Source of the DNA: Fodinicola acaciae
GTDB taxonomy: Bacteria > Actinomycetota > Actinomycetes > Mycobacteriales > HKI-0501
Direction of reading: 5' to 3'
Assembly (NCBI RefSeq): GCF_010993745.1
Contig: NZ_WOTN01000002.1
Location: 806,001 to 870,000, forward strand
DNA length: 64,000 nucleotides
Shown: positions 1-64,000 of the stretch, in pieces
Layout: every line of letters starts with the position of its first letter
Numbering within the stretch: position 1 is the first letter of the stretch
Notes under the pieces: generated by a model
Databases searched by the model: none
The model's input: only the letters and a program-made list of their open reading frames with translations
Told to the model about the DNA's origin: nothing
Made by a program: the position numbers and the translations under genes

Positions 1-33
1 CCTCGCGGCGGTTGAAAAGCGTTAGCGTGGTGC

Positions 34-639
34 GTGCGGTTTCCGGAGAAATTGCTGGATGAGGACGAGCGGCTGGTGCTGCATCTGCATCCGCACTGGA
101 AGACGCTGGTGCCCGCGGTCTTCGTGCTGCTGCTGACCGTCGGCTTGGCGTCGTACGCGATCGCGGCCTGGCCGTACACCTCGCTGCGCGTGCTCGTCGC
201 GATCATCGCGGCCGCGGTGATCGTCTGGTACGTCGGCCGGCGGCTCGTCCGCTGGCTCACGACGCACGTCGTCTTCACCAGCGAGCGGGTCATCGTGCGG
301 GTCGGCCTGATCCGCCGGCACCGCTGGGAACTGCCGCTCGGCGCCATCACCGATGTCGCGTACGCCGGCTCGATCGTCGGCCGCATGGTCGGCTGCGGCA
401 CACTGATCGTGCAGGCCGCCGGTGACGACGAGAACGAAGGCGGCCAGCTCACCCTCGTCGATCTCCCGCGCGCTCGAGAAATCCAAACAATTCTTTATGA
501 ATTGATGGAGGAAGAAGACGAGCGCGCTTTGGCCGAGGATGAAGAAGAAGACCTGGGTGATAATGGTGACGATGAGTTTCCGCACTTCGGGAATCATCGC
601 GGGCCTTCACCCGTCGTAAGGCTCGACCAACCAGAATGA
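34..639 (+). CDS. PH-domain (bPH2/DUF304-type) membrane protein
   Basis: A 201-residue protein with a GTG start. Two hydrophobic segments lie at about residues 28-47 and 50-67, followed by a bPH2-like domain (about 70-140) containing the characteristic VVFTSERVIVRVGLIRRH stretch, then a very acidic tail rich in Glu and Asp. Small actinobacterial membrane proteins of this type are common and have no defined biochemical activity; the PH-like fold is thought to serve in protein or lipid interaction at the inner membrane face. Its stop codon overlaps the upstream-most possible start of the response-regulator gene, so the three genes 34-2603 are probably one operon. No signal peptide other than the membrane segments is seen. 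Confidence 0.8.
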   Translation: MRFPEKLLDEDERLVLHLHPHWKTLVPAVFVLLLTVGLASYAIAAWPYTSLRVLVAIIAAAVIVWYVGRRLVRWLTTHVVFTSERVIVRVGLIRRHRWELPLGAITDVAYAGSIVGRMVGCGTLIVQAAGDDENEGGQLTLVDLPRAREIQTILYELMEEEDERALAEDEEEDLGDNGDDEFPHFGNHRGPSPVVRLDQPE

Positions 640-683
640 TCGGCGGAGCTTCCAATGATCACCTACGAACGTGGGGTGTGACC

Positions 684-1361
684 GTGTCCACCGTGCTGCT
701 GGCGGAGGATGACGCCGCCATCGCTCAACCGCTGTCCCGTGCGCTCGAGCGCGAAGGACACGACGTCATCGTCCGGTCGGACGGTCCGTCCACGCTGCAG
801 AGCGCGCTCTCCGGTGTCGCCAACCTGCTCGTCCTGGACCTCGGCCTGCCGGAGATGGACGGCCTGGAGGTCTGCCGCCGGCTGCGCGGCGCTCGCTCCA
901 CGCTGCCGGTGCTGATGCTGACCGCACGCCGCGACGAGGTCGACTATGTGGTCGGCCTGGACGCCGGCGCGGACGACTACGTCGGCAAGCCGTTCCGGCT
1001 GGCCGAGCTGCTCGCGCGCGTACGTGCGCTGCTGCGGCGCTCGGCGGCCGGCGAGCTCTCGGCCGCCGGCGTACGCGTCGACGTCGCCTCCCGCCGCGCA
1101 TACGTCGACGGCGAGGAAGTGCACCTCACCAACAAGGAGTTCGCTCTGCTGCAGCTGCTGCTGGAGCACGCCGGTGAGGTGGTCGGCAGGGAGACCGTCG
1201 CCGAGCAGGTGTGGGGAGACGCCGGCGCGGCCTCCTCCAAGACCATGGACATGCACGTGTCGTGGCTGCGCCGCAAGATCGGCGACGACGCCAGCGCTCC
1301 GCGCCGGCTGGTCACCGTACGCGGGGTCGGCTTCCGGTTCGAGCGGGACGCGGAGAAGTAG
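684..1361 (+). CDS. OmpR/PhoB-family DNA-binding response regulator
   Basis: A two-component response regulator of 225 residues. The receiver domain contains the acidic pair (EDD near residue 9), phospho-acceptor Asp52 in LDLGLPEMDG and Lys102 in DDYVGKPF; the C-terminal half is a winged-helix Trans_reg_C domain ending in RLVTVRGVGFRF. The frame is open from an ATG at 636 that overlaps the previous stop, but GTG 684 puts the Asp and Lys at their usual positions and has GGGG 7 nt upstream, so I chose it; GTG 678 is also possible. It is followed 9 bp later by its cognate kinase. The stimulus cannot be told from sequence. Confidence 0.93.
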   Translation: MSTVLLAEDDAAIAQPLSRALEREGHDVIVRSDGPSTLQSALSGVANLLVLDLGLPEMDGLEVCRRLRGARSTLPVLMLTARRDEVDYVVGLDAGADDYVGKPFRLAELLARVRALLRRSAAGELSAAGVRVDVASRRAYVDGEEVHLTNKEFALLQLLLEHAGEVVGRETVAEQVWGDAGAASSKTMDMHVSWLRRKIGDDASAPRRLVTVRGVGFRFERDAEK

Positions 1362-1370
1362 CCTAGGAGC

Positions 1371-2603
1371 ATGCGTCGGCGCATTGTCGCGGCCACTCTG
1401 CTGGTCGCGCTCGTTGCGATCGGCATCCTTGGCGTACCACTGCTGGTCATCACGCAGCAGGAGATCACCACCTCAGCGCAGGACCGGCTGACCACGGATG
1501 CCTATCGCTACGCCATCGCGATCGAGCCGTACGTGGCGGACGGGACGCTGACCGCCAAGCGGCTCGACGACCTGGTGACCGACACGCCGTACGTCGAGGT
1601 GATGCTGGCGGACGGCCGGCGGCTGGCCACCGGCGCGCGTCCCGGCGGCAATCCACTGCGGGCCACGATCAGCATGACCGGCGGCCGGCTGCTGGTCGAG
1701 CGCTCGCCGGGCGACTACTACACCGAGCGCGTGGAGTCCGCGGCCGTCGTCATCATCGCGGCTGCCGTCGCCATCGGCGTGGCCGTGCTGCTCGCCGGCC
1801 GCGTCTCGCAGCGGCTGACCACGCCGCTGTCCCGGCTGGCCGACGACGCCGGCCGGTTCGGCGACGGCGACCTGCGGCCGTCCGGTCAGCGCTATGGCAT
1901 CCCCGAGCTGGACGATGTCGCGCGCGTGCTTGACGGTGCCGCGTTGCGGCTGTCCGACCTCGTACGCCGTGAACGCGAGTTCGCCGGTGACGTGTCGCAT
2001 CAGCTGCGGTCCCGGCTCACCGCGCTGTCGATGCGGCTGGAGGAGGTCAGCACCTCTCCCGATCCGAACGCGGCCGGCGAGGCCAACCTGGCGTTGGAGC
2101 AGGTCGACCGGATGGTGTCGGTCATCGACGACCTGCTGGAGCAGGCACGCAACGAACGCGCGCGTTCGGCCGTACCAGTCAATGTGACCGAGCAGCTCGA
2201 CAGCGTCTATCAGGAGTGGGCGCCGCAGCTGTCCAGCCTTGGCCGCAAGCTGCGGATCCTGCCCGCCGACGGACTGCGCGCACACGCCACACCAGGCCAC
2301 CTGCAGCAGGCCATCGGCGTACTGGTGGAGAACGCCATGAACCACGGCGGCGGCACGGTCGACGTACAGGCGTTCCGGCACGGCGAGCACGTCGTCGTCG
2401 AGGTCACCGACGAAGGGCCTGGCATCGCCGACTCGCTGGTCGGCTCGGTCTTCGCGCGCGGCGTCTCCGGTCGCGGCGGCACCGGCCTTGGCCTGCCGCT
2501 GGCCCGCGCGCTGGTCGAGGCTGACTCCGGCCGGCTGGAGCTCGTACGGCCGAAGCCGGCCACCTTCGCTATTTACTTGCCTGGCCTGCCAAATGAGAAC
2601 TGA
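1371..2603 (+). CDS. Two-component sensor histidine kinase
   Basis: A 410-residue membrane kinase that should phosphorylate the response regulator just upstream. It has a first membrane helix at about 5-27, a roughly 95-residue extracytoplasmic sensor region, a second helix at about 123-143, a HAMP region, a HisKA helix with phospho-acceptor His210 (DVSHQLRSRL) and a HATPase domain with an N box (LVENAMNHG), a DEGPGIA G1 box and a GTGLGL G2 box. The usual H-box proline (RTPL) is replaced by Arg (RSRL). The gene ends at a strong hairpin terminator shared with the convergent GtrA genes. Confidence 0.92.
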   Translation: MRRRIVAATLLVALVAIGILGVPLLVITQQEITTSAQDRLTTDAYRYAIAIEPYVADGTLTAKRLDDLVTDTPYVEVMLADGRRLATGARPGGNPLRATISMTGGRLLVERSPGDYYTERVESAAVVIIAAAVAIGVAVLLAGRVSQRLTTPLSRLADDAGRFGDGDLRPSGQRYGIPELDDVARVLDGAALRLSDLVRREREFAGDVSHQLRSRLTALSMRLEEVSTSPDPNAAGEANLALEQVDRMVSVIDDLLEQARNERARSAVPVNVTEQLDSVYQEWAPQLSSLGRKLRILPADGLRAHATPGHLQQAIGVLVENAMNHGGGTVDVQAFRHGEHVVVEVTDEGPGIADSLVGSVFARGVSGRGGTGLGLPLARALVEADSGRLELVRPKPATFAIYLPGLPNEN

Positions 2604-2608
2604 ATGAA

Positions 2609-2633
2609 AAAGGGCCGGATCTCCCGGCCCTTT
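2609..2633. terminator. Bidirectional Rho-independent terminator
   Basis: A perfect 10-bp stem (AAAGGGCCGG / CCGGCCCTTT) with a 5-nt loop sits between the histidine kinase (+) and the gtrA-like gene (-). The stem itself begins with A and ends with T, so both strands give a hairpin followed by U residues. Confidence 0.85.
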
Positions 2634-2659
2634 CGTGATTCTCGTTTTGCTGGGTCTTT

Positions 2660-3184
2660 CTAGACCGGAGTCGGCTCTTTCTCTCGCTCCGCGGTTTCCT
2701 CGGCCGGCGGTGCCTGCAGGAACACGAATTTGCTGAAGGCCCAGAAGCGGAAGAACATCGCCACCGCGACGCCCATGATGTTGCCGAGGTTGGCCCAGAA
2801 AATATTGTCAAGTCCGAGCACGAACTTGAACATTCCGAGGAATCCCCACTGGATCAGCAGGCCGGCGGCGCTGAACACGATGAACAGGATCACCTCGCGG
2901 CGCCGGTCGTTGTCGTTGCGGCCGCGGAAGGTCCAGTGCTTGTTCATGAAGTACGAGCTGGACGCCGACAGCACGGTCGCGAAACCGCGCGCGGTCAGCG
3001 ACGGGATGCCGAAAACCCCGTAGAAGAGGTTGAACAGCAGCAGGTCGAGGAGGAAATTGACGCCGCCGATCACACCGAATGCGGTGACCTCGTGAAGGCG
3101 ACTCTGCCAGCGGTCATAAAGACTGCGAACGAGATTCACCCGACCGAGGATACGGACCGCGCGCACGTCGCCGTGCAGCGGCAC
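2660..3184 (-). CDS. GtrA-family membrane protein
   Basis: A 174-residue protein with four predicted membrane helices covering a GtrA domain (about 25-160), including the typical N-terminal FGVIGGVNFLLDLLLFN and the FMNKHWTFRGR motif. GtrA proteins are proposed flippases or accessory factors for polyprenyl-phosphate-linked sugars used in surface polysaccharide or arabinogalactan-type decoration. The gene follows the other gtrA-like gene by 6 bp, so the two are co-transcribed. The C-terminal tail is short and charged. Substrate unknown. Confidence 0.88.
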   Translation of the reverse strand: MPLHGDVRAVRILGRVNLVRSLYDRWQSRLHEVTAFGVIGGVNFLLDLLLFNLFYGVFGIPSLTARGFATVLSASSSYFMNKHWTFRGRNDNDRRREVILFIVFSAAGLLIQWGFLGMFKFVLGLDNIFWANLGNIMGVAVAMFFRFWAFSKFVFLQAPPAEETAEREKEPTPV

Positions 3185-3190
3185 GGCGAA

Positions 3191-3700
3191 TTACGTTTTG
3201 TCCGGTACGCTCGCCGGCTCGCGGTCGCTCTCCGTCGACGATTCCTCGCTCTGCTCGTACAGCGCGTCATCGGGATGCAGGAAGACCCACTTGCTGTAGG
3301 TGACGAAACGGAAAAGCGTGCCGAGCACGAGTCCGATTGTGGCCGCGACGTTCACCCACAGTGGGGTGTCCAGATGCAGCACGTACTTGAACAGCCACAG
3401 CACCGCCGACGAGATGGCCAGGCCGATCGCGTTGAAGATGAAGAAGAGCGTGTATTCGCGCCGCATGCTGCTGCGCGCGCGGTGCCGGAACGTCCAGTGC
3501 CGGTTCATGAAGTACGAGCTGGTCGCCGAGATGACCGTGGCCAGGCCATTGGAGGTCAGCAGGCCGACGTGCAGCCAGAAGTGGAAGGCGTTCAGCGCGA
3601 CGTACTGCACGCCGGTGTTGACCACGCCGATGATGCCGAACGCCGTCATCTCCTTGATGAGCCGGTGCCAGCGCTCGACCAGGCGGCGGATGAGTCGCAT
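3191..3700 (-). CDS. GtrA-family membrane protein (upstream member of tandem pair)
   Basis: A 169-residue GtrA-type protein with four hydrophobic helices, an FGIIGVVNTGVQYVAL first helix and an FMNRHWTFRHR motif. It is paralogous to the protein encoded at 2660-3184 along its whole length (shared start region, spacing and RHW/KHW-TF motif), pointing to a tandem duplication followed by divergence. The first helix is preceded by a basic and amphipathic segment of about 20 residues. As for its neighbour, a role in moving lipid-linked sugars is inferred from the family only. No glycosyltransferase is adjacent; the closest are about 50 kb away. Confidence 0.88.
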   Translation of the reverse strand: MRLIRRLVERWHRLIKEMTAFGIIGVVNTGVQYVALNAFHFWLHVGLLTSNGLATVISATSSYFMNRHWTFRHRARSSMRREYTLFFIFNAIGLAISSAVLWLFKYVLHLDTPLWVNVAATIGLVLGTLFRFVTYSKWVFLHPDDALYEQSEESSTESDREPASVPDKT

Positions 3701-3825
3701 ACGGCTCAGCGTACTGACGGCCGGGCGGTCGGCGTCGCCAAGGTCACCTTTGGTGGCCTTTCGGTCCGCAACTTGTCACCCGGATGCGCCCTCCTCGTGT
3801 CGGCTCTGTGACGCGCGACACGTGC

Positions 3826-3915
3826 CCGTTTTGATGTCTTGTCAAACTTGTATTGCACGGACGGACCGCCTCGCCTGTATCGCCAGTCACATGAGTCACA
3901 ATTCCACCAAGAGTG
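3826..3915. repeat. Degenerate partial copy of the dispersed repeat
   Basis: CCGTTTTGATGTCTTGT at 3826-3842 matches the end of both full repeats exactly. The following sequence resembles, loosely, what follows the second full copy (GCCAGTCACATGAGTCACA here, GCCAGCCACAGTAGCCACA near 16230). The internal palindrome is broken in this copy. It looks like a decayed 3' part. Confidence 0.6.
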
Positions 3916-3943
3916 TCCAAGATCGGTTTTGGGGCACGCTTGG

Positions 3944-4197
3944 CGTCCCGGTAAGTGGCGAGACGGTCCAGTATGTGGGACGAACTGACATGTGTAGCGA
4001 TAAATGTCGACCTTGAGCGGTTTGCGAATGGTGTGAATGTCGAGTCACTAGCGCTGGACGCAAGGAACAAGGCCTTCATGCCGCCGTGATCATCGGATGC
4101 TGTGACGGGTGTGACTACTGAGGCTGACAATGCTGTTGTGACTACTGGCCTGCAACAGATGTCCGTTTTGATGTCTTGTTAAACAAGTATTACGCAG
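3944..4197. repeat. Dispersed 254-bp intergenic repeat, copy A
   Basis: By eye this aligns to 15955-16208 at a constant offset of 12,011 bp, with about 41 differences in 254 positions and no indel. The last 37 bp are identical, including the palindrome CTTGTT-A-AACAAG (4175-4187). Differences are scattered over all three positions of every reading frame, so it does not look protein coding, although the minus strand keeps an open MKALFLASSAS start in both copies. It lies next to the sigma-fusion gene, while copy B precedes purK. Confidence 0.8.
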
Positions 4198-4259
4198 TCA
4201 GCCGCTACAGCACGATCGTTGGGCGTCCACGCCGACGGGTTGCTTCCCATACGTGACCT

Positions 4260-4406
4260 GGCTTGCTCGTTCTCCCCGTCGGCGGGCGCAGCCAACCACA
4301 TTTTCGGAGGGGCCGCCGCCCACCTGACGCAACCACCCTCCCAAGCTCGGCGGCCCCTCCGAAAATGTGGTTCCCTCCGGGCGCCGACGGGGAGAACGAG
4401 CAAGCC
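4260..4406. repeat. 147-bp hairpin element beside repeat copy A
   Basis: Two perfect 25-bp stems: 4260-4284 pairs with 4382-4406, and 4294-4318 pairs with 4348-4372. They are separated by a symmetrical 9+9-nt internal loop and capped by a 29-nt loop. The corresponding site beside copy B (junction 16310/16311) joins the flanking blocks directly, so 139 bp (4258-4396) are present in one copy and absent from the other. It has no coding capacity. It could be a non-autonomous palindromic element or a structure generated by template switching. Confidence 0.8.
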
Positions 4407-4862
4407 CAGAAAACCCAGCCCCGCCCACAAACCGCCACCCGCACCCCCATGCACACCGATTGGCGTCCACGCGCCCCTCCCTTGAGGCCGCCCGCCGCGC
4501 AGGCGCGCCCGCCGCGCAGGCGAAAACCACCACCCACCCACGCAACAAACAAGAGACGCAACCACTCTCCCAACGCACCAATTAGAAGACTCAACTACTC
4601 GCCCAACGCACCAACCAGCAGACCCACCACTCGCCCTAACCAGAGCCGGCCCAGCCACCCCACCGCAGACGAAGAAGCCGCACCACCCGCCCGCCGCACA
4701 GGACCTTCAAGCCACCCCGCCGCCGCATTCGGACCCCGATTGCACCACCAAGATCAACTTCGAACTCAACTAAGGAAACCTCTCAGACCCACCCCCCACC
4801 CGATCTGGGTGGGGGCCAACATTGGCGGGTGGGTACGACAGTTTCGCGCTGTAGCGGGTAGG

Positions 4863-7406
4863 TCAGGACTGGTTGGCGATGGCGAAGGCCCCAAGCGTGA
4901 CCGCGTCCTGCACGGATGTGCCGGCCAGGTCGGCCGTACGGTTCAGCTGGCCGCCGCTGGCCGTCCAGGCGTCGGTGCCGAAGGTGTTCCAGTTGCGTTC
5001 GACCGTGTCGTCGGCATGACTGCAGAAGGCGTTGTCGGCGCCGCACAGCCGGTCGCGGCCGGCCAGCGGGTGGCCGTTGATCGCCACCCGGTCGCCGGGC
5101 AGGCTCGCGTCGCCTTCCCAGGCCACGGCGCCGACGACGCTGTTCACGCCGACGGTCTCCAGCGGCAGGTGCAGGGTCGCCGAGCGGCGGCCGGTGCCGA
5201 TGTCCAGGTTCACGTCGAAGACGGCGATCTGGCCGTACGGTGCGGCGGTGTCGCTGGTGACCACGATCAGGGCCCAACCGGCGTACGCGCGCACGCCTGG
5301 CGCGGGTCCGGTGTGCCAGCCGACCGTCCAGGTGCCGAAGCCGCCGGCGCGCACCAGGTGGGTCACGTCGGCGTAGGCCTGGAAGGTGCTCGGGCCGGCC
5401 GGTCCGTCGACCAGGCTCGGCGTGACCGGCGTACGGACACCGTTGGGGCCGCTCAGCAGCGCGGGCGGCACGCCACCGGCCGGCCGCGCGGACGCCGACC
5501 AGAACAACCCGGCATAGAGCACCTGTCCCGACCCCGCCACACGACCTGACGATGAGACGCGCGTGTAGCTGTCGTGGTCGGAGTCGTAGGGAAACATCTT
5601 CTGCCGGTCGTTGTCCACGCCGTACGGGTTGAGCTGCCGCTGCCGCGCCGCCGGACAGCCGGGCGCGCGCCACCAGCAGGTCATCAGCGTGTTGCCGGTG
5701 ACCTGCAGCCGCGCCTTGCCGTTGACCGCGTAGAGCGTCCCCCAGTCCTGCTTGACCGGCGTCGGCAGGCTCGCGGACGCGCTGGTGGCCGCGCCGCCGC
5801 CGCCGGACACCGTCACCGGGATCCGGCCAGTCGCGTTGGGCGCCACGTTCACGCGGATGTACGCGGTGGTGACCATCCCGGGGGTCAGCGGACCGTGCGT
5901 GCACGTACGCCCGCCGACCTGGCAGAACCAGCCGTCCGCGGCGTCGGTGTTGCTGACCGTCAGCGCGTTGCCGAGACTGAGCGTCAGCGGGCCGGAGTCG
6001 AGCCGCGGGAACAGCAGCGGTACGGCGTTGCCGCGACCGCCGCCGGCGGCCGGCGTGGCGACCACCGCCTTGATGACCGCCGGCCGCCCCGGTGACAGCG
6101 GTCCCACGCTCGACACCGCCAGCGTCGGTCGTACGGCCGGCGCGCTCGGAGCGGGTCCGGACGTGCCACCAGGCTGACCAGCCGGACCGGTGCCAGGCGT
6201 AGCGCCAGGACCAGCGCCAGGACCAGCCCCGGGACCGGCCCCAGGACCGGCCCCAGGAGTGCTGCCGGGAGCGCTGCCCGGCCCAGGAGCGCCGCCACCG
6301 CCAGGAGCGCCGCCACCACCCGGCGTACCGCCACCGCCGCCGCCACCAGGAGCGGGTTTGTTCGGGCCGGCCGCTCCCGGTGGCTTCGCCGGCTCCTCCT
6401 TGCCACTGGTGAGGACGAAGGCGCCGGCGGCAGCGGCGATCACGACGACGAGGACGGCGGCCGCGGCCGCCATGCCGGACGGCTGCTTGAGGAAATCCTT
6501 GAGCCGCTGGAGGCCGGCGAGGATCCACTGCCACAGGCCGGCCAGGCCGCCGCCGACCGCGGCCACCGCGGCTGCTGGCTTGAGGAAATAGCCGCCGACC
6601 GCGGCACCGAGGATGAGCGGAGCCAGTACGCCGCGCAGGCCACCGTTGAGCTCGCCGAGCTCGGCATAGAGCACGCTGCACTTGGCACACTCCTGTACGT
6701 GCGCGTCGACCTTGGCGGCCTCGCGTTTGCTGAGGCCACCGCGTACGCGCGCGCCGAGCCGCTCGGCCGTCCAGCCGCACGTCGTGCCGGCGACCATGGT
6801 CGTCTGCGGCGCGTCGGCGACGTGTACGGACAGGTACGCCTGCCGCAGCCGCTCGCGCGCGCGATAGGCCAATGCGGCGACGCCGTTGGGGGTGAGGCCG
6901 AGCAGCGGCGCCACCTCGGCCGGCGAGTCGCCTTCGACCTCGGTGTGCCAGAGCACCATCTGCCAGCGCTCCGGCAGCGTCGCGAAGGCACGCGCGGCGA
7001 GCGTACGCTCCAGGCCCTCGACGACCGTGTCGGTGAACGCGACGCCGCGGTCGTGCCGGGTCATGTCGTCGGTGATCTCCAGCCGCTTGTCGCGGCGCGT
7101 GCGGTCGTAGAAGGCGTTGCGTACGACCGACAGGAGATAGGAGCGGAAGGCGAGGTCGGGTCCGCCGCCGGCGCGCAGCGTCGAGAGCACCTTGGCGAAG
7201 GCCTCGGAGACCAGGTCGTCGCGGTCGGTGGGGTTGCCGGTCAGGGTCATCGCGTAACGCTGTGCCGCCTCGGCGTGCCGGCGATAGAGCACCTCGAAGG
7301 CACCGGTGTCGCCCGCGCGCGACGCGGTGATGAGCTCAGCGTCGCTGGGGCCGGCCGGTGGCTCTCCTGAGCTCAGCTGCCGGCCGGCGCCGGTGCCGCC
7401 AGACAT
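4863..7406 (-). CDS. ECF sigma factor fused to anti-sigma zinc domain, membrane anchor and extracellular domain
   Basis: An 847-residue one-protein signalling device. Residues 22-110 are sigma-70 region 2 (DLVSEAFAKVL, FRSYLLSVVRNAFYD) and 130-192 region 4 (LPERWQMVLWHTEVEG, then a helix-turn-helix). A ZAS-type zinc motif follows, HVQECAKC with His236, Cys240 and Cys243, as in anti-sigma factors. Hydrophobic segments lie at about 256-300 and 313-333, then a Gly/Pro linker with GAGPGAGP repeats (about 340-415). About 430 residues remain, rich in Thr, Val and Gly, with four or more Cys and a GWALIVV strand; this part should be outside the cell. The likely logic is that the tethered sigma domain is held silent until an external signal or proteolysis frees it. 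Actinobacterial ECF groups with long C-terminal membrane and sensor extensions are known; the exact group was not determined. No partner anti-sigma gene is adjacent. Confidence 0.85.
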   Translation of the reverse strand: MSGGTGAGRQLSSGEPPAGPSDAELITASRAGDTGAFEVLYRRHAEAAQRYAMTLTGNPTDRDDLVSEAFAKVLSTLRAGGGPDLAFRSYLLSVVRNAFYDRTRRDKRLEITDDMTRHDRGVAFTDTVVEGLERTLAARAFATLPERWQMVLWHTEVEGDSPAEVAPLLGLTPNGVAALAYRARERLRQAYLSVHVADAPQTTMVAGTTCGWTAERLGARVRGGLSKREAAKVDAHVQECAKCSVLYAELGELNGGLRGVLAPLILGAAVGGYFLKPAAAVAAVGGGLAGLWQWILAGLQRLKDFLKQPSGMAAAAAVLVVVIAAAAGAFVLTSGKEEPAKPPGAAGPNKPAPGGGGGGGTPGGGGAPGGGGAPGPGSAPGSTPGAGPGAGPGAGPGAGPGATPGTGPAGQPGGTSGPAPSAPAVRPTLAVSSVGPLSPGRPAVIKAVVATPAAGGGRGNAVPLLFPRLDSGPLTLSLGNALTVSNTDAADGWFCQVGGRTCTHGPLTPGMVTTAYIRVNVAPNATGRIPVTVSGGGGAATSASASLPTPVKQDWGTLYAVNGKARLQVTGNTLMTCWWRAPGCPAARQRQLNPYGVDNDRQKMFPYDSDHDSYTRVSSSGRVAGSGQVLYAGLFWSASARPAGGVPPALLSGPNGVRTPVTPSLVDGPAGPSTFQAYADVTHLVRAGGFGTWTVGWHTGPAPGVRAYAGWALIVVTSDTAAPYGQIAVFDVNLDIGTGRRSATLHLPLETVGVNSVVGAVAWEGDASLPGDRVAINGHPLAGRDRLCGADNAFCSHADDTVERNWNTFGTDAWTASGGQLNRTADLAGTSVQDAVTLGAFAIANQS

Positions 7407-7581
7407 CTGCTCGAAACAACCCCAATCACGGACATTTCAGGCAATTCACGCGGTACGCGCAAACAAGTTGGAGAAAAGATTACGGATAACCGCGTCATGA
7501 CTCCCGTACATCCGCGTCACTCTTGAATCCGCTGGTCAGAACTTCGACACGGCCGGCGACCGAGGAAGCGGGAGAGCCGAA

Positions 7582-8382
7582 GTGGCAGATGCGCGCGCCT
7601 TGTCACTGGTGCCGCAGGTGCAGCAGCGCACGAACGAGCCGCCGATGGACGACCGGGCGGACCGGCTGCGCCGGCGCTGGCGCGAGGCCAGTGCCGATGC
7701 CGGCTGGTCCTGGCCGGACGACTGGCAGTGTGCCGAGGTCGAGGCGGTGACCGAGCAGCTGGTCCACCCGACCGGGCAGTTCCTGCCGGCCTGCGCGCGG
7801 CTGGGACGCGCTCGCGCGGCCTCCGGCGTGTGGTTGGACGAGACCTTGGAGGATGTCGCCGCGCTGCTCGCGGTGACGCGGGAAGTAGTGCCAGTGTCGC
7901 CGGGGACGGTTATCCGAGCGGTGGCGGAAGCCTGGGCCGACGAGGGGGCAGCCCAGTTCCGCACGATCTCCGTCGAGGATCCGACCACCGGCCTGGCGAC
8001 ACTGGCCTACCTGCGTACCCGGCTGGCCGAGGTCTATCGGGAGGCCGACCGGTCCGGCGAGCGCGCGTCGGCCAGCCACGCCCTGGTCGTGGTCAACACA
8101 GGTGTCCGGCAGCAGCCGCAGAGGGGTCGGCTGCTGCGCGGAATGGCACTGGGGGAGTGCCTGCGGTCGGTGTTCTCCGGTGGGGAGACGCTGGCCGCCG
8201 CGGGGACGGAACGCGCGCTCGGGCTGGTCGCGCGTACGTCCCTGCTGCCCACCATGGTCCAGATGGTGCAGCGCGAGCTGAGCCGGCTGGACGTACCGGG
8301 TGCGACACCGCGGGCCTGGATCGAGCGGCTGCCGGAGGCGTTGCCGGCGGCCATCGACCTGGTCGCGGACCTGTCGCGCTGA
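7582..8382 (+). CDS. Degenerate GGDEF-domain protein
   Basis: A 266-residue cytoplasmic protein. The central EDPTTGLATLAYLRTRLAEV matches the start of GGDEF domains (DPLTGLxNRxYL), and the fold seems to continue to the C terminus. The catalytic GG(D/E)EF signature is absent: the aligned stretch reads AGTERALGL. Diguanylate cyclase activity is therefore unlikely; it may bind a nucleotide or a partner or be purely structural. The N-terminal 100 residues (WSWPDDWQCAEVEAV and onward) have no recognised domain. The gene is monocistronic, divergent from the sigma-fusion gene and convergent with the S53 peptidase. Confidence 0.6.
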   Translation: MADARALSLVPQVQQRTNEPPMDDRADRLRRRWREASADAGWSWPDDWQCAEVEAVTEQLVHPTGQFLPACARLGRARAASGVWLDETLEDVAALLAVTREVVPVSPGTVIRAVAEAWADEGAAQFRTISVEDPTTGLATLAYLRTRLAEVYREADRSGERASASHALVVVNTGVRQQPQRGRLLRGMALGECLRSVFSGGETLAAAGTERALGLVARTSLLPTMVQMVQRELSRLDVPGATPRAWIERLPEALPAAIDLVADLSR

Positions 8383-8419
8383 AGTTCACCTACACGCGGG
8401 TGGGCTTCTGCAGTCGTGT

Positions 8420-8449
8420 CCGCGAACCGGCGCCGGCGTCGGTTCGCGG
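8420..8449. terminator. Hairpin downstream of GGDEF-like gene
   Basis: CCGCGAACCG (8420-8429) pairs perfectly with CGGTTCGCGG (8440-8449) around a 10-nt loop, 38 bp after the stop at 8382. No T run follows, so it is a structure-only terminator candidate. Confidence 0.5.
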
Positions 8450-8631
8450 GCCGGGCCCGAGGGGGCCGGTGGTAGCTGGGCGAGGGGGCCGGCTGCCACT
8501 GGTGGGTCGCACGAGGCCGTACGGGCTGGACGGGCTGCCTCCGTCCGGTCCGTACGGCTGAAGCTCGGCCGGAAAATGTCGCAGGGGGCGAGGAAACTCG
8601 GATCGGGGGCGGCATTTGGCGGCCGTACGGC

Positions 8632-8678
8632 CGCATGGCCACCATGCGTGCGACCAACGCACGCATGGTGGCCATGCG
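8632..8678. terminator. Perfect 21-bp hairpin between convergent genes
   Basis: Arms 8632-8652 and 8658-8678 are perfect reverse complements with a 5-nt loop (ACCAA). It lies 12 bp beyond the stop of the S53 peptidase gene on the minus strand. It has no T tract, but its length and position suit a bidirectional terminator or an mRNA 3'-end stabiliser. Confidence 0.65.
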
Positions 8679-8690
8679 ACCACTTGAGGG

Positions 8691-11600
8691 CTACGGCTTG
8701 ACCAGGGTGAAGTTCTTGGTCGTCACCTGACCCTGCTTGATCGACACCGTCGTCGTCTGCGGACGGAAGCCGTCCTTGGCGACGATCAGCGTCAGCGGGT
8801 TGTTGCGATAGTCCAGCCACAGGCCATAGTTGCCCTGCGCGTCGGTCTTCAGCGTGTACGACGCCGTCCAGCTGTCGACCTCCACGGTGGCCCCGGCCAG
8901 CGCGACGAGGTTGCCCGAGGCATCCTTCACCGTCACCTTGCCGGTCACCTTCCCCCAGGTCGTCGGCGGTTTCACCGTCAACGAGACCGGGACGGCGGCG
9001 TTGCCGTACGGCGTGTTGCCGTTGACCGCGAGACCGGCGGTCAGCGTGCCGGGCTGGGTGATCTCCTGGACGCTGGCGTCCAGGGTGACCGCGATCGTGG
9101 CGCTCTTGCCAGGTGCGAGCGTGCCGCTGGTCGCGCTCTCCGACAGCCAGGACACGTCCTGGTTGTCACCCTGGTCATAGCCGGGCAGCACCTCGGCGGT
9201 GGCCACCGGCGGCACGAACTGGCCACCGGGGTTGCCGCCGATCTTGTAGAACCCGAGCGCACTGCCGGTGCGATAGAGCGAGGTGTTCGAGTTGGGCAGC
9301 GCGGTCCAGGCGTTGGCGCCCGGGTCGTACGCGTAACCGGTGTTGGTCACCGTGGTGCTGCCGCTGACCACGCCACCGCTGACCACCAGCTTGCCGTTGG
9401 CCGCGGCGTAACCGGCACCCCAGAAGTCGTTCGGCAGGTCGGCGACGGCCGTCCAGCTGTCACTGCTCGGGGTGTACGCGTAGGTCTTCTTGCTGGTCGC
9501 CGAGCCGGTGTTGCCGCCGGCGCAGTAGAGCACGCCGCCGATGCCACCGCAGGACAGCCACGACGTCTTCTCCGGATAGTTCGCGGCCTTGGTCCAGCTG
9601 TTGCCGGCGATGTCGTAGACCTGCACGTCTTGCGCGCCGCACGCGGAGGCGGTGCAGCCACCGACGACGTAGAGCTTGCCGCCGAGCAGCGCGTGTCCCG
9701 ATCCCGCGTACGGGGTCGGCATGGACGCGCCGGTCGACCAGCTGTTGGACGCGGTGTCGTAGATCGACGTCACGCCGAGCGGAGCGCCGGAGGCACCCCA
9801 ACCGCCGGAGGCGTAGATCTTGCCGTTGAGGAACGCTCCGGCCGGTGCCTCACGCGTGCCGGCCGGCGAGGTGCCCAGCTTGCTCCACGACCCGGCGGTC
9901 GGGTCGTACGCGTAGAGGTCGGCGGTGTCGTCGCTGCCGGTGTAGCCGAACTCCGAGTAGAGCTTGCCGTTGCCGGCGACCACCAGGTTGTCCTGGACGG
10001 CGGTCGGATAGTTCGGCAGCCCGGTCCACGGCGCCGCGGACGGGTTGGCGTCCTTCGGCGTGGCGGCCTTCTTGCCCTTGGCGGCCGCCGCCTTCATCGA
10101 CAGCGCCTGCGGCGTGGCGCGTACGTTGTGCACCGCCGCTCCGCCGGCCGTCTGCTGCGTGAAGCCACCGGGCGCCTCGGCGATCTTGTACGTCGCCGGA
10201 GCGGTGCCGGTGTTGGTGATCTTCACGTTCGCGGTCGCCTGGCCAGCCCACGGCACGGTCTTGTTGATCGCCGCCGGCGTCACCGTCAGCCGCGGCGCGG
10301 TGAGGGTGAAGTCGGCCTTGGTCACGCCGTCGGTGGCGATGTCGACGTTGCTCGACGCCGCCACGTAGCCGCCCTTGCCGGCGGTCACCTTGTGCGAGCC
10401 GGTCAGCGAGGAGAAGAACCAGTAGAAGCCGGCGCCCTGGTCGGCGTCGCTGGCCGTACCGGCGTTCTCCGCCGGCTTGTCCGTGCTGGTGACGGTCGCG
10501 CCGTCGACACCGGCGCCGGTGTTGGCGTCGGTCACGTGACCGACCACCAGGCCGCCGTGCGTCGCGACGCATGCGCGGTTGCCGACGAACACGTCATCGA
10601 GCTGCCAGTGGTAGGCGTAGGTGCCCTGGTAGTGGAACCGCAGCCTGACGTTGTTCTTGCCGGCCGCGGTCGCCAGCGCCTGGTCGATCTTCGCCGGTCC
10701 GAGCAGGCTGGCGGTCGTACGGTGCCAGATGTTGGTCCAGGTCGTGCCGCCGTCGACGCTCAGGTCGACGTCGGCGGTCGAGTTCGAATACGCCTTGTAT
10801 TCGGTGTCCGCGGTGAGCACCGGGGTGGTGGCCGCGGTCAGGTCGTACGCCGGCGTGGTCAGCACGGTGTCCTGGTGCTTGCCGCTGCCGAGCTTGTCGG
10901 AGTCGATGATCGCGAAGGCACCGGTGCCACCGGTCTTGTTGCCGCGCTTGCCCGGGTCGTCGAAGACCCAGCCGCCGTCGGCGGTCGCGTTGGTCACCGT
11001 CCAGCCGTCCGGCGGCGCCGCCGTCGAGTCGAACGTCTGCGTCGTGCCGGTGGTCTGGAAGGTGTAGCCAGGAGCCGTGCAGTTGGCCGACGCCTTCAGC
11101 TGGATGTCCTTGTGCAGGTCGGAGCCGGCGACGGTGACCGGGATGTCGGCCGCGTCGTAGCCCGGGACCTTCGAGGTCACGTGCAGCGTGTACGTGGCGT
11201 TGGCCGGCAGCTGGACGCTGTAGCGCCCGGTCGTCGGGTCGGTGCTGCCGGACAGGGCCGTGCCGTTCACGCTGAAGCCGGCGTAAAGCGGCCAGCCGTG
11301 ACCGGAGCCGTCGATGACGGTGCCGCTGACCGACACCTTCGGCACGGCCGCGAGCGCGAAGTCCTTGGTCACCTTGCCGCCGTCGGCGATGACCACGCCG
11401 GACGCCGTCTGCGTGGTGTAGCCGAAGGCGGTGGCGGTCAGGTCGTACGTCCCGGCCGGCACGGTCAGGTCGTACTTGCCGGCCGCGTCCGTGGTGGCGG
11501 ACAGGTCGCCGGCGGTCACCTTGGCGCCGGCAACCGGCGCGCCGGAAGCGGTGTCGGTGACGGTGCCGAGCAGCTCACCGTGTGGGCCGGTGCCGAAGGC

Positions 11601-12833
11601 GCTGACCCCCTTCGGCGTGCCGAGGCCGGTCGGGCCGTCGTAGCCGGCGCCGGCGGTGCACAGGTATGCCGGTGTGCAGGTGCCGTTGTTGCCGGTCGTC
11701 ACGTCGTTGAAGGCGGACGGCTTGGTGTAGGGGTAGGAGTTGGGGAAGCTGCCGGCCGCCGGGGCGCCGGCCACCGCGTACGCGCCGGCGATGATCGGTG
11801 CCGAGGCGCTGGTGCCGCCGTACACCTCCCAGCCACCCGCCTGGTAGGTGTTGTAGACCGCGACGCCGGTCACCGGGTCGGCGACCGCGGAGACGTCGGC
11901 GACGGTCCGCTTGGCGCAGCCGGTGTCGGTCTGGAACGCCGGCTTGGGCTCCACCGAGGAGCAGCCGCTGCCGGGGCCGCCGTACTGGTTGTGCCAGACG
12001 CTCTCCGACCAGCCGCGCGTGCTGCTGTCGCGCACCAGTGCGGTGCCGCCGACCGAGGTCACGTACTGGGACGCGGCCGGGTAGGAGACGCCGTAGTTGT
12101 CGTCGCCGGAGCTGGCCGTGATGGCCACGCCGGGATGCTTGTAGTAGAGGTCGTCCAGCTCCAGCTCGGAGGCGTCCTCGCCGTCGGAGCCGTAGCTGTT
12201 GGACACGAACTTCGCGCCCAGGTCGACCGCCTTGTTCACGGCCAGGCCCAGGTTGTCGAAGGAGTTGTCGTCGGCCTCGACGAGCAGGATGTTGGCCTGC
12301 GGTGCGATGGCGGACACCATGTCGATGTCCAGCGCGATCTCGCCGGCCCAACCGGCGTTCGCCGGCGGGTACGGGCCCTGGTCGCCGCGCTGGTTGACCT
12401 TCTTGAAGCAGCCGTTGGCGGTGGTGCACGGCGGCAGGCCGTACTGGGACCGGTAGACGGCGAGGTCGGCCTCGGCGTTGGGGTTGTCGAAGGCGTCGAC
12501 GACGGCGACCGTCTGGCCGGCGCCGCCGTTGGCCGGGATCTGGTACGCCGAACCCAGGTCGGCCGGACCGAAGCCGCTTGGCGTGTCGGTCAGCGGCCGG
12601 ATGCCTTTCTTACTCGGAATATCGGTACGCTTCAGCGCGAAGCACCGCATTCCGGAGATGCCTTTTCCTTTGGCCGTACTGCCACATAGGGCCGATACGG
12701 CCGGTTTTGTGCTTGCTGGCTTGGTCGGCGCGGCAGCGGCCGGCTGCATCACACCGAGGACCAGAGCCGCCGCGGCGGCTCCGGCTGCGAACAGGTTTCC
12801 TGGTCTGAACAGGCGATCGCGTCTTCTCGTCAT
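8691..12833 (-). CDS. Secreted S53 (sedolisin-type) peptidase with regulatory-like and Kelch domains
   Basis: A 1380-residue secreted protein. A signal peptide (MTRRRDRLFRPG and a hydrophobic run to about residue 35) is followed by an S53 catalytic domain (about 85-420) with Glu165 and Asp169 in GEIALDIDMV, the SSGDDNYG oxyanion region and Ser in GGTSASAP. The roughly 180-residue propeptide usual in this family is missing or very short. Next come carboxypeptidase regulatory-like beta-sandwiches (about 425-585), a jelly-roll-like region, another regulatory-like unit, a Kelch beta-propeller (about 970-1210) and a final regulatory-like unit. It probably degrades protein outside the cell, with the accessory modules binding substrate or wall. 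A 14-bp palindrome (CGTCGGCGCCGACG, 12856-12869) lies in the 5' leader. A LAL regulator is divergent from it. Confidence 0.9.
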   Translation of the reverse strand: MTRRRDRLFRPGNLFAAGAAAAALVLGVMQPAAAAPTKPASTKPAVSALCGSTAKGKGISGMRCFALKRTDIPSKKGIRPLTDTPSGFGPADLGSAYQIPANGGAGQTVAVVDAFDNPNAEADLAVYRSQYGLPPCTTANGCFKKVNQRGDQGPYPPANAGWAGEIALDIDMVSAIAPQANILLVEADDNSFDNLGLAVNKAVDLGAKFVSNSYGSDGEDASELELDDLYYKHPGVAITASSGDDNYGVSYPAASQYVTSVGGTALVRDSSTRGWSESVWHNQYGGPGSGCSSVEPKPAFQTDTGCAKRTVADVSAVADPVTGVAVYNTYQAGGWEVYGGTSASAPIIAGAYAVAGAPAAGSFPNSYPYTKPSAFNDVTTGNNGTCTPAYLCTAGAGYDGPTGLGTPKGVSAFGTGPHGELLGTVTDTASGAPVAGAKVTAGDLSATTDAAGKYDLTVPAGTYDLTATAFGYTTQTASGVVIADGGKVTKDFALAAVPKVSVSGTVIDGSGHGWPLYAGFSVNGTALSGSTDPTTGRYSVQLPANATYTLHVTSKVPGYDAADIPVTVAGSDLHKDIQLKASANCTAPGYTFQTTGTTQTFDSTAAPPDGWTVTNATADGGWVFDDPGKRGNKTGGTGAFAIIDSDKLGSGKHQDTVLTTPAYDLTAATTPVLTADTEYKAYSNSTADVDLSVDGGTTWTNIWHRTTASLLGPAKIDQALATAAGKNNVRLRFHYQGTYAYHWQLDDVFVGNRACVATHGGLVVGHVTDANTGAGVDGATVTSTDKPAENAGTASDADQGAGFYWFFSSLTGSHKVTAGKGGYVAASSNVDIATDGVTKADFTLTAPRLTVTPAAINKTVPWAGQATANVKITNTGTAPATYKIAEAPGGFTQQTAGGAAVHNVRATPQALSMKAAAAKGKKAATPKDANPSAAPWTGLPNYPTAVQDNLVVAGNGKLYSEFGYTGSDDTADLYAYDPTAGSWSKLGTSPAGTREAPAGAFLNGKIYASGGWGASGAPLGVTSIYDTASNSWSTGASMPTPYAGSGHALLGGKLYVVGGCTASACGAQDVQVYDIAGNSWTKAANYPEKTSWLSCGGIGGVLYCAGGNTGSATSKKTYAYTPSSDSWTAVADLPNDFWGAGYAAANGKLVVSGGVVSGSTTVTNTGYAYDPGANAWTALPNSNTSLYRTGSALGFYKIGGNPGGQFVPPVATAEVLPGYDQGDNQDVSWLSESATSGTLAPGKSATIAVTLDASVQEITQPGTLTAGLAVNGNTPYGNAAVPVSLTVKPPTTWGKVTGKVTVKDASGNLVALAGATVEVDSWTASYTLKTDAQGNYGLWLDYRNNPLTLIVAKDGFRPQTTTVSIKQGQVTTKNFTLVKP

Positions 12834-13073
12834 GCTTCTCCCTGAACAGGACGGACGTCGGCGCCGACGACGTTATGGATCGGTCAGGTAATGCATAAGA
12901 CGGGGAAACCCTTGAAATCCCCTTGCCGAGTTGGGGGGAATACGTCCCTATGTGGCCATCCAGTCGACATTGATGGGCCAGCGTTACCTGGACTCACCCT
13001 TATCAATCTTTTGGTGGGCATCATCGGCCAAACGGTCGTTGTCCCGGCCGAACCGGCAGACGAGCCTTAACAC

Positions 13074-15833
13074 GTGTTTCCCGGCCAGCCCGTGGGGCGG
13101 ACAGAGCTGCTTGAGCGGTGTTGGTCCGGGCTGTCCGCCGGGGGCCTGGTGTTGTACGGCCCTGCCGGCATCGGCAAAACTACGGTCGTACGCGCGCTTG
13201 CGAACGTTGTTCGCAGCGCCGATCCGGAGACGGTCGTCCTGCAGTGTGCGCCGGTCGAGCCGGATCGCCAGCTGCCGCTGGCCGCGCTCGCCGACCTGCT
13301 GGCCGGAGCCGATCACGGTGTGATGGCCGCGCTTCCGGCGCGCCAGCACGAGGTTCTGGACGCGTTGAGCCGCGGCGAGCTGACCGGCCAGGCCGACCGG
13401 CTGGCCGTACGGATCGCCGTTCGTGACTTCCTGGTGGAGCTCGGGCGCGCGCATCCTGTCGTGCTGGCGCTGGACAACGCGCAGTGGATCGACCCGGAAT
13501 CGGCCGCCGTGCTGGAGTTCGCGATCGCGCGGATCGGTCCGGCCGGCCTGCGAGTGGTGGTCGCCGAGCGGGTCGCCTATGGCGGTGCGCCGGCAACGAC
13601 GCTTTGTCCGGATGGCGGCGCCGAGTTGGAGGTGTCGCCACTGCCGGCCGGCGCGCTGATCGCGCTGGTCCGCGCGCGGGTCGGTGACGCGCTGCCCGGC
13701 TGGGCCGTACGCCGGATTTGTGCGGTGAGCGACGGAAATCCGTGGTTCGCGGTGGAGATCGCCACGGCCGCCGCGCAACGCGACCGGCCGCCACAGCTCG
13801 GCGAGCCGCTGCCGGTGCCGGCGCGGCTGCGCGGGCTCGTAGTGCCGCAGTTGGCCGCGCTTTCCGCCAGTACGCTGGAAACCCTGTTGTTCGCCGCCGC
13901 CAGCGATCGGCCGACGGTCGAGCTGTTGCGGCGTGCCGGACGTACGTGCGTCACCGAAGAGCTGGCCGAGGCGGCCGGTGCCGGAGTCGCCGATCTGGAC
14001 TACGACGGCGTCGTCAGCTTCGCTTTTCCCTTACTTTCCGCGGTTGTCTACGACCGCGCGCCAGGAATCCGGCGCGCCGCCGTACACGCCGCATTGGCCG
14101 GCGTCGTCGATGATCCGGTCGCCCGTGCCCGGCATCGCGCGCTTGGCGACACGGCGAACATCCGCTTCGCGGCAGCTGAGCTCGATCGCGCCGCCGAGCT
14201 TGCGGCGGCTCGTGGCGCGCCGGCGGCCGCGGCTGAGCTGGCCGCGCTGGCCGCGCGTCGCACGTCCACAGTGGACACCGCGCTGGTCATCCAACGTGCG
14301 TTACGTACGGCCGAATTCGCCGCCAACGCGGCGATGTACGACCTGGCGCGGCCGGCCGCTGAGAACGTTCTCGCCATCGCCACCGCACCGGCCGACCGGG
14401 TACGCGCCGGCCTGGTGTTGCTCGACACGGTCGGCCAGGGACTCGTGCATGCCGCCGGACTTTTCAACCGGGTGCTGGTGGATGCCGGCAACGACCCGGT
14501 CTTGCTCGCGCCGGTGCGGGTGTGGGTCGGCATCCGTTGTCTGTTGGAAGGCCAGCTGACCGAGGCGCGGGCCGAGGCGGAGCGCGCGTTGGCGCTGGCG
14601 GAAGCGGCCGGCGACAGCACGGTTGGCGCCGTCGCGCTGCAGGTTTTGAGCATGGCGCAGCTTTATCTCGGCGATCCGACCGCCGAGCGTACGATCGAGC
14701 GCGCTTTCGTCGACACCGCTGGCACTTTTGGCGCGCGTGCGAAAAGAGCGCGGCTGTGGCTGCTGTCCGGCCGGCTCGTACCGGCGCGCAACGAGCTCGC
14801 GCAGCTGGCTGTCAGCGCGGACCGGTTAGGGTTGCCGAGCCAGTTGTGGCTGGTGTTGCCGGACCTGATCGATGCCGAGGTGCGACTCGGAAACTGTTCT
14901 TCGGCGCTGCAATATGGTGCGCGCGGTCTGCGGTTGGCCGACGAGGCCGATCTCGGTCGCGGCCCGGTGCTCTTCTCCGCGGCGCTGGCCGAGGCGGCCG
15001 GTGGCTCGTTGCAACGGGCCGGAGAGCTTGCGCGGAGTGCTGTCGCGGCGTCGGAGGCGGACGCGGATCGGTTGATGCAGCTGCGATCCACCGCGCTGCA
15101 CGGTCACGTCTCGCTGCTGGCCGGCCGTCCGGCGGAGGCGCTGGTGCCGCTCCGGCAGGCCGCCAAGCTGTCCGAGTCGATGAGCTTGGCGGAGCCGGCT
15201 TTGAGCGGTTGGCAGCCTGATCTGGCTGAGGCGTACATCCGGCTCGGCAACGACGACCGCGCGCACACCGTCATCGAACGCGCGGTCGAGCAGGCCGAGC
15301 GGCTGGACCGGGCCGGCGTCCTCGCCGCCCTCGGCCGCGCCGAAGGCCTGCGCCTCGCGTCGATCGGCCAGCCCGACCGCGCCGCCGCCGTCCTGCAGGT
15401 CTCCGCCGACCGCTTCGGCACCCTGTCGATGCCCCTCGAACACGGCCGTACGCTGCTGGAACTCGCCCGCCTCGAACGCCGTCGCCGCCACCGCGCCGCC
15501 GCCGAACGAGCCCTCGGCGCCGCCGTGGAAATCTTCGACCGCGCCGGCGCGCAGGCCTGGCTGCAACGAGCCCGCTCCGAAGCCGGCCCCACCGACCCCA
15601 GCCCCTCCGCCGGCCCGGTCCTGACCGCCGACGAACGCCAAGTCACCGCCATGGCCATCGCCGGCGCCACCAACGCCGAGATCGCTCGTACACTTTTCGT
15701 CAGTGTGAAGACCGTCGAGGCTAAACTTTCCCGTATCTACCGGAAAATCGGCGTACGGTCGCGCCGGCAGCTGGCCCTGAAGCTGGGAAGCGCGGCCGGG
15801 GAGTCCGATGCCCTGGACACGGTCGCTGGATAG
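13074..15833 (+). CDS. LAL-type LuxR transcriptional regulator with AAA/NACHT-like ATPase
   Basis: A 919-residue regulator of the large ATP-binding LuxR family. A Walker A motif, GPAGIGKTT (residues 29-37), opens an ATPase domain; the middle is alanine-rich alpha-helical repeat (TPR-like) sequence; the C terminus is a LuxR helix-turn-helix (EIARTLFVSVKTVEAKLSRI, about 870-890). The start is GTG 13074; no clear ribosome-binding site precedes it. LAL proteins activate sugar-utilisation or secondary-metabolite genes on binding an inducer and ATP. Being divergent from the S53 peptidase gene with a 240-bp shared control region, it is a plausible regulator of that gene, but this is inference from position. 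Confidence 0.9.
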   Translation: MFPGQPVGRTELLERCWSGLSAGGLVLYGPAGIGKTTVVRALANVVRSADPETVVLQCAPVEPDRQLPLAALADLLAGADHGVMAALPARQHEVLDALSRGELTGQADRLAVRIAVRDFLVELGRAHPVVLALDNAQWIDPESAAVLEFAIARIGPAGLRVVVAERVAYGGAPATTLCPDGGAELEVSPLPAGALIALVRARVGDALPGWAVRRICAVSDGNPWFAVEIATAAAQRDRPPQLGEPLPVPARLRGLVVPQLAALSASTLETLLFAAASDRPTVELLRRAGRTCVTEELAEAAGAGVADLDYDGVVSFAFPLLSAVVYDRAPGIRRAAVHAALAGVVDDPVARARHRALGDTANIRFAAAELDRAAELAAARGAPAAAAELAALAARRTSTVDTALVIQRALRTAEFAANAAMYDLARPAAENVLAIATAPADRVRAGLVLLDTVGQGLVHAAGLFNRVLVDAGNDPVLLAPVRVWVGIRCLLEGQLTEARAEAERALALAEAAGDSTVGAVALQVLSMAQLYLGDPTAERTIERAFVDTAGTFGARAKRARLWLLSGRLVPARNELAQLAVSADRLGLPSQLWLVLPDLIDAEVRLGNCSSALQYGARGLRLADEADLGRGPVLFSAALAEAAGGSLQRAGELARSAVAASEADADRLMQLRSTALHGHVSLLAGRPAEALVPLRQAAKLSESMSLAEPALSGWQPDLAEAYIRLGNDDRAHTVIERAVEQAERLDRAGVLAALGRAEGLRLASIGQPDRAAAVLQVSADRFGTLSMPLEHGRTLLELARLERRRRHRAAAERALGAAVEIFDRAGAQAWLQRARSEAGPTDPSPSAGPVLTADERQVTAMAIAGATNAEIARTLFVSVKTVEAKLSRIYRKIGVRSRRQLALKLGSAAGESDALDTVAG

Positions 15834-15954
15834 TGGTTGCGTTGCGACCTCAAGGGGAGGGGCGCGCGGGGTTTCGCTGTTGGTCCGGTTGAGTGCCGCG
15901 TGTGCGGTTGGGTGGGTGACCAGGAGTATGGCTGGGTCGCCGGAGGTGCCGCGG

Positions 15955-16208
15955 CGTCCCGGTGGGTGGCGTGAGGGTCCACTATGTGGGATGCGAAGGC
16001 ATGTGGAGCGCTAAATGTCCGGCTTGCGAGTTCCGCGGATGGCATGAATGTCGAGTTACTTGCGCTGGACGCAAGAAACAAGGCTTTCATGCTGCCGCGA
16101 TTACTGGAGGCTGTGACGGGTGTGACTACTGAGGCTGATAATACCGTTGTGACTGCCGAGCTGCAACAAATGTCCGTTTTGATGTCTTGTTAAACAAGTA
16201 TTACGCAG
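15955..16208. repeat. Dispersed 254-bp intergenic repeat, copy B
   Basis: Equal in length to copy A (3944-4197) and about 84% identical by hand count. It ends in the same identical 37 bp with palindrome CTTGTT-A-AACAAG (16186-16198). The flanks diverge immediately on both sides apart from the short blocks downstream, so the element has sharp borders. Confidence 0.8.
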
Positions 16209-16275
16209 CCAGGTCGCCCCACCGGCATTGCCAGCCACAGTAGCCACACCAGCACCACTCCGGACGCTGTGATTG

Positions 16276-16397
16276 GCGTGCATGCCGACGGGTTGCTTCC
16301 CATACGTGACCGAGCAAGTCTGGAGAACCCAGCCCCGCCCGCAAACGCGCAGCCGCACCCCCATGCACACCGATTGGCATCCACGCGCCCCTCCCTT
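16276..16397. repeat. 35-bp plus 87-bp blocks shared with 4223-4257 and 4397-4483
   Basis: 16276-16310 matches 4223-4257 with two differences. 16311-16397 matches 4397-4483 with a few differences. Here the two blocks abut; in the first locus a 139-bp hairpin sequence separates them. Confidence 0.7.
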
Positions 16398-16491
16398 CCT
16401 CCCCGCCGCACCATCCCCACTCCACCGCCGCCCCCTCCACCACCGCACCTCCACCCGCCCACCACGACCCCACCCGCTCCAGCAGCACCCC

Positions 16492-16522
16492 TTACCCCCT
16501 CCTGACCAGCCACTTCTAAACT
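16492..16522 (+). promoter_or_regulatory. Putative purK promoter, leaderless
   Basis: A -10 box TAAACT (16517-16522) ends 6 nt before the purK ATG (16529), so transcription would start at the start codon itself. The upstream hexamer TTACCC (16492-16497) is a weak -35 with a 19-nt spacer. No ribosome-binding site precedes the ATG, consistent with a leaderless mRNA. Confidence 0.5.
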
Positions 16523-16528
16523 GGACCC

Positions 16529-17668
16529 ATGGATTCGCGGACCGGGCTGCCGGTGGTTGGCGTGGTGGGGGCCGGACAGTTGGCCAGGATGACCCATCAG
16601 GCGGCCATCGCGCTCGGGCAGTCGCTGCGCATCCTGGCAGCGCACCCCGACGACGGCGCGGCTCTGGTCGCCGCGGATGTCCACATTGGACACCACACCG
16701 ACCTGGACGCGTTGCGGCGGTTTGCCAAGGGGTGCGAGGTGGTGACCTTCGACCACGAGCATGTGCCGCCGGAGCATCTGCGTGCGCTGGCCGGCGAAGG
16801 TGTGGTGGTGCTGCCGGGGCCGGAGGCTCTGTTGTACGCGCAGGACAAGCGCGCGATGCGCGAGAAGCTGACCGATCTTGGCGTGCCGGTGCCGCGCTGG
16901 TCGCCGGTGTCCACAATGGACGACCTGACCGGGTTCACCGACGGTCCGGCGGTGGTGAAGGCCAGTCGCGGCGGGTACGACGGAAAAGGCGTGTGGGTCA
17001 TCGAAAAACCGGTGGACGCGGCCGAGTTGGTCGCGTCTGGTACGCCGCTGATCGTCGAGGAGAAGGTGCCGCTGAGGCGTGAGCTGGCCGCGTTGGTGGC
17101 GAGGTCGCCGTTTGGTCAGGTGTCGGCGTGGCCGGTGGTGGAGACCGTACAGCGCGACGGCATCTGCGTCGAAGTGCTGGCGCCGGCGCCGGGGCTGAGC
17201 GACGAGCGTGCCGTGCAGGCGCAGGAGTTGGCGATCCGGATCGCCAAGGAGCTCGGCGTGGTCGGCGTGCTGGCGGTCGAGCTTTTCGACACTGGCAACG
17301 ACATTCTGGTCAACGAGCTGGCGATGCGGCCGCACAACTCCGGTCACTGGACGATCGACGGTTCGGTCACCAGCCAGTTCGAGCAGCATCTGCGGGCGGT
17401 GCTCGACTATCCGCTCGGCGCCACCAACGCGATCGCGCCGGCTGTCTGCATGGCCAACGTGCTCGGCGGCGCCGATGGCGGCATGCGGTTCGACGAGCGG
17501 CTGCACCACCTGTTCGCCGCGGAGCCGCGTGCGAAAGTGCACCTGTACGGAAAAGCCGTGCGGCCGGGCCGGAAAATCGGTCACGTGACGGTCGTCGGCG
17601 GGTCGTTCGAGGACGTGCGTCCGCGTGCCGCGCGTGCCGCTCGCTGGCTGTCCGACGGAGAGGGATGA
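16529..17668 (+). CDS. purK: 5-(Carboxyamino)imidazole ribonucleotide synthase
   Basis: PurK converts AIR, ATP and bicarbonate to N5-CAIR in purine biosynthesis. The 379-residue protein has the family layout: an N-terminal PreATP-grasp fold ([20 protein letters not shown]), an ATP-grasp core ([17 protein letters not shown], and [21 protein letters not shown] with metal-binding residues) and a C-terminal PurK domain. Length matches the family. The stop at 17666-17668 is one base from the purE start, so the two are translationally coupled. A leaderless promoter is likely, because a -10 box ends 6 nt before the ATG. Confidence 0.97.
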
Positions 17669-17669
17669 C

Positions 17670-18182
17670 GTGGCACCACTGGTTGGGATCGTGATGGGCA
17701 GCGACTCGGACTGGCCGACGATGCGCGCGGCCGCCGAGGCGCTGGAGGAGTTCGGTGTCGGGTACGAGGCGCAGGTCGTGTCCGCGCACCGCACGCCGCA
17801 GGCGATGCTCGACTACGCGACGGCGGCGGCCGGACGGGGGCTGCGGGTGATCATCGCCGGCGCCGGCGGCGCTGCGCATCTGCCTGGCATGGTCGCGTCG
17901 GCGACGGTGCTGCCGGTGATCGGCGTCCCGGTGCCGCTGAAACACCTGGACGGCATGGATTCGCTGCTGTCGATCGTCCAGATGCCGGCCGGCGTACCGG
18001 TCGCCACCGTCTCGATCGGCGGCGCGCGCAACGCCGGCCTGCTCGCGATCCGCATCCTGGCCAGCGACGACCTCGCGCTGCGGCAGAAAATGGCCGACTT
18101 CCAACAGTCCCTTGTGGACATGGTCGCGGCGAAGAACGCCGCCCTGCAGAAAGAGACGGGGAACCAGGTCGCGGGGTCGTGA
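17670..18182 (+). CDS. purE: N5-carboxyaminoimidazole ribonucleotide mutase
   Basis: PurE (class I) moves the carboxyl group of N5-CAIR to give CAIR, the step after PurK. The 170-residue protein contains the [10 protein letters not shown] loop that binds the phosphate, the VVSAHRTP motif with the catalytic His and the [11 protein letters not shown] glycine-rich loop. The frame is open further upstream inside purK, but GTG 17670 follows GGAGAGGGA, gives the standard N terminus ([10 protein letters not shown]) and starts one base after the purK stop. Close coupling to purK is typical of actinobacteria. Confidence 0.96.
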
Positions 18183-18194
18183 CTCATCCCCGGC

Positions 18195-18716
18195 ATGGAC
18201 GGTTCGAGCGAGCGTGACCAGCTCGAGGACATCTTCCGGACGTGCCACGCACGCCTGCTGGTGGCCGCGTACGCGCTGACCGGCGACGTCACCGAGGCGC
18301 AGGACGTTGTCGCGGAGGCCTTCATGCGTGGCGTGGCGCGAAAGTCGACGCTGCTGGCCGTCGACAGTCCGGAGGCCTGGCTGCGTACGGTCGCGCGCAA
18401 CGTGGCGCGCCGCCGCTGGCGCCGCTCACGGCAACTGGCCACGCTCCTGCACAAAACCGCCGCCGGAGCGCCGAAAGCCAACCCCGAGCTGTCGCCCGAC
18501 CGCGTCGCGATGATGGTCGCGATCCGCCGGCTGCCGGTCGCGCAGCGGGAAACCGTCGCGCTGCACTACATCGCGGACCTCTCGGTCGACGACGTGGCGC
18601 GTACGCTCGGCGTCTCGCCAGGCACGGTGAAGTCACGCCTGTCGCGCGCACGCGACACTCTTTCCACCTATCTGTCCACTGTGGACACCACGGCCGGACG
18701 GGAGGAGGCACGATGA
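18195..18716 (+). CDS. ECF sigma factor (SigE-family-like)
   Basis: A 173-residue RNA polymerase sigma factor with region 2 (FRTCHARLLVAAYALTGDVTEAQDVVAEAF, of which ALTGDVTEAQDVV is diagnostic) and region 4 (LPVAQRETVALHYIADLSVDDVARTL, then SPGTVKSRLSRAR helix-turn-helix). It starts 12 bp after purE but probably belongs to its own unit. Its stop overlaps the ATG of the downstream membrane protein (ATGA), the arrangement usual for a sigma factor and its membrane regulator. No promoter matching the GCAACC/CGTC motif was found upstream. Confidence 0.9.
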   Translation: MDGSSERDQLEDIFRTCHARLLVAAYALTGDVTEAQDVVAEAFMRGVARKSTLLAVDSPEAWLRTVARNVARRRWRRSRQLATLLHKTAAGAPKANPELSPDRVAMMVAIRRLPVAQRETVALHYIADLSVDDVARTLGVSPGTVKSRLSRARDTLSTYLSTVDTTAGREEAR

Positions 18717-20074
18717 ACCCGACCGATTTCCGTGACGTACGCGACCAGATCACCGCGGCCGCCGAGGTGCCTGACCTCGACATCGTCTATCGGATGGGAA
18801 AACGCCGCCGCTCGGCCGTACGCACCGCCACCGCCTTGGCCGTCGTCATCGTGTTGGTCGCCACCGCGCTGATCGGCGTGAACCTGCTCGTCGGCCGGCA
18901 GGACCGGCTGCCGCTCGGCCCCCGGCCGACGCTGCCCGCGCCGGTGCACGGGTCGCTGCGCGGCAGCGTTTTCGATCTCGAACAGCCACCTCCGCTGTGG
19001 AAGGTGGCGACGGTCAACGCGTATCAGTCGTACGCGTTGATGATGAACAATGCCAGGCAGATGCCGGTCATCGCGCGAACCTTCGACGCCGGCAACAGCT
19101 GGCGGGCCTGGCGGCTGCCGTCGGTGATGACCGAGGTGACGGCCATGAGCCCGATTTCCGGCCAGCTGCTTTATGTCGCTGCCAGGACCGCCGACAACAG
19201 GTTCGCGGGCTACCTGAGCCGCGACGGTGGCGAGAGTTGGGCACCGATGCCGGCCGAAGGCAGCCGGATCGCCGTCGTGCCGGCGGGTTGGACCCTGATC
19301 CGCTATGGAAGCCCGACGGGCGGCGTCAGCAAGGACGACGCGTATTTCGGCATCGACCCGACAGGCGTACGACACCGGTTGCTGCGGCAGCCTCCGCAGC
19401 CGACGAAGGAACCCGGCCGATCGACCGGCGTCGTCGTTGCCACCGACGGATCCTGGTGGGTGCACGGCGGCTGCGCCGATCTCACCTTTCCGGCGGTCAG
19501 CCGCGACCGCGGCGCGAGTTGGCACAGCTTGCGGCGCCCGGTCCCGGTGCCGGACGTGTACATCGACATGAACGAGCAGGATCGGGCCTCGCCGGACGCC
19601 AATCTCGATGTCACCAGGACCGCCTGTGTCGACGGCTTCGACAGCCTGGACGGGCAAACCGGCTATGCGACGGCGGAAGTCGACACCCGGACCCATGAGA
19701 CGACGGCGTCGAGGCTCTACGTGACACGCGACGGTGGAAAGTCGTGGACGTACGTCGCGCAGAGCCACCCGCGGCTGCTCGGCCCGGTCCTGGTGGCACC
19801 GGACGGCGCGCTGTTCGCGCTGGACCGTACGGACAGCAGGGCTCAGGTCGGATCTCCGGTCGGCCGGCTCGTGGTCAGTCGCGACGGCGGCCACACCTTC
19901 CAGACGGTCGACGGCATCGACCGTGCGCGGGACCTGCGCCGGTCGCCAACCGGCCAGCTGCTGGTCAACTCGATCTTCGGTGACAGCGCGAATGCGTACT
20001 GGCCGATGTTTTCGCGGGACGGCCTGAGTTGGTCGCGCGCGGCCATGCCGCCGAATGCTCGCTGGGTTCAGTGA
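18713..20074 (+). CDS. Single-pass membrane protein with BNR/sialidase-like repeats, putative sigma partner
   Basis: 453 residues: a short cytoplasmic N terminus (about 1-38), one membrane helix (about 40-62, ATALAVVIVLVATALIG) and an extracellular beta-propeller-like domain with three BNR-type Asp boxes (SRDGGESWAP, TRDGGKSWTY, SRDGGHTFQT). The ATG overlaps the sigma stop by 4 bp and follows a GGAGGAGG ribosome-binding site. The topology resembles anti-sigma factors, but the cytoplasmic part lacks a zinc HxxxCxxC motif, so the anti-sigma role is inferred from context only. Sialidase activity is unlikely because the catalytic residues cannot be identified. It overlaps the end of the convergent merR gene by 7 bp. 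Confidence 0.75.
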   Translation: MNPTDFRDVRDQITAAAEVPDLDIVYRMGKRRRSAVRTATALAVVIVLVATALIGVNLLVGRQDRLPLGPRPTLPAPVHGSLRGSVFDLEQPPPLWKVATVNAYQSYALMMNNARQMPVIARTFDAGNSWRAWRLPSVMTEVTAMSPISGQLLYVAARTADNRFAGYLSRDGGESWAPMPAEGSRIAVVPAGWTLIRYGSPTGGVSKDDAYFGIDPTGVRHRLLRQPPQPTKEPGRSTGVVVATDGSWWVHGGCADLTFPAVSRDRGASWHSLRRPVPVPDVYIDMNEQDRASPDANLDVTRTACVDGFDSLDGQTGYATAEVDTRTHETTASRLYVTRDGGKSWTYVAQSHPRLLGPVLVAPDGALFALDRTDSRAQVGSPVGRLVVSRDGGHTFQTVDGIDRARDLRRSPTGQLLVNSIFGDSANAYWPMFSRDGLSWSRAAMPPNARWVQ

Positions 20075-20430
20075 AGCAGATCGCGGTAATAGGCGATTTT
20101 CTCGCGGATGTGGGCGCGCTGCGCCTGGAGCTCGGTGATCTGTTTTTCCACCGCCTCATCGTGTTCCTCGAGCAGCGCGATCCGCTCCGGCAGCGTTTCG
20201 TCGCCGCCGCGCGCCAAATCCGCGTACGTCTGCATGCGGCTGATCGGCATGCCGGTGTCGCGCAGGCACCGCAGGATGCCGAGCCAGCGGATGTCGGCGT
20301 CGCTGAAAACCCGCTGGCCGCCGGACGTACGGCCGATGTCGGACAGCAGCCCGATCCGTTCGTAATAACGCAGCGTGTCGATGCTGAAGCCGGTGCGTTC
20401 CACGGCCTGCGCGGGCGAATAGCGATCCAT
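20068..20430 (-). CDS. MerR-family transcriptional regulator
   Basis: A 120-residue MerR protein with an N-terminal winged helix (YSPAQAVERTGFSIDTLRYYERIGLL) and a C-terminal coiled coil (about 80-118). It lacks the cysteines of metal- or redox-sensing MerR proteins. It is divergent from the aldo/keto reductase gene, and the 53-bp gap carries a typical MerR-type operator with a 19-bp spacer, so it very probably controls that gene and itself. Confidence 0.9.
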   Translation of the reverse strand: MDRYSPAQAVERTGFSIDTLRYYERIGLLSDIGRTSGGQRVFSDADIRWLGILRCLRDTGMPISRMQTYADLARGGDETLPERIALLEEHDEAVEKQITELQAQRAHIREKIAYYRDLLH

Positions 20431-20445
20431 CTCCCCATCTAACCC

Positions 20446-20476
20446 TTGACCTGGAGCGCGGTCCAGATCGCAGGCT
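20446..20476 (+). promoter_or_regulatory. MerR-type operator-promoter of the aldo/keto reductase
   Basis: TTGACC (20446-20451) and CAGGCT (20471-20476) are separated by 19 nt, the elongated spacer of MerR-controlled promoters. The spacer contains a near-palindrome, CTGGAGCGCGGTCCAG. The -10 ends 7 nt before the ATG at 20484, so the mRNA should be leaderless or nearly so. Confidence 0.75.
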
Positions 20477-20483
20477 TTGTCGC

Positions 20484-21413
20484 ATGACGATTTTCGTGTT
20501 GGGTGCGATGTTCTTCGGTACGAAGCTGGACGAGCGCACGTCCTTCGAGCTGCTCGACCGGTTTGTGGACGCTGGCGGGACGACGATCGACACGGCCAAC
20601 TGCTATGCGTTCTGGGTGCATCCGGACGGTCACGGTCGTACGAGCGAGGAGCTGCTCGGGCGCTGGCTCAAGGCCCGGCCGGGGATGCGCGACCGGATCC
20701 AGCTGAGCACCAAGGTCGGAGCGGAGCCGACGACCGACAGCTGGCCCGCCGGCCGCGAGGGCCTCAGCGCGCCGGTGATCAAGGCCGGCATCGACGGCAG
20801 CCTGCGGCGGCTCGGCGTCGACCGCGTCGAGACCTACTGGACGCACATGGAGGACCGGTCGGTGCCGCTGGAGGAGACGGTCGGCGCGCTGAACGAGCTG
20901 GTCACGGCCGGTCTGGTCGGCCGGCTCGGCGCGTCCAACCATCCGGCCTGGCGGGTCGAGGCGGCCCGCCGGATCGCCCTGGCCAACGGCTGGAAGCCGT
21001 ACGAGGCGGTGCAGCTCTGGCACACGTATCTGCAGCCCAGGCCGGGTGCGAAGGTGCCGGGCAAGGATCACGAGTTCGGTCGGACGACGCCGGAGGTGCT
21101 CGATCACGTCCGCACCGAGGGGCTGGAGCTGTGGGCCTACAGTCCGCTGATGGAAGGCGCGTACGCGCGGCCCGAGCGGCTGGCCGAGGCGTACGACCAC
21201 CCTGGTACGACCGCCCGGCTGGCCGCTCTCGACGCGGTCGCCGCCGACCTCGACGCGACCCGCCACCAGGTCGTCCTCGCGTGGCTGGCCGCCGACCCGG
21301 TCATCCGCCCGATCGTCGGCGTCAGCTCGGTCGCGCAGCTCGACGAGGCCATCGGCGCGTGCGACCTCACCCTCACCCCGGACCACCTGACCCGGCTGTC
21401 CACTCCCACCTGA
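20484..21413 (+). CDS. Aldo/keto reductase
   Basis: A 309-residue NADPH-dependent oxidoreductase of the AKR superfamily (TIM barrel). Visible are the N-terminal substrate loop, the DTANCYAFW segment holding the catalytic Asp and Tyr, IQLSTKVG with the catalytic Lys, the WTHMEDRSVPLEET strand with a His, and the C-terminal cofactor region ending RPIVGVSSVAQLDEAIGA. The Tyr-containing motif (NCYAFW) deviates a little from the usual Y-G-x-G-x-S/N. It probably reduces an aldehyde or ketone, perhaps as detoxification given control by a MerR regulator. Substrate unknown. Confidence 0.88.
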   Translation: MTIFVLGAMFFGTKLDERTSFELLDRFVDAGGTTIDTANCYAFWVHPDGHGRTSEELLGRWLKARPGMRDRIQLSTKVGAEPTTDSWPAGREGLSAPVIKAGIDGSLRRLGVDRVETYWTHMEDRSVPLEETVGALNELVTAGLVGRLGASNHPAWRVEAARRIALANGWKPYEAVQLWHTYLQPRPGAKVPGKDHEFGRTTPEVLDHVRTEGLELWAYSPLMEGAYARPERLAEAYDHPGTTARLAALDAVAADLDATRHQVVLAWLAADPVIRPIVGVSSVAQLDEAIGACDLTLTPDHLTRLSTPT

Positions 21414-21415
21414 AA

Positions 21416-22627
21416 TTAGCGGAGGGTGACGTGTGAGGGGTTGAGCTCCCCGACGGAGTTGACCCCGAGCAGAGCCATCGTGCGGCGCAGCTCGGTCGTC
21501 AGGATCTCGGCGGCCCGGTCGACGCCCGCCTCACCGCCGGCCATCAGGCCATAGAGGTATGCGCGGCCGACCAGCACCGCCTTCGCGCCGAGCGCCACCG
21601 CCGCGGCGACATCGGAGCCGGACGTGACGCCGGTGTCCAGGAAGACCTCCGTACGGTCGCCGACCGCCTCGGCCACCGACGGCAGCAGCTCCAGCGGCAC
21701 CGGCGCCTTGTCCAGCTGCCGGCCGCCGTGGTTGGACAGGACGATCCCGTCGGCGCCGGCGTCGACGACCCGCCGCGCGTCCTCCAGCGTCTGGATCCCT
21801 TTGATGACAAGCTTTCCCGGCCAGGCGTCGCGGATCCAGTCGAGGTCCTTGAGCGTCACGGTCGGGTCGAACATGTGGTTGATCAGGTCGGCCGCGGTGC
21901 CCTTCCAGTTGGACAGCGACGCGAACTCCAGCGGCTCGGTGGTGAGGAAGTCGAACCACCAGTTGGGGTGCATCGCGCCGTCGAGGAAGGTCTTCAGCGT
22001 CAGCGACGGCGGGATCGTCAGGCCGTTGCGTACGTCCCGCATCCGCGCGCCGGCGACCGGCACGTCGACCGTCAGGATCAGCGTGCTGAAGCCGGCTTTC
22101 CGGGACCGCTCAAGCAGTTCCTTGCCGCGCTCGTGGTCGGACCAGATGTAGAGCTGGAACCACTTGTCCGCGTCCGGCCCGGCCGCGGCGACCTCCTCGA
22201 TCGAGGTGGTCCCCATGGTGGACAGGGCGTACGGGATGCCCCATTTCTGCGCTACGCGTACGACCGCGCGCTCGCCTTCGGTGTGCATCATCCGGGTGAA
22301 ACCGGTCGGTGCGAAGACGATCGGGTAGGCCGACGGCCGGCCCTGGATGGTGGTGGAGGTGTCGATCTTGGACACGTCGCGCAGGATGCTCGGGTTGAAC
22401 TGCAGCCGCGCGAACGCGCGCCGGGCTCGCCACAGGCTGGTCTCCGCCTCGGCGGCGCCGTCGGTGTAGTCGAACGGCGCGGTCGGCGTACGCCGCTTGG
22501 CGATCCGGCGCAGGTCGGCGATGGTGTGCGCGGCGGCCAGCCGCCGCCTCGTCCCGTTCCACTCGAACTTCCTGGTCTGCAGCAGCGGTTTCAGCTCCGA
22601 CCACCGCGGGATGCGTCGCGCAGTCAT
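21416..22627 (-). CDS. lldD: L-lactate dehydrogenase / FMN-dependent alpha-hydroxy acid dehydrogenase
   Basis: A 403-residue FMN-dependent oxidoreductase that should oxidise L-lactate (or a related 2-hydroxy acid) to pyruvate, at the membrane. Motifs: [11 protein letters not shown], the [13 protein letters not shown] flavin site, [24 protein letters not shown] with the flavin-binding Lys, and [11 protein letters not shown] with the catalytic His and Arg. The whole sequence resembles the mycobacterial LldD2 type from end to end ([31 protein letters not shown]). The ATG is preceded by TAGGAT 6 nt upstream (22634-22639 on the minus strand), so the transcript may be leaderless. It is monocistronic, and no lactate permease is adjacent. 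Confidence 0.9.
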
Positions 22628-22705
22628 CCGGCGATCCTACAGAATATTGGCCGCCCGGACGGTGCTCCCCAGATCACACCCGCTTTACCTCGCTGGCACG
22701 ATTAA

Positions 22706-22725
22706 GTTAGCATTAGACAACTAAC
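22706..22725. promoter_or_regulatory. Putative MarR operator
   Basis: An inverted repeat GTTAG-N10-CTAAC, with an inner TTAGACAACTAA, in an AT-rich patch 28 bp upstream of the MFS start. MarR proteins bind such palindromes, and a marR gene lies at the end of this operon. Confidence 0.55.
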
Positions 22726-22752
22726 GAATACGCGCTGCTGGAGGTCAATGCG

Positions 22753-25329
22753 GTGGCTGTGCAAGAGGTGACCCGGCATCGCGGTCCGCGCAAGGTCGAG
22801 GAGCTCGGCCCGCACTACAAGTGGATCGCGCTGTCGAACACCACGATCGGCATCCTGATGGCCACGATCAACTCGTCCATCGTGCTGATCGCGCTGCCGG
22901 ACATCTTCCGCGGGATCAACATCAACCCGCTGGAGGAAGGCAACACCAGCTATCTGCTGTGGATGATCATGGGGTTCCTGGTGGTCACCGCGGTGCTGGT
23001 GGTCGGCTTCGGCCGGCTCGGCGACATGTACGGCCGCGTACGCATGTACAACATGGGTTTCGCGGTCTTCACCATTTCCTCGATCCTGCTCGCCGTCACC
23101 TGGATGCAGGGCGCCGCGGCGGCGTGGTGGCTGATCGGCTGGCGGATCATCCAGGGCATCGGCGGCGCGTTCCTGTTCGCCAACTCCAGCGCGATCCTGA
23201 CCGACGCGTTTCCGGTCAACCAGCGCGGCATGGCGCTGGGCATCAACAGCGTGGCGGCGATCTCCGGCTCGTTCATCGGCCTGGTGATCGGCGGCGTACT
23301 GGCGCCGATCAACTGGCACCTGATCTTCCTGGTCTCCGTGCCGGTCGGCATTTTCGGCACTGTCTGGGCATACCTGAAGCTCCACGACACCAGCGAGCGC
23401 CGCAAAGCCAAGATGGACTGGTGGGGCAACGTCACCTTCGCGATCGGCCTGATCGTGCTGCTGATCGGCATCACCTACGGCATCCAACCGTACGGTGGCT
23501 CCAGCATGGGATGGACCAGTCCGCTGGTGCTGTCCTGTGTCGGCGCCGGTGTGGTGTTGCTGGTGATTTTCGGCATCATCGAAACGAAAGTCCAAGCACC
23601 GCTGTTCAACCTGTCGCTGTTCCGGATCCGCGCCTTCGCCTTCGGCAACATCGCCAACCTGCTCGCCTCGCTGGCCCGCGGCGGCCTGCAGTTCATCATG
23701 ATCCTGTGGCTGCAGGGGATCTGGCTGCCGCAGCACGGGTTTTCCTTCGCCGAAACGCCTTTGTGGGCCGGCATCGCGATGTTGCCACTGACCGTTGGCT
23801 TCCTGGTCTCGGCGCCGGTCTCCGGCATCATCTCCGACCGGATCGGCTCGCGCTGGCTGACCACCGGCGGCCTGGTGATGACCGCGGTGACTTTCTTTTT
23901 GCTGGCCTACATCCCGGTCAACTTCGACTACTGGCAGTTTGCCGTGCTGTTGTTCGTCAACGGCGTCGGCATGGGCCTGTTCAGCTCGCCCAACCGCGCC
24001 GACGTGATGAACAGCCTGCCGGCCAACGCGCGCGGCGCCGGCGCCGGCATGACCGCGACCTTCCAGAACTCGGCGATGGTGCTGTCCATCGGCGTCTTCT
24101 TCAGCCTGATCATCGCCGGTCTGTCGCAGAACCTGCCGCATGCGCTGAGTACGGGCCTGCAGGCGCACGGTGTGTCCGCGGGGGACGCCACCCGGATCGC
24201 CGGCCTGCCGGCGGTCGCCGTACTCTTCGCCGCTTTCCTCGGCTACAACCCGATCCAGCAGCTGCTCGGTCCGGTGCTGAGCTCGCTGTCGCACGACCAG
24301 GCGGCGTTCCTGACCGGCCGCGGATTCTTCCCGCAGCTCATTTCCGGTCCGTTCTCCGACGGTCTCACCGCGGCCTTCTGGTTTGCCATCGCCGGCTGTC
24401 TGATCGCCGCCGTGGCGTCCTGGTTGTGCGCGCCGAGCAAGCGATCCAGCCAGCTGCCGAAGGAGTCGCTCGCCGCCGAGCTGGCCGAGGTCGCCGGCGA
24501 GCCGGTGACCGATCCCCAACCGGCGCCGGTCGCGGCGAAGGAGCAGAATGCCGTCATGACTGCATCGTTGTCCGGCGGCGTGCGTACGCCGGGTGGCGCG
24601 CCGGTCGCCGGCGCGGTCGTCACCGTGACCGGCCTGGACGGCGGCCAGATCGCGCGTGCGCAGGTCGACGCGAGCGGCACGTACGCGATCGCCAGCCTGC
24701 GGCCGGGGCCGTACACGCTCATCGGCACCGCGCCAGGTTTCCGTCCGGAAGCGGTCGCGGTGGTGGTGCGCGACGAGGTGCCGGTGACACAGGACTTTGT
24801 GTTGAGCGGCAATGGAACGGTGACCGGTTTCGTACGCTCGACGGCCACCGGCCAGCCGGTGAAAGGCGCCGCCGTGCTGGCCATCAACCCGCACGGCGAC
24901 GTGCTGAGCCACGCCACCACCAATGACCTCGGCCATTTCTCGGTGACCGGGCTGCCGGCCGGTGACCTGACGATCACCGTGAACGCCGAGCATTTCCAGC
25001 CGATCGCGGCCGCCGTCGCGGTGTCGCTGTCCGAACCGTCCACTTTGGACCTGAGGATCGCGCCGGTCGGCGGACTTTCCGGCCATGTCTCGGCTCCCGG
25101 CGGTGGCACGGTCGAAGGAGCGATCGTGACGGTGATCGATCCGGCCGGCCAGGTGGTCGGCACGGCGCGTACCGACTCCGAGGGCTCCTACCGGATCCCG
25201 GACGTGCCGTCCGGCGACTACACCGTGGTCGCCAACCTCTACCAGCCAGCGGTCGCCACGATCCGCGTGAACGGCGGAGTCACCAGCGCCGATCTCGCGT
25301 TTTCCGCTCCCGCGCAACAGGTTTCGTAA
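22753..25329 (+). CDS. MFS drug exporter (DHA2-like) with three C-terminal Ig-like regulatory domains
   Basis: 858 residues. Residues 20-565 form a 14-helix major facilitator domain of the DHA2/EmrB type (GFGRLGDMYGRVRMYNMGF is motif A; LGINSVAAISGSFIGLVIGG is motif-C-like). After a charged linker, residues about 603-858 contain three tandem carboxypeptidase-regulatory/transthyretin-like beta-sandwich units, each with GGxVxxPGGxPVxGAxV- and GxYxIxxLPxGxYT-type patterns. A 14-helix transporter should leave both termini in the cytoplasm, an odd place for such domains. GTG 22753 has GGAGG 8 nt upstream. The stop overlaps the marR ATG (TAATG). Drug or metabolite export under MarR control is inferred. 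Confidence 0.88.
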   Translation: MAVQEVTRHRGPRKVEELGPHYKWIALSNTTIGILMATINSSIVLIALPDIFRGININPLEEGNTSYLLWMIMGFLVVTAVLVVGFGRLGDMYGRVRMYNMGFAVFTISSILLAVTWMQGAAAAWWLIGWRIIQGIGGAFLFANSSAILTDAFPVNQRGMALGINSVAAISGSFIGLVIGGVLAPINWHLIFLVSVPVGIFGTVWAYLKLHDTSERRKAKMDWWGNVTFAIGLIVLLIGITYGIQPYGGSSMGWTSPLVLSCVGAGVVLLVIFGIIETKVQAPLFNLSLFRIRAFAFGNIANLLASLARGGLQFIMILWLQGIWLPQHGFSFAETPLWAGIAMLPLTVGFLVSAPVSGIISDRIGSRWLTTGGLVMTAVTFFLLAYIPVNFDYWQFAVLLFVNGVGMGLFSSPNRADVMNSLPANARGAGAGMTATFQNSAMVLSIGVFFSLIIAGLSQNLPHALSTGLQAHGVSAGDATRIAGLPAVAVLFAAFLGYNPIQQLLGPVLSSLSHDQAAFLTGRGFFPQLISGPFSDGLTAAFWFAIAGCLIAAVASWLCAPSKRSSQLPKESLAAELAEVAGEPVTDPQPAPVAAKEQNAVMTASLSGGVRTPGGAPVAGAVVTVTGLDGGQIARAQVDASGTYAIASLRPGPYTLIGTAPGFRPEAVAVVVRDEVPVTQDFVLSGNGTVTGFVRSTATGQPVKGAAVLAINPHGDVLSHATTNDLGHFSVTGLPAGDLTITVNAEHFQPIAAAVAVSLSEPSTLDLRIAPVGGLSGHVSAPGGGTVEGAIVTVIDPAGQVVGTARTDSEGSYRIPDVPSGDYTVVANLYQPAVATIRVNGGVTSADLAFSAPAQQVS

Positions 25330-25772
25330 TGCCGGCGGCGGCGGTCGACCAGGACGTGGCCGGACGTCTGCGGATCGCGATCAGCCGGATCTCGCATCGC
25401 CTGCGGCTGCAGGCACAGTCCGACGACATGACGCCGACCCGGTTGTCGGCACTGGCGATCGTCGCGAAGAACGGGCCGCTGCGGCTGGGCGATCTGGCCG
25501 CGCGGCTGGGCACCAGCGCGCCGACCATGTCGCGGATCGTGGATTGGTTGCTGCAGCAGGGATTGGTGGATCGCTGGCCGGATCCGGACGACCAGCGCGC
25601 CGGGTTGATCGGCATGGCCGACCGCGGCACCGCCTGGCTGGACGAGATCCGTACTCGAAACACCGGTTATCTGGCCGAAAAACTCGCCATCCTGTCCGAA
25701 CGGGAGCTGGCCGCGCTGGCCGCCGCGGTGCCGGTGCTGGAGAGGATCGCGGCCGAGTCGGAAAACAGCTGA
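25329..25772 (+). CDS. MarR-family transcriptional regulator
   Basis: A 147-residue winged-helix regulator: RISHRLRLQAQSDDMTPTRLSALAIV helix, LGDLAARLGTSAPTMSRIVDWL recognition region, the wing DPDDQRAGLIGMADRG and a dimerisation C terminus. Its ATG overlaps the exporter stop, so the exporter and regulator share one mRNA. It most likely represses the operon via the palindrome at 22706-22725 and is relieved by a substrate of the exporter. Confidence 0.92.
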   Translation: MPAAAVDQDVAGRLRIAISRISHRLRLQAQSDDMTPTRLSALAIVAKNGPLRLGDLAARLGTSAPTMSRIVDWLLQQGLVDRWPDPDDQRAGLIGMADRGTAWLDEIRTRNTGYLAEKLAILSERELAALAAAVPVLERIAAESENS

Positions 25773-25786
25773 CCTTCGATCGAAAG

Positions 25787-25845
25787 CGAAACGCCATCGG
25801 TTCGCGTTTCGTTCGTTGACGCTTCGCCTTCGTGGTGATTAGGGT
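25787..25845 (+). promoter_or_regulatory. Promoter and possible operator of the deoR-rha operon
   Basis: TTGACG (25816-25821) and TAGGGT (25840-25845) with an 18-nt spacer place the start of transcription at about the ATG at 25853 (leaderless). Just upstream lies an inverted repeat CGAAACGC (25787-25794) / GCGTTTCG (25804-25811), a candidate autoregulatory operator for the DeoR protein. Confidence 0.6.
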
Positions 25846-25852
25846 CACCGGA

Positions 25853-26623
25853 ATGCCGGGGATCGCGGAACACGAGCGGCAGCAGGAGGTCCTGCGGCTG
25901 CTGGAGACCGACGGACAGGTGACCGTCGGCGAGCTGACCGAGCGGTTCGGCGTTTCCGCGGTGACGGCACGCAAAGACCTGGAGAGCCTGGAGCGCCGCC
26001 GGCTGCTGCGGCGCGTACGCGGTGGCGCCGTACGCTCACATGGCGCCGACGAAGGTGCCTTCGAAATGCGGCTGCGCCATCGCGCGGAGGCGAAACGCGC
26101 GATCGCGCGCGCCGCGGCCACGGTCGTAGGCGACGGCGACGCGATCGCGCTGGATGGCAGCACGACGTGTTATTACCTGGCACTGGAACTGCGCGAGCGG
26201 CGCAGCCTGATCGTTGTCACCAACGGACTGCGCACGGCCGACGTGCTGTCCGAATCGGATTCGATCACCGTCGTGTTGCCGGGCGGCACCGTGCGCCGGT
26301 CGTCGTGGTCGCTGGTCGGCGATTTCGGTGACGTGCTGGCCAGCCGTGGCCAACTCCAGCACGGGTTCTTCGGCGTCCGGTCGCTGTCGAGGCAGGCTGG
26401 CCTGATGGAGTTGTCCGTCGAGGAGACTGCTGCCAAGCAACGGATGGTCGCCGCCTGCAGACACGTCTACGGGTTGTTCGACTCGTCGAAGGTGGGTCGT
26501 TTTGCCTTGCACAGCTTCGCCGAGCCGGGTCAGGTGACGCGGCTTTTCACCGATGACGCGGCCGGTGACGACCTGGTGTCGGAATGGGGCGTGCCGGTGA
26601 CCAGGGTGGCCGCCGATGGCTAG
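25853..26623 (+). CDS. DeoR/GlpR-family repressor of the rhamnose operon
   Basis: 256 residues from ATG 25853 (an in-frame GTG at 25832 overlaps the predicted promoter). An N-terminal DeoR helix-turn-helix (VTVGELTERFGVSAVTARKDLESL) is followed by a DeoR sugar-phosphate sensor domain (GDAIALDGSTTCYYLALEL, TNGLRTADVL, GGTVRRSSWSLVGD). Its stop overlaps the start of the rhamnulokinase gene. In other bacteria DeoR proteins control rhamnose ABC-kinase operons (e.g. RhaR of rhizobia), so the same role is inferred. The likely inducer is a rhamnose-pathway sugar or sugar phosphate. Confidence 0.9.
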   Translation: MPGIAEHERQQEVLRLLETDGQVTVGELTERFGVSAVTARKDLESLERRRLLRRVRGGAVRSHGADEGAFEMRLRHRAEAKRAIARAAATVVGDGDAIALDGSTTCYYLALELRERRSLIVVTNGLRTADVLSESDSITVVLPGGTVRRSSWSLVGDFGDVLASRGQLQHGFFGVRSLSRQAGLMELSVEETAAKQRMVAACRHVYGLFDSSKVGRFALHSFAEPGQVTRLFTDDAAGDDLVSEWGVPVTRVAADG

Positions 26624-28103
26624 CCGCAACGTCGTCGCCGTCGACCTCGGCGCGGAGAGCGGCCGGGTGATGCTGGCCAGGTTCGACGGCTCGACACTGA
26701 GTCTTGAGGTGGCGCACCGGTTTGCGAACGGCGCGCGGATGTCCGACGGTCTGCTGCGCTGGGATGTGGCCCGGTTGCTGGACAACATCTCGGACGGGAT
26801 TCGCCGTGCGGCGTCGCTGGTCGACCGCGTCGACTCGATCGGCGTCGACACCTGGGGTGTCGACTACGGTTTCTTCGACAGCGAAGGAAAACTGCTGGCC
26901 GAGCCGGTGTCGCACCGCGACGAGCGTACGCGCGGGATGATCGCGGCGGCGGCTGGCAAGGTCGGCCGCGAGCGGTTGTACGACAGCACCGGCATCCAGC
27001 TCAACGACATCAACACCATTTACCAGCTGCTCGGCGAACGGCAGACGCCCGCTGGCCGGAAGTTGCAGTCGCAGGCCGCGATGTTGTTGCTGATGCCCGA
27101 CATCGTGCATCGGCAGCTGTGTGGGTCGAGTGTCACCGAGTTCACCATCGCGAGCACGACCGGCGCGTACGACATGGTCGACCGCAGATGGGCGACCGAG
27201 CTGCTCACCGATCTCGGCATTCCGCCGCATTTCCTGCCGGAGGTGGTCGATGCCGGCACCGACCTCGGGCCGCTGCTGTTTTCCGGCGGTGGCGCGCTTT
27301 CTCGTACGCGCGTGATCGCACCTGGTTGCCACGACACGGCTTCCGCGGTCGCCGGTGTGCCGTTCGCCGATCCGGCCGCCGCGTACATTTCCTCCGGCAC
27401 CTGGTCGCTGGTCGGCGTCGAGACGCTGGAGCCGGTCATCACGCCGGTGACGCGCGCCGCCAACCTGGCCAACGAAGGAGGTGTGGCCGGCACGATCCGG
27501 CTGCTGTCCAACTGCACCGGACTGTGGATGTTGCAGGAATGCCGACGAAAATGGCACGAGGACGGCTCGTCGTACGACTATGCCGAGCTGGTCGGGCTGG
27601 CCAGGCAGGCTCCGGCCGGCGGCAGCCTGGTCAATCCGAACCACGGCGATTTCCTGCGGCCCGGCGACATGCCGGCGCGGATCGCCGACTACTGCCGGCG
27701 CACCGGGCAGCCGGTGCCGGACGGTGTCGGCGCGACCGTCCGATGTGTACTCGAGAGCCTCGCGCTCAGTTATCGGCTCACCGTCGAGAACATCGCCGCC
27801 GCCGCGGGCCGGCCGGCGCCGCTGATCCACGTGGTCGGCGGTGGCTCCAACAACGACCTGCTCAACCAGCTGACCGCCGACGCGGCCGGCGTTCCGGTGC
27901 ATGCCGGTCCGGTGGAGGCGACCGCGTACGGAAACGCCTTGGTGCAACTTGGCGCGCTCGGTGAGCTCTCGGGGTTGGCCGAGATGCGTGACGTCGTACG
28001 CGCCAGCGACCGGCCGCGGGTGACCCCGCCGAGCGGGGATGCCGGCTGGTCGGAAAGATATCCGCAGTTCCGCGATTACGTACGAGCTGATGCGCTCACT
28101 TGA
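26616..28103 (+). CDS. rhaB: Rhamnulokinase (FGGY family)
   Basis: A 495-residue carbohydrate kinase that would phosphorylate L-rhamnulose. Diagnostic RhaB features are the N-terminal AVDLGAESGRVMLARFDG phosphate loop, SIGVDTWGVDYGF, the catalytic PGCHDTASAVAGVP and the ATP-site HVVGGGSNNDLLNQLTADA. The start overlaps the DeoR stop by 8 bp. In rhizobia the equivalent kinase is needed for ABC-dependent rhamnose uptake, which fits its place in an operon with the transporter. Neither isomerase nor aldolase is nearby; the product would need enzymes encoded elsewhere. Confidence 0.92.
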   Translation: MASRNVVAVDLGAESGRVMLARFDGSTLSLEVAHRFANGARMSDGLLRWDVARLLDNISDGIRRAASLVDRVDSIGVDTWGVDYGFFDSEGKLLAEPVSHRDERTRGMIAAAAGKVGRERLYDSTGIQLNDINTIYQLLGERQTPAGRKLQSQAAMLLLMPDIVHRQLCGSSVTEFTIASTTGAYDMVDRRWATELLTDLGIPPHFLPEVVDAGTDLGPLLFSGGGALSRTRVIAPGCHDTASAVAGVPFADPAAAYISSGTWSLVGVETLEPVITPVTRAANLANEGGVAGTIRLLSNCTGLWMLQECRRKWHEDGSSYDYAELVGLARQAPAGGSLVNPNHGDFLRPGDMPARIADYCRRTGQPVPDGVGATVRCVLESLALSYRLTVENIAAAAGRPAPLIHVVGGGSNNDLLNQLTADAAGVPVHAGPVEATAYGNALVQLGALGELSGLAEMRDVVRASDRPRVTPPSGDAGWSERYPQFRDYVRADALT

Positions 28104-28169
28104 GTGGCCTCATTGGACAGTTGAGCCGCGCTGCGATTTGATGCACCGGCGAACAGGGAGGTTTGCAAC

Positions 28170-29195
28170 ATGCGATCGACGGTTTCACGTGGCATGGCGG
28201 TGTTCACGGCGGTCCTGCTGGTCGGCGCGGTCGCGCTGACCGGCTGCAGCAAGAAAAACGCCGGCACCGGAGCCGGCGGCGGCAAGAAGATCACCGTCGC
28301 GTTCGTGCCGAAGCTGCAAGGCATCCCGTATTTCGAGGCGATGAACACCGGCGGCAAGAAGGCCGCCGCGGCGCTCGGTGTCAACTGGATCTACAAGGGT
28401 GCCACCACCGCCGATCCCGGCGCGCAGACCGACATCGTCAAGTCGCTGATCCAGCAGAAGGTCGACGTGCTGGTGGTCGCGCCCAACGACCCCGACTCGC
28501 TCGCGCCGGTGTTGCAGGACGCCAAAAACGCCGGCATCCACGTGATGACCTCCGACACCGACGCGCCAAACTCCATCCGCGAGGTGTTCGTCAACCAGGC
28601 GACCGCAGAAGGCATCGGCATGAGCCTGACCGACAACCTGGTGAAGGCGATGGGTGGCAAGGGTGAGTACGCGATCGTCTCATGTGGACAGACGGCGGCC
28701 AACCTCAACTCCTGGATCGCCGTACAGAAGTCCTATGGCGCGCAGAAATATCCCAACGTGAAGCTGGACGGCATCGTCTACGCCGGTGAGGACCAGGCGA
28801 AGTCGGTGACGATGGCCAAGCAGCTGATGGCGGCGCATCCGACCCTGACCGGCCTGGTCGGCGAGTGCACCGCGTCCGCTCCCGGCGTGGCGCAGGCCGT
28901 ACGGGAATCCGGCAAGATCGGCAAGGTGTTCACCGTGGGCCTGGGCACTCCGCAGTCGATGAAGCCGTTCCTGCAGGACGGTTCCAGCAGCAGTGCGATC
29001 CTGTGGGACGTGGAAAACCTCGGTTATCTGACCGTGTGGGCCGCCAAGCAGGTCGCCGACAAGAAGTCGTTCGCCGCCACCAACAACGTGAGCGGCGCGC
29101 TGCCCGCGGTGAAATACTTCGCCGACAAGAAGATGCTGCTGCTCGGTGACCCGCTGGTGATCACCAAGGCCAACGCGGACAAGTACAACTACTGA
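28170..29195 (+). CDS. rhaS: Rhamnose-type ABC transporter substrate-binding lipoprotein
   Basis: A 341-residue periplasmic-binding-protein-like lipoprotein. The signal peptide ends in the lipobox VALTGCSKK, after which the mature protein begins ITVAFVPKLQGIPYFEAMNTGG, typical of the CUT2 family (Peripla_BP_4) that binds monosaccharides. GGGAGG stands 7 nt before the ATG. The stop overlaps the ATP-binding gene. A rhamnose ligand is inferred from the adjacent rhamnulokinase; autoinducer-2 or another sugar cannot be excluded by sequence alone. The symbol follows the rhizobial naming. Confidence 0.85.
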   Translation: MRSTVSRGMAVFTAVLLVGAVALTGCSKKNAGTGAGGGKKITVAFVPKLQGIPYFEAMNTGGKKAAAALGVNWIYKGATTADPGAQTDIVKSLIQQKVDVLVVAPNDPDSLAPVLQDAKNAGIHVMTSDTDAPNSIREVFVNQATAEGIGMSLTDNLVKAMGGKGEYAIVSCGQTAANLNSWIAVQKSYGAQKYPNVKLDGIVYAGEDQAKSVTMAKQLMAAHPTLTGLVGECTASAPGVAQAVRESGKIGKVFTVGLGTPQSMKPFLQDGSSSSAILWDVENLGYLTVWAAKQVADKKSFAATNNVSGALPAVKYFADKKMLLLGDPLVITKANADKYNY

Positions 29196-30694
29196 TGGAC
29201 CTGCTCGATGTGGCTGGCGTGCACAAGCGCTATGGCGGTGTGCACGCCCTGCGCGGCGTCGACTTTTCCGTACGCTCCGGCGAAGTGCACGCGCTGGTGG
29301 GGGAGAACGGCGCCGGCAAGTCGACGCTGATCAAGATCATCTCCGGCGCCGAGACCCCGGACGCCGGCCAGGTTTCGCTGGCCGGCGCGCCACTTTCGCT
29401 TGGTCGCACGGCGGCCGCGCTGGACGCCGGCATCGCCACGGTTTACCAGGAGCCGCAGCTTTTCGGTGAGCTCACCGTCGCCGAAAACGTGTTCATCGGC
29501 CGGGAGCTGCGCCGGTTTGGCCGCGTCGACTGGGGACAGCAGCGTTCCCGGGTCGCCTCCCTGTTGGAGCAGCTCGGCCTGGACCGGCGGCTCGCGGACG
29601 TACGCGTCGCGGACGTGCCGGTGGCAGAACAACAACTCGTGTCGATCGCCAAGGCTTTCGCACACGACGCGAAGGTGCTGATCCTCGACGAACCGTCCGC
29701 GATCCTCACCGACCGCGAGATCGAGACGCTTTTCTCGGTCGTCCGAGGCCTGCGCGACTCCGGCATGGGGATCGTCTACATCAGCCACCGGCTCGACGAG
29801 CTTTCGCAGGTGGCAGACCGGATAACCGTGCTGCGAGACGGCCAGGTGGTGGCGAGCAGGGCGGCCGCCGAGGCGACCGTGCGGCAGGTGGCCGAGCTGA
29901 TGGTCGGCCAGCCTTTGTCGGAGCTGGCCGGCAAGTCCGCGACCTCGGTCGAGGATTCCGTGCCGGCGTTGGCGGTGAGCGGCCTGTCGCACGGCGAAGC
30001 GTTCAGTGACGTGAGTTTTGACGTACGATCCGGCGAAGTCGTCGCGCTGTATGGCCTGATCGGATCCGGCGCCGGCGATGTCGCGCGTGCGCTTTATGGC
30101 ATCGACACGGCATCAGCCGGCACGATCAGCCGAAACGGCCGGGTCGTCGAGTTACGCGATCCGATCGACGCCGTGCGGCACGGGATCGCGATGCTGCCGG
30201 CCAACCGCAAGCTGCAGGGCGTGTTCTCGCCGCAAAGCATCGCCTTCAACATTTCCAGCGCGCACCTGAAACACCTGTCGCGGCTGCGGTTGTGGGTCGA
30301 CCGCAAGCGCGAGCAGTCGGTGGCCGGCGGCCTGATCTCGCGGATCGGCATCAAGACACCCGGCCCGCGTACGCCGGTCGGCGCGCTTTCCGGTGGCAAC
30401 CAACAGAAAGTCGTGCTCGCGCGGCAGCTGGTGGAGCGGCCGGACGTGCTGGTGCTGCAGGAGCCGACCCAAGGCGTCGACGTCGGCGCGAAAGAGGAAA
30501 TCCACCGCACTATCGCCTCGCTGGCCGAGGCCGGCAGCGCCGTCCTGCTGGTTTCCTCGGATCTGCAGGAAGTCCTGCTGCTCGCCGACCGGTTGCTGGT
30601 CGTACGCGCCGGCCGGATCGCGGCGACGTTTGACCGTGATGCCGCACAGGCGGACGTGCTCGCGGCCGCCGCCGGAGAGGTGGACAGCGAGTGA
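29195..30694 (+). CDS. rhaT: Sugar ABC transporter ATP-binding protein (two ATPase domains)
   Basis: A 499-residue CUT2-type ATPase with two nucleotide-binding halves. The N-terminal half has Walker A GENGAGKST and Walker B ILDEPSAIL; its signature (VAEQQLVSIAKAF) deviates from LSGGQ. The C-terminal half has a degenerate Walker A (GLIGSGAGDV) and a good signature LSGGNQQKVVLARQL. This asymmetry is normal for the family. It powers import by the permeases encoded next. Start and stop both overlap neighbouring genes, consistent with a single operon. Confidence 0.92.
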   Translation: MDLLDVAGVHKRYGGVHALRGVDFSVRSGEVHALVGENGAGKSTLIKIISGAETPDAGQVSLAGAPLSLGRTAAALDAGIATVYQEPQLFGELTVAENVFIGRELRRFGRVDWGQQRSRVASLLEQLGLDRRLADVRVADVPVAEQQLVSIAKAFAHDAKVLILDEPSAILTDREIETLFSVVRGLRDSGMGIVYISHRLDELSQVADRITVLRDGQVVASRAAAEATVRQVAELMVGQPLSELAGKSATSVEDSVPALAVSGLSHGEAFSDVSFDVRSGEVVALYGLIGSGAGDVARALYGIDTASAGTISRNGRVVELRDPIDAVRHGIAMLPANRKLQGVFSPQSIAFNISSAHLKHLSRLRLWVDRKREQSVAGGLISRIGIKTPGPRTPVGALSGGNQQKVVLARQLVERPDVLVLQEPTQGVDVGAKEEIHRTIASLAEAGSAVLLVSSDLQEVLLLADRLLVVRAGRIAATFDRDAAQADVLAAAAGEVDSE

Positions 30695-31704
30695 CCACCG
30701 TGGACATTCCGGTGCGGCGCCGACCGACCGTGCGCGCCATCGAGGGCCAGGAACTCGCGCTGGTCGTCGTCATCGCGGTGTTGTGCCTGGTCCTTTCCTT
30801 GACCACACGCACGTTCCTGACGTCGTCGAACCTGTCCAACATCCTGTTTTCAGTCGCACCGATCGCCATCATGGGGATCGGCATGACGGCCGTCATCGTG
30901 ACCGCCGGCATCGACGTCTCGGTCGGCAGCGCGGTCGCGCTGGTGATGGTGATCGTCTCGCTCGCCGTACGCGACTCCGGCCTGCCGTTCCTGCCCGCGC
31001 TGCTGCTGGCGCTTGTCCTCGGCCTGATTTTGGGGACAGTCAACGGATTGCTCGTCGCGTACGGACGTGTGCATCCGATCATCATCACCTTCGGCACACT
31101 GAACCTCTATCGGTTCGCCTCGTTGCAGGTCTTCAATTCCAAGGACGTCAACGGCGTGCCGCCGACGCTGCAGTTTTTCGGCGGTGGAGAAGGTGGCAGC
31201 ACGCTCGGTGTGCCAAACGCGTGGTGGCTCGCGATGGTGCTCGGCGCGATCATGTGGATCTACATGAGATATTGGGCCACCGGCCGGCATTGGTATGCGA
31301 TCGGCGGCGACGCCGACGCGGCCCGACTGGCCGGCGTACGAGTGGCCCGGCGGCGGGTCGCGGCGTACGCGATCACCGGTCTGCTCGTCGGGCTGGCCGC
31401 GTGTTGCCTGATCGGCAGCGGCGGCCTGATCCAGCAGAACATCGGCACCGGCCTGGAACTCCAGGTCATCGCGGCGGTTGTCATTGGTGGCACGAGCATT
31501 CTCGGCGGTCGCGGCACGGTTTTGGGGACATTGCTGGGCGCGCTGCTGGTCGGCATCGTGTCCAGCGCAATCACGCTGCTGGGCTGGCCGAGCGAGCTCA
31601 CCGAGCTGTTCATCGGCCTGTTCATCCTGCTGGCCGTCGGCGTCGACCTGGTCCGCCAGCGGCGCCGGCTGGCGGCACGGTTCGGACGCCGGAAGGTGGC
31701 CTGA
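30691..31704 (+). CDS. rhaP: Sugar ABC transporter permease 1
   Basis: A 337-residue BPD_transp_2-type inner-membrane permease with about nine or ten hydrophobic helices and the conserved GIGMTAVIVTAGIDVSVGS motif and VIGGTSILGGRGTVLGT loop. GTG 30691 overlaps the ATPase stop. It forms the membrane channel with the second permease. A long loop between helices (about residues 150-170, FFGGGEGGSTLG) is usual for this subfamily. Confidence 0.9.
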   Translation: MTTVDIPVRRRPTVRAIEGQELALVVVIAVLCLVLSLTTRTFLTSSNLSNILFSVAPIAIMGIGMTAVIVTAGIDVSVGSAVALVMVIVSLAVRDSGLPFLPALLLALVLGLILGTVNGLLVAYGRVHPIIITFGTLNLYRFASLQVFNSKDVNGVPPTLQFFGGGEGGSTLGVPNAWWLAMVLGAIMWIYMRYWATGRHWYAIGGDADAARLAGVRVARRRVAAYAITGLLVGLAACCLIGSGGLIQQNIGTGLELQVIAAVVIGGTSILGGRGTVLGTLLGALLVGIVSSAITLLGWPSELTELFIGLFILLAVGVDLVRQRRRLAARFGRRKVA

Positions 31705-32756
31705 TGGCAACGCAAACCGCCGCGCGGACCGAAGGTGTCGTCGGCAAGGTCGTGCGGATCATCCTCACCGAACGAGTGGCGCTGCTGGCCATCCTGCTGG
31801 TGATCATGTTGGTCTGGCTGAAAATCCTGGAGGCTGGCGACTATCTGACCGCGCCGTACGACCTGGCCTACCTGGCGTCGGCGCTGGAGTCGGTGGTGCC
31901 GCTGTGCCTGCTCGCCATCGCCGAACTGGTCGTGATGGTCTCCGGCCGCGGCGGCATCGACCTGTCGGTCGGCGCGATGGTCAGCCTGTCCGGCATGGTT
32001 TTCGGCTTCCTGGTTGGCAAAGCCGGCTGGCCGGTGCTGCCGGCGATCGTCGTGTGCCTGTTGTGCGGCGCGGTCTTGGGGGCCATCAACGGCTTCCTCA
32101 TCGCATACCTGCGTTTTCCGGCGCTCATCGCGACGCTGGCGACCTATTACGCATACAGCTCGATCGCGCTGGTCAGCAGCGGCAACGAGCCGATCTCGGA
32201 CAAGCCGGTGCAGGGGCTGCACTCGCTGACGCAGGCGGTCGACCTCGGCTTCCTGCCGCCGTTTCCGTTGCAGGTGCTGACGTTTCTGCTGCCGTGTGTC
32301 GTCATCGCCTGGCTGGTGCTGAACCGCACGACGTACGGCCGCAAGCTCTATGCCGTCGGCACCAACGACGCGGCCGCGACGTACGCCAGCATCCGCGTCG
32401 CGAGCGTACGATTCCGCGCGTTTCTGGCCGCTGGCGTCATTTCCGCCGTGGTCGCGATCGTGACGGTCGGTCAGTTCGCCTCCGCTCGACCGGACGCCGG
32501 CACGGTCGGCAACGGCATGGCGCTGCCGGCGATCACCATCGCCGTACTCGGCGGCGTCGCGATTTCCGGCGGTGTCGGCCGGATCGGTGGTGTGGTCGCG
32601 GCCTCGGTTTTGGTGGTGTGGCTCAACGCCGGCATCCTGCTGATGTTCACCGGATCGCAGGGAAGCCAGTTCCAGCTGCTGGCGCTCGGCACGGTCCTCA
32701 TCGGATCGGCTCTGCTGAACGCTTTCACCCTCCGCCGCTACGGCTCACTCCACTAG
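31704..32756 (+). CDS. rhaQ: Sugar ABC transporter permease 2
   Basis: A 350-residue BPD_transp_2 permease. The ATG overlaps the previous stop (ATGA at 31701-31706). It shows the GRGGIDLSVGAMVSLSG and AVLGGVAISGGVGRIGG motifs and about nine or ten membrane helices. It is the last gene of the operon that starts with the DeoR regulator. A short inverted repeat (TAGGGC/GCCCTA near 32786-32813) lies between it and the convergent FAD oxidoreductase gene and may act as a weak terminator. Confidence 0.9.
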   Translation: MATQTAARTEGVVGKVVRIILTERVALLAILLVIMLVWLKILEAGDYLTAPYDLAYLASALESVVPLCLLAIAELVVMVSGRGGIDLSVGAMVSLSGMVFGFLVGKAGWPVLPAIVVCLLCGAVLGAINGFLIAYLRFPALIATLATYYAYSSIALVSSGNEPISDKPVQGLHSLTQAVDLGFLPPFPLQVLTFLLPCVVIAWLVLNRTTYGRKLYAVGTNDAAATYASIRVASVRFRAFLAAGVISAVVAIVTVGQFASARPDAGTVGNGMALPAITIAVLGGVAISGGVGRIGGVVAASVLVVWLNAGILLMFTGSQGSQFQLLALGTVLIGSALLNAFTLRRYGSLH

Positions 32757-32806
32757 GGTCCATGCGACCATCCAGCGGCACGTAGGGCGGCCGAAAGGTT
32801 TAGGCC

Positions 32807-34336
32807 CTAGGCGGTGAGGATGGCCATGGCGGCGTTGTGGCCGGGGATGCCGCTGACGCCGCCGCCTCGGATCGCCCCGGCGCCACACAGCAGGATCCGG
32901 TCGTAGGAGGTCTCCACACCCCAACGGCCGACCTGAGCCGGATCTCGCGCGTACGGCCAGGAAAGGTCGCGGTGGAAGATGTGGCCGGCCGGCAGGCCGA
33001 GCTCCGTCTCCAGGTCGAGCGGCGTTTTCGCCTCGATGCAGGGATTTCCGGACCCGTCGCGGAGCAGGCAGTCCTCGATCGGCTCGGCGAGCACCGAGTT
33101 GAGCGAGGCGATGGTCGCGCGCAGAGCCACGGCTCGGGCGTTGTCGTTGTCGTCAGCGAAAAGCCGCGCCGGCATGTGCAGTCCGAAGAGCGTGAGCGTC
33201 GCGAGGCCGGCTTTCTGCTCGGCGGTGCCGAGAATCGACGGGTCCGTCAGCGAGTGGCAATAGATCTCGGCCGGCGGCAGCGTCGGGATCTGACCGGCCG
33301 CGGCCTGTGCGTACGCGGTCTCCAGCTGGTCGAAGGTCTCGTTGATATGAAAGGTGCCGCCGAAAGCGTCGACTGGATCGAGGTCACGCTGCCGCAGCCG
33401 AGGAAGTCGCGACAGGACCATGTTGACCTTGAGTTGCGCGCCTTCCGGAGCTTCGGCCGGCTCCTCGCCGAGCAGCCGCGCGAGAGTTTGCGGCGCGACG
33501 TTGGCGAGCACGTGGCCGCCGTGCACGACGTGTTCCTGATCGTCGTGCCGATAACGCACCTCGCCGTCCGGTGTGATCGACAGGGCCTCGGCACCGGTCA
33601 CCAGCTCGGCGCCGGCCGACCGCGCGACAGCGGAAAGCGAGCCGGTGACCGCGCCCATGCCGCCGACTGGCACATCCCAGTCGCCGGTGCCGTTTCCGAT
33701 GAGGTGATAGAGCAGGCAGCGATTCTGTTTCAGGCTCGGCTCGCCGGCGGAGGCAAACGTGCCGATCAGTGCGTCGGTCAGCACCACGCCGCGTACGGTG
33801 TCGTCGCCGAAGCGGTCCGTCAGCGTCTCGCCGATCGGCCGCTCGAAAAGCATCGACCACGCGTCCTCGTCGTCGATCCGAGCGCGCAGCGCGTCTCGAC
33901 TCGGCAGCGGCTCGGTGAGCGTGTCGAAAATCCGCTCGGCGACTCGTCCGGTCTGCCGATATAACCGTTGCCACGCCGAGAAATCCCGGTCGGATCCGGT
34001 GATGGAGCGAAACGACGCGGCGGTCCGGTCGGTGTTCGCCGTGTCGACGAGCAGGCCGTCGTCACCGGTCGGCGTGTACGAGGAGATGCGTCGCCGGCGC
34101 AGCGTCACGTCCAGGCCGAGGTCGGCGATGACCTTGCGTGGCAGCAGGCTCACCAGATACGAATAGCGCGACAGTCGCACGTCGACGCCGTCGAAAGCGC
34201 GAAACGACACCGCGGCGCCACCGACGGCGTCTTTACGCTCCAGCACCAAAACCGACCGGCCGGCGCGGGCCAGATAGCTCGCCGCGACCAGGCCGTTGTG
34301 TCCGCCACCAACGATAACCGCGTCGTATCCAGTCAT
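32807..34336 (-). CDS. FAD-dependent oxidoreductase, phytoene-dehydrogenase-like
   Basis: A 509-residue flavoprotein (NAD(P)/FAD-dependent, CrtI/amine-oxidase superfamily). The N terminus carries the dinucleotide-binding GGGHNG motif and ERKDAVGG, the C terminus GAGAIRGGGVSGIPGHNAA. No carotenoid genes are adjacent, so the substrate is unknown; the sequence fits the broad family of pyridine-nucleotide-disulfide-domain-containing protein 2-like proteins. The frame runs further upstream, but ATG 34336 gives the family N terminus MTGYDAVIVGGG. A TATTGT box 6 nt upstream suggests a leaderless message, and it faces the APH-fold gene with only 20 bp between the starts. Confidence 0.85.
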   Translation of the reverse strand: MTGYDAVIVGGGHNGLVAASYLARAGRSVLVLERKDAVGGAAVSFRAFDGVDVRLSRYSYLVSLLPRKVIADLGLDVTLRRRRISSYTPTGDDGLLVDTANTDRTAASFRSITGSDRDFSAWQRLYRQTGRVAERIFDTLTEPLPSRDALRARIDDEDAWSMLFERPIGETLTDRFGDDTVRGVVLTDALIGTFASAGEPSLKQNRCLLYHLIGNGTGDWDVPVGGMGAVTGSLSAVARSAGAELVTGAEALSITPDGEVRYRHDDQEHVVHGGHVLANVAPQTLARLLGEEPAEAPEGAQLKVNMVLSRLPRLRQRDLDPVDAFGGTFHINETFDQLETAYAQAAAGQIPTLPPAEIYCHSLTDPSILGTAEQKAGLATLTLFGLHMPARLFADDNDNARAVALRATIASLNSVLAEPIEDCLLRDGSGNPCIEAKTPLDLETELGLPAGHIFHRDLSWPYARDPAQVGRWGVETSYDRILLCGAGAIRGGGVSGIPGHNAAMAILTA

Positions 34337-34356
34337 GTTTCGACAATAATCAGTGC
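34337..34356. promoter_or_regulatory. Overlapping divergent -10 boxes
   Basis: The 20 bp between the start codons contain ACAATAAT (34343-34350). Read on the minus strand, TATTGT ends 6 nt before ATG 34336; on the plus strand AATAAT ends 6 nt before ATG 34357. Both genes could be leaderless and compete for RNA polymerase. -35 boxes would lie inside the opposite genes and are weak. Confidence 0.4.
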
Positions 34357-35100
34357 ATGGAGCGACTGGAAGGTGGCAACGCGGCGGGTGCCGTCCGCAT
34401 CGGCGATACGGTACGCCGGCCGATCGGTCCGTGGACGCCGTCGGTGCACGCGCTGTTGGCACACCTCGAAGACAAGGATTTTCCCGGTGCGCCGCGCGTC
34501 CGCGGGATCGACGCGGAGGGCCGTGAGGTGCTGACCTTCCTCGACGGCGAGACGATCGGCGACCGGAAGCCGTGGCCGCGCTGGGTCCACGCCGAGGAAA
34601 CGCTCGACCAGGTGGCGACCTGGCTACGTGCGTATCACGAGGCGGTCGCCGATTTCGTGCCGCCTGACGCGGCGATGTGGCGCTATAACCGGAAATGGCG
34701 GCCTGGCCTGATCGTCGCGCACAACGATGCCGCACCATACAACGCCGCCTGGCGCGACGACCGGCTGGCCGGCTTTTTCGACTGGGATTTCGCCGGACCG
34801 GTCAGCAGGGCCGCCGATCTGGCTTTCGTCGCCTTCAGCTGGGTCCCGCTGCACGCACGTCAGGTCGTGGCGGCGGAGGGCTTCACCGATTTCGCCGGTC
34901 GCCGCCGGCGTCTGGAGCGTTTCCTGCGATCGTACGGCTCGCCGTGGGAGCTGGCCGAGATCGTCGAGATCATGCGTCAGCAGATACGCGCGCACGCCGA
35001 TGACATCGCGGCGGGCGGCGATCCGCTCTCGGTGAAGATGGCGGGTCAGGGCGTCGCGGACAACCTCAACCAGGCGATGGCCGAGCTCGACCAGCTCTGA
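34357..35100 (+). CDS. Aminoglycoside phosphotransferase-fold protein
   Basis: A 247-residue protein of the APH/protein-kinase-like fold. The catalytic loop HNDAAPYN and the metal-binding FFDWDFAGPVSRAADLA are present. At 247 residues it is short: the N-terminal lobe is reduced and no glycine-rich ATP loop is obvious. Such proteins phosphorylate small molecules, including antibiotics or sugars, but resistance cannot be claimed. It is divergent from the FAD oxidoreductase and is followed by a ROK regulator. Confidence 0.75.
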   Translation: MERLEGGNAAGAVRIGDTVRRPIGPWTPSVHALLAHLEDKDFPGAPRVRGIDAEGREVLTFLDGETIGDRKPWPRWVHAEETLDQVATWLRAYHEAVADFVPPDAAMWRYNRKWRPGLIVAHNDAAPYNAAWRDDRLAGFFDWDFAGPVSRAADLAFVAFSWVPLHARQVVAAEGFTDFAGRRRRLERFLRSYGSPWELAEIVEIMRQQIRAHADDIAAGGDPLSVKMAGQGVADNLNQAMAELDQL

Positions 35101-35129
35101 CAGGGTAGTTTTGGAGAGGTCTTGCGTAT

Positions 35130-36359
35130 GTGAGAGGGGCGTCGGTGGAGGCGAGCAGCAGTCCGGCGTTGTTGCGGGAGATCAACAGTGCTCGAGTGCT
35201 GTCCGCCTTGCGTCAACACGACGCACTCCGGCTGACCGAGATCGGCGAGCTGACCGGCCTTTCCCGGCCGACCGTGGCGCACGCGGTGGAACAGCTCGCG
35301 AAAGCCGGGCTGGCGCAGTACGTTGAGGCCGAGCAGGGCCAGATGGGCCGGCCGGCTCGGGTCGTACGGTTCTGCCGGCGTGCCGGTTATGTGCTGGGCA
35401 TCGACATCGGTCCGCACAAGATCCTCGCGATGCTGGCCGACCTGACCGGAAACGTGATCGCGCGCAACCGCCGCGACGACGACTACGCGCGCTCCGGCCA
35501 GGAGGTTTTGGCGGCCGTACGGCAAACCGTCACGTCTCTGCTGCGGGACGCCGACGTGGCGCGCAACCAGGTGTGGTCGGTGACGGTTGGCACGCCGGGC
35601 ATCGTTGACACGCGGACGAAATCGGTGACCTTCGCGCCGAGTTTGCCGGACTGGAACCAGATCCGCCTCGCCGAGGTGCTCAAGCGGTCGTTTTCCGCGC
35701 CGATCCAGGTGGAAAACGACGTCAACCTCGCGGTGATCGCCGAGCGGTGGCGCGGTGTCGCGACCGGTGTCAGCACGGTCGTGTTCATCCAGTGGGGTGC
35801 GCGGATCGGTGCCGGCCTGGTGATCGGCGACCGGTTGCACCGCGGTGCCGGCGGGATGGCCGGCGAAATCGGCTATCTGAGCGTGTTGGACGGCCAGGGC
35901 GGCGTGACCCCGGACGAGTCCGGGATGGGGCCGCTGGAAAGCAAAGTCGGCGCCGGGGCGATCATCGACGCGGTCGGCAACCGGCGGCGGCGCGGCCGGC
36001 GAGCGGACCGGCGGTCGGAGGAGTTGGACGCCGCGGCGGTGTTCGCCGCCGCGCGCGAAGGGGATTCCGCTGCCGCACAAGCGATCGACGAGGTCGCGGC
36101 ACGGTTGGCTCGCGGACTGTCGGCTCTGTTGCTGGTGTTGGACCCCGAGATGGTGGTGCTCGGCGGTGGCGTCTCGACCGCCGGCCAGCCGCTGCTGGCC
36201 GCGATCGAGCGGCACCTTGAACCGCTGGCATTGGCGCGGCCGGCGCTCGCCTTGTCGGCACTTGGCGACGAGGCGACCGCGCTCGGCGCCGTACGGATGG
36301 CCCTGACCGACGTGGAAAGCCGGCTGCTGCCGGCGATGCCGGCCAACCTGTCCAGCTGA
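35130..36359 (+). CDS. ROK-family transcriptional regulator
   Basis: A 409-residue ROK repressor with an N-terminal MarR-like helix-turn-helix (LRLTEIGELTGLSRPTVAHAVEQL) and a ROK sugar-kinase-like domain (VLGIDIGPHKILAMLADLTG and GRGAGGMAGEIGYLS-like loop HRGAGGMAGEIGYLSV). The zinc motif CxCGxxGCxE of many ROK proteins is absent. GTG 35130 is one start; GTG 35145, preceded by GAGAGGGG, is an alternative. It lies immediately upstream of the GH89 gene, so control by an amino sugar such as GlcNAc is a reasonable guess. Confidence 0.88.
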   Translation: MRGASVEASSSPALLREINSARVLSALRQHDALRLTEIGELTGLSRPTVAHAVEQLAKAGLAQYVEAEQGQMGRPARVVRFCRRAGYVLGIDIGPHKILAMLADLTGNVIARNRRDDDYARSGQEVLAAVRQTVTSLLRDADVARNQVWSVTVGTPGIVDTRTKSVTFAPSLPDWNQIRLAEVLKRSFSAPIQVENDVNLAVIAERWRGVATGVSTVVFIQWGARIGAGLVIGDRLHRGAGGMAGEIGYLSVLDGQGGVTPDESGMGPLESKVGAGAIIDAVGNRRRRGRRADRRSEELDAAAVFAAAREGDSAAAQAIDEVAARLARGLSALLLVLDPEMVVLGGGVSTAGQPLLAAIERHLEPLALARPALALSALGDEATALGAVRMALTDVESRLLPAMPANLSS

Positions 36360-36442
36360 GGTCACCGGCTTGACCCGCGTACGTGCTGATGGATGAATGA
36401 CTTACGAAAGGTGTCTTCAATAGTCGGCGTTGGGGAATCGAC

Positions 36443-39400
36443 ATGCGCGCCAGGTCAGCGGTCATCGCTCTGTTTCTCCTGCTCTGCCTCGCGCCCGCCC
36501 CGGCCACGGCGGCGAGTCCGGCCGGTCCGGCCGCTCGCGCGCTCGCCCGGCTGGTCGGCGCCTGGCACGCCAGCCAGGTCGACTTCCGGCCGATGGCGAA
36601 AAGCAACGGCAAGGACGTCTTCCGGATCTCCACCAGCTATGGCCGGCTGGTGGTCGCCGGCAGCACGCCGGCCGTCCAGTTGACCGGCTTCGGCTGGTAT
36701 CTCCAGCACGTGGTGCATGCCTCGGTTTCGCTTGAGGGCAGCCAACTCCGGCTGCCGGCGCGGCTGCCGCTGCCGGTCGCGCCGGTCGAACACGCGGCCG
36801 TCGTGGCGAACCGCTTCGCTCTCAACGACACCAACGAGGGTTACGCCAATCCGTATCTCAGCTGGCAACAGTGGCAGCACCGCATCGACGTGTTGGCGCT
36901 GCTCGGCATCAACGAAGTGCTGGTGTACGAAGGCCAGGAGGCCGTCTACCAGCGCGCGTTCCAGCAGTTTCATTACACCGCCGCGGAAATGCGCGGATGG
37001 ATCCCGCAGCCCGGCCACCAACCGTGGTGGTTGCTGCAAAACATGTGTTGCGTGTCCAGCCCGATCTCGCAGCAGCTGATCGACCGCCGGACCGTGCTCG
37101 GCCGGCGGATCGCCGACCACCTCCGCGAGCTCGGCATGACGCCGGTCTTCCCCGGCTATTACGGCACTGTGCCGCCACGGTTCGCCGAGAAGAACCCCGG
37201 TGCGCGTACGGTCCCGCAGGGCACGTGGGCCGGACTGGAGCGACCCGACTGGCTCGACCCGACCAACCCGTTCTTCGCCAAGGTGGCGGCCGCTTTCTAT
37301 CGGGCGCAGACACAGCTTTTCGGCGCCAGCGCGATGTACAAGATGGATCTGCTGCACGAAGGCGGCACAGCTGGTCCGGTCGACGTGGCGGCCGCGTCCA
37401 AGGCCGTCCAGCAGGCGCTGGAAACCGCGCATCCCGGCGCCATCTGGGCCATCCTCGGCTGGCAGAGCAATCCGCGCCAGGACACGCTGAAGGCGGTCGA
37501 CAGATCGAAAATGCTGATCGTCGACGGTCTCTCCGAGCAGGCGAACGTGACCGATCGCGACCGCGACTTCCTCGGCACACCGTATGCCTTCGGCACCATC
37601 TGGAACTTCGGCGGGCACGCCAACCTCGGCGCCAGCCTCGCCGCGTGGAACCAGAAGTTCCACGCCTGGCTGGCCAAACCCGGCTCGGCGATGAACGGCA
37701 TCGCGCTGATGCCGGAGGCGATCGACAACAATCCGGCCGCCGTCGCGTTCTTCGCCGACCTGGCCTGGCAACCCGCCGCCGTCGACCTCGACGCATGGTT
37801 TGACGACTACGCGACCTCGCGCTATGGCGGAGTCGACGCGCATGCCAGAGCTGCCTGGCGGATCCTGGAAAACACCGTCTACAGCATTCCTCCGGAGACC
37901 ACGACCAAATATCCGACCGCGCTCTACGACGACGAGCCGAGCCTGACCGACACCGGCTCACCGCTCGGCTACGACCCCGACACGTTCGCGTCCGCGCTGA
38001 CCGAGCTGCTGCAGGTCGCGCCGGAATTGCGAGCGAGCAGCGCTTATCGTTACGACCTCGTCGATGTCGGACGGCAGGCGCTGGCCAACGACAGCCGTGT
38101 CCTGCTGCCGAAAATCCGGTCCGCGTACGCGGCACGCGACCTGACGACATTCCGGCAGCTGACCGCACAATGGAACCAGCGCGTGCAGCTGATGGACAAG
38201 CTGCTCGGCACCGACCCCAACTTCCTTTTCGGCAGCTGGCTTTCCGACGCGCGGGCACAGGCGTCCTCGCCGCAGGAGGCGGCGACGCTGAACTACGACG
38301 TACGCTCGCTGGTCACGCTTTGGGCCTCCGAAACGGATCTGCAGGACTACGCGCGCCGTGAGTGGAACGGTCTGGTCGGCGACTATTACGCGAACCGCTG
38401 GAAGAAATACTTCGCCAGCCTCGAAGGCGCACTCACCTCCGGCCAGCCGCCGGCGAAGATCGACTGGCACGCGGTGGCCGAGCAGTGGTCACGCAGCTCG
38501 ACGCGCTATCCGGACCGGCCGCACGGTGACGCGTACGCGCTGGCCAGCCAGGTCGCCGACATTCCCTCCGGTGCTTTGTCCCTGACCGCGACGCCCAAAG
38601 GCGTGGCGCCAGGCGGGTCCGTACGCCTCACCGCGACTTTCCAGAACCAGAGCCAACTTCGCGCCGCGCGGAGGGTCCAGCTGAAGATCGCCGCACCGGC
38701 CGGCTATGCGGTCACGCCGGTCACGCCGACCAGCCAGGACGTGCCCGTCGGCGGGACGTTCGCCGCCTCGTGGACGATAACCGTGCCGGCTGACGCAAAG
38801 GCAGCCGCGACGCCGACGATAACCGGCTCCGCGTCATGGACATCCGGTCAGCAGGTCGCGTCAGAATCCGCGTTGACACATCTGCTCGTCACCGGTGACC
38901 TCGGTCAGCCGTATGCCACGGTGTCGCACAACGACGCTGGTTTCGCTCAGTCCGCGGACGGTTTCCTGATCGCCGGCGGCGGCGCGGACCTGTGGCTCGA
39001 CCGCAACGAGTTTGGCTCCATCTATCGGAAACAGGCGCTCACCGACGGCCAGGCGGCGATGACTCGGGTGACGGCACAGGAAAACACGTCTCCGTACGCT
39101 CGTGCCGGCCTGATCGCGAGCAATGACCTGGCCGGCGGCCTTTCCGGTGGTTACGCGAACATCGCGGTCACTCCGGAGCGCGGCTGCGTCTTCAGCTGGG
39201 ACTCCGACGGAAACGGCACGCTGGACAAGCATCTGGAGGCCGGCGGTTTCACGGCGCCGGCGTACGTGCGGCTCGGCCGCAGCGGCGACCAGATGAGTGG
39301 TTCGTGCAGCAGCGACGGGAAAAACTGGACGGTCGTCGGGGTGGCGACGGTGCCAGGCGGTGCCGCCGCGGAAGACGTCGGCATGTTCATGAGCGCGGTC

Positions 39401-39889
39401 AACGCCGACACGAGACAGACCGGCATCGCGCAGTTCAGCGGCATCGACCTCGGGCCGTACGCGCCGCTGCCGACCACGCCGGCGACGGTTGTCAGCCTGA
39501 AGAAACCGGTGACCGCGCTGTCCGAGGAGGCCGGCAACCCGGCGGCCGCCGCGAACGACGGCAGCAGGTCCAACTATCCGTACTGGGGAAGCCGGCTGGA
39601 GTCGGACGGCACCTGGTGGCAGGTCGACCTCGGCACGGTTTCCGATGTCTCCAACGTCAACATCCGCAACTACGTGGACGGCAGGCGGTTCTACACCTAC
39701 CAGGTGCTCGGCAGCCTGGATGGTAAGGTCTACTTTGTCATCGGTGGCAAGGAAAACACCGATCCGGCGACCGACGCCGGTGACACCTTCCGCACCGAAG
39801 CACACGCGCGGTATGTGAAAGTCGTCGGCCTCGGCAACTCGGCCAACTCCAGTTTCCATCTCACCGAGGTGACCGTGTCGGCCCGATAA
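36443..39889 (+). CDS. Secreted alpha-N-acetylglucosaminidase (GH89) with NEW3 and F5/8 type C domains
   Basis: A 1148-residue secreted glycosidase that removes terminal alpha-linked GlcNAc. A signal peptide (1-24, ending ATAA) is followed by GH89 N-terminal, TIM-barrel and C-terminal domains (about 30-710). Glu306 in MDLLHEGG and Glu425 in ALMPEAID are 119 residues apart, as are the catalytic acid/base and nucleophile of characterised GH89 enzymes (118 apart). A NEW3 beta-sandwich (about 715-810), a concanavalin-like domain and a C-terminal discoidin (F5/8 type C) domain follow; these usually bind glycans. The ROK gene upstream likely controls it. A small hairpin (CCAGTGC/GCACTGG, 39900-39924) follows the stop. 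Confidence 0.92.
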   Translation: MRARSAVIALFLLLCLAPAPATAASPAGPAARALARLVGAWHASQVDFRPMAKSNGKDVFRISTSYGRLVVAGSTPAVQLTGFGWYLQHVVHASVSLEGSQLRLPARLPLPVAPVEHAAVVANRFALNDTNEGYANPYLSWQQWQHRIDVLALLGINEVLVYEGQEAVYQRAFQQFHYTAAEMRGWIPQPGHQPWWLLQNMCCVSSPISQQLIDRRTVLGRRIADHLRELGMTPVFPGYYGTVPPRFAEKNPGARTVPQGTWAGLERPDWLDPTNPFFAKVAAAFYRAQTQLFGASAMYKMDLLHEGGTAGPVDVAAASKAVQQALETAHPGAIWAILGWQSNPRQDTLKAVDRSKMLIVDGLSEQANVTDRDRDFLGTPYAFGTIWNFGGHANLGASLAAWNQKFHAWLAKPGSAMNGIALMPEAIDNNPAAVAFFADLAWQPAAVDLDAWFDDYATSRYGGVDAHARAAWRILENTVYSIPPETTTKYPTALYDDEPSLTDTGSPLGYDPDTFASALTELLQVAPELRASSAYRYDLVDVGRQALANDSRVLLPKIRSAYAARDLTTFRQLTAQWNQRVQLMDKLLGTDPNFLFGSWLSDARAQASSPQEAATLNYDVRSLVTLWASETDLQDYARREWNGLVGDYYANRWKKYFASLEGALTSGQPPAKIDWHAVAEQWSRSSTRYPDRPHGDAYALASQVADIPSGALSLTATPKGVAPGGSVRLTATFQNQSQLRAARRVQLKIAAPAGYAVTPVTPTSQDVPVGGTFAASWTITVPADAKAAATPTITGSASWTSGQQVASESALTHLLVTGDLGQPYATVSHNDAGFAQSADGFLIAGGGADLWLDRNEFGSIYRKQALTDGQAAMTRVTAQENTSPYARAGLIASNDLAGGLSGGYANIAVTPERGCVFSWDSDGNGTLDKHLEAGGFTAPAYVRLGRSGDQMSGSCSSDGKNWTVVGVATVPGGAAAEDVGMFMSAVNADTRQTGIAQFSGIDLGPYAPLPTTPATVVSLKKPVTALSEEAGNPAAAANDGSRSNYPYWGSRLESDGTWWQVDLGTVSDVSNVNIRNYVDGRRFYTYQVLGSLDGKVYFVIGGKENTDPATDAGDTFRTEAHARYVKVVGLGNSANSSFHLTEVTVSAR

Positions 39890-39969
39890 GGCACCAAAAC
39901 CAGTGCTGGCGCGCACCGCACTGGAAACCGTCCCCCCGCCGCTGCTACAACGGCAGAGAAGGGGAGACC

Positions 39970-41127
39970 ATGAAATCCACACTTGTTCAGACCGCGCGCG
40001 CCCTGGTGCCGCTCCTGCGCGAACACGCGGCGGCCGCCGACCGGGATCGCCGGCTGGCGGCCGAAACCGTCGCGGCGCTGCGTGATGCTGGCCTGTTTCG
40101 GCTGGCGGTGCCACGAAAGTACGGCGGTCACGAGGCGGACATCCGGACGATCGTCGGCGTCACCGCCGAGCTCGCGCAGGGATGTGCGTCGGCGGCGTGG
40201 GTCACCATGATCCTCGCCGGTGCGAGCTTCGTCGCCGCGCATTTTCCGGCGCGTACGCGCGAGGAGATCTGGGCCGCCGGCGCCGACACCACGGTCTGCG
40301 CGAGCACGTCGACGACCGACGGCGTGGCTCGGCGCGTGGACGGCGGCCTGGTGGTCAGCGGACAGTGGCATTACGCGTCGGGTGTGCATCAGGCAACATG
40401 GGCCCTGCTGGCTGGTGCGTCGCTGAAAGGCACCGACGACCGCGTCGTCTCGATCGTGCCGGTTTCCGAGCTGCGGATCAAAGACACCTGGCAGGTCGCC
40501 GGAATGCGTGGCACGGCAAGCGACACGATGGTGGCCGACGAGATTTTCGTGCCGGAGCACCGGCAGTTTTCCTTCGCCAGGCTGATGGCCGATTACCTGG
40601 ACGAATACGCCGACGAGCCGCTTTACCGTACGCCCACGCCGTCGTTGCTGGCGATCCTGCTGACCGGACCGATGTTGGGAATGGCCGAGGCCGCGCTCAG
40701 TCACGTTTTGGCCGCTGCCAAGACAAAACCGCTGATGTTGACGACGTACGCGCGACAGGCCGACGCGCCGAGCGTCCAGCTCGCCATCGCCGACGCGACC
40801 GCGCTGATCGACACCGCGCGGCTGCACGCGTTCCGGTCCGCCGGCGACCTCGACCAGGCCGCGCGCGACGGCGTACGCCTCGACACGGTCGTCCGCGCGC
40901 GAATCCGGATGGACACCGGCTATGCCGGCCAACGACTGCGTGACGCCGTCGACCTGCTCCTCAACGTCAGCGGTGCCGGCAGCTTCGCCGAGGCCAATCC
41001 GCTGCAGCGCATCTGGCGCGACCTGGAAACCGCGTCACGCCACGTGCAGGCCAACACCAACGTCAGCCGCGAGATCTACGGCCGCGCCCTGCTCGGCGTC
41101 GAAGAGAAAGCTGTCCTCGTCATCTAA
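39970..41127 (+). CDS. Acyl-CoA dehydrogenase-fold flavin monooxygenase-like protein
   Basis: A 385-residue protein with the acyl-CoA dehydrogenase fold (N-terminal helices, a beta-barrel middle with WQVAGMRGTASDT, and an Acyl-CoA_dh_2-type C-terminal domain ending NPLQRIWRDLETASRHVQAN). The active-site Glu motif of true dehydrogenases (YEGTNQIQ) is missing. It fits group D flavin-dependent hydroxylases (HpaB/DszC/HsaA-like), which use reduced flavin from a separate reductase. No reductase is adjacent. ATG 39970 follows AAGGGGAGA. It overlaps tail-to-tail with the CoA-binding gene. Confidence 0.82.
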   Translation: MKSTLVQTARALVPLLREHAAAADRDRRLAAETVAALRDAGLFRLAVPRKYGGHEADIRTIVGVTAELAQGCASAAWVTMILAGASFVAAHFPARTREEIWAAGADTTVCASTSTTDGVARRVDGGLVVSGQWHYASGVHQATWALLAGASLKGTDDRVVSIVPVSELRIKDTWQVAGMRGTASDTMVADEIFVPEHRQFSFARLMADYLDEYADEPLYRTPTPSLLAILLTGPMLGMAEAALSHVLAAAKTKPLMLTTYARQADAPSVQLAIADATALIDTARLHAFRSAGDLDQAARDGVRLDTVVRARIRMDTGYAGQRLRDAVDLLLNVSGAGSFAEANPLQRIWRDLETASRHVQANTNVSREIYGRALLGVEEKAVLVI

Positions 41128-41534
41128 CGAGGGCCGTGCGCGGACCATTCGATGGCCGGACAGTGGTCCATCACCACGTCCAAGCCGGCGTCGAGCGCGC
41201 GATCGGCGGCGGCCTCATCGATGACGCCGAGCTGCATCCACACCGCCGCGGCCTTGATGTCCACGGCTTCGTCGACATGCGCGCCGGCATAGCGCGCATT
41301 CCGGAAAATGTCGACGACATCGACAGGAAACGGAATGTCGGCGAGCGTACGATAACCGTCCTCGCCGAGCACCGGCGCGCCGGTGGGATTCACCGGTATG
41401 ATCCGCTTTCCTTGCCGCTGCAGGAAAGCCGCCACACCGTACGCGGCACGGCTGCGCGTGCCGGTCAGCCCAACCACGGCCCACACCTCACGCCGGAGCA
41501 CCCGTTCGATCGTTTCCGCGTCACCTCTGGCCAC
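41124..41534 (-). CDS. CoA-binding domain protein (YccU-like)
   Basis: About 136 residues from GTG 41534 (VARGDAETIERVL). A Rossmann-type CoA-binding domain: WAVVGLTGTRSRAAYGVAAF, IIPVNPTG, and DVVDIFRNA...HVDEAVDIKAAAVWMQLG. This small cytoplasmic family has a CoA- or nucleotide-binding fold and no settled role. The frame continues upstream to ATGs at about 41615 that overlap the MFS gene start; the shorter form matches the family length. Its stop overlaps that of the flavoprotein gene by 4 bp. Confidence 0.82.
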   Translation of the reverse strand: MARGDAETIERVLRREVWAVVGLTGTRSRAAYGVAAFLQRQGKRIIPVNPTGAPVLGEDGYRTLADIPFPVDVVDIFRNARYAGAHVDEAVDIKAAAVWMQLGVIDEAAADRALDAGLDVVMDHCPAIEWSAHGPR

Positions 41535-41595
41535 GTACGACACAACAACGCAGGCCACGCCGGGATTCCGGTAGGGAATCGGTGCGGACTCAATT

Positions 41596-41606
41596 AGGTT
41601 GAACCT
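41596..41606. promoter_or_regulatory. Small palindrome upstream of MFS gene
   Basis: AGGTT-G-AACCT lies 4 bp before the ATG at 41611, overlapping a possible -10 TAGGTT (41595-41600). It could be a repressor site for the exporter gene. Only 5-bp arms, so the evidence is weak. Confidence 0.3.
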
Positions 41607-41610
41607 CATC

Positions 41611-43074
41611 ATGGTGACTTCCGAACGCGTCGACAGAGCCAGCGTCGGGTTACGTTCGGAACGGGGCCCGGTCCTGCTCGCGGTGATGCTGAGCGTCGGC
41701 CTCGTCGCGATCGACTCGACCGTGCTGGCGACCGCGGTGCCGGCAGTGGTCAGGGATCTCGGCGGTTTCACCCAGTTTCCGTGGCTGTTCTCGATCTATC
41801 TGCTGGCGCAGGCGGTGTCGGTGCCGATCTACGGCAAGCTGGCCGACCTGCGCGGCCGCAAGCCGATGATGCTGGTCGGCGTCGGCCTGTTCGTGGCCGG
41901 CTCGATCCTGTGCGGGGTGGCCTGGACGATGCCGGCGCTGATCGCCTTCCGGCTGGTCCAGGGCCTCGGCGCCGGCGCGATCCAGCCGATCGCGATGACG
42001 ATCGTCGGCGACATCTACACGGTGGCCGAGCGCGCCAGGGTGCAGGGCTATCTGGCCAGCGTGTGGGGCCTGTCGGCGGTGATCGGGCCGACGTTGGGCG
42101 GCGTGTTCTCCGACTACATCTCGTGGCGCTGGATCTTCTTCGTCAACATCCCGCTCGGGCTCGCCGCCGCCTGGATGCTGGCGCGCCGCTTCCACGAAAA
42201 CGTCGAGCGTACGGTCTCGCACCGGATCGACTACGCCGGCGCCGTCCTGCTCGCGGTCGGCGGCTCGCTGCTGCTGCTCGGCCTGCTGGAAGGCGGCGTG
42301 ATGTGGGCCTGGGACTCGCCGGTCAGCGTCGCGGTGCTGGTGACCGCGGTCGTGCTGCTGGTCGCGTTCATCCTGGTCGAGCGGCGCGCGGCCGAGCCGG
42401 TCATGCCGCTGTGGGTCCTCGGCCGGCGCGTGCTCAACTCCGCCAACGCCAGCGCGCTGCTGGTCGGCGTGCTGCTGATCGGTCTCACGACGTACGTCCC
42501 GTTGTACGCGCAGGGCGTCCTTCACACGAGCGCGCTGGTGGCCGGGTTCGCGCTCGCCGCGATGACGCTCGGCTGGCCGCTCGCGGCGTCGCTGGCCGGC
42601 CGGCTGTATCTGCGGCTCGGGTTCCGTACGACCATGCTGCTCGGCGCGGTCATCGTCACGATCGGTGCTGGCATCCTGCTCACCGTCACCGCGGCCAGCT
42701 CGGTGCTCCACCTCGCCTTTGCCTGTTTCGTCGTCGGCCTCGGCCTCGGCTTCGCCTCCTCACCGAGCGTCGTCGCCGCGCAGGCATCGGTCGACTGGCG
42801 GAGCCGCGGCGTCGTCACCGGCGCCAACATGTTCGCGCGGTCGGTCGGCAGCGCGGTCGGTGTGGCCGCGTTCGGAGCCGTCGCCAACAGCATGGTCGCG
42901 GCGAGTGTCGGCAGCGGCCATCCGCAGCTGGAGCACCTGTCCGGTGAGGTCCTCGCGCCGGCGGTCCACAGCGTCTATTACGGCGCGGCCGGTGCCGCGC
43001 TGGTGCTCATCGTCGCCGTCGCCTTCATGCCCAACCACCCGCAACGCGATCAGCCGGCCGAAGCGTCCTCGTAG
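41611..43074 (+). CDS. MFS multidrug exporter (DHA2/EmrB type)
   Basis: 487 residues with 14 predicted membrane helices. Motifs: LSVGLVAIDSTVLATAVPAVV at helix 1, KLADLRGRKPMMLVG (motif A) and GLSAVIGPTLGGVFSDYISW (motif C of antiporters). ATG 41611 is chosen; the frame also has a TTG at 41599. It should export a drug or metabolite using the proton gradient. The 3' end contains the predicted promoter of the next sigma gene. No fused domains, unlike the exporter at 22753. Confidence 0.9.
   Translation: MVTSERVDRASVGLRSERGPVLLAVMLSVGLVAIDSTVLATAVPAVVRDLGGFTQFPWLFSIYLLAQAVSVPIYGKLADLRGRKPMMLVGVGLFVAGSILCGVAWTMPALIAFRLVQGLGAGAIQPIAMTIVGDIYTVAERARVQGYLASVWGLSAVIGPTLGGVFSDYISWRWIFFVNIPLGLAAAWMLARRFHENVERTVSHRIDYAGAVLLAVGGSLLLLGLLEGGVMWAWDSPVSVAVLVTAVVLLVAFILVERRAAEPVMPLWVLGRRVLNSANASALLVGVLLIGLTTYVPLYAQGVLHTSALVAGFALAAMTLGWPLAASLAGRLYLRLGFRTTMLLGAVIVTIGAGILLTVTAASSVLHLAFACFVVGLGLGFASSPSVVAAQASVDWRSRGVVTGANMFARSVGSAVGVAAFGAVANSMVAASVGSGHPQLEHLSGEVLAPAVHSVYYGAAGAALVLIVAVAFMPNHPQRDQPAEASS
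43041..43067 (+). promoter_or_regulatory. Putative ECF-type promoter of the sigma gene
   Basis: GCAACG (43041-43046) and CGTC (43064-43067) with a 17-nt spacer, inside the end of the MFS gene. The same bipartite pattern is repeated four times at 54817-55076. The CGTC ends 8 nt before GTG 43076, so the mRNA would be leaderless. Autoregulation by the sigma factor is a hypothesis. Confidence 0.45.
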
Positions 43075-43075
43075 T

Positions 43076-43597
43076 GTGACCACCTCATCAGATGACGAGA
43101 GTTTCGTGGCTTTCGTCGCCGAGCACTCGGCGGCGTTGCTGCGTACGGCGTACATGCTGGTCGGTGACCGGGGCAAGGCCGAGGACCTGTTGCAGACTGC
43201 GCTGACCAAGACCTACCTGCACTGGGGACGCATCCACGACCGCGGCGCTGCGGTCGCGTACGTACGACGGGTGCTGGCGAACACCGCGACCTCCTGGTGG
43301 CGGCTGCGGTCGTCGTCCGAGCAGCCGGTCGCGGTGTTCCCTGATCACGCGGCACCGGATCCGATCGGTGCGCGGGACGACCAGCTCGAGATGTGGCGGC
43401 ACCTTCAATCGTTACCCCGACGGCAACGGACGGTGCTGGTTTTGCGCTACTACGAGGACATGACCGAGTCGGACATCGCCGACGCGATGGGGATTTCCCC
43501 CGGTGGGGTGAAAAGCCTGGCGTCGCGTGCGTTGGCCCGGCTGCGCACCCGGTTTGGCGACGCGAGCGCGAACCTCGTTCCCGGGGAGGTGTTCTGA
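43076..43597 (+). CDS. SigE-family ECF sigma factor
   Basis: A 173-residue sigma factor: region 2 (FVAFVAEHSAALLRTAYMLV, EDLLQTALTKTYLHW, AYVRRVLANTATSWWR) and region 4 (LPRRQRTVLVLRYYEDMTES, then SPGGVKSLASRALARLR). This pattern (LxTALxKxYxxW) is typical of the actinobacterial SigE family. GTG 43076 begins one base after the MFS stop. Its stop overlaps the ATG of a membrane protein in the same way as the sigma pair at 18195. Confidence 0.92.
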   Translation: MTTSSDDESFVAFVAEHSAALLRTAYMLVGDRGKAEDLLQTALTKTYLHWGRIHDRGAAVAYVRRVLANTATSWWRLRSSSEQPVAVFPDHAAPDPIGARDDQLEMWRHLQSLPRRQRTVLVLRYYEDMTESDIADAMGISPGGVKSLASRALARLRTRFGDASANLVPGEVF

Positions 43598-44799
43598 TGG
43601 CCGACAGGACGGAAACGTTGCTGCGTAACACGATGGTCGAGCGCGGAGCCGAGGTGGGCGGTCCGCCGCTGGACGGGCGGGACATCGTACGGCGTGGCCG
43701 GCGTGCGCGGAAAACGCGGATCTACGCGGCGATGAGCAGCATCGTCGTGCTGGTCGTCGCGGTTCTCGCCGGCGCGATGACGCTGGCCCCCTCCGGCGGC
43801 ACGGACATCCAGCCGGCGCACCTGCCGCTCACCTCCAACCCGAAGATCGTCTCGATCCTGAAAGGCACGCTGTTCCTGCCAAGCGGAACCAAGGTGACAC
43901 TGCCCGCGCAACAGCAGAGCGAGAGTCCCTGGGAGATCGCACCGGTCCGGGGCGGCTGGCTGGTCAGCTCCTCCAACCGGATTCTCCTGGTGGACACCGC
44001 GGGCAAGGTCAGTCCTTTCGCCTCCGGTCCCGCCGAGGTGTACCTGAACGCGGTCCCCTCGCCGGACGGACGTGAGGTCGCGCTGTCACAGGACAACGGG
44101 CAGGGCAACGCCTTCGTCAGGGTGTACGACGTCGCCACCCACAAGGTGCGAGGGGCCACCTCCGCCGATGCTCCGGTCTCGAATGGCTCTCGGGCGCATG
44201 TCTTCGGTTGGTACGGGGACTCGGTGATCCTCGGTGTCGCGCCGTACAAAGGACTGCCGCGCGTCGGTCTCTGGGATCCGAAAGCCGGTCCGTGGGACCG
44301 TACGATGACCGACCAGCACATCGGGATCGTCCAGGGCATCGCGGCCGGCAACCGGGTGCTTGGCTACACGTGGCAGCAGGACAACGGCACCGCCTGCGTC
44401 GGCTTTCTCGAGCCCACCAGCCAGGGGTTCGTCCTGTCCAACTCCGTCTGCATCCCGGATGTCGTGACGCAGGCCGATATCGCCCCGTTGGTTTACCTTG
44501 CTCCCGGCGGAAAACGGCTGGCCGTCACGGCGGTGTCGGAGTCGAAGGCGACGGTCGTGACCGTCGACGGTGACCGGCTGACCGTCGGGGAAACCCTGAG
44601 ACTGCCGGACCGTTTCCAACAGACGAAGCTGGTCTGGGAGGACGGGACGGACCTGATCGCGCTGGGAAACCCAGCGTCGACGCCAAAAGACGCGGTGTGG
44701 CGGTGCTCCGGCGAGACGGGTCAGTGCGCGAGCGCGGGTGTCACGGTGCCGCCTGACGCCGACCTCGGTCAGTTCACCGCCGCTCCGGCCAGACCCTAG
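43597..44799 (+). CDS. Single-pass membrane protein with extracellular propeller-like domain, putative anti-sigma partner
   Basis: 400 residues. A cytoplasmic N terminus of about 46 residues (MADRTETLLRNTMVERGAEV), a membrane helix (about 48-70) and an extracellular beta-rich domain (VYDVATHKV, GWYGDSVILGV, LYLAPGGKRL-like blades) that may form a propeller. ATG 43597 overlaps the sigma stop, following GGGGAGG. The cytoplasmic segment lacks a zinc motif. The layout equals that of the pair at 18195/18713, so a membrane sensor controlling the sigma factor is inferred. The TAG stop lies within the CTAG target duplication of the MITE-like element. Confidence 0.75.
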   Translation: MADRTETLLRNTMVERGAEVGGPPLDGRDIVRRGRRARKTRIYAAMSSIVVLVVAVLAGAMTLAPSGGTDIQPAHLPLTSNPKIVSILKGTLFLPSGTKVTLPAQQQSESPWEIAPVRGGWLVSSSNRILLVDTAGKVSPFASGPAEVYLNAVPSPDGREVALSQDNGQGNAFVRVYDVATHKVRGATSADAPVSNGSRAHVFGWYGDSVILGVAPYKGLPRVGLWDPKAGPWDRTMTDQHIGIVQGIAAGNRVLGYTWQQDNGTACVGFLEPTSQGFVLSNSVCIPDVVTQADIAPLVYLAPGGKRLAVTAVSESKATVVTVDGDRLTVGETLRLPDRFQQTKLVWEDGTDLIALGNPASTPKDAVWRCSGETGQCASAGVTVPPDADLGQFTAAPARP

Positions 44800-44916
44800 G
44801 GTCTGTTTCGAAGTCCCACGTGGATGAGAGCCGAGATCCAAACGCCGGCAGGCGGCCCGAGAAAGATGTGACAGCGGCTCGGCTGTCGCCGCGTGGGACT
44901 TCGAAACAGATCCTAG
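44796..44916. mobile_element. 113-bp MITE-like element with 4-bp target duplication
   Basis: Terminal inverted repeats 44800-44820 and 44892-44912 match at 20 of 21 positions (left end GGTCTGTTTCGAAGTCCCAC). They are flanked by CTAG at 44796-44799 and 44913-44916. No coding capacity exists between. CTAG fits the YTAR target preference of the IS5 group of the IS5 family, so a non-autonomous derivative is likely. It inserted exactly at the stop of the upstream gene and just before the P450 gene. Confidence 0.75.
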
Positions 44917-44937
44917 TAGTGTTGGGACGAGGTAAGG

Positions 44938-46245
44938 GTGGATGATGTCGTGTTGAACGGACCGCCGGCCGGCGTCGAGACCGCGTGGTGGTGGTATCGG
45001 ATCGCCCGCGATCCCCTTGGCACGTACGGAAAACTCGCGCGCAAATATGGCGACGCGGTGCGGCTGCGATACGGCCTGAAACAGTCGGTGTTGCTGTTGT
45101 CCCGGCCGGAGTTCGCCGAGCACATCCTGGTCGCCAACCAGGACAACTACGTAAAGTCCTTCACCTACCGGCCGCTGCGGACGTTCCTCGGCTCTGGCCT
45201 CCTGACCAGCGAAGGTGAGGTGTGGCGCCGGCACCGCCGGCTGGTGCAGCCGGTCTTCGCGCACCGCCGCATTTCCGCGTTCGCGCCGGCGATGGTCGAG
45301 GCGACCGACGCGGCCGTCGGCCGCTGGCGGGCCGGGCAGGCGCTCGACTCCGCCGCGATGTTACGCAGGCTGACGCTCGACATCGTCGGTCGCGTCCTGT
45401 TCGGCGCCGATCTCGGCGGTCACGCCGACCGGCTCGGGGTGGCGCTCGGTCAGCTGCAGCACCGGGTTTTCGTCGCCATGTTCCTGCCGTCCGGTGCCGA
45501 GCCGGCGTTGCGCGCGGCGGCTCGCCGGCCGGCCGGCGAGCTCGACCGGTTGGTGCGTACGGTCATCGCCGAGCGCAAGCGCGACGGTGGCGGGGATCGC
45601 GCTCCGGACCTGCTCGACCTGATGATGTCGGCGGGGGACGGCGGTGGGCTGACCGACGCCGAGCTGCGCGACGAGGTGCTGACGCTGATGCTCGCCGGCC
45701 ACGAGACGACGGCGGCCACGCTGACCTGGACTTTCCTTCTGCTGTCCCGATTTCCGGCGGCGCGCGAGCGGTTGGAGGCCGAGGTCGACGCGATCGGCCG
45801 GCCGCTGCGGGCCGACGATCTGGACAAGCTGCCGTGGACGCGCGCGGTGCTGTCCGAGTCGATGCGGCTCTATCCGCCGGCCTGGACCGTCGAGCGCGAT
45901 GCCGTACGCGCCGATTCCGTTTCCGGCATTGACATCCCAGCCGGCGCGACGGTGGTCACCTCACCGTATCTGATCCACCGCCGGCCGGACCTGTGGCCCA
46001 ATCCAGAAGGGTTCCAGCCGGAGCGTTTCCTTGAGAAAACGCCAAAATACGCCTATCTGCCGTTTGGTGGCGGCAAGCGGATCTGCGTCGGCGCCGGATT
46101 CGCGACGCAGGAGTCGATGCTGGTGCTCGCCACCATCGCGCGCACGCACCGGCTGGACCTGCTGCCAGGTGTGACGGTGACACCGCGGGCGGAGATCACC
46201 CTGCGTCCGGCCGGTCCGGTGCCGATGCGCGTCTTAGCTCGTTAG
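44938..46245 (+). CDS. Cytochrome P450
   Basis: A 435-residue heme monooxygenase. The I-helix oxygen motif AGHETT, K-helix ESMR and heme-binding FGGGKRICVG (axial Cys) are all present; ARRHRRLVQPVF-type C-helix (EVWRRHRRLVQPVF) contacts the heme propionate. It resembles bacterial P450s of the CYP102/CYP4-like class rather than the short CYP105/107 types. No ferredoxin or reductase gene is adjacent. Its promoter must lie in or around the MITE-like element 22 bp upstream. It overlaps tail-to-tail with the lipoprotein gene. Confidence 0.92.
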   Translation: MDDVVLNGPPAGVETAWWWYRIARDPLGTYGKLARKYGDAVRLRYGLKQSVLLLSRPEFAEHILVANQDNYVKSFTYRPLRTFLGSGLLTSEGEVWRRHRRLVQPVFAHRRISAFAPAMVEATDAAVGRWRAGQALDSAAMLRRLTLDIVGRVLFGADLGGHADRLGVALGQLQHRVFVAMFLPSGAEPALRAAARRPAGELDRLVRTVIAERKRDGGGDRAPDLLDLMMSAGDGGGLTDAELRDEVLTLMLAGHETTAATLTWTFLLLSRFPAARERLEAEVDAIGRPLRADDLDKLPWTRAVLSESMRLYPPAWTVERDAVRADSVSGIDIPAGATVVTSPYLIHRRPDLWPNPEGFQPERFLEKTPKYAYLPFGGGKRICVGAGFATQESMLVLATIARTHRLDLLPGVTVTPRAEITLRPAGPVPMRVLAR

Positions 46246-46760
46246 AGCTTGGGCAGCACCTTCGCTGCGACCGCTTTTTCGCCGGCCAGCTGGATCTGCG
46301 GATGCGCGGTCTCGCTGTATTTGACGGTCACCAGATACGTGCCGTGCAGCACCCGCAGGTCGCCGTCGCCGCCGTAGTACGACCCGTCGCCGAGGCCGTC
46401 GACCGGCTTGGCCGAGGAGTCGAGTTTCTGCGCCGAGGCAAAGGCTTCCTTCGTCGTGTGCGCGAGCGTCACGCGTACGACCAGGAAAGCCGGGTCGAGC
46501 GTCCACTCGCACGACACGATGTCGCCGTCGTTCGCTGGAAAATGCTTGGAGACCGGCTTGCCGACCGCGACGCTCACGTCGTTGTCGGTGACGAGCGCAC
46601 AGGGGTCGACCGGGGCGGCCTGACTGGCCGACGACTGCGCCGAGGCCGGGCCGGTCTTGGCCGGCTGGGGGACCGCTTCCAGTGGTGGCTTTGGTTGCAG
46701 GAGGCCGCATCCGGCGAGCGCGACCGCGGCCGCGCCGACCAGGAGATGACGAGGTTTCAT
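46242..46760 (-). CDS. Small lipoprotein, DUF3558-like
   Basis: A 172-residue secreted lipoprotein. The signal peptide ends at the lipobox VALAGC (Cys18). The mature part carries DPCALVTDNDVSVAVG and a CEWTLD strand, the two-cysteine pattern of DUF3558-type actinobacterial lipoproteins. Function unknown. The frame extends upstream, but ATG 46760 gives the normal signal peptide. It overlaps the P450 stop by 3 bp in convergent orientation. Confidence 0.8.
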   Translation of the reverse strand: MKPRHLLVGAAAVALAGCGLLQPKPPLEAVPQPAKTGPASAQSSASQAAPVDPCALVTDNDVSVAVGKPVSKHFPANDGDIVSCEWTLDPAFLVVRVTLAHTTKEAFASAQKLDSSAKPVDGLGDGSYYGGDGDLRVLHGTYLVTVKYSETAHPQIQLAGEKAVAAKVLPKL

Positions 46761-46869
46761 GACCGAAAACGCTAAGGCCGAACACCGCTCACCCGGCAAG
46801 CCAACGGTCCCAGCGGCGGGCACCTTCCAGGTCCCGGCAATCGCCCTTTCAGGCACCCGTACGCGAAAG

Positions 46870-46906
46870 CGCCCCTTCCCGTGCATCCAGTGCACGGAAA
46901 GGGGCG
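46870..46906 (-). terminator. Terminator of the UDP-glucose dehydrogenase gene
   Basis: A 16-bp stem with one mismatch: CGCCCCTTCCCGTGCA (46870-46885) and TGCACGGAAAGGGGCG (46891-46906), with a 5-nt loop. It lies 17 bp past the stop of the minus-strand gene. Followed on that strand by CTTTCG rather than a long T run. Confidence 0.7.
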
Positions 46907-46922
46907 TTCGGAAAAGCTGGGG

Positions 46923-48278
46923 CTACGGCCGGCCGAGGCCGCGGTATTCCCAGTTGGCGGCCCGCCACAGCTCCGGGTCGAGGCAGTTGCGGCCGTCGAC
47001 GATCCGCGGCTTGGCGACCACCTGAGCGAGCGCGACCGGGTCGGCGTGCCGGAACTCCTCCCACTCGGTGAGGACCACGACGACCTCGGCGTCCTTGGCG
47101 GCCTCGTCGAGCGATGCCGCGTACGACACCTCCGGCAGGTCGCGGCGGGCGTTCTCGTTGCCCTCCGGGTCGTACACGACGACCGAGGCGCCGGCGTCGT
47201 GGATCTTCCGGGCCACCGCGAGCGCCGGCGAGTCGCGTACGTCGTCGGAGTTGGGCTTGAAGGTGGCGCCGAACACCGCGACCTGCTTGCCGGCGAGCTT
47301 GCCACCGACCAGCTCGGCGGCCAGGTCGACGACCCGCTGCCGGCGGCGGTTGTTGATCTCGTCGACCTCGGACAGGAAGTTGAGCGCCTGGCCGACGCCG
47401 AGCTCCTCGGCGCGAGCGCGGAACGCGCGGATGTCCTTGGGCAGGCAGCCGCCGCCGAAGCCGACGCCGGCGCGCAGGAAGCGGTTGCCGATACGCGCGT
47501 CGTAGCCGATCGCGCGCGCGAGCTGCGTCACGTCCGCGCCGGCCGCCTCACAGACCTCCGACATCGCGTTGATGAACGAGATCTTGGTGGCCAGGAACGA
47601 GTTGGCCGAGACCTTGACCAGCTCGGCGGTGGCGAAGTCGGTGACCACGACCGGGACCTCGCGGTCCTCGGCGGCGGCCAGCTCGTACACGCCGCGGTAG
47701 GTCTTGTCGAGCATCTCCTTGGCCCACTCGGTCTTCACGCCGAAGACCAGCCGGTCGGGCCGCAGCGTGTCCTCGACCGCGAAGCCCTCGCGGAGGAACT
47801 CCGGGTTCCAGGCGACCTCGATCTCTGCGTGCTCGGGCGCGTGCTCGGCGATGAGCTGCTCCACCCACTCGGCGGTGCCGACCGGCACGGTCGACTTGCC
47901 GACCACCAGCGCGCGGCCGTGGATGTTTTTCACCAGAGAGGTGACCGACGCCTCGACATAGCGCAGGTCGGCGGCCAGCGACCCCTTCTTCTGCGGGGTG
48001 CCGACGCAGACGAAGTGCACGTCACCGAACCGCGCCGCCTCGGCGTAGTCGGTGGTGAACCGCAGCCGGCCGGTGGCCAGGTTGCGCTGCAGCAGCTCGT
48101 CCAGACCGGGCTCGTGGAAGGGCACCTGACCGTCGGACAGCTTGCCGATCTTCGCCTCGTCGACGTCCACGCCGAGGACGTCGTAACCCAGCTCCGCCAT
48201 CGACACGGCGTGGGTGGCACCGAGATAGCCGGTGCCGAGGATGGTCAGCCGAGGGCGCTGGGGTGTGATGGGTGGCAC
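46923..48278 (-). CDS. ugd: UDP-glucose 6-dehydrogenase
   Basis: A 451-residue enzyme that oxidises UDP-glucose to UDP-glucuronate with two NAD+. Motifs: the N-terminal Rossmann GTGYLGATHAV, GKSTVPVGT, WNPEFLREG, the active-site FGGGCLPKD (nucleophile Cys278) and GATFKPNSDDVRDSP in the C-terminal domain. The product feeds capsule, teichuronic or glycolipid synthesis. The gene stands alone; the envelope glycosyltransferase cluster is 5 kb away. It is divergent from the acyl-CoA dehydrogenase gene across a 249-bp gap. Confidence 0.96.
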   Translation of the reverse strand: MPPITPQRPRLTILGTGYLGATHAVSMAELGYDVLGVDVDEAKIGKLSDGQVPFHEPGLDELLQRNLATGRLRFTTDYAEAARFGDVHFVCVGTPQKKGSLAADLRYVEASVTSLVKNIHGRALVVGKSTVPVGTAEWVEQLIAEHAPEHAEIEVAWNPEFLREGFAVEDTLRPDRLVFGVKTEWAKEMLDKTYRGVYELAAAEDREVPVVVTDFATAELVKVSANSFLATKISFINAMSEVCEAAGADVTQLARAIGYDARIGNRFLRAGVGFGGGCLPKDIRAFRARAEELGVGQALNFLSEVDEINNRRRQRVVDLAAELVGGKLAGKQVAVFGATFKPNSDDVRDSPALAVARKIHDAGASVVVYDPEGNENARRDLPEVSYAASLDEAAKDAEVVVVLTEWEEFRHADPVALAQVVAKPRIVDGRNCLDPELWRAANWEYRGLGRP

Positions 48279-48527
48279 GCTGGGGAACCTCCGTTGGCTT
48301 CAGCGTCTAGGGGAGCCTGGCGTGGCGGTTGTGCCGCTGCTGGTAGGCGCCGCTGGTTGGAACGTGGTGTCGCCGGACGAGGATAGACGCTGCCGCTCGA
48401 GCCATCCGAGCCCGGGAGTGTTACTTGCCGGTAGTCTGTGACCTGAGTCATCGACTTGTCGCACTGCGTGGGGCTTATCGTCACGCTAGTTTCAGATTCT
48501 CGCATATTGGTTGAAGAGGAGCCTCCC

Positions 48528-49685
48528 GTGGATCCGTCCTTCCCCACGTACACCCTGACCGACGACCACGAGGCCGTACGCGAGGCCGTGCGGGAGATCG
48601 CCGAGAAGGCCATCGAGCCGTACGCCGCCGAGGTCGACCGCGACGCGCGCTTTCCGCGGGAGGCGCTGGACGCGCTGACCTCGTCCGGCTTCCAGGCCGT
48701 GCATATCCCGGAGGAGTACGAGGGCGCCGGAGCCGACTCGATCGCCACGGTCATCGTGATCGAGGAGGTGGCCAGGGTGTGTGCTTCGTCATCCCTGATC
48801 CCGGCGGTCAACAAGCTCGGCTCGATGCCGGTGATCCTGTCCGCCTCCGAGGAGCTCAAGCAGGAGGTGCTGCCGCCGGTCGCGCGCGGAGAGGCGATGT
48901 TCTCGTACGCGCTGAGCGAGCGCGAGGCCGGTTCGGACGCGGCCGGCATGCGTACGCGCGCGCGTCTGGACGGCGACAGGTGGGTGTTGAACGGCACAAA
49001 GTGCTGGATCACCAACGCCGGTGTGTCGACCTATTACACGGTCATGGCGAAGACCGACCCGGACGCCGGCGCGCGCGGCATCTCGGCTTTCGTCGTCCAC
49101 AAGGACGACCCGGGCTTTTCGGTCGGTACGCATGAGAGCAAGCTCGGCATCAAGGGCTCGCCGACCTGCGAGATCCACTTCGAGAACTGCGAGATCCCGG
49201 CCAACCGGATCATCGGTGAGCCCGGCACCGGTTTCGCCACCGCGATGCGTACGCTCGACCACACGCGGCTGACCATCGGCGCCCAGGCGGTCGGCATCGC
49301 GCAAGGCGCCATCGACGCGTCCATCGCCTACATCAAGGAACGCAAGCAGTTCGGCAAGTCGATCAGCGAGTTCCAGGGCGTGCAGTTCATTCTCGCCGAC
49401 ATGGCCATGAAGACCGAGGCGGCGCGGCAGCTGATCTACGTGGCGGCGTCCAAGGCCGAGCGGCAGACGCCCGACCTGACCTTCTCCTCGGCCGCGGCGA
49501 AGTGTTTCGCCTCCGACACCGCGATGGAGGTCACCACCAACGCGGTGCAGTTGTTCGGTGGATACGGCTACACGACCGACTTCCCGGTCGAGCGGATGAT
49601 GCGCGATGCCAAGATCACCCAGATCTACGAGGGCACCAACCAGATCCAGCGCATGGTGATGGCCCGCCAGTTGCTGCGCAAGTAG
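48528..49685 (+). CDS. Acyl-CoA dehydrogenase
   Basis: A 385-residue FAD-dependent acyl-CoA dehydrogenase (short/branched-chain type). It contains the FAD-binding YALSEREAGSDA and WITNAG motifs, RKQFGKSISEFQGVQF and the C-terminal YGYTTDFPVERMMRDAKI...IYEGTNQIQ with catalytic Glu. It performs the alpha-beta desaturation of beta-oxidation or of amino-acid-derived acyl-CoAs. The frame opens further upstream, but GTG 48528 has GAGGAG 6 nt upstream and gives a family-length protein. It appears monocistronic. Confidence 0.94.
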   Translation: MDPSFPTYTLTDDHEAVREAVREIAEKAIEPYAAEVDRDARFPREALDALTSSGFQAVHIPEEYEGAGADSIATVIVIEEVARVCASSSLIPAVNKLGSMPVILSASEELKQEVLPPVARGEAMFSYALSEREAGSDAAGMRTRARLDGDRWVLNGTKCWITNAGVSTYYTVMAKTDPDAGARGISAFVVHKDDPGFSVGTHESKLGIKGSPTCEIHFENCEIPANRIIGEPGTGFATAMRTLDHTRLTIGAQAVGIAQGAIDASIAYIKERKQFGKSISEFQGVQFILADMAMKTEAARQLIYVAASKAERQTPDLTFSSAAAKCFASDTAMEVTTNAVQLFGGYGYTTDFPVERMMRDAKITQIYEGTNQIQRMVMARQLLRK

Positions 49686-49725
49686 CCCAACAAATCGAAC
49701 GTCCTCGCGCTTCCGCATCTGCAAC

Positions 49726-49745
49726 CACTTATGGTTTGATAAGTG
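49726..49745. promoter_or_regulatory. Putative operator of the HTH-GGT operon
   Basis: A perfect inverted repeat CACTTAT-N6-ATAAGTG ends 28 bp before the ATG of the helix-turn-helix gene. Its AT content is high relative to the surroundings. Position suggests autoregulation by that protein. Confidence 0.55.
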
Positions 49746-49773
49746 CTCATCAGATCGTAAGCGAGGTGGGGCG

Positions 49774-50634
49774 ATGGCTCATCCGACCCGGCTGCTGCAG
49801 GACCTGGTCCACCAGCGCGTACGCCTGGGGATCCTGGTCGCGCTCTCCGCCGGCCACCGCCTCGGCTTCACCACGCTGCGGGACATGCTCGGTCAGCCGG
49901 ACAGCGGGCTGAGCCGCCACCTGGGCGTGCTCGAGGGCGCCGGGATGGTGGCCACCGAAAAGGTCATCGAGGACAACCGGCAGAAGACGTGGGTGTCGCT
50001 GACCGAGGTCGGACGGCATGCGCTGCGGGCGGAGCTGGCGGCGCTGCGGTCCATGATGGAGGGCATCGCGGAAACCCCGGAGGCCGGCGATTTGGAGCTT
50101 TTCGCGGCACTGCTGGGTGATCGTCCGCAACGGGAGCGAAAGCCTGGCCTGACGCCGGCGGAGTTGATCCTGCCCGATGGGCCGGAGGGCTTCGAGGTGC
50201 TCCGCGACCTGCCGATCGACGACCAGTTCCAGCTGTCCGGCGTACGTGACTGGGGCAGCGCCGAGGCACAGCGGCTCGCGTTTCGCAGCCACGGCCTGAC
50301 CGGCGGGCACCTGCGCAGCTGGGTGCGCGATGGTGAGCGCAGCGCGCACATCATGTTGGTCGAGCTGGGAGGTGCGCAGGCGCCGCCGGCGATCGTCGGC
50401 TGTTTCGCACCCTCGACGCTGAATGTCCCGGACATCCCGGAAAACCGCGGCTATCTCCTGCATCGTGGCGGCCAGCTGCCGGTGGCGGCGGTCTGCTGGT
50501 TCTGGCATGGCCGGCACCTGCTGTGCGTGACCGCGCGCGGCGAGGAGGAAACGGCCAAGGCGCTCTGCCGGGAAACCGCGCAGCGCCAGTTTCGCCGTAT
50601 CGACAACGCCAATCCATATCTCAAGGAGACGTGA
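49774..50634 (+). CDS. Winged-helix transcriptional regulator with unknown C-terminal domain
   Basis: 286 residues. The N-terminal 95 form a winged helix of the HTH_27/MarR-like type (VRLGILVALSAGHRLGFTTLRDML, GLSRHLGVLEGAGMVATEK). The C-terminal 170 residues (FEVLRDLPIDDQFQLSGV, SAHIMLVELGGAQAPP, CWFWHGRHLLCVTARGEEE) have no recognised domain and may sense a ligand. The stop overlaps the ATG of the gamma-glutamyltransferase homologue, so the regulator and enzyme are co-translated. Confidence 0.75.
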   Translation: MAHPTRLLQDLVHQRVRLGILVALSAGHRLGFTTLRDMLGQPDSGLSRHLGVLEGAGMVATEKVIEDNRQKTWVSLTEVGRHALRAELAALRSMMEGIAETPEAGDLELFAALLGDRPQRERKPGLTPAELILPDGPEGFEVLRDLPIDDQFQLSGVRDWGSAEAQRLAFRSHGLTGGHLRSWVRDGERSAHIMLVELGGAQAPPAIVGCFAPSTLNVPDIPENRGYLLHRGGQLPVAAVCWFWHGRHLLCVTARGEEETAKALCRETAQRQFRRIDNANPYLKET

Positions 50635-52235
50635 TGTGGCCGGAGGCCGACGGCTATTTGCACAGGGGCAACGGAAAACGGACGCTGGAAGCGGCCACCG
50701 GCAGCGGCACGCGCGCCATCGTGGTCGGCTCGACCGGCCCGTACGCCCAGCTGGCCGGCCGGAAAGTGCTGGAAACCGGCGGCAGTGCGGTCGACGCGGT
50801 GATCGCCACCTCGCTGGCGCAGATCGCGCTGGCCGCCGGCTCCTGGGTTTCCTACGCCGGCATCTTCAGCCTCGTGCATTTTGCTAGTTCCACCGGAAAA
50901 GTCGACTCGCTGAGCGCCGGCTTCCGGACGTTCGAAGGTGAGACCGAGCCGGCGACCATCCCCGGCCGGCCTGAGCCCAGCGGCCGTACGGCGCTGGTCC
51001 CTGGGTTCATGGCCGGCATCGCGGCGGCACACGAAAAGTTCGGCAAGCTGCCCTGGGCCGACCTGTTCCAGCCGACGCTCTACGTCGCAGAGCGGGGCTT
51101 TCCGGTCGGCTCCGACCGGCAGCGGCAGTTTGACCTGCGCGCCGACGTGCTGGCGCGTACGCCGGAAGCCCGCGCGATCTTCCCGAAACTTCCGCGTGAC
51201 GGCGAGGTTTTCCGCCAGCCGGCTTTGGCCCGTACGTTGACGTCGATCGCCGCGGAAGGCGTCGGCTGGATGTACGACGGGCCGTGGGCGCGCGATTTCG
51301 TGCGGATCGTCAACCGTGAGGGCGGCCGCGCCAGCCTCGAGGACCTGCGCGCGTACGCGCCGATCTGGGCGGAGCCGGTGCGAGCTTCGGTGTACGGCCA
51401 CCAGATTCACGCCGCCGGCCGGCCGGATCGCGGCGGTTTCCAACTGCTCGAAGCGTTGCAACTGGCCGAGGACGTCGGCGATCCGACCACCGATCCGGAG
51501 GCGCTCCACCGGCTGATCCAGATCACCAGGCACACCGGCAGGCCGGGCAGCCACTCGGATTTCGTGCTGGCCGTCGACCAGGCCGGCAATGTCGCGGCGG
51601 CCTGCCATTCCATCAACACCGGCCTGTGGGGATCGACCGGAATCTTCGTCGGTGGCGTGTCGATCCCGGACGCGGCCTGCTTCCAGCAGCGGACGCTGGC
51701 CGCGATCCCGCCCGGCGGACACCTGCCTTTCCCGGCGAATCCGGCGATCGCCATGAAGGCCGGCCGGCCGGTGCTGGCGTCGAGCAGCATCGGCGCCGGT
51801 CTGCACGTGACCACCCTGCAGTGCGTGCATGCCGTGCTGGCGCTTGGCAAAACCGTCGGCGAGGCGGCCCGGCGGCCGTTGTTCCACGGACCGGACTTTC
51901 TCGCCGGCGATTCGGTCAGTGGACCGGTGACCGACCGGCTCAACGGTCCGGGTGTCGGACCGCGGTGGACCGAGGCCGTGCGCAAAGCCCGCGACGCCGG
52001 CGTCCCGCCGGAGCGGATGTGGGACACGGTGATGGCCGGGATCCCGCAGGTCATCGAGGACCGCTTCGACCCGGATGTCCTTGCGGCGGTGGAAAAACGC
52101 GGCCTGCAGCTGTCCGTACGACCGCTCGACGACGCCACCATTCCGCGCGGCTACTGGGGTGGCATCGGCATCGCCGACGGCCTGCTCACCGGTGCACGTA
52201 CGCCGTTCGTGCATGGCGAGGTCGAAGGCCTGTGA
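50634..52235 (+). CDS. Gamma-glutamyltransferase-family protein with Ser at the nucleophile position
   Basis: A 533-residue homologue of gamma-glutamyltranspeptidases (GGSAVDAVIATSLAQIAL near the N terminus, ETEPATIPGRPEPSGRTALVPGFMAG). In true enzymes a Thr-Thr-His/His-Tyr run begins the mature small subunit; the aligned stretch here is HSDFVLAVDQAGN, placing Ser308 in place of the nucleophilic Thr. The enzyme may use Ser, act as an acylase or be inactive. No signal peptide is visible, whereas classic enzymes are exported. It is coupled by overlap to the upstream regulator, with AAGGAG before the ATG. Confidence 0.8.
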   Translation: MWPEADGYLHRGNGKRTLEAATGSGTRAIVVGSTGPYAQLAGRKVLETGGSAVDAVIATSLAQIALAAGSWVSYAGIFSLVHFASSTGKVDSLSAGFRTFEGETEPATIPGRPEPSGRTALVPGFMAGIAAAHEKFGKLPWADLFQPTLYVAERGFPVGSDRQRQFDLRADVLARTPEARAIFPKLPRDGEVFRQPALARTLTSIAAEGVGWMYDGPWARDFVRIVNREGGRASLEDLRAYAPIWAEPVRASVYGHQIHAAGRPDRGGFQLLEALQLAEDVGDPTTDPEALHRLIQITRHTGRPGSHSDFVLAVDQAGNVAAACHSINTGLWGSTGIFVGGVSIPDAACFQQRTLAAIPPGGHLPFPANPAIAMKAGRPVLASSSIGAGLHVTTLQCVHAVLALGKTVGEAARRPLFHGPDFLAGDSVSGPVTDRLNGPGVGPRWTEAVRKARDAGVPPERMWDTVMAGIPQVIEDRFDPDVLAAVEKRGLQLSVRPLDDATIPRGYWGGIGIADGLLTGARTPFVHGEVEGL

Positions 52236-52247
52236 CTCATGGAGTCT

Positions 52248-52796
52248 TTAGTGATGGCGGAGGAATTCCACCGCCACCTGCTTGGCCGCCTCGGAAGCGC
52301 TGATGTCGCTGGTGTCCACCACCAGATCGGCCACCTCGGCCATCCAGGCCCGGTTTTGCGCATATTGCTCAAGATGGGCCACCCGCCAGCGGCGTACGCC
52401 GGCGCTTGCCACCGGATCGTGCGGAAACTCCATGCTGTTGGCGACCCGCTCGGCCAGCACGTCGTCCTTCGCGTCCAGCAGCACCATGAAGGTCGCGACG
52501 CCTTCTTCCCGGAACCGGCCGAAAATCTCCCGGTGGTATTCCTCTCGCAGCAGCGTCTGCGGCACGGCCCACGGGCTGTGCGTGTAACGGGCCAGCTGGA
52601 TGGCGCCTTCGGCGACCAGCGGACGCCACGGCGACCAGTCCTGGAAGTCGTCGACCGGCATGTCGGACAGCGTGCTGCGCAGCAGCACGCCGACCAGCTC
52701 CGGGTCGTAGACCCGGCAGTCCGGCAGCACCTTGGTCAGCTCGTTGGCGGTCGTCGTCTTGCCGGCGCCGAACGTGCCGTTCAGCCAGATCAGCAC
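52248..52796 (-). CDS. P-loop ATP-binding protein, TmrB-like
   Basis: A 182-residue P-loop NTPase. Walker A is GTFGAGKTT, preceded by MLIWLN as in TmrB-like proteins (MIIWINGxFGxGKT). No clear Walker B; the LID region is MEFPHDPVASAGVRRWR. TmrB confers tunicamycin resistance in Bacillus, but most members of the family are uncharacterised kinases. It is convergent with the GGT-like gene (13 bp between stops) and follows the minus-strand glycosyltransferase gene by 61 bp. Confidence 0.75.
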   Translation of the reverse strand: MLIWLNGTFGAGKTTTANELTKVLPDCRVYDPELVGVLLRSTLSDMPVDDFQDWSPWRPLVAEGAIQLARYTHSPWAVPQTLLREEYHREIFGRFREEGVATFMVLLDAKDDVLAERVANSMEFPHDPVASAGVRRWRVAHLEQYAQNRAWMAEVADLVVDTSDISASEAAKQVAVEFLRHH

Positions 52797-52857
52797 GCCT
52801 TCGACATTAGCCGCCGGCAGGCGCCGATGATCATGCGCGACGCGTTTGACGACGATT

Positions 52858-54765
52858 TCACGGCACCGGCCGCAACCGCGGATTCCAGCCGATGACGCTG
52901 GTCGTCACCGGTCCTTTCAGCACGGTCGTACGCCAACCGCGCGGCAGTGACGAAGCACACGACTCCGCATTCGCCGACACGCACAGCACCGCGTCGACAT
53001 CGGCGTTTTCCGGTCGTACGGCTGGCAAGGCCGGGACACTGCTGGAGGTCACCACGATCTCGCGCTCGCCGCGGGACGCGCCGCTGAGCACCCACACGCC
53101 GAACTCCGGAAATTCCTCCCAGCCGGCGATGCCGATCCGCCGCGCGCCGGCCGCGGTCAGTTTTTCCACCGCTGTGGTGACATCCGGGCTCTGCGGCAGG
53201 ACCTGCTGGTCGACCGGCCGGTCGCGAAACAGGATCGACAGCGATCGCGGCGAGCCGGCGGTCAGCGTACCGATGCCGACCAGTGCGACCAGGACCACGA
53301 TGCCGCCGGCGATGGCGCCGCGGATGCTGGCGATCGCCGGCCAGCGCGACCGCAGCCGGGTGACGGCGACCGGCACCAGCGGTATGCCGGCCAGCACCGC
53401 ACCGAGCAGCAGCCGGTTGATCCACGGCTGGTACGAGACGTACGAAACGAAGGCCACGCAGGAAAAAGCGAGCGCGACGGCGTACGCCCGATGCATGGCC
53501 AAGCCGATCGCCAGCAGCGCGAGGACCGCGCCGATGATCAGCAGCACCTGCAGCGGCGCCGGCGCGTAGGCTTCGTCGTAGCCGTAATTGCAGATGTAGC
53601 GGTTGTTGCCGAATTCGGTGCGCGGGTCGTAGACGTCGCGGTGCGCGAGCTTGTGGATGGCGCGGTTTCCGCCGCAGACCAGCTTTTTGCCGACCGGGCC
53701 GGGGACGAACAGCTCGGCGCTGGCCATCTTCGACGCGTTCATCGCGACGGTGACCGGGTCGTGGCTGTCCAGCGTGATCGAGTCGACCTGGCTCGGACCG
53801 AACGGCGACCCCCAGATCGCCGTCTCGATGGCCAGATACGGCCCGGCGACGGCGATCGCCACGGCGGCCGCCATCGCGGCGCTGCGCACCCCGGTCCACC
53901 GCCGCCGAAACAGGATCCACATCCACCACAGGCCAAACCCGGCGGCCAGCGGGATCGCCGTGCTTTTGGTCAGAACGGCCAAACCGAGCGCCGCTCCGGC
54001 GAGCGAGGCGAGCCACCAGCCGCCGCGCTCGCGCGACTCCAGGACCAGGCTGATGAACGCCAGCAGGAAAAACGCCGCGGTCAGGTCGTTGGAGGTGCCG
54101 GACGCCTGCAGCACGGCCATCGGCATGGTGCCGGCGACCACCGCGGCGAGCATCCGCCCGGCGCGGCCGGTCCCCAGCTGGCCGGCGATCCGATAGACCG
54201 CCGCCGCGCTGCCGATCCCGGCCAGCCACTGCACCAGCGGCGCGGTCCAGTACGTCCCGGACAGCACGCGCAGCGTGAAGCCGAGATATTCGGCGCCGGG
54301 AGCGAAGGTCACCTGCCGGTAAACCACGCTCGGATAAGGGAAAACCGAGCCGTTGGCCCACCAGTGCTCGATCCTGGCCAGGTGATAGGTCAGGCTGTCC
54401 TGCGTGTTTGGCAGCCAGCGCAACGCCACCGCCAGCTCGCCGGCCGCCAGCAGGACGAGCAAGGCCAGGCCGATCCATTCGTACGCCTGGAGGCGCGCCA
54501 GCCGCGGTCGCGGCCGTGGCCGGCCGGCGCGATGCCAGCGTACGACCAGAAAAGCGGCCAATGCCACGACCACCGCGGTCCACACCAGCGCCACCAACGG
54601 CTGTCTGGCCAACCGTGCCACCGACAACAGCTCGACGATGCCGACCGCGGTGACCGCGGTCAACAATGCGGCGTGAACCGCCTTTCCGACTGTGTCGGTT
54701 TTCGTGTTTGCGAACCAGAGAAAATAAAGTGCCCCCGCGACGGCAGGCAGCAATGCCTCAATCAC
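52858..54765 (-). CDS. Polytopic GT-C-type glycosyltransferase-like membrane protein
   Basis: 635 residues with about eleven hydrophobic helices. The first large loop contains LPNTQDSLTYHLARIEHWWANGSV, which resembles the acidic catalytic loop of GT39/GT-C glycosyltransferases (Asp/Asn before an aliphatic helix). A second loop (about 350-400) carries three Cys (VCGGNRAIHK, RYICNYGYD). The C-terminal 130 residues are extracellular. It should transfer a sugar from a polyprenyl-phosphate donor outside the membrane. Acceptor unknown. Upstream (54766-55094) lies the tandem bipartite-motif region. Confidence 0.8.
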   Translation of the reverse strand: MIEALLPAVAGALYFLWFANTKTDTVGKAVHAALLTAVTAVGIVELLSVARLARQPLVALVWTAVVVALAAFLVVRWHRAGRPRPRPRLARLQAYEWIGLALLVLLAAGELAVALRWLPNTQDSLTYHLARIEHWWANGSVFPYPSVVYRQVTFAPGAEYLGFTLRVLSGTYWTAPLVQWLAGIGSAAAVYRIAGQLGTGRAGRMLAAVVAGTMPMAVLQASGTSNDLTAAFFLLAFISLVLESRERGGWWLASLAGAALGLAVLTKSTAIPLAAGFGLWWMWILFRRRWTGVRSAAMAAAVAIAVAGPYLAIETAIWGSPFGPSQVDSITLDSHDPVTVAMNASKMASAELFVPGPVGKKLVCGGNRAIHKLAHRDVYDPRTEFGNNRYICNYGYDEAYAPAPLQVLLIIGAVLALLAIGLAMHRAYAVALAFSCVAFVSYVSYQPWINRLLLGAVLAGIPLVPVAVTRLRSRWPAIASIRGAIAGGIVVLVALVGIGTLTAGSPRSLSILFRDRPVDQQVLPQSPDVTTAVEKLTAAGARRIGIAGWEEFPEFGVWVLSGASRGEREIVVTSSSVPALPAVRPENADVDAVLCVSANAESCASSLPRGWRTTVLKGPVTTSVIGWNPRLRPVP

Positions 54766-55094
54766 GGGGGCGAGCGTAGCCGCGAATTCACCGGAAAAAT
54801 ATCAGCCTTTTTCCGTGCAACCTTTTCGCGCGCCAGCGCGTCATAACTCCCGCTTTTTCGCCTGACCAACAATATCGCGGAATTTCGGCGGCGGCCGCAA
54901 CCTTTCTCAATTGATGGCGCGTCTTATTCTAATGGCCACATCACGTCTCTGAGATTCTGGATAAATCTCGACCGCTGCCGCAACCTTTTCGACCGTTCGT
55001 GCGTCCGGTCGCCCGGCCTTTGGGGAGCGGAAAAACTTTGGCCGTACGCGCAACCTTTCCGGCCACCCGGCGCGTCATCGGGTCATGACGCTGT
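54766..55094. other. 329-bp intergenic region, AT-rich for this genome
   Basis: It contains no gene. It holds the four tandem GCAACC/CGTC motif pairs and lies between two minus-strand envelope genes. The base composition is markedly poorer in GC than its surroundings. Confidence 0.65.
54817..55076 (+). promoter_or_regulatory. Four tandem bipartite GCAACC-N16/17-CGTC motifs
   Basis: GCAACC at 54817, 54897, 54980 and 55050; CGTC at 54839, 54920, 55002 and 55073. Spacers are 16, 17, 16 and 17 nt. Each copy reads GCAACCTTT at the first box. The sequence between and around boxes is not conserved, so these are separate sites, not a simple duplication. The pattern resembles ECF sigma promoters (AAC-type -35, CGTC -10) on the plus strand, yet the genes on both sides are on the minus strand. 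Confidence 0.6.
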
Positions 55095-55688
55095 TTATCG
55101 CGGGCTACGCGGCCAGTTGATGGTGTTCTCGCCGTCGTATCCGGTATTGCCCGGCATCCGCAACGTGTCGCCGTATTCCGGCTCCGCGGTGCCGGCCAGC
55201 GGCGAGCCGGTCGGACCGCCGACCGGCGACGGCTGTCCGCCGAAACCGGGGTCGGCCGCACCGCCGGCTGCCGGACGCGCGCGCCAGCGGCGCCACTGCG
55301 ACGGGATCAGCACCGGCAGCACGCCGGTCAGTCCGATGATCAGCGCGGCGCCGCTGATCGCCAGCGACAGCAGGCCGGTGCTGACCGCCGGCCACACCGA
55401 GATCGCCTTGGTCAGCACCGTCGGGATCGCCACGAGTACGCCGAGCACCAGGAACGGCAGGCCGACCAGGAACGACGCGATCGGTGAGATCCGGCTGGCG
55501 ATCAGCAGGGCGAAGACGATCGCGCAGACGAGCAACACGGCCAACGGCAGCCAGAACCTGGTCGGGTCGGAGAGGCTGAAGGCATACTGCGCGTACGCCT
55601 CGCTCACGCGTGTCGAGCTCCATCCCACGCCGATCAGGATCGCGGGAGCCAACAGGATTCCGAGGATCAGACCGATCACATGCCGCAC
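55095..55688 (-). CDS. Hypothetical four-helix membrane protein
   Basis: 197 residues from GTG 55688 (GGAGG lies 7 nt upstream). Four hydrophobic helices (about 4-22, 45-62, 72-92, 105-130) are followed by a Pro/Gly-rich cytoplasmic tail of about 60 residues. No known domain is recognised. The frame extends upstream with a low-complexity segment that I exclude. It belongs to the run of minus-strand envelope-related genes. Confidence 0.7.
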   Translation of the reverse strand: MRHVIGLILGILLAPAILIGVGWSSTRVSEAYAQYAFSLSDPTRFWLPLAVLLVCAIVFALLIASRISPIASFLVGLPFLVLGVLVAIPTVLTKAISVWPAVSTGLLSLAISGAALIIGLTGVLPVLIPSQWRRWRARPAAGGAADPGFGGQPSPVGGPTGSPLAGTAEPEYGDTLRMPGNTGYDGENTINWPRSPR

Positions 55689-55746
55689 AACGGGCCTCCA
55701 GCCAACGCCGGGTGTGGTGTGTGGCCGCGACCTTAGCAAGGTTGCG

Positions 55747-56586
55747 CTATGCGCGCGGATCGTCGAGCAATGCGGCCAGGTGCCGGAACTGGCCGCCGCG
55801 CAGCCACTCCTCCCAGCCCGGGCGGCTGCGTAGCTGCGCAAACGCCGATCTGGCCGAGGTCAGGTCGCCGCGCCTGGCCGCCTCCATCATCGCGTACACG
55901 TCCCGCGGTCCGTCCGGGCCGAGCAGCGCCAGCGTCGCCGAGTCGGACTGCTCGTACGCGCGCTGCAACAGCAACAGCCGGTGCAGCTCGCTGAGCGGGT
56001 CACGTGAGTCGTCGACCCGCAGGTCGATGCTCACCTCGTCCCACGGCTCACCGGTGCGCCGCGCGCTGACCTGCAGCAACGCGGCCGACTGCCGGCCGCG
56101 CAGGTCACCGCCGGCGCGCTCGCCGGCCAGCAGCGCGCCGACCAGCCGCTCGGCCAGGCCACCGGACTCCAGGCCGGACGGCGCGCTCATCGTCATCGCG
56201 TTGGCCATCGCCGGCAGCACGGTCGGGTTGGCCAGCATGTTGCCCTGCACCGACCAGCCGTCGCCGGTCAGGTGGCCGGCAACGGCCAGGCAGCCGGTGC
56301 CGGTGTGGACGGCCACGCGGCCGTCCGCGTCGACCATCGCCACCTGGCGTACGGCCGGATCGGGGTCGCGGTCGAGTAGCGTACGCAGGACCGTGTCCGG
56401 CGACTCGGCGGCCAACCCGTCCAGGCCGACCGGGCCATAGCCGCGGCGGGTCTGCGACTGGGTGGCGACCGCGCCGACGCCGGCTCTGGCCCAGCTCACC
56501 GCGCGGCCGACGGCGAGCACGCAGGACGCCACGGCGACCGCGAGCTCGCCGGTCACCGGGTCACGGGCGACGACCGAGTACGTCAC
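55747..56586 (-). CDS. DUF1028 (Ntn-hydrolase-like) protein
   Basis: 279 residues. The first about 200 match DUF1028: VTYSVVARDPVTGELAVAVAS at the N terminus, VSWARAGVGAVATQSQTRRGYG and GNMLANPTVLPAMANAM. This family has an Ntn-hydrolase-like fold; no activity is proven. The C-terminal part contains helical sequence (LHRLLLLQRAYEQSDSAT) in which the family often has a peptidoglycan-binding or TPR region. GTG 56586 starts 5 bp after the lipoprotein stop, so the two are co-translated. Confidence 0.8.
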   Translation of the reverse strand: MTYSVVARDPVTGELAVAVASCVLAVGRAVSWARAGVGAVATQSQTRRGYGPVGLDGLAAESPDTVLRTLLDRDPDPAVRQVAMVDADGRVAVHTGTGCLAVAGHLTGDGWSVQGNMLANPTVLPAMANAMTMSAPSGLESGGLAERLVGALLAGERAGGDLRGRQSAALLQVSARRTGEPWDEVSIDLRVDDSRDPLSELHRLLLLQRAYEQSDSATLALLGPDGPRDVYAMMEAARRGDLTSARSAFAQLRSRPGWEEWLRGGQFRHLAALLDDPRA

Positions 56587-56591
56587 CGGAG

Positions 56592-57638
56592 TCAGAACAC
56601 CGGCCGGTGCATCGTGCAGACCGCGTCGGCACGTGCGTCGAAGGCGGCCATCTGCGCGAGCGTACGAGTGTTGGTCCGCGCCGGCGGCAGCTGGACCTCC
56701 TTCACCAGATACGGTCCGAGGCCGGCCAGGCCGGCGCAGTCGTACACCGAGACCCGCGCGATCGCGAACGGCGCGAGGTTGTGGTGCTTCTGCCACTGCG
56801 CGATCCGCTTCTGCGTCGCCGCCTTCGCGAGCGCCGGATCGGTGACCGCGAGTGCGTCCATGTTGGTGCCGTTGTGCGGCTCGTCCTGCAGCACGCCGGG
56901 TTTGCTGGTCGACTGGTATGGCCAGAGACCGGTCGCGGTGTCCAGCTTCTGCTTGTTGGTCGCGGCCATCGCGGCGGTCAGCTGGTCCTGGCCCGGCCGG
57001 TCGATGCCGGCCTTCCTGGCCTCGGTGAGAAACCAGGCGACGCCGGCCACCACGTTGTAGACGCACGGACCGACCGCGTCGTACTTCGACATCGAGTACG
57101 CCACGCAGGTGCCGTCCTTGATCCGCGGCAGCTTGATCACCGCGTCGACCAGCTTGACCAGCCACTCCTTCGGGATGGCGCCGGCACGGTAGGCGGCCAG
57201 GTAGAGCCGGCCGACGTGGTCGGTCGAGGTGATCGTGTAGGTGTCGTCGGCCGGGTTGAAGGTGCCGTCGCCGAAGGTGTCCGACTCCTGCCCGAGACCG
57301 AAGCCGCCGTCGGGGTTACGGCGCTGCTCGACCTGCTGGATCAGCGCCTTGACCTTGGCGTCCTTCCAGCCGTAGTAGGTCGCTCGCGCCAGCGCGACCA
57401 GCGCGTACGTCTGCGCCACGTCGGTGTTCTTGTCGGCCGCGAGGATCCGGTCGGTCGCGTACTCGGCCGCGTCGCGCAGGTCGTTGCCGGTGCTCTTGAA
57501 CGGGATCAGCGCGGCCGTCGGGATCGGCTTGTCCTTGCGCTTCGGCGTCGACGTGCCGGAGCAGCCGCCGACCAGCAGGACTGCCGCGAGCCCCACGGCG
57601 ACAGCCTGGAGGATGCGTGTGCGACGACGGTGGCTCAC
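56592..57638 (-). CDS. Lipoprotein, prenyltransferase/terpenoid-toroid-like
   Basis: 348 residues from GTG 57638. A lipoprotein signal peptide ends at LLVGGC (Cys26). The mature part repeats short helices with RRNPDGGFGLGQESDTFG and WPYQSTSKPG, motifs seen in alpha/alpha-toroid proteins (squalene-cyclase or prenyltransferase-like fold), without catalytic DxDD. Function unknown; envelope attached. The frame runs upstream through low-complexity sequence that is not part of the gene. It is followed by DUF1028. Confidence 0.7.
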   Translation of the reverse strand: MSHRRRTRILQAVAVGLAAVLLVGGCSGTSTPKRKDKPIPTAALIPFKSTGNDLRDAAEYATDRILAADKNTDVAQTYALVALARATYYGWKDAKVKALIQQVEQRRNPDGGFGLGQESDTFGDGTFNPADDTYTITSTDHVGRLYLAAYRAGAIPKEWLVKLVDAVIKLPRIKDGTCVAYSMSKYDAVGPCVYNVVAGVAWFLTEARKAGIDRPGQDQLTAAMAATNKQKLDTATGLWPYQSTSKPGVLQDEPHNGTNMDALAVTDPALAKAATQKRIAQWQKHHNLAPFAIARVSVYDCAGLAGLGPYLVKEVQLPPARTNTRTLAQMAAFDARADAVCTMHRPVF

Positions 57639-57762
57639 GCCTGCCGACTCTAGCCGTCGGTGGCGTCTGGTCCGTTTGCGGCCCGCGTACGCGGAGCTGA
57701 GGAGCGGCACACCATGTTTGACGCCTGCGGGGTGGGTCGAGGTTGCACGGGTCAGCACCTCA

Positions 57763-59436
57763 TCAGCCTGGCGGTGGGTTGGGGACCGGCGGCGGCAGCT
57801 GCGCGAGGCAGCTGCGCCGGGAGGGCAGGCCGGTCGCCGTGCCGGTCGACGGACCCGGATAGAGCAGGTAGGCGCCGGTCTGCGGGCCGGCCGGCAGCGC
57901 GCGCTCGACGCGACCGTACGGCTTGAGGGACGCCGGCAGGCCGGCATCGGCGTACGGCCGGTAGTCGTGGTTGTTGATCACCAGCAGCCAGACGCGCTTG
58001 GCGCCGGACAGCAGTGGCTCGACCGGATGCGCGACGCAGGTCTCGTCCGGGGGCCGCAGATAGACCACCGCGCGGACCTTGGGGCTGTCCGGCGTACGCC
58101 AGTAGAGCCGCGTCCAGCCGTAGGCCCAGCTGTCCACCAGCACCACGTCACCGGGCTGCAGCCGGGCCTTGACACCGTCCAGCAGCGGATGCAGGTCGGG
58201 GATGACCGCGGCGCGTTTGGCCAGGTTGGCCGGCACCGTCAGCACGTTGTAGCCGACCGCGGAGAGCAGCAGGATCGCCGCGACCAGGCCGAGCAGCAGC
58301 CGGGTCGGCGGTCCGGCGACCTCCGGCTCGTCGAAGTCCGGCGAGTCGGCGTCCGTACGCGCGCCGCCGACGGCCGCGCCGAAGAGCAGCAGCACCAGCG
58401 GCACCGTCCACAGCGCCGCGCGTTCCCACAGCGGATAGATCCCCAGCACGGTCGCCAGCACGCCGGCGCCGAGCGGAGCCAGCACCAGCAGGCCGTCGAA
58501 CGGTCGCCGCCACAGCAGCCGCGCGACGCCGAGGGCGGCCGCCAGCAGCACGGCGATCGGCACCGCGGCGTCGATCGGGTTCGTCGCGAAGTGCGAGAAC
58601 AGGTTGCTCCACCACTGCGTGCTCATGCCGGTCTTCGGCGGAAAGGCGCCGAGATCCAGCCAGTACGTGCGCAGGTAGCTGTTGGCCGCACTGTGTCGCA
58701 GCGACAGCACGTAGTCCAGCGCCAGCGCGGCCCAGAACAGCACGCTGGTGACCGCGAACTCGGCCAGCCGGCGCCACTGCGAGCGCAGCACCAGCTCCAG
58801 CACGAGCACCGCGGCGATGGCCGGGATGGCGAAGACCGCGGCCTGGCTGAAGGCGAGCGAGATGGCCGCGAGGCCCCACCAGCCGAGCACCGCGCGGCGG
58901 TCCTCCGCCTGCCGTACGACCATCGCGGTGCCGACCAGCAGCACGGTGAACAGCGCCTCGAAGGCGTACTGCTTGACGTTGTAGGAGTAGTAGATCAGGA
59001 ACTGGTTGGTGGCGCCGAGCGCGACCACGGTGAACGTGCCGGCCAGGCCGAACAGCCGATACGCGAGAACGCCGAGCAGGGCGAGACCGGCCAGGTCGGC
59101 GACCAGTTCGGGAGCGTGCATCAGCCGCTCGTTGACACCGCCGGAGATCTGGAGCAGCAGACGCTGCAGATACAGCCAGCCGAGCGGCGCGGACTGCAGC
59201 AGGTCGGGGCCGTGCTCGATCCAGCCGCGTACGCCGCCGCCGATCGCCGACCAGGCGATGCTCTCCTCGTCGGCGCTGAGGACGCGCGCGTTCCACCAGC
59301 CGTCGACGCGCAGCCAGAGGCCGTACGCGGCTGGCACCGCCAGCAGGATCCACAGCCAGCGGCCGACCGCCGGCGGGATCCGGAAGCGGGGTCTGACCGG
59401 CTCCGGCTCGACCTCGCGAGCCTGTCTGGTCGGCAC
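57763..59436 (-). CDS. Polytopic GT-C-like (family 39-type) membrane protein
   Basis: 557 residues with about ten helices. The N-terminal loop has RVLSADEESIAWSAIGG, containing an acidic D-E-E cluster typical of the catalytic loop of GT39-like mannosyltransferases. Mid-protein, FLIYYSYNVKQYAFEALF follows the usual pattern (YAxR/KxYAL). The C-terminal domain is extracellular, with two Cys. It probably transfers a sugar to an envelope acceptor. It starts 12 bp after the GT2 gene. Confidence 0.78.
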   Translation of the reverse strand: MPTRQAREVEPEPVRPRFRIPPAVGRWLWILLAVPAAYGLWLRVDGWWNARVLSADEESIAWSAIGGGVRGWIEHGPDLLQSAPLGWLYLQRLLLQISGGVNERLMHAPELVADLAGLALLGVLAYRLFGLAGTFTVVALGATNQFLIYYSYNVKQYAFEALFTVLLVGTAMVVRQAEDRRAVLGWWGLAAISLAFSQAAVFAIPAIAAVLVLELVLRSQWRRLAEFAVTSVLFWAALALDYVLSLRHSAANSYLRTYWLDLGAFPPKTGMSTQWWSNLFSHFATNPIDAAVPIAVLLAAALGVARLLWRRPFDGLLVLAPLGAGVLATVLGIYPLWERAALWTVPLVLLLFGAAVGGARTDADSPDFDEPEVAGPPTRLLLGLVAAILLLSAVGYNVLTVPANLAKRAAVIPDLHPLLDGVKARLQPGDVVLVDSWAYGWTRLYWRTPDSPKVRAVVYLRPPDETCVAHPVEPLLSGAKRVWLLVINNHDYRPYADAGLPASLKPYGRVERALPAGPQTGAYLLYPGPSTGTATGLPSRRSCLAQLPPPVPNPPPG

Positions 59437-59448
59437 CAGGCCCGCGCT

Positions 59449-60138
59449 CTAGCCGCGCTTGCGGGCTCGGATCTTACCGAGGATCCACAGCGCCTCGACG
59501 CCGTCCTTCCAGGTGATCTTCTTGCCCTGCTCGCGACCGCGGGCCTTGTAGGAGATCGGCACCTCGTACGGCCGGACGCCGCGCTTGAGCAGCTTGCCGG
59601 TGACCTCGGCCTCCATGCCGAAGCCGGGCTCGCGGATGTTGAGCTTGCGATAGAGCTCCAGCGGCATCAGCTTGAAGCAGGTCTCCAGGTCGGAGATGTA
59701 GGCGTTGTAGAGCACGTTGGCGGCCATCGTGACGCCTTTGTTGCCCATCACGTACCAGAACGAGTACGCGGAGTGCGAGCCGAACGTGCGGGTGCCGTAG
59801 ACGACCTCGGCCTCGCCGTCGAGCACCGGCTCCAGCAGCGACGGGATCTCCTCCGGCGCGTACTCCAGGTCGGCGTCACAGATGATCATGTAGTCGCCGG
59901 TGGCGGTGGCCACGGCCGTACGGATCGCCGCGCCTTTGCCGCGGTTGACCGGGTGGTCGCGGCGTACCAGTCGGGAGTCGCTGATGTCGTCGAGCACCGC
60001 GGCGGTGGCGTCGCGGCTGCCGTCGTTGACCACGACCAGCTCGATCTCGCAGGGGTATTCGACTCCGAGCACCCGCTTGACCGCTGCGGCGAGGGTGCGT
60101 TCCTCGTTGAACACAGGCATCAGGACGGACAGCTTCAT
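59449..60138 (-). CDS. Family 2 glycosyltransferase, polyprenyl-phosphate sugar synthase-like
   Basis: A 229-residue GT-A glycosyltransferase. VLMPVFNEERTL at the N terminus, VVNDGSRDAT, DADLEYAPEEI (the DxD metal site) and YEVPISYKARGREQGKKITWKDG at the C terminus match dolichol/polyprenyl-phosphate mannose or glucose synthases (DPM1/DpgS type). It should make a lipid-linked sugar donor in the cytoplasm for the neighbouring GT-C proteins. It lies immediately after the polytopic gene 60139-61602 with no gap. Confidence 0.9.
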   Translation of the reverse strand: MKLSVLMPVFNEERTLAAAVKRVLGVEYPCEIELVVVNDGSRDATAAVLDDISDSRLVRRDHPVNRGKGAAIRTAVATATGDYMIICDADLEYAPEEIPSLLEPVLDGEAEVVYGTRTFGSHSAYSFWYVMGNKGVTMAANVLYNAYISDLETCFKLMPLELYRKLNIREPGFGMEAEVTGKLLKRGVRPYEVPISYKARGREQGKKITWKDGVEALWILGKIRARKRG

Positions 60139-61602
60139 CTAGCTCGAGCTCCCTGGGTTTGTCGTCTCGGCACCGGACCGGAGCATATCGGCGTCCGGCC
60201 CCACCCCTGACCGCCGGCCCTGCGCACCGGCTGTGACAGTCGTCGTACGGTCCGCCTCTGAGGTTGTTTTTTCCTGCTGGCCGGCCGATTGAGGGGCATC
60301 GTCGTCGATGTCCGCCGCGCTATGCCGCTGCCGGCGGCTCAGCCAGCCGACCACCAGCGGGCTGCCGGTGATCGGGTCGCGGCCGAGCAGCTGCGCGCGG
60401 CTGAGCGTGATCGCGGCGGCCAGCAGGAGGAACACGGTCGCCGGCAGGAACAGCCGCAGGCGGGTCGAGTACGGCGAGAGCAGCAGCGTGCCGAGATAGC
60501 CGACCAACACGCTCGCGGCCAGCCACGGCACGATCGTGCGGCGCAGCGTGAACGCGCCGATGCCGGCGACCAGCACCAGCAGCAGCATCGCCGCGTCGCT
60601 GTTGAGCAGCCAGCGCCCCTCGCCGGCCAGTGCCTTGCCGAAGAACGCCGGATAGCGCAGCAGCGCGTCGTGCATGTTGGTCATGACCTGCGTGTTGAGC
60701 TTCAGGAACTGCCAGAGCGTGAGGTGCGAGATCAGGCTGCCGAACACCGTGGTGGCGACCAGTCCGGCGAACGACACGCCGAGCGCCTTCCACCAGTCGC
60801 GGCGTACGTCCTCGGTCTGCAGCCAGGCCCAGATCGCCACGAACACGATGAACGCGCCGGCGAACGCGATCAGCTGCCGCGTGACGCCGGCCAGCAGCAT
60901 GGTGCCGAAGCACCAGCCGAGCCGCTGCCAGGTCATCACCGGACCGGTGGCCAGCCCGGAGCGCCACGGCAGGGTGAACAGCCAGCAGGTGATGGTGACC
61001 ACGGACAGCGACTCGGCCAGCGGCATCACCAGATAGATCGCCGGCGAGCTGAACAGCAGCAGCGCCATCACCGCGACCGCCGGCAACGGCTGGACCAGCC
61101 GGCGCAGCAGCAGATAGACCAGCGGGACCATCGCCGCGTACGCCAGGAACGGCACGACCAGCAGGCCGTTGGGTCCCAGCAGCGCGACGAACGGCGCCGA
61201 CACCAGCGAGAACAGTGGCCGGCCGCCGAAGGACGGATAGTTCAGCGCCTCCCACAGCGGAAACGGGGTGGGCAGGTTGATCACCGTCGCCGACAGCTCG
61301 CGCACCTGGTGGTCGGCGACGCTGGGGTCGACGCCGAGAAAGCGCAGGGAGAAGTAGAGATAGAACCGCGAGTCGGCCAGCCACAGGTTGCGGCCGGCGA
61401 ACAGCAGAGAGCTCAGGTGGATGCCGGCCGACAGCACGCCGAGCGCGCTCACCAGCACCAACCAGGGAGCCTCGCCGCGCCTACGGCCGCCGCTCCTGTC
61501 TGGTTTCGCGGTCTCGCCAGCGGGGTTGCCGGCCAGTGTGCCGGCCTGGTCTGCCATCGGTGCGTCACACCCGTCTTCCGGCGGTGCGCTGCCGGGGGTC
61601 AC
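60139..61602 (-). CDS. Polytopic membrane protein, GT-C-like
   Basis: 487 residues with about ten membrane helices and a long hydrophilic C-terminal tail (SADIDDDAPQ...). The first loop NLWLADSRFYLYFSLRFLG resembles the acidic-residue loop of GT-C enzymes, but the catalytic assignment is weak. GTG 61602 gives the longest form; an internal ATG at 61557 (residue 16) is the alternative. It precedes the GT2 gene and is the first gene of the minus-strand envelope run. Confidence 0.72.
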   Translation of the reverse strand: MTPGSAPPEDGCDAPMADQAGTLAGNPAGETAKPDRSGGRRRGEAPWLVLVSALGVLSAGIHLSSLLFAGRNLWLADSRFYLYFSLRFLGVDPSVADHQVRELSATVINLPTPFPLWEALNYPSFGGRPLFSLVSAPFVALLGPNGLLVVPFLAYAAMVPLVYLLLRRLVQPLPAVAVMALLLFSSPAIYLVMPLAESLSVVTITCWLFTLPWRSGLATGPVMTWQRLGWCFGTMLLAGVTRQLIAFAGAFIVFVAIWAWLQTEDVRRDWWKALGVSFAGLVATTVFGSLISHLTLWQFLKLNTQVMTNMHDALLRYPAFFGKALAGEGRWLLNSDAAMLLLVLVAGIGAFTLRRTIVPWLAASVLVGYLGTLLLSPYSTRLRLFLPATVFLLLAAAITLSRAQLLGRDPITGSPLVVGWLSRRQRHSAADIDDDAPQSAGQQEKTTSEADRTTTVTAGAQGRRSGVGPDADMLRSGAETTNPGSSS

Positions 61603-61627
61603 CCGACAGCGCCGAACCGGGACGATG

Positions 61628-62791
61628 TTACCCAGCGACCTTCGTCAGAATCGCGGCCGCCTTGTCCGCGCCGCCGGAGCCGAGCGCCGCCTCCCGCATC
61701 TTCGCGACGCGTTCGCGGTATTCCGGCGTGTCCACCGTCGCGACCGCGTCGGCGAGCCGGTCGGCCGTCGCCTCCTCCGGCGGCAGGTGGATCCCCAGGC
61801 CGAGCTCGGCGACCCGTTTCGCGGTCATCTCCTGCTCGACCATCTGCGGCACGACCACCAACGGGACGCCGTTCGCGATGCCTTCCATGGTGCTGTTCAT
61901 GCCGCCGTGCGTGACGAAGACCCGGCTGTGCTCCAGTACGCGCAGCTGCGGGACGTGCGAGGCGATCGTGAAGTTCGCCGGCACGTCAGGAAAGTCCGCG
62001 TCGCTGAGCCGGCTGCCATAGGACAGCACCACCGGACCGCTGTCGGCGAATGCCTTCATGGCCGTACGGAAAAACTCCGCCTGCTGGTTGAAGACCGTGC
62101 CGAGCGAGATCAGCAACGTGCCGTCCCGCACCGGGAAGTCGGCGACCTCCTGGCGGCCGGCGAAGGTCGGGCCGACGAAGTGGAAGCGCTCGCCGAGCTG
62201 GTCGCTGTCCGGGTGGAACTCCTTCGGCATGAAGACGAGGTTGGTTGGTGCCTGGTGGAAGAAAAACTCCATGGTGTTGTCGATGGAGACGCCGTATTTC
62301 GCCGCCACCGCACGCAACCGCTCCGGATCGACGACCGGGCGTCCCAGCTTTTCCGCCATCTGGCGCATCAGCCGCGCCGCCGACGAGCCGGGTGCCATCG
62401 CGTACGACGGATAGATCAGCGCCGAGCGGGCGCCGCTGTCCATGACCGCGAACTTTCCCCACAGACACATGCTCTCGTAGACGATCAGGTCGGGGTCCAC
62501 AGTGGACAGGAAGTGCTGCAGGTCGTCGGCGACCTGCTCGGCGGTGTCGAGCATCCGCGTCATCAGCCGCTCGACCGGCGGCGCCGAGCCGGTTTGCGGC
62601 TGCCAGCTCTGCTCGGCCAGGCCGGTGCTGTAGCCGCGCACCTCGGCGCCGGTCGCCTCGACCGCCGCGCGGAAGGTCTCGTCGATGTAGTAGATGACGC
62701 GGTGACCGTCGGCGACGAGCTTGCCGGCCACCGCGAGCGTCGGATTCACATGTCCGTACGCGGGCATCGGGATGAACACGAACGTACTCAC
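61628..62791 (-). CDS. MGT-type UDP-glycosyltransferase (GT1)
   Basis: 387 residues, GT-B fold. The N-terminal part is FIPMPAYGHVNPTLAVAGKL; the C-terminal part has GTLLISLGTVFNQQAEFF, HVPQLRVLEHSRVFVTHGGMNSTMEG with the nucleotide-sugar-binding His and Gly-rich motif, and VVPQMVEQEMTAKRV. This family includes macrolide glycosyltransferases and antibiotic-inactivating enzymes, so it may modify a small molecule. A promoter with TTGACG and TAACCT lies 35-60 bp upstream, with GGGAG before the GTG. It is not part of the preceding ABC gene's unit as far as seen. Confidence 0.9.
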   Translation of the reverse strand: MSTFVFIPMPAYGHVNPTLAVAGKLVADGHRVIYYIDETFRAAVEATGAEVRGYSTGLAEQSWQPQTGSAPPVERLMTRMLDTAEQVADDLQHFLSTVDPDLIVYESMCLWGKFAVMDSGARSALIYPSYAMAPGSSAARLMRQMAEKLGRPVVDPERLRAVAAKYGVSIDNTMEFFFHQAPTNLVFMPKEFHPDSDQLGERFHFVGPTFAGRQEVADFPVRDGTLLISLGTVFNQQAEFFRTAMKAFADSGPVVLSYGSRLSDADFPDVPANFTIASHVPQLRVLEHSRVFVTHGGMNSTMEGIANGVPLVVVPQMVEQEMTAKRVAELGLGIHLPPEEATADRLADAVATVDTPEYRERVAKMREAALGSGGADKAAAILTKVAG

Positions 62792-62825
62792 GTTTATCTC
62801 CCAAGTCGGTTTTTGACCTGTCGGC

Positions 62826-62855
62826 AGGTTAGGAAACTTACTAGCCGGCCGTCAA
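62826..62855 (-). promoter_or_regulatory. Promoter of the GT1 glycosyltransferase gene
   Basis: On the minus strand, TTGACG (62855-62850), an 18-nt spacer and TAACCT (62831-62826). A palindrome CCTGTCGGCAGG (read on plus, 62817-62828) overlaps the -10 and could bind a repressor. A 28-nt leader contains GGGAG. Confidence 0.65.
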
Positions 62856-62899
62856 GGAGATATGTCCGCCTCCTCAGCTCACCCTCAGAAACCGGTCAC

Positions 62900-64000
62900 T
62901 TAGGCTGGACGCTTGTCCAAAGCGCCGGTGAACGCATCCCAAAGCTCCGCATACCGACCGTTCGCCGCCAGCAGCTCGTCATGCGACCCGATCTCCACGA
63001 TCTGGCCGCCGTCGAGTACGACGATGCGGTCCGCACGTGAGGCCGTGGTGAGGCGGTGCGCGACGACCAGCGTCGTACGCCGGCGTGCCAGCGCGTCGGT
63101 CGCCCGGTTCACCGCCGTCTCGCTGGCCACGTCGAGCGCCGCGGTCGCCTCGTCCAGCAGCAGGATGTCCGGGTTGACCAGCTCCGCGCGCGCGAGTGCG
63201 ATGAGCTGGCGCTGGCCGGCGGACAGGCCGCGGCCACGCTCGCCGATCGGATGGTCATAGCCGCCGGCCAGACCCGCGATCATCCGGCTCGCCCCGACCG
63301 CGCGAGCCGCGCGTGCGATGTCCTCCTGTGTCGCCGACGGCCGGCCGTACGCGATCGCCTCGCCGACCGTGTCGCCGAACAGATACGGCTCCTGCGGCAC
63401 CAGGCCGATCCGGTGGCGGTAGGCGGCCAGGTCCAGGTCGCGCAGGTCGACACCCTCGACGCGTACGGCGCCGCCGGTCGGGTCGTAGAACCGCGCGACC
63501 AGCTTCATCGCGGTCGACTTGCCGGCACCGGTCTCACCGACCAGCGCGACCGTCTCGCCGGGCGCGATCCGCAGGTCGACGCCGGCCAGCGCCTCGGTTT
63601 CCGCGCCGGCATAGGAAAAGTGCACCTTGTCGAAGCAGATCTCGCCGGTCAGCGCCGGCACCGGTCGCGGGTTTTCCGCCGCCGGCGTCGAGGTCGGCGT
63701 ACGCAGCAGGTCCGACAGCCGGCGGATGCCGACGGCGGCCTGCTGGTAGGAGTCGAAGACCTGCGAAAGCTGTTGCACCGGCGCGAAAAACAGGTCGACG
63801 TAAAGCAGGAAAGCGATCAGCACGCCGGCCGTCAGCACATTGCTGTGCACCTGCGTGGCGCCGACCCAGAGGATCAGCGCGGTCGCCGCGCCGGACAGAA
63901 ACTCCACGAACGGAAAGTAAATCGAGATGTAGCGTTGCGTACGCGCCCGCACCTGCCGGTATTCGTCGCTGCGTGACTGGAAAATCTCCATGTCGTACGC
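62900..64000 (-). CDS. ABC exporter with fused membrane and ATPase domains (5' end outside the window)
   Basis: The C-terminal 366 residues of an ABC transporter half-molecule; the frame is open to the window edge, so the start is missing. The visible part holds the last membrane helices (SIYFPFVEFLSGAATALILWV, LTAGVLIAFLLYVDLFF) and the complete ATPase: Walker A GETGAGKST, Q-loop QEPYLFG, signature LSAGQ, Walker B DILLLDEATAALD and the H-loop VVAHRLTT. It should act as a homo- or heterodimer for export of a lipid or drug. A second half-transporter probably lies beyond the edge. Confidence 0.9.
   Translation of the reverse strand, partial: AYDMEIFQSRSDEYRQVRARTQRYISIYFPFVEFLSGAATALILWVGATQVHSNVLTAGVLIAFLLYVDLFFAPVQQLSQVFDSYQQAAVGIRRLSDLLRTPTSTPAAENPRPVPALTGEICFDKVHFSYAGAETEALAGVDLRIAPGETVALVGETGAGKSTAMKLVARFYDPTGGAVRVEGVDLRDLDLAAYRHRIGLVPQEPYLFGDTVGEAIAYGRPSATQEDIARAARAVGASRMIAGLAGGYDHPIGERGRGLSAGQRQLIALARAELVNPDILLLDEATAALDVASETAVNRATDALARRRTTLVVAHRLTTASRADRIVVLDGGQIVEIGSHDELLAANGRYAELWDAFTGALDKRPA

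Follow-up and report, generated by a model that had tools for sequence, protein, structure and literature searches.

The 329-bp intergenic gap at 54766-55094 of the window (the whole 64,000-nucleotide stretch that was analysed, from the soil actinomycete Fodinicola acaciae) holds four tandem box pairs of the form GCAACCTTT-N12/13-GCGTC. Comparison with the promoters of SigE-family sigma genes and with published sigma-E targets supports their assignment as predicted SigE-type promoters. We judge the chances to be about even that the array represents four tandem SigE-family ECF promoters whose opposing transcript uncouples or dampens an envelope operon.

The array and its flanking genes

A preliminary description of this DNA had reported four such motifs at 54817-55076, each with CGTC 16-17 nt beyond GCAACC. 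All four were found on the plus strand, starting at 54817, 54897, 54980 and 55050, and the measured distances from GCAACC to CGTC were 16, 17, 16 and 17 nt. Each unit carries the -35 box GCAACCTTT and the -10 box GCGTC, separated by 12 bp in P1 (54817-54842) and P3 (54980-55005) and by 13 bp in P2 (54897-54923) and P4 (55050-55076); the spacers therefore alternate 12, 13, 12, 13, and the unit starts lie 80, 83 and 70 bp apart. Transcription is predicted to start near 54850 for P1 and near 55013 for P3, and an ATG stands 8 nt past the CGTC of P2 (at 54932) and of P4 (at 55085). The SigE-type -35 core GCAACC is thus present in 4/4 units and the SigE-type -10 core CGTC follows it at the expected spacing, and the earlier reading of the boxes as ECF-type (AAC -35, CGTC -10) is supported by the comparisons given below. 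The gap had also been called low in GC, and so it is: the GC content of 54780-55094 is 56.8%, and a value as low as this is seen in about 0.9% of the 315-bp windows of the 64 kb. That only the two boxes are conserved was nearly right, but units 2 to 4 also have a weak common stretch before the -35.

Within the window, GCAACCTTT occurs four times compared to a shuffle mean of 0.14; none of 100 shuffles reached four, and the maximum was one. GCAACC-N16/17-CGTC was observed four times in the gap and at most twice in each of 20,000 order-2 Markov versions of the 329 bp. In the 8.86-Mb genome, GCAACCTTT-N10-15-CGTC gave four matches, all in the array, and the backwards-read control also gave four genome-wide, so that the surprise of the array is the clustering and not the number of matches. 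For the clustering of four box pairs, chance is ruled out by the shuffles and the Markov versions. A tandem duplication or satellite was rejected because the whole unit is not repeated (what the units have in common are the boxes and the weak upstream stretch, at spacings of 80, 83 and 70), a CRISPR array because identical repeats of ~30 nt are missing, and a mobile element because there was no other own-genome match at E < 0.1 (best other E 0.112). No copies of the array were found in plasmids or phages at E 1e-5, and the array pair was not found in contigs of a viral collection.

The array lies between two envelope genes. Both had been placed on the minus strand, and the motifs had been said to follow the plus strand, facing away from the 52858 gene and reading antisense into the 55095 gene; both points were confirmed. 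The gene at 52858-54765 (minus strand, 635 aa, GTG start) encodes a PMT_2-type membrane glycosyltransferase. That at 55095-55688 (minus strand) encodes a membrane protein, as judged by eye, of 197 aa counted from the GTG at 55688, with no Pfam or NCBIfam match; this start is preferred to 55841 because in both Fodinicola genomes it is preceded at 6 nt by GGAGG, and because many homologues align from that residue. TACGCT, a putative -10 of the TANNNT type, lies at 54773-54778 on the minus strand, 7 nt before the glycosyltransferase GTG, and in the other Fodinicola genome (G001) TATCGT was read by eye at the same distance before the corresponding GTG. A consensus scan of 54700-55900 gave no sigma-70 promoter.

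Conservation of the arrangement

G001 was the only other Fodinicola genome compared. The same two genes are there 24 bp apart (locus L068) and the array motif was not found; the array consequently sits in about 305 bp that are present in one species and missing in the other, and conservation gives its function no support. Counting the own genome and G001, 46 of the 397 genomes of the order had matches to the 55095 gene. Among 15 loci with a homologue of this gene, 13 lay outside the genus, and 0/13 had the glycosyltransferase or GCAACC-N16/17-CGTC in the fetched stretch. The search for related loci with the glycosyltransferase as query gave no relative.

Tandem pairs of the form GCAACC-N15/16-GCGTC-N35-65-GCAACC gave 63 matches in 54 of the 397 genomes, compared to 45 when read backwards (both hand sums over the matches listed). 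Among these genomes such pairs chain in the own genome only (three pairs), and the remaining matches are therefore near background. A stricter tandem pair, sought in the genome_contigs collection (from which the own-genome records were perhaps excluded), gave one match, in Dehalococcoidia, which was taken as chance. By eye this match, at L244:6440-6800 on the minus strand (OY282442.1, an uncultured Dehalococcoidia MAG), is a CRISPR array, the repeat of which contains GCAACCTTTCGG.

Occurrence of the motif in the two genomes and in relatives

The preliminary description had tied the promoter reading to an enrichment of the motif elsewhere in the genome, and the outcome was divided. GCAACC-N16/17-CGTCWT exceeded its control, with 12 sites in the own genome (3 of them in the array) compared to 2 backwards and 8 compared to 4 in G001, and the places of a looser form were biased to sigma-gene promoters (see next section); but the exact form occurs nowhere else in the genome, the place bias within the own genome is weak, and two looser forms are not enriched by count. 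For AACCTTT-N12-16-CGTC there were 8 sites in the own genome versus 12 backwards, and 13 versus 12 in G001; for GCAACCT-N13-16-GCGTC the figures were 13 versus 14 and 14 versus 15. Of the nine GCAACC-N16/17-CGTCWT sites outside the array in the own genome, some lie before genes and others within genes. Since the exact GCAACCTTT form is unique to the array, the genome has no regulon with this exact -35.

Over 101 genomes (own included), GCAACCTTT-N10-15-CGTC was matched 47 times in 26 genomes, compared to 29 times backwards (hand sums over the matches listed). Sixteen of these loci were read, and in several a plausible start lies 7 to 52 nt past the site. The proteins downstream are, as we take them to be by eye, sigma-like at L005, L006 and L022, acetyl-CoA-synthetase-like at L021, and presumably LCP-like at L023, where the start is less clear; there was no clear target behind the site at L026 to L028 and L009. 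In both Fodinicola genomes a GCAACCT...TGCGTCATT pair is kept before a gene that is hydrolase-like by eye, in flanks and across a spacer that have diverged.

Box pairs upstream of SigE-family sigma genes

The own genome gave 107 matches to TIGR02983 (some genes give two), 8 of them over the curated cut-off. We compared 88 SigE-family (TIGR02983) loci, to which the own genome and G001 contributed 30 each and relatives 28, and a first subset of 41 among the best-scoring (7, 6 and 28, respectively). The 200 bp upstream of each gene was searched for an AAC box and a CGTC box at any spacer from 11 to 14, and the reverse complement, the reversed sequence and a downstream stretch served as controls. 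The pair was present upstream of 21 of the 41 top-scoring genes, at spacer 12 or 13 in 21/21, compared to 1, 0 and 5 in the respective controls. Over all loci it was present in 28/88 (controls 5, 0 and 10), and 27 of the 28 had spacer 12 or 13. The signal is uneven: 14/28 for the relatives (controls 0, 0, 4), 8/30 for G001 (0, 0, 5), and a weak 6/30 for the own genome (5, 0, 1). In a looser table of 300 bp with CGT permitted, a site was found in 12/30 own-genome and 12/30 G001 loci, many of them poor.

The places of the AACCTTT form point the same way in G001, where 3 of its 13 sites (C52, C65, C78) lie directly before SigE-family sigma genes; by chance about 0.007 of 13 would be expected to do so (30 genes x 300 nt). 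A further G001 sigma gene is preceded by GCAACCTTC-N13-GGCGTC. In the own genome one of the four AACCTTT sites outside the array (C3) lies directly before such a gene. Among the 21 upstream regions with the pair, nine have an in-frame ATG or GTG 6-9 nt past CGTC, a distance which suggests leaderless messages from these putative starts. The predicted self-promoters of TIGR02983 sigma genes of the order therefore resemble the array in having AAC and CGTC boxes at the same two spacings; they differ in being single sites, mostly without the full GCAACCTTT, whereas the array has four with it. The comparison yields a working motif for SigE-family promoters across an order.

A candidate sigma factor within the window

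Sigma factors matching SigE-type promoters are available in the own genome in the form of the TIGR02983 members, one of which is encoded in the window at 43076-43597 on the plus strand (190.5 bits compared to a cut-off of 141.55). This SigE-family ECF sigma factor is a plausible reader of the array, to judge from a weaker array-type pair, GCAACGCG...GCGTC, at 43041-43067 (plus strand), in which GCAAC is present but not the CTTT that follows it in the array. In G001 the best counterpart of the 43076 sigma factor is 72% identical and has GCAACCTTC-N13-GGCGTC. With 107 TIGR02983 matches in the genome, several sigma factors could serve the array. The start codon of the 43076 gene lies 8 nt past the CGTC of its own pair, and 43041-43076 may specify a self-activated leaderless message for this gene.

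Sequences downstream of the array

No credible plus-strand gene was found downstream of the array, where there is just the 55095 gene, entered backwards from its 3' end. A SigE-type promoter is commonly, though not by definition, found a little upstream of a same-strand gene; the array is not, and the sole long same-strand ORF (55117-55833) is antisense to the 55095 gene. This bears on the layout of the array and not on the type of site, as an antisense promoter would fail likewise. The antisense ORF is an open frame, but as a gene it was rejected in favour of the sense gene. Compared to the matching G001 frame its identity is 47% over 156 aa, and for the sense 55095 protein the figure is 49% over 175 aa, values so close that identity to G001 does not separate the two frames; changes by codon position (58, 52 and 67 of 189, 189 and 188) weakly favour the sense frame. 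The sense frame is preferred because GGAGG lies ahead of its start in both Fodinicola genomes, and because of its matches in 46/397 genomes, which might however contain mirror frames as well.

Two putative leaderless mini-ORFs lie on the plus strand, one of 6 codons after P2 (MATSRL, 54932-54952) and one of 11 codons after P4 (MTLFIAGYAAS, 55085-55120), and either may be due to chance. The same may hold for the end of the second, TGATG, in which its TGA overlaps an ATG inside the antisense ORF. A hairpin (GCGTCAT/ATGACGC) with a weak T tail at 55072-55091 (plus strand) is a possible end for the P1-P3 transcripts, and, weak as it is, may stop transcripts ahead of the 55095 gene; terminator-like sites were not clearly above chance, with two in the stretch compared to 0.8 (sd 1.0) in shuffles. 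The predicted fold of the array RNA was no better than that of shuffles. A search of 52000-57000 against Rfam yielded no match at threshold, and close to the array there was none even at E up to 1.

Related sites elsewhere in Fodinicola

In both genomes a SigE-type pair was seen with a long hairpin some 60-70 nt behind it, at L117:1501-1640 on the plus strand (G000:C2:485595 onward) and at L133:1524-1390 on the minus strand (G001:C75). This unit is nearly identical in the two and lies beside a gene that is hydrolase-like by eye. The L117 hairpin has a fold z-score of -5.84, and Rfam gave no match to the L117/L133 hairpin at E up to 1. As the unit is oppositely oriented to the hydrolase-like gene in the two genomes, it suggests a free-standing small RNA gene. 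In a separate G001 region, SigE-type sites flank a gene that is glycosyltransferase-like by eye (L071:5392-5417, minus strand, and 6756-6782, plus strand). The former is oriented away from the gene, like the units of the array, and in the own genome it is not conserved; the latter has an own-genome counterpart (L236).

Discussion

SigE-family ECF sigma factors are of the kind through which Streptomyces responds to cell-envelope stress, and the array probably makes an opposing transcript when an envelope-stress-type sigma factor is active. The activity, product and effect of the array we infer as follows. Each unit would load one holoenzyme, as suggested by the 70-83 bp repeat, a length of about one polymerase footprint, and with the sigma factor active all four promoters would fire rightward. 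Because there is no credible plus-strand gene, we would expect an RNA that opposes the 3' end of the 55095 gene as well as any read-through of the minus-strand envelope operon. Through opposing transcription and antisense RNA, the glycosyltransferase gene could then be cut off from the upstream operon, or the operon dampened, with the glycosyltransferase retaining its own putative promoter at 54773-54778. A non-coding product would have a precedent in the SigE-type site ahead of the conserved hairpin RNA elsewhere in Fodinicola. We would go further tentatively at best, and with some doubt, to a device specific to this lineage: four ECF holoenzymes in tandem, one footprint each, would be triggered by stress to transcribe against an operon joint, and so move the glycosyltransferase from expression driven by the operon to expression on its own (or with help from supercoils), with no protein made by the array.

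The same sites may act on the glycosyltransferase gene in another way, in that firing of the array would leave negative supercoils and help the divergent promoter about 50 bp away to open, turning the gene on under envelope stress. P1 does stand back to back with the TANNNT-type -10, 7 nt before the GTG, and the layout is matched in G001 by the site at L071 5417-5392, which lies upstream of a gene taken by eye for a glycosyltransferase and points away from it; that case, however, is a single site and is missing from the own-genome counterpart, and we regard the supercoiling effect as unlikely. It is likewise improbable that what the array transcribes are short non-coding RNAs, or leaderless mini-ORFs, ending within or just past the gap. 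The hairpin at 55072-55091, the hairpin RNA behind a SigE-type site elsewhere in the genus, and the ATG of P2 and P4 at exactly 8 nt past CGTC (near the 6-9 nt of 9/21 SigE-family genes) would all fit such products, but P1 and P3 have no ATG at that distance, the array does not fold better than shuffles, and two terminator-like sites compared to a mean of 0.8 is not clearly above chance.

Other readings would dispense with a transcript or with a sigma factor. The boxes lie about 50-310 bp upstream of the glycosyltransferase gene and conservation is mostly within them, as would suit operators for an unrelated DNA-binding protein acting on this gene; their letters and the 16/17 spacers match sigma promoters, however, and a dimer of fixed shape is not expected to tolerate both spacings, so we hold operators to be quite improbable. 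Slightly harder still to accept is a relic or chance arrangement, low-GC sequence inherited with no present function. The array is missing in G001 and genome-wide the looser forms of the motif are no more frequent than background, but all four box pairs are intact amid a diverged remainder and more than two were never seen in 20,000 random versions. Four near-identical sites at about one polymerase footprint, with no credible gene downstream, might also, if strong, form a sponge that ties up a scarce ECF holoenzyme and yields no useful transcript; as four sites are few relative to the sigma pool, we consider this highly unlikely. Of an opposing transcript from tandem SigE-type promoters, the reading that we prefer, the promoter type is already known; what seems to be novel is the fourfold, gene-less and opposing layout. 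In openly accessible listings, which are not proof of absence, a literature search on the motif and on ECF promoters in tandem or antisense arrangement brought up nothing relevant. The own genome is rich in ECF sigma factors, and to our knowledge most factors of this kind have no known targets. A fourfold array facing no gene would offer a clean setting in nature in which to ask what such promoters do besides driving mRNA, and would make a strong reporter site for finding which of the many SigE-like factors reads it.

Three known systems bear comparison with the array. TcrA boxes of Actinoplanes are GCA(A/C)CCG direct repeats and have the GCAACC core in common with it; in the array the GCAACC copies are 70-83 bp apart with no close direct repeat, and the second box is CGTC. 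In box form and spacing the array is like the S. coelicolor sigma-E promoters listed in Table 1 of PMC6767563, with AAC in the -35, CGTC in many of the -10 boxes, and 16-17 nt from GCAACC to CGTC. Targets with such boxes and spacing include hrdD (GGCAACCCTCAGGCGGTACGGGC-CGTCTT) and the cell-wall glycan operon cwg (CGCAACCTGGTCCCCGTTTTCGT-CGTCTT), and about half of the sigma-E targets are envelope-related (PMC6767563). That table lists one site per target, within 400 bp of the start codon (the search range of its authors), whereas the array has four in tandem and no credible gene; and many of the listed promoters have T or C after CGTC, whereas P1 to P4 have A, T, C and A. As regards orientation, a gene in E. 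coli is repressed by antisense promoters sited at its 3' end (PMC4731013), and natural antisense promoters read by alternative sigma factors are cited within the same paper for B. subtilis. The array resembles the B. subtilis promoters cited there in reading against a gene and, as predicted, in depending on an alternative sigma factor, and differs from them in having four units and in being of the ECF type.
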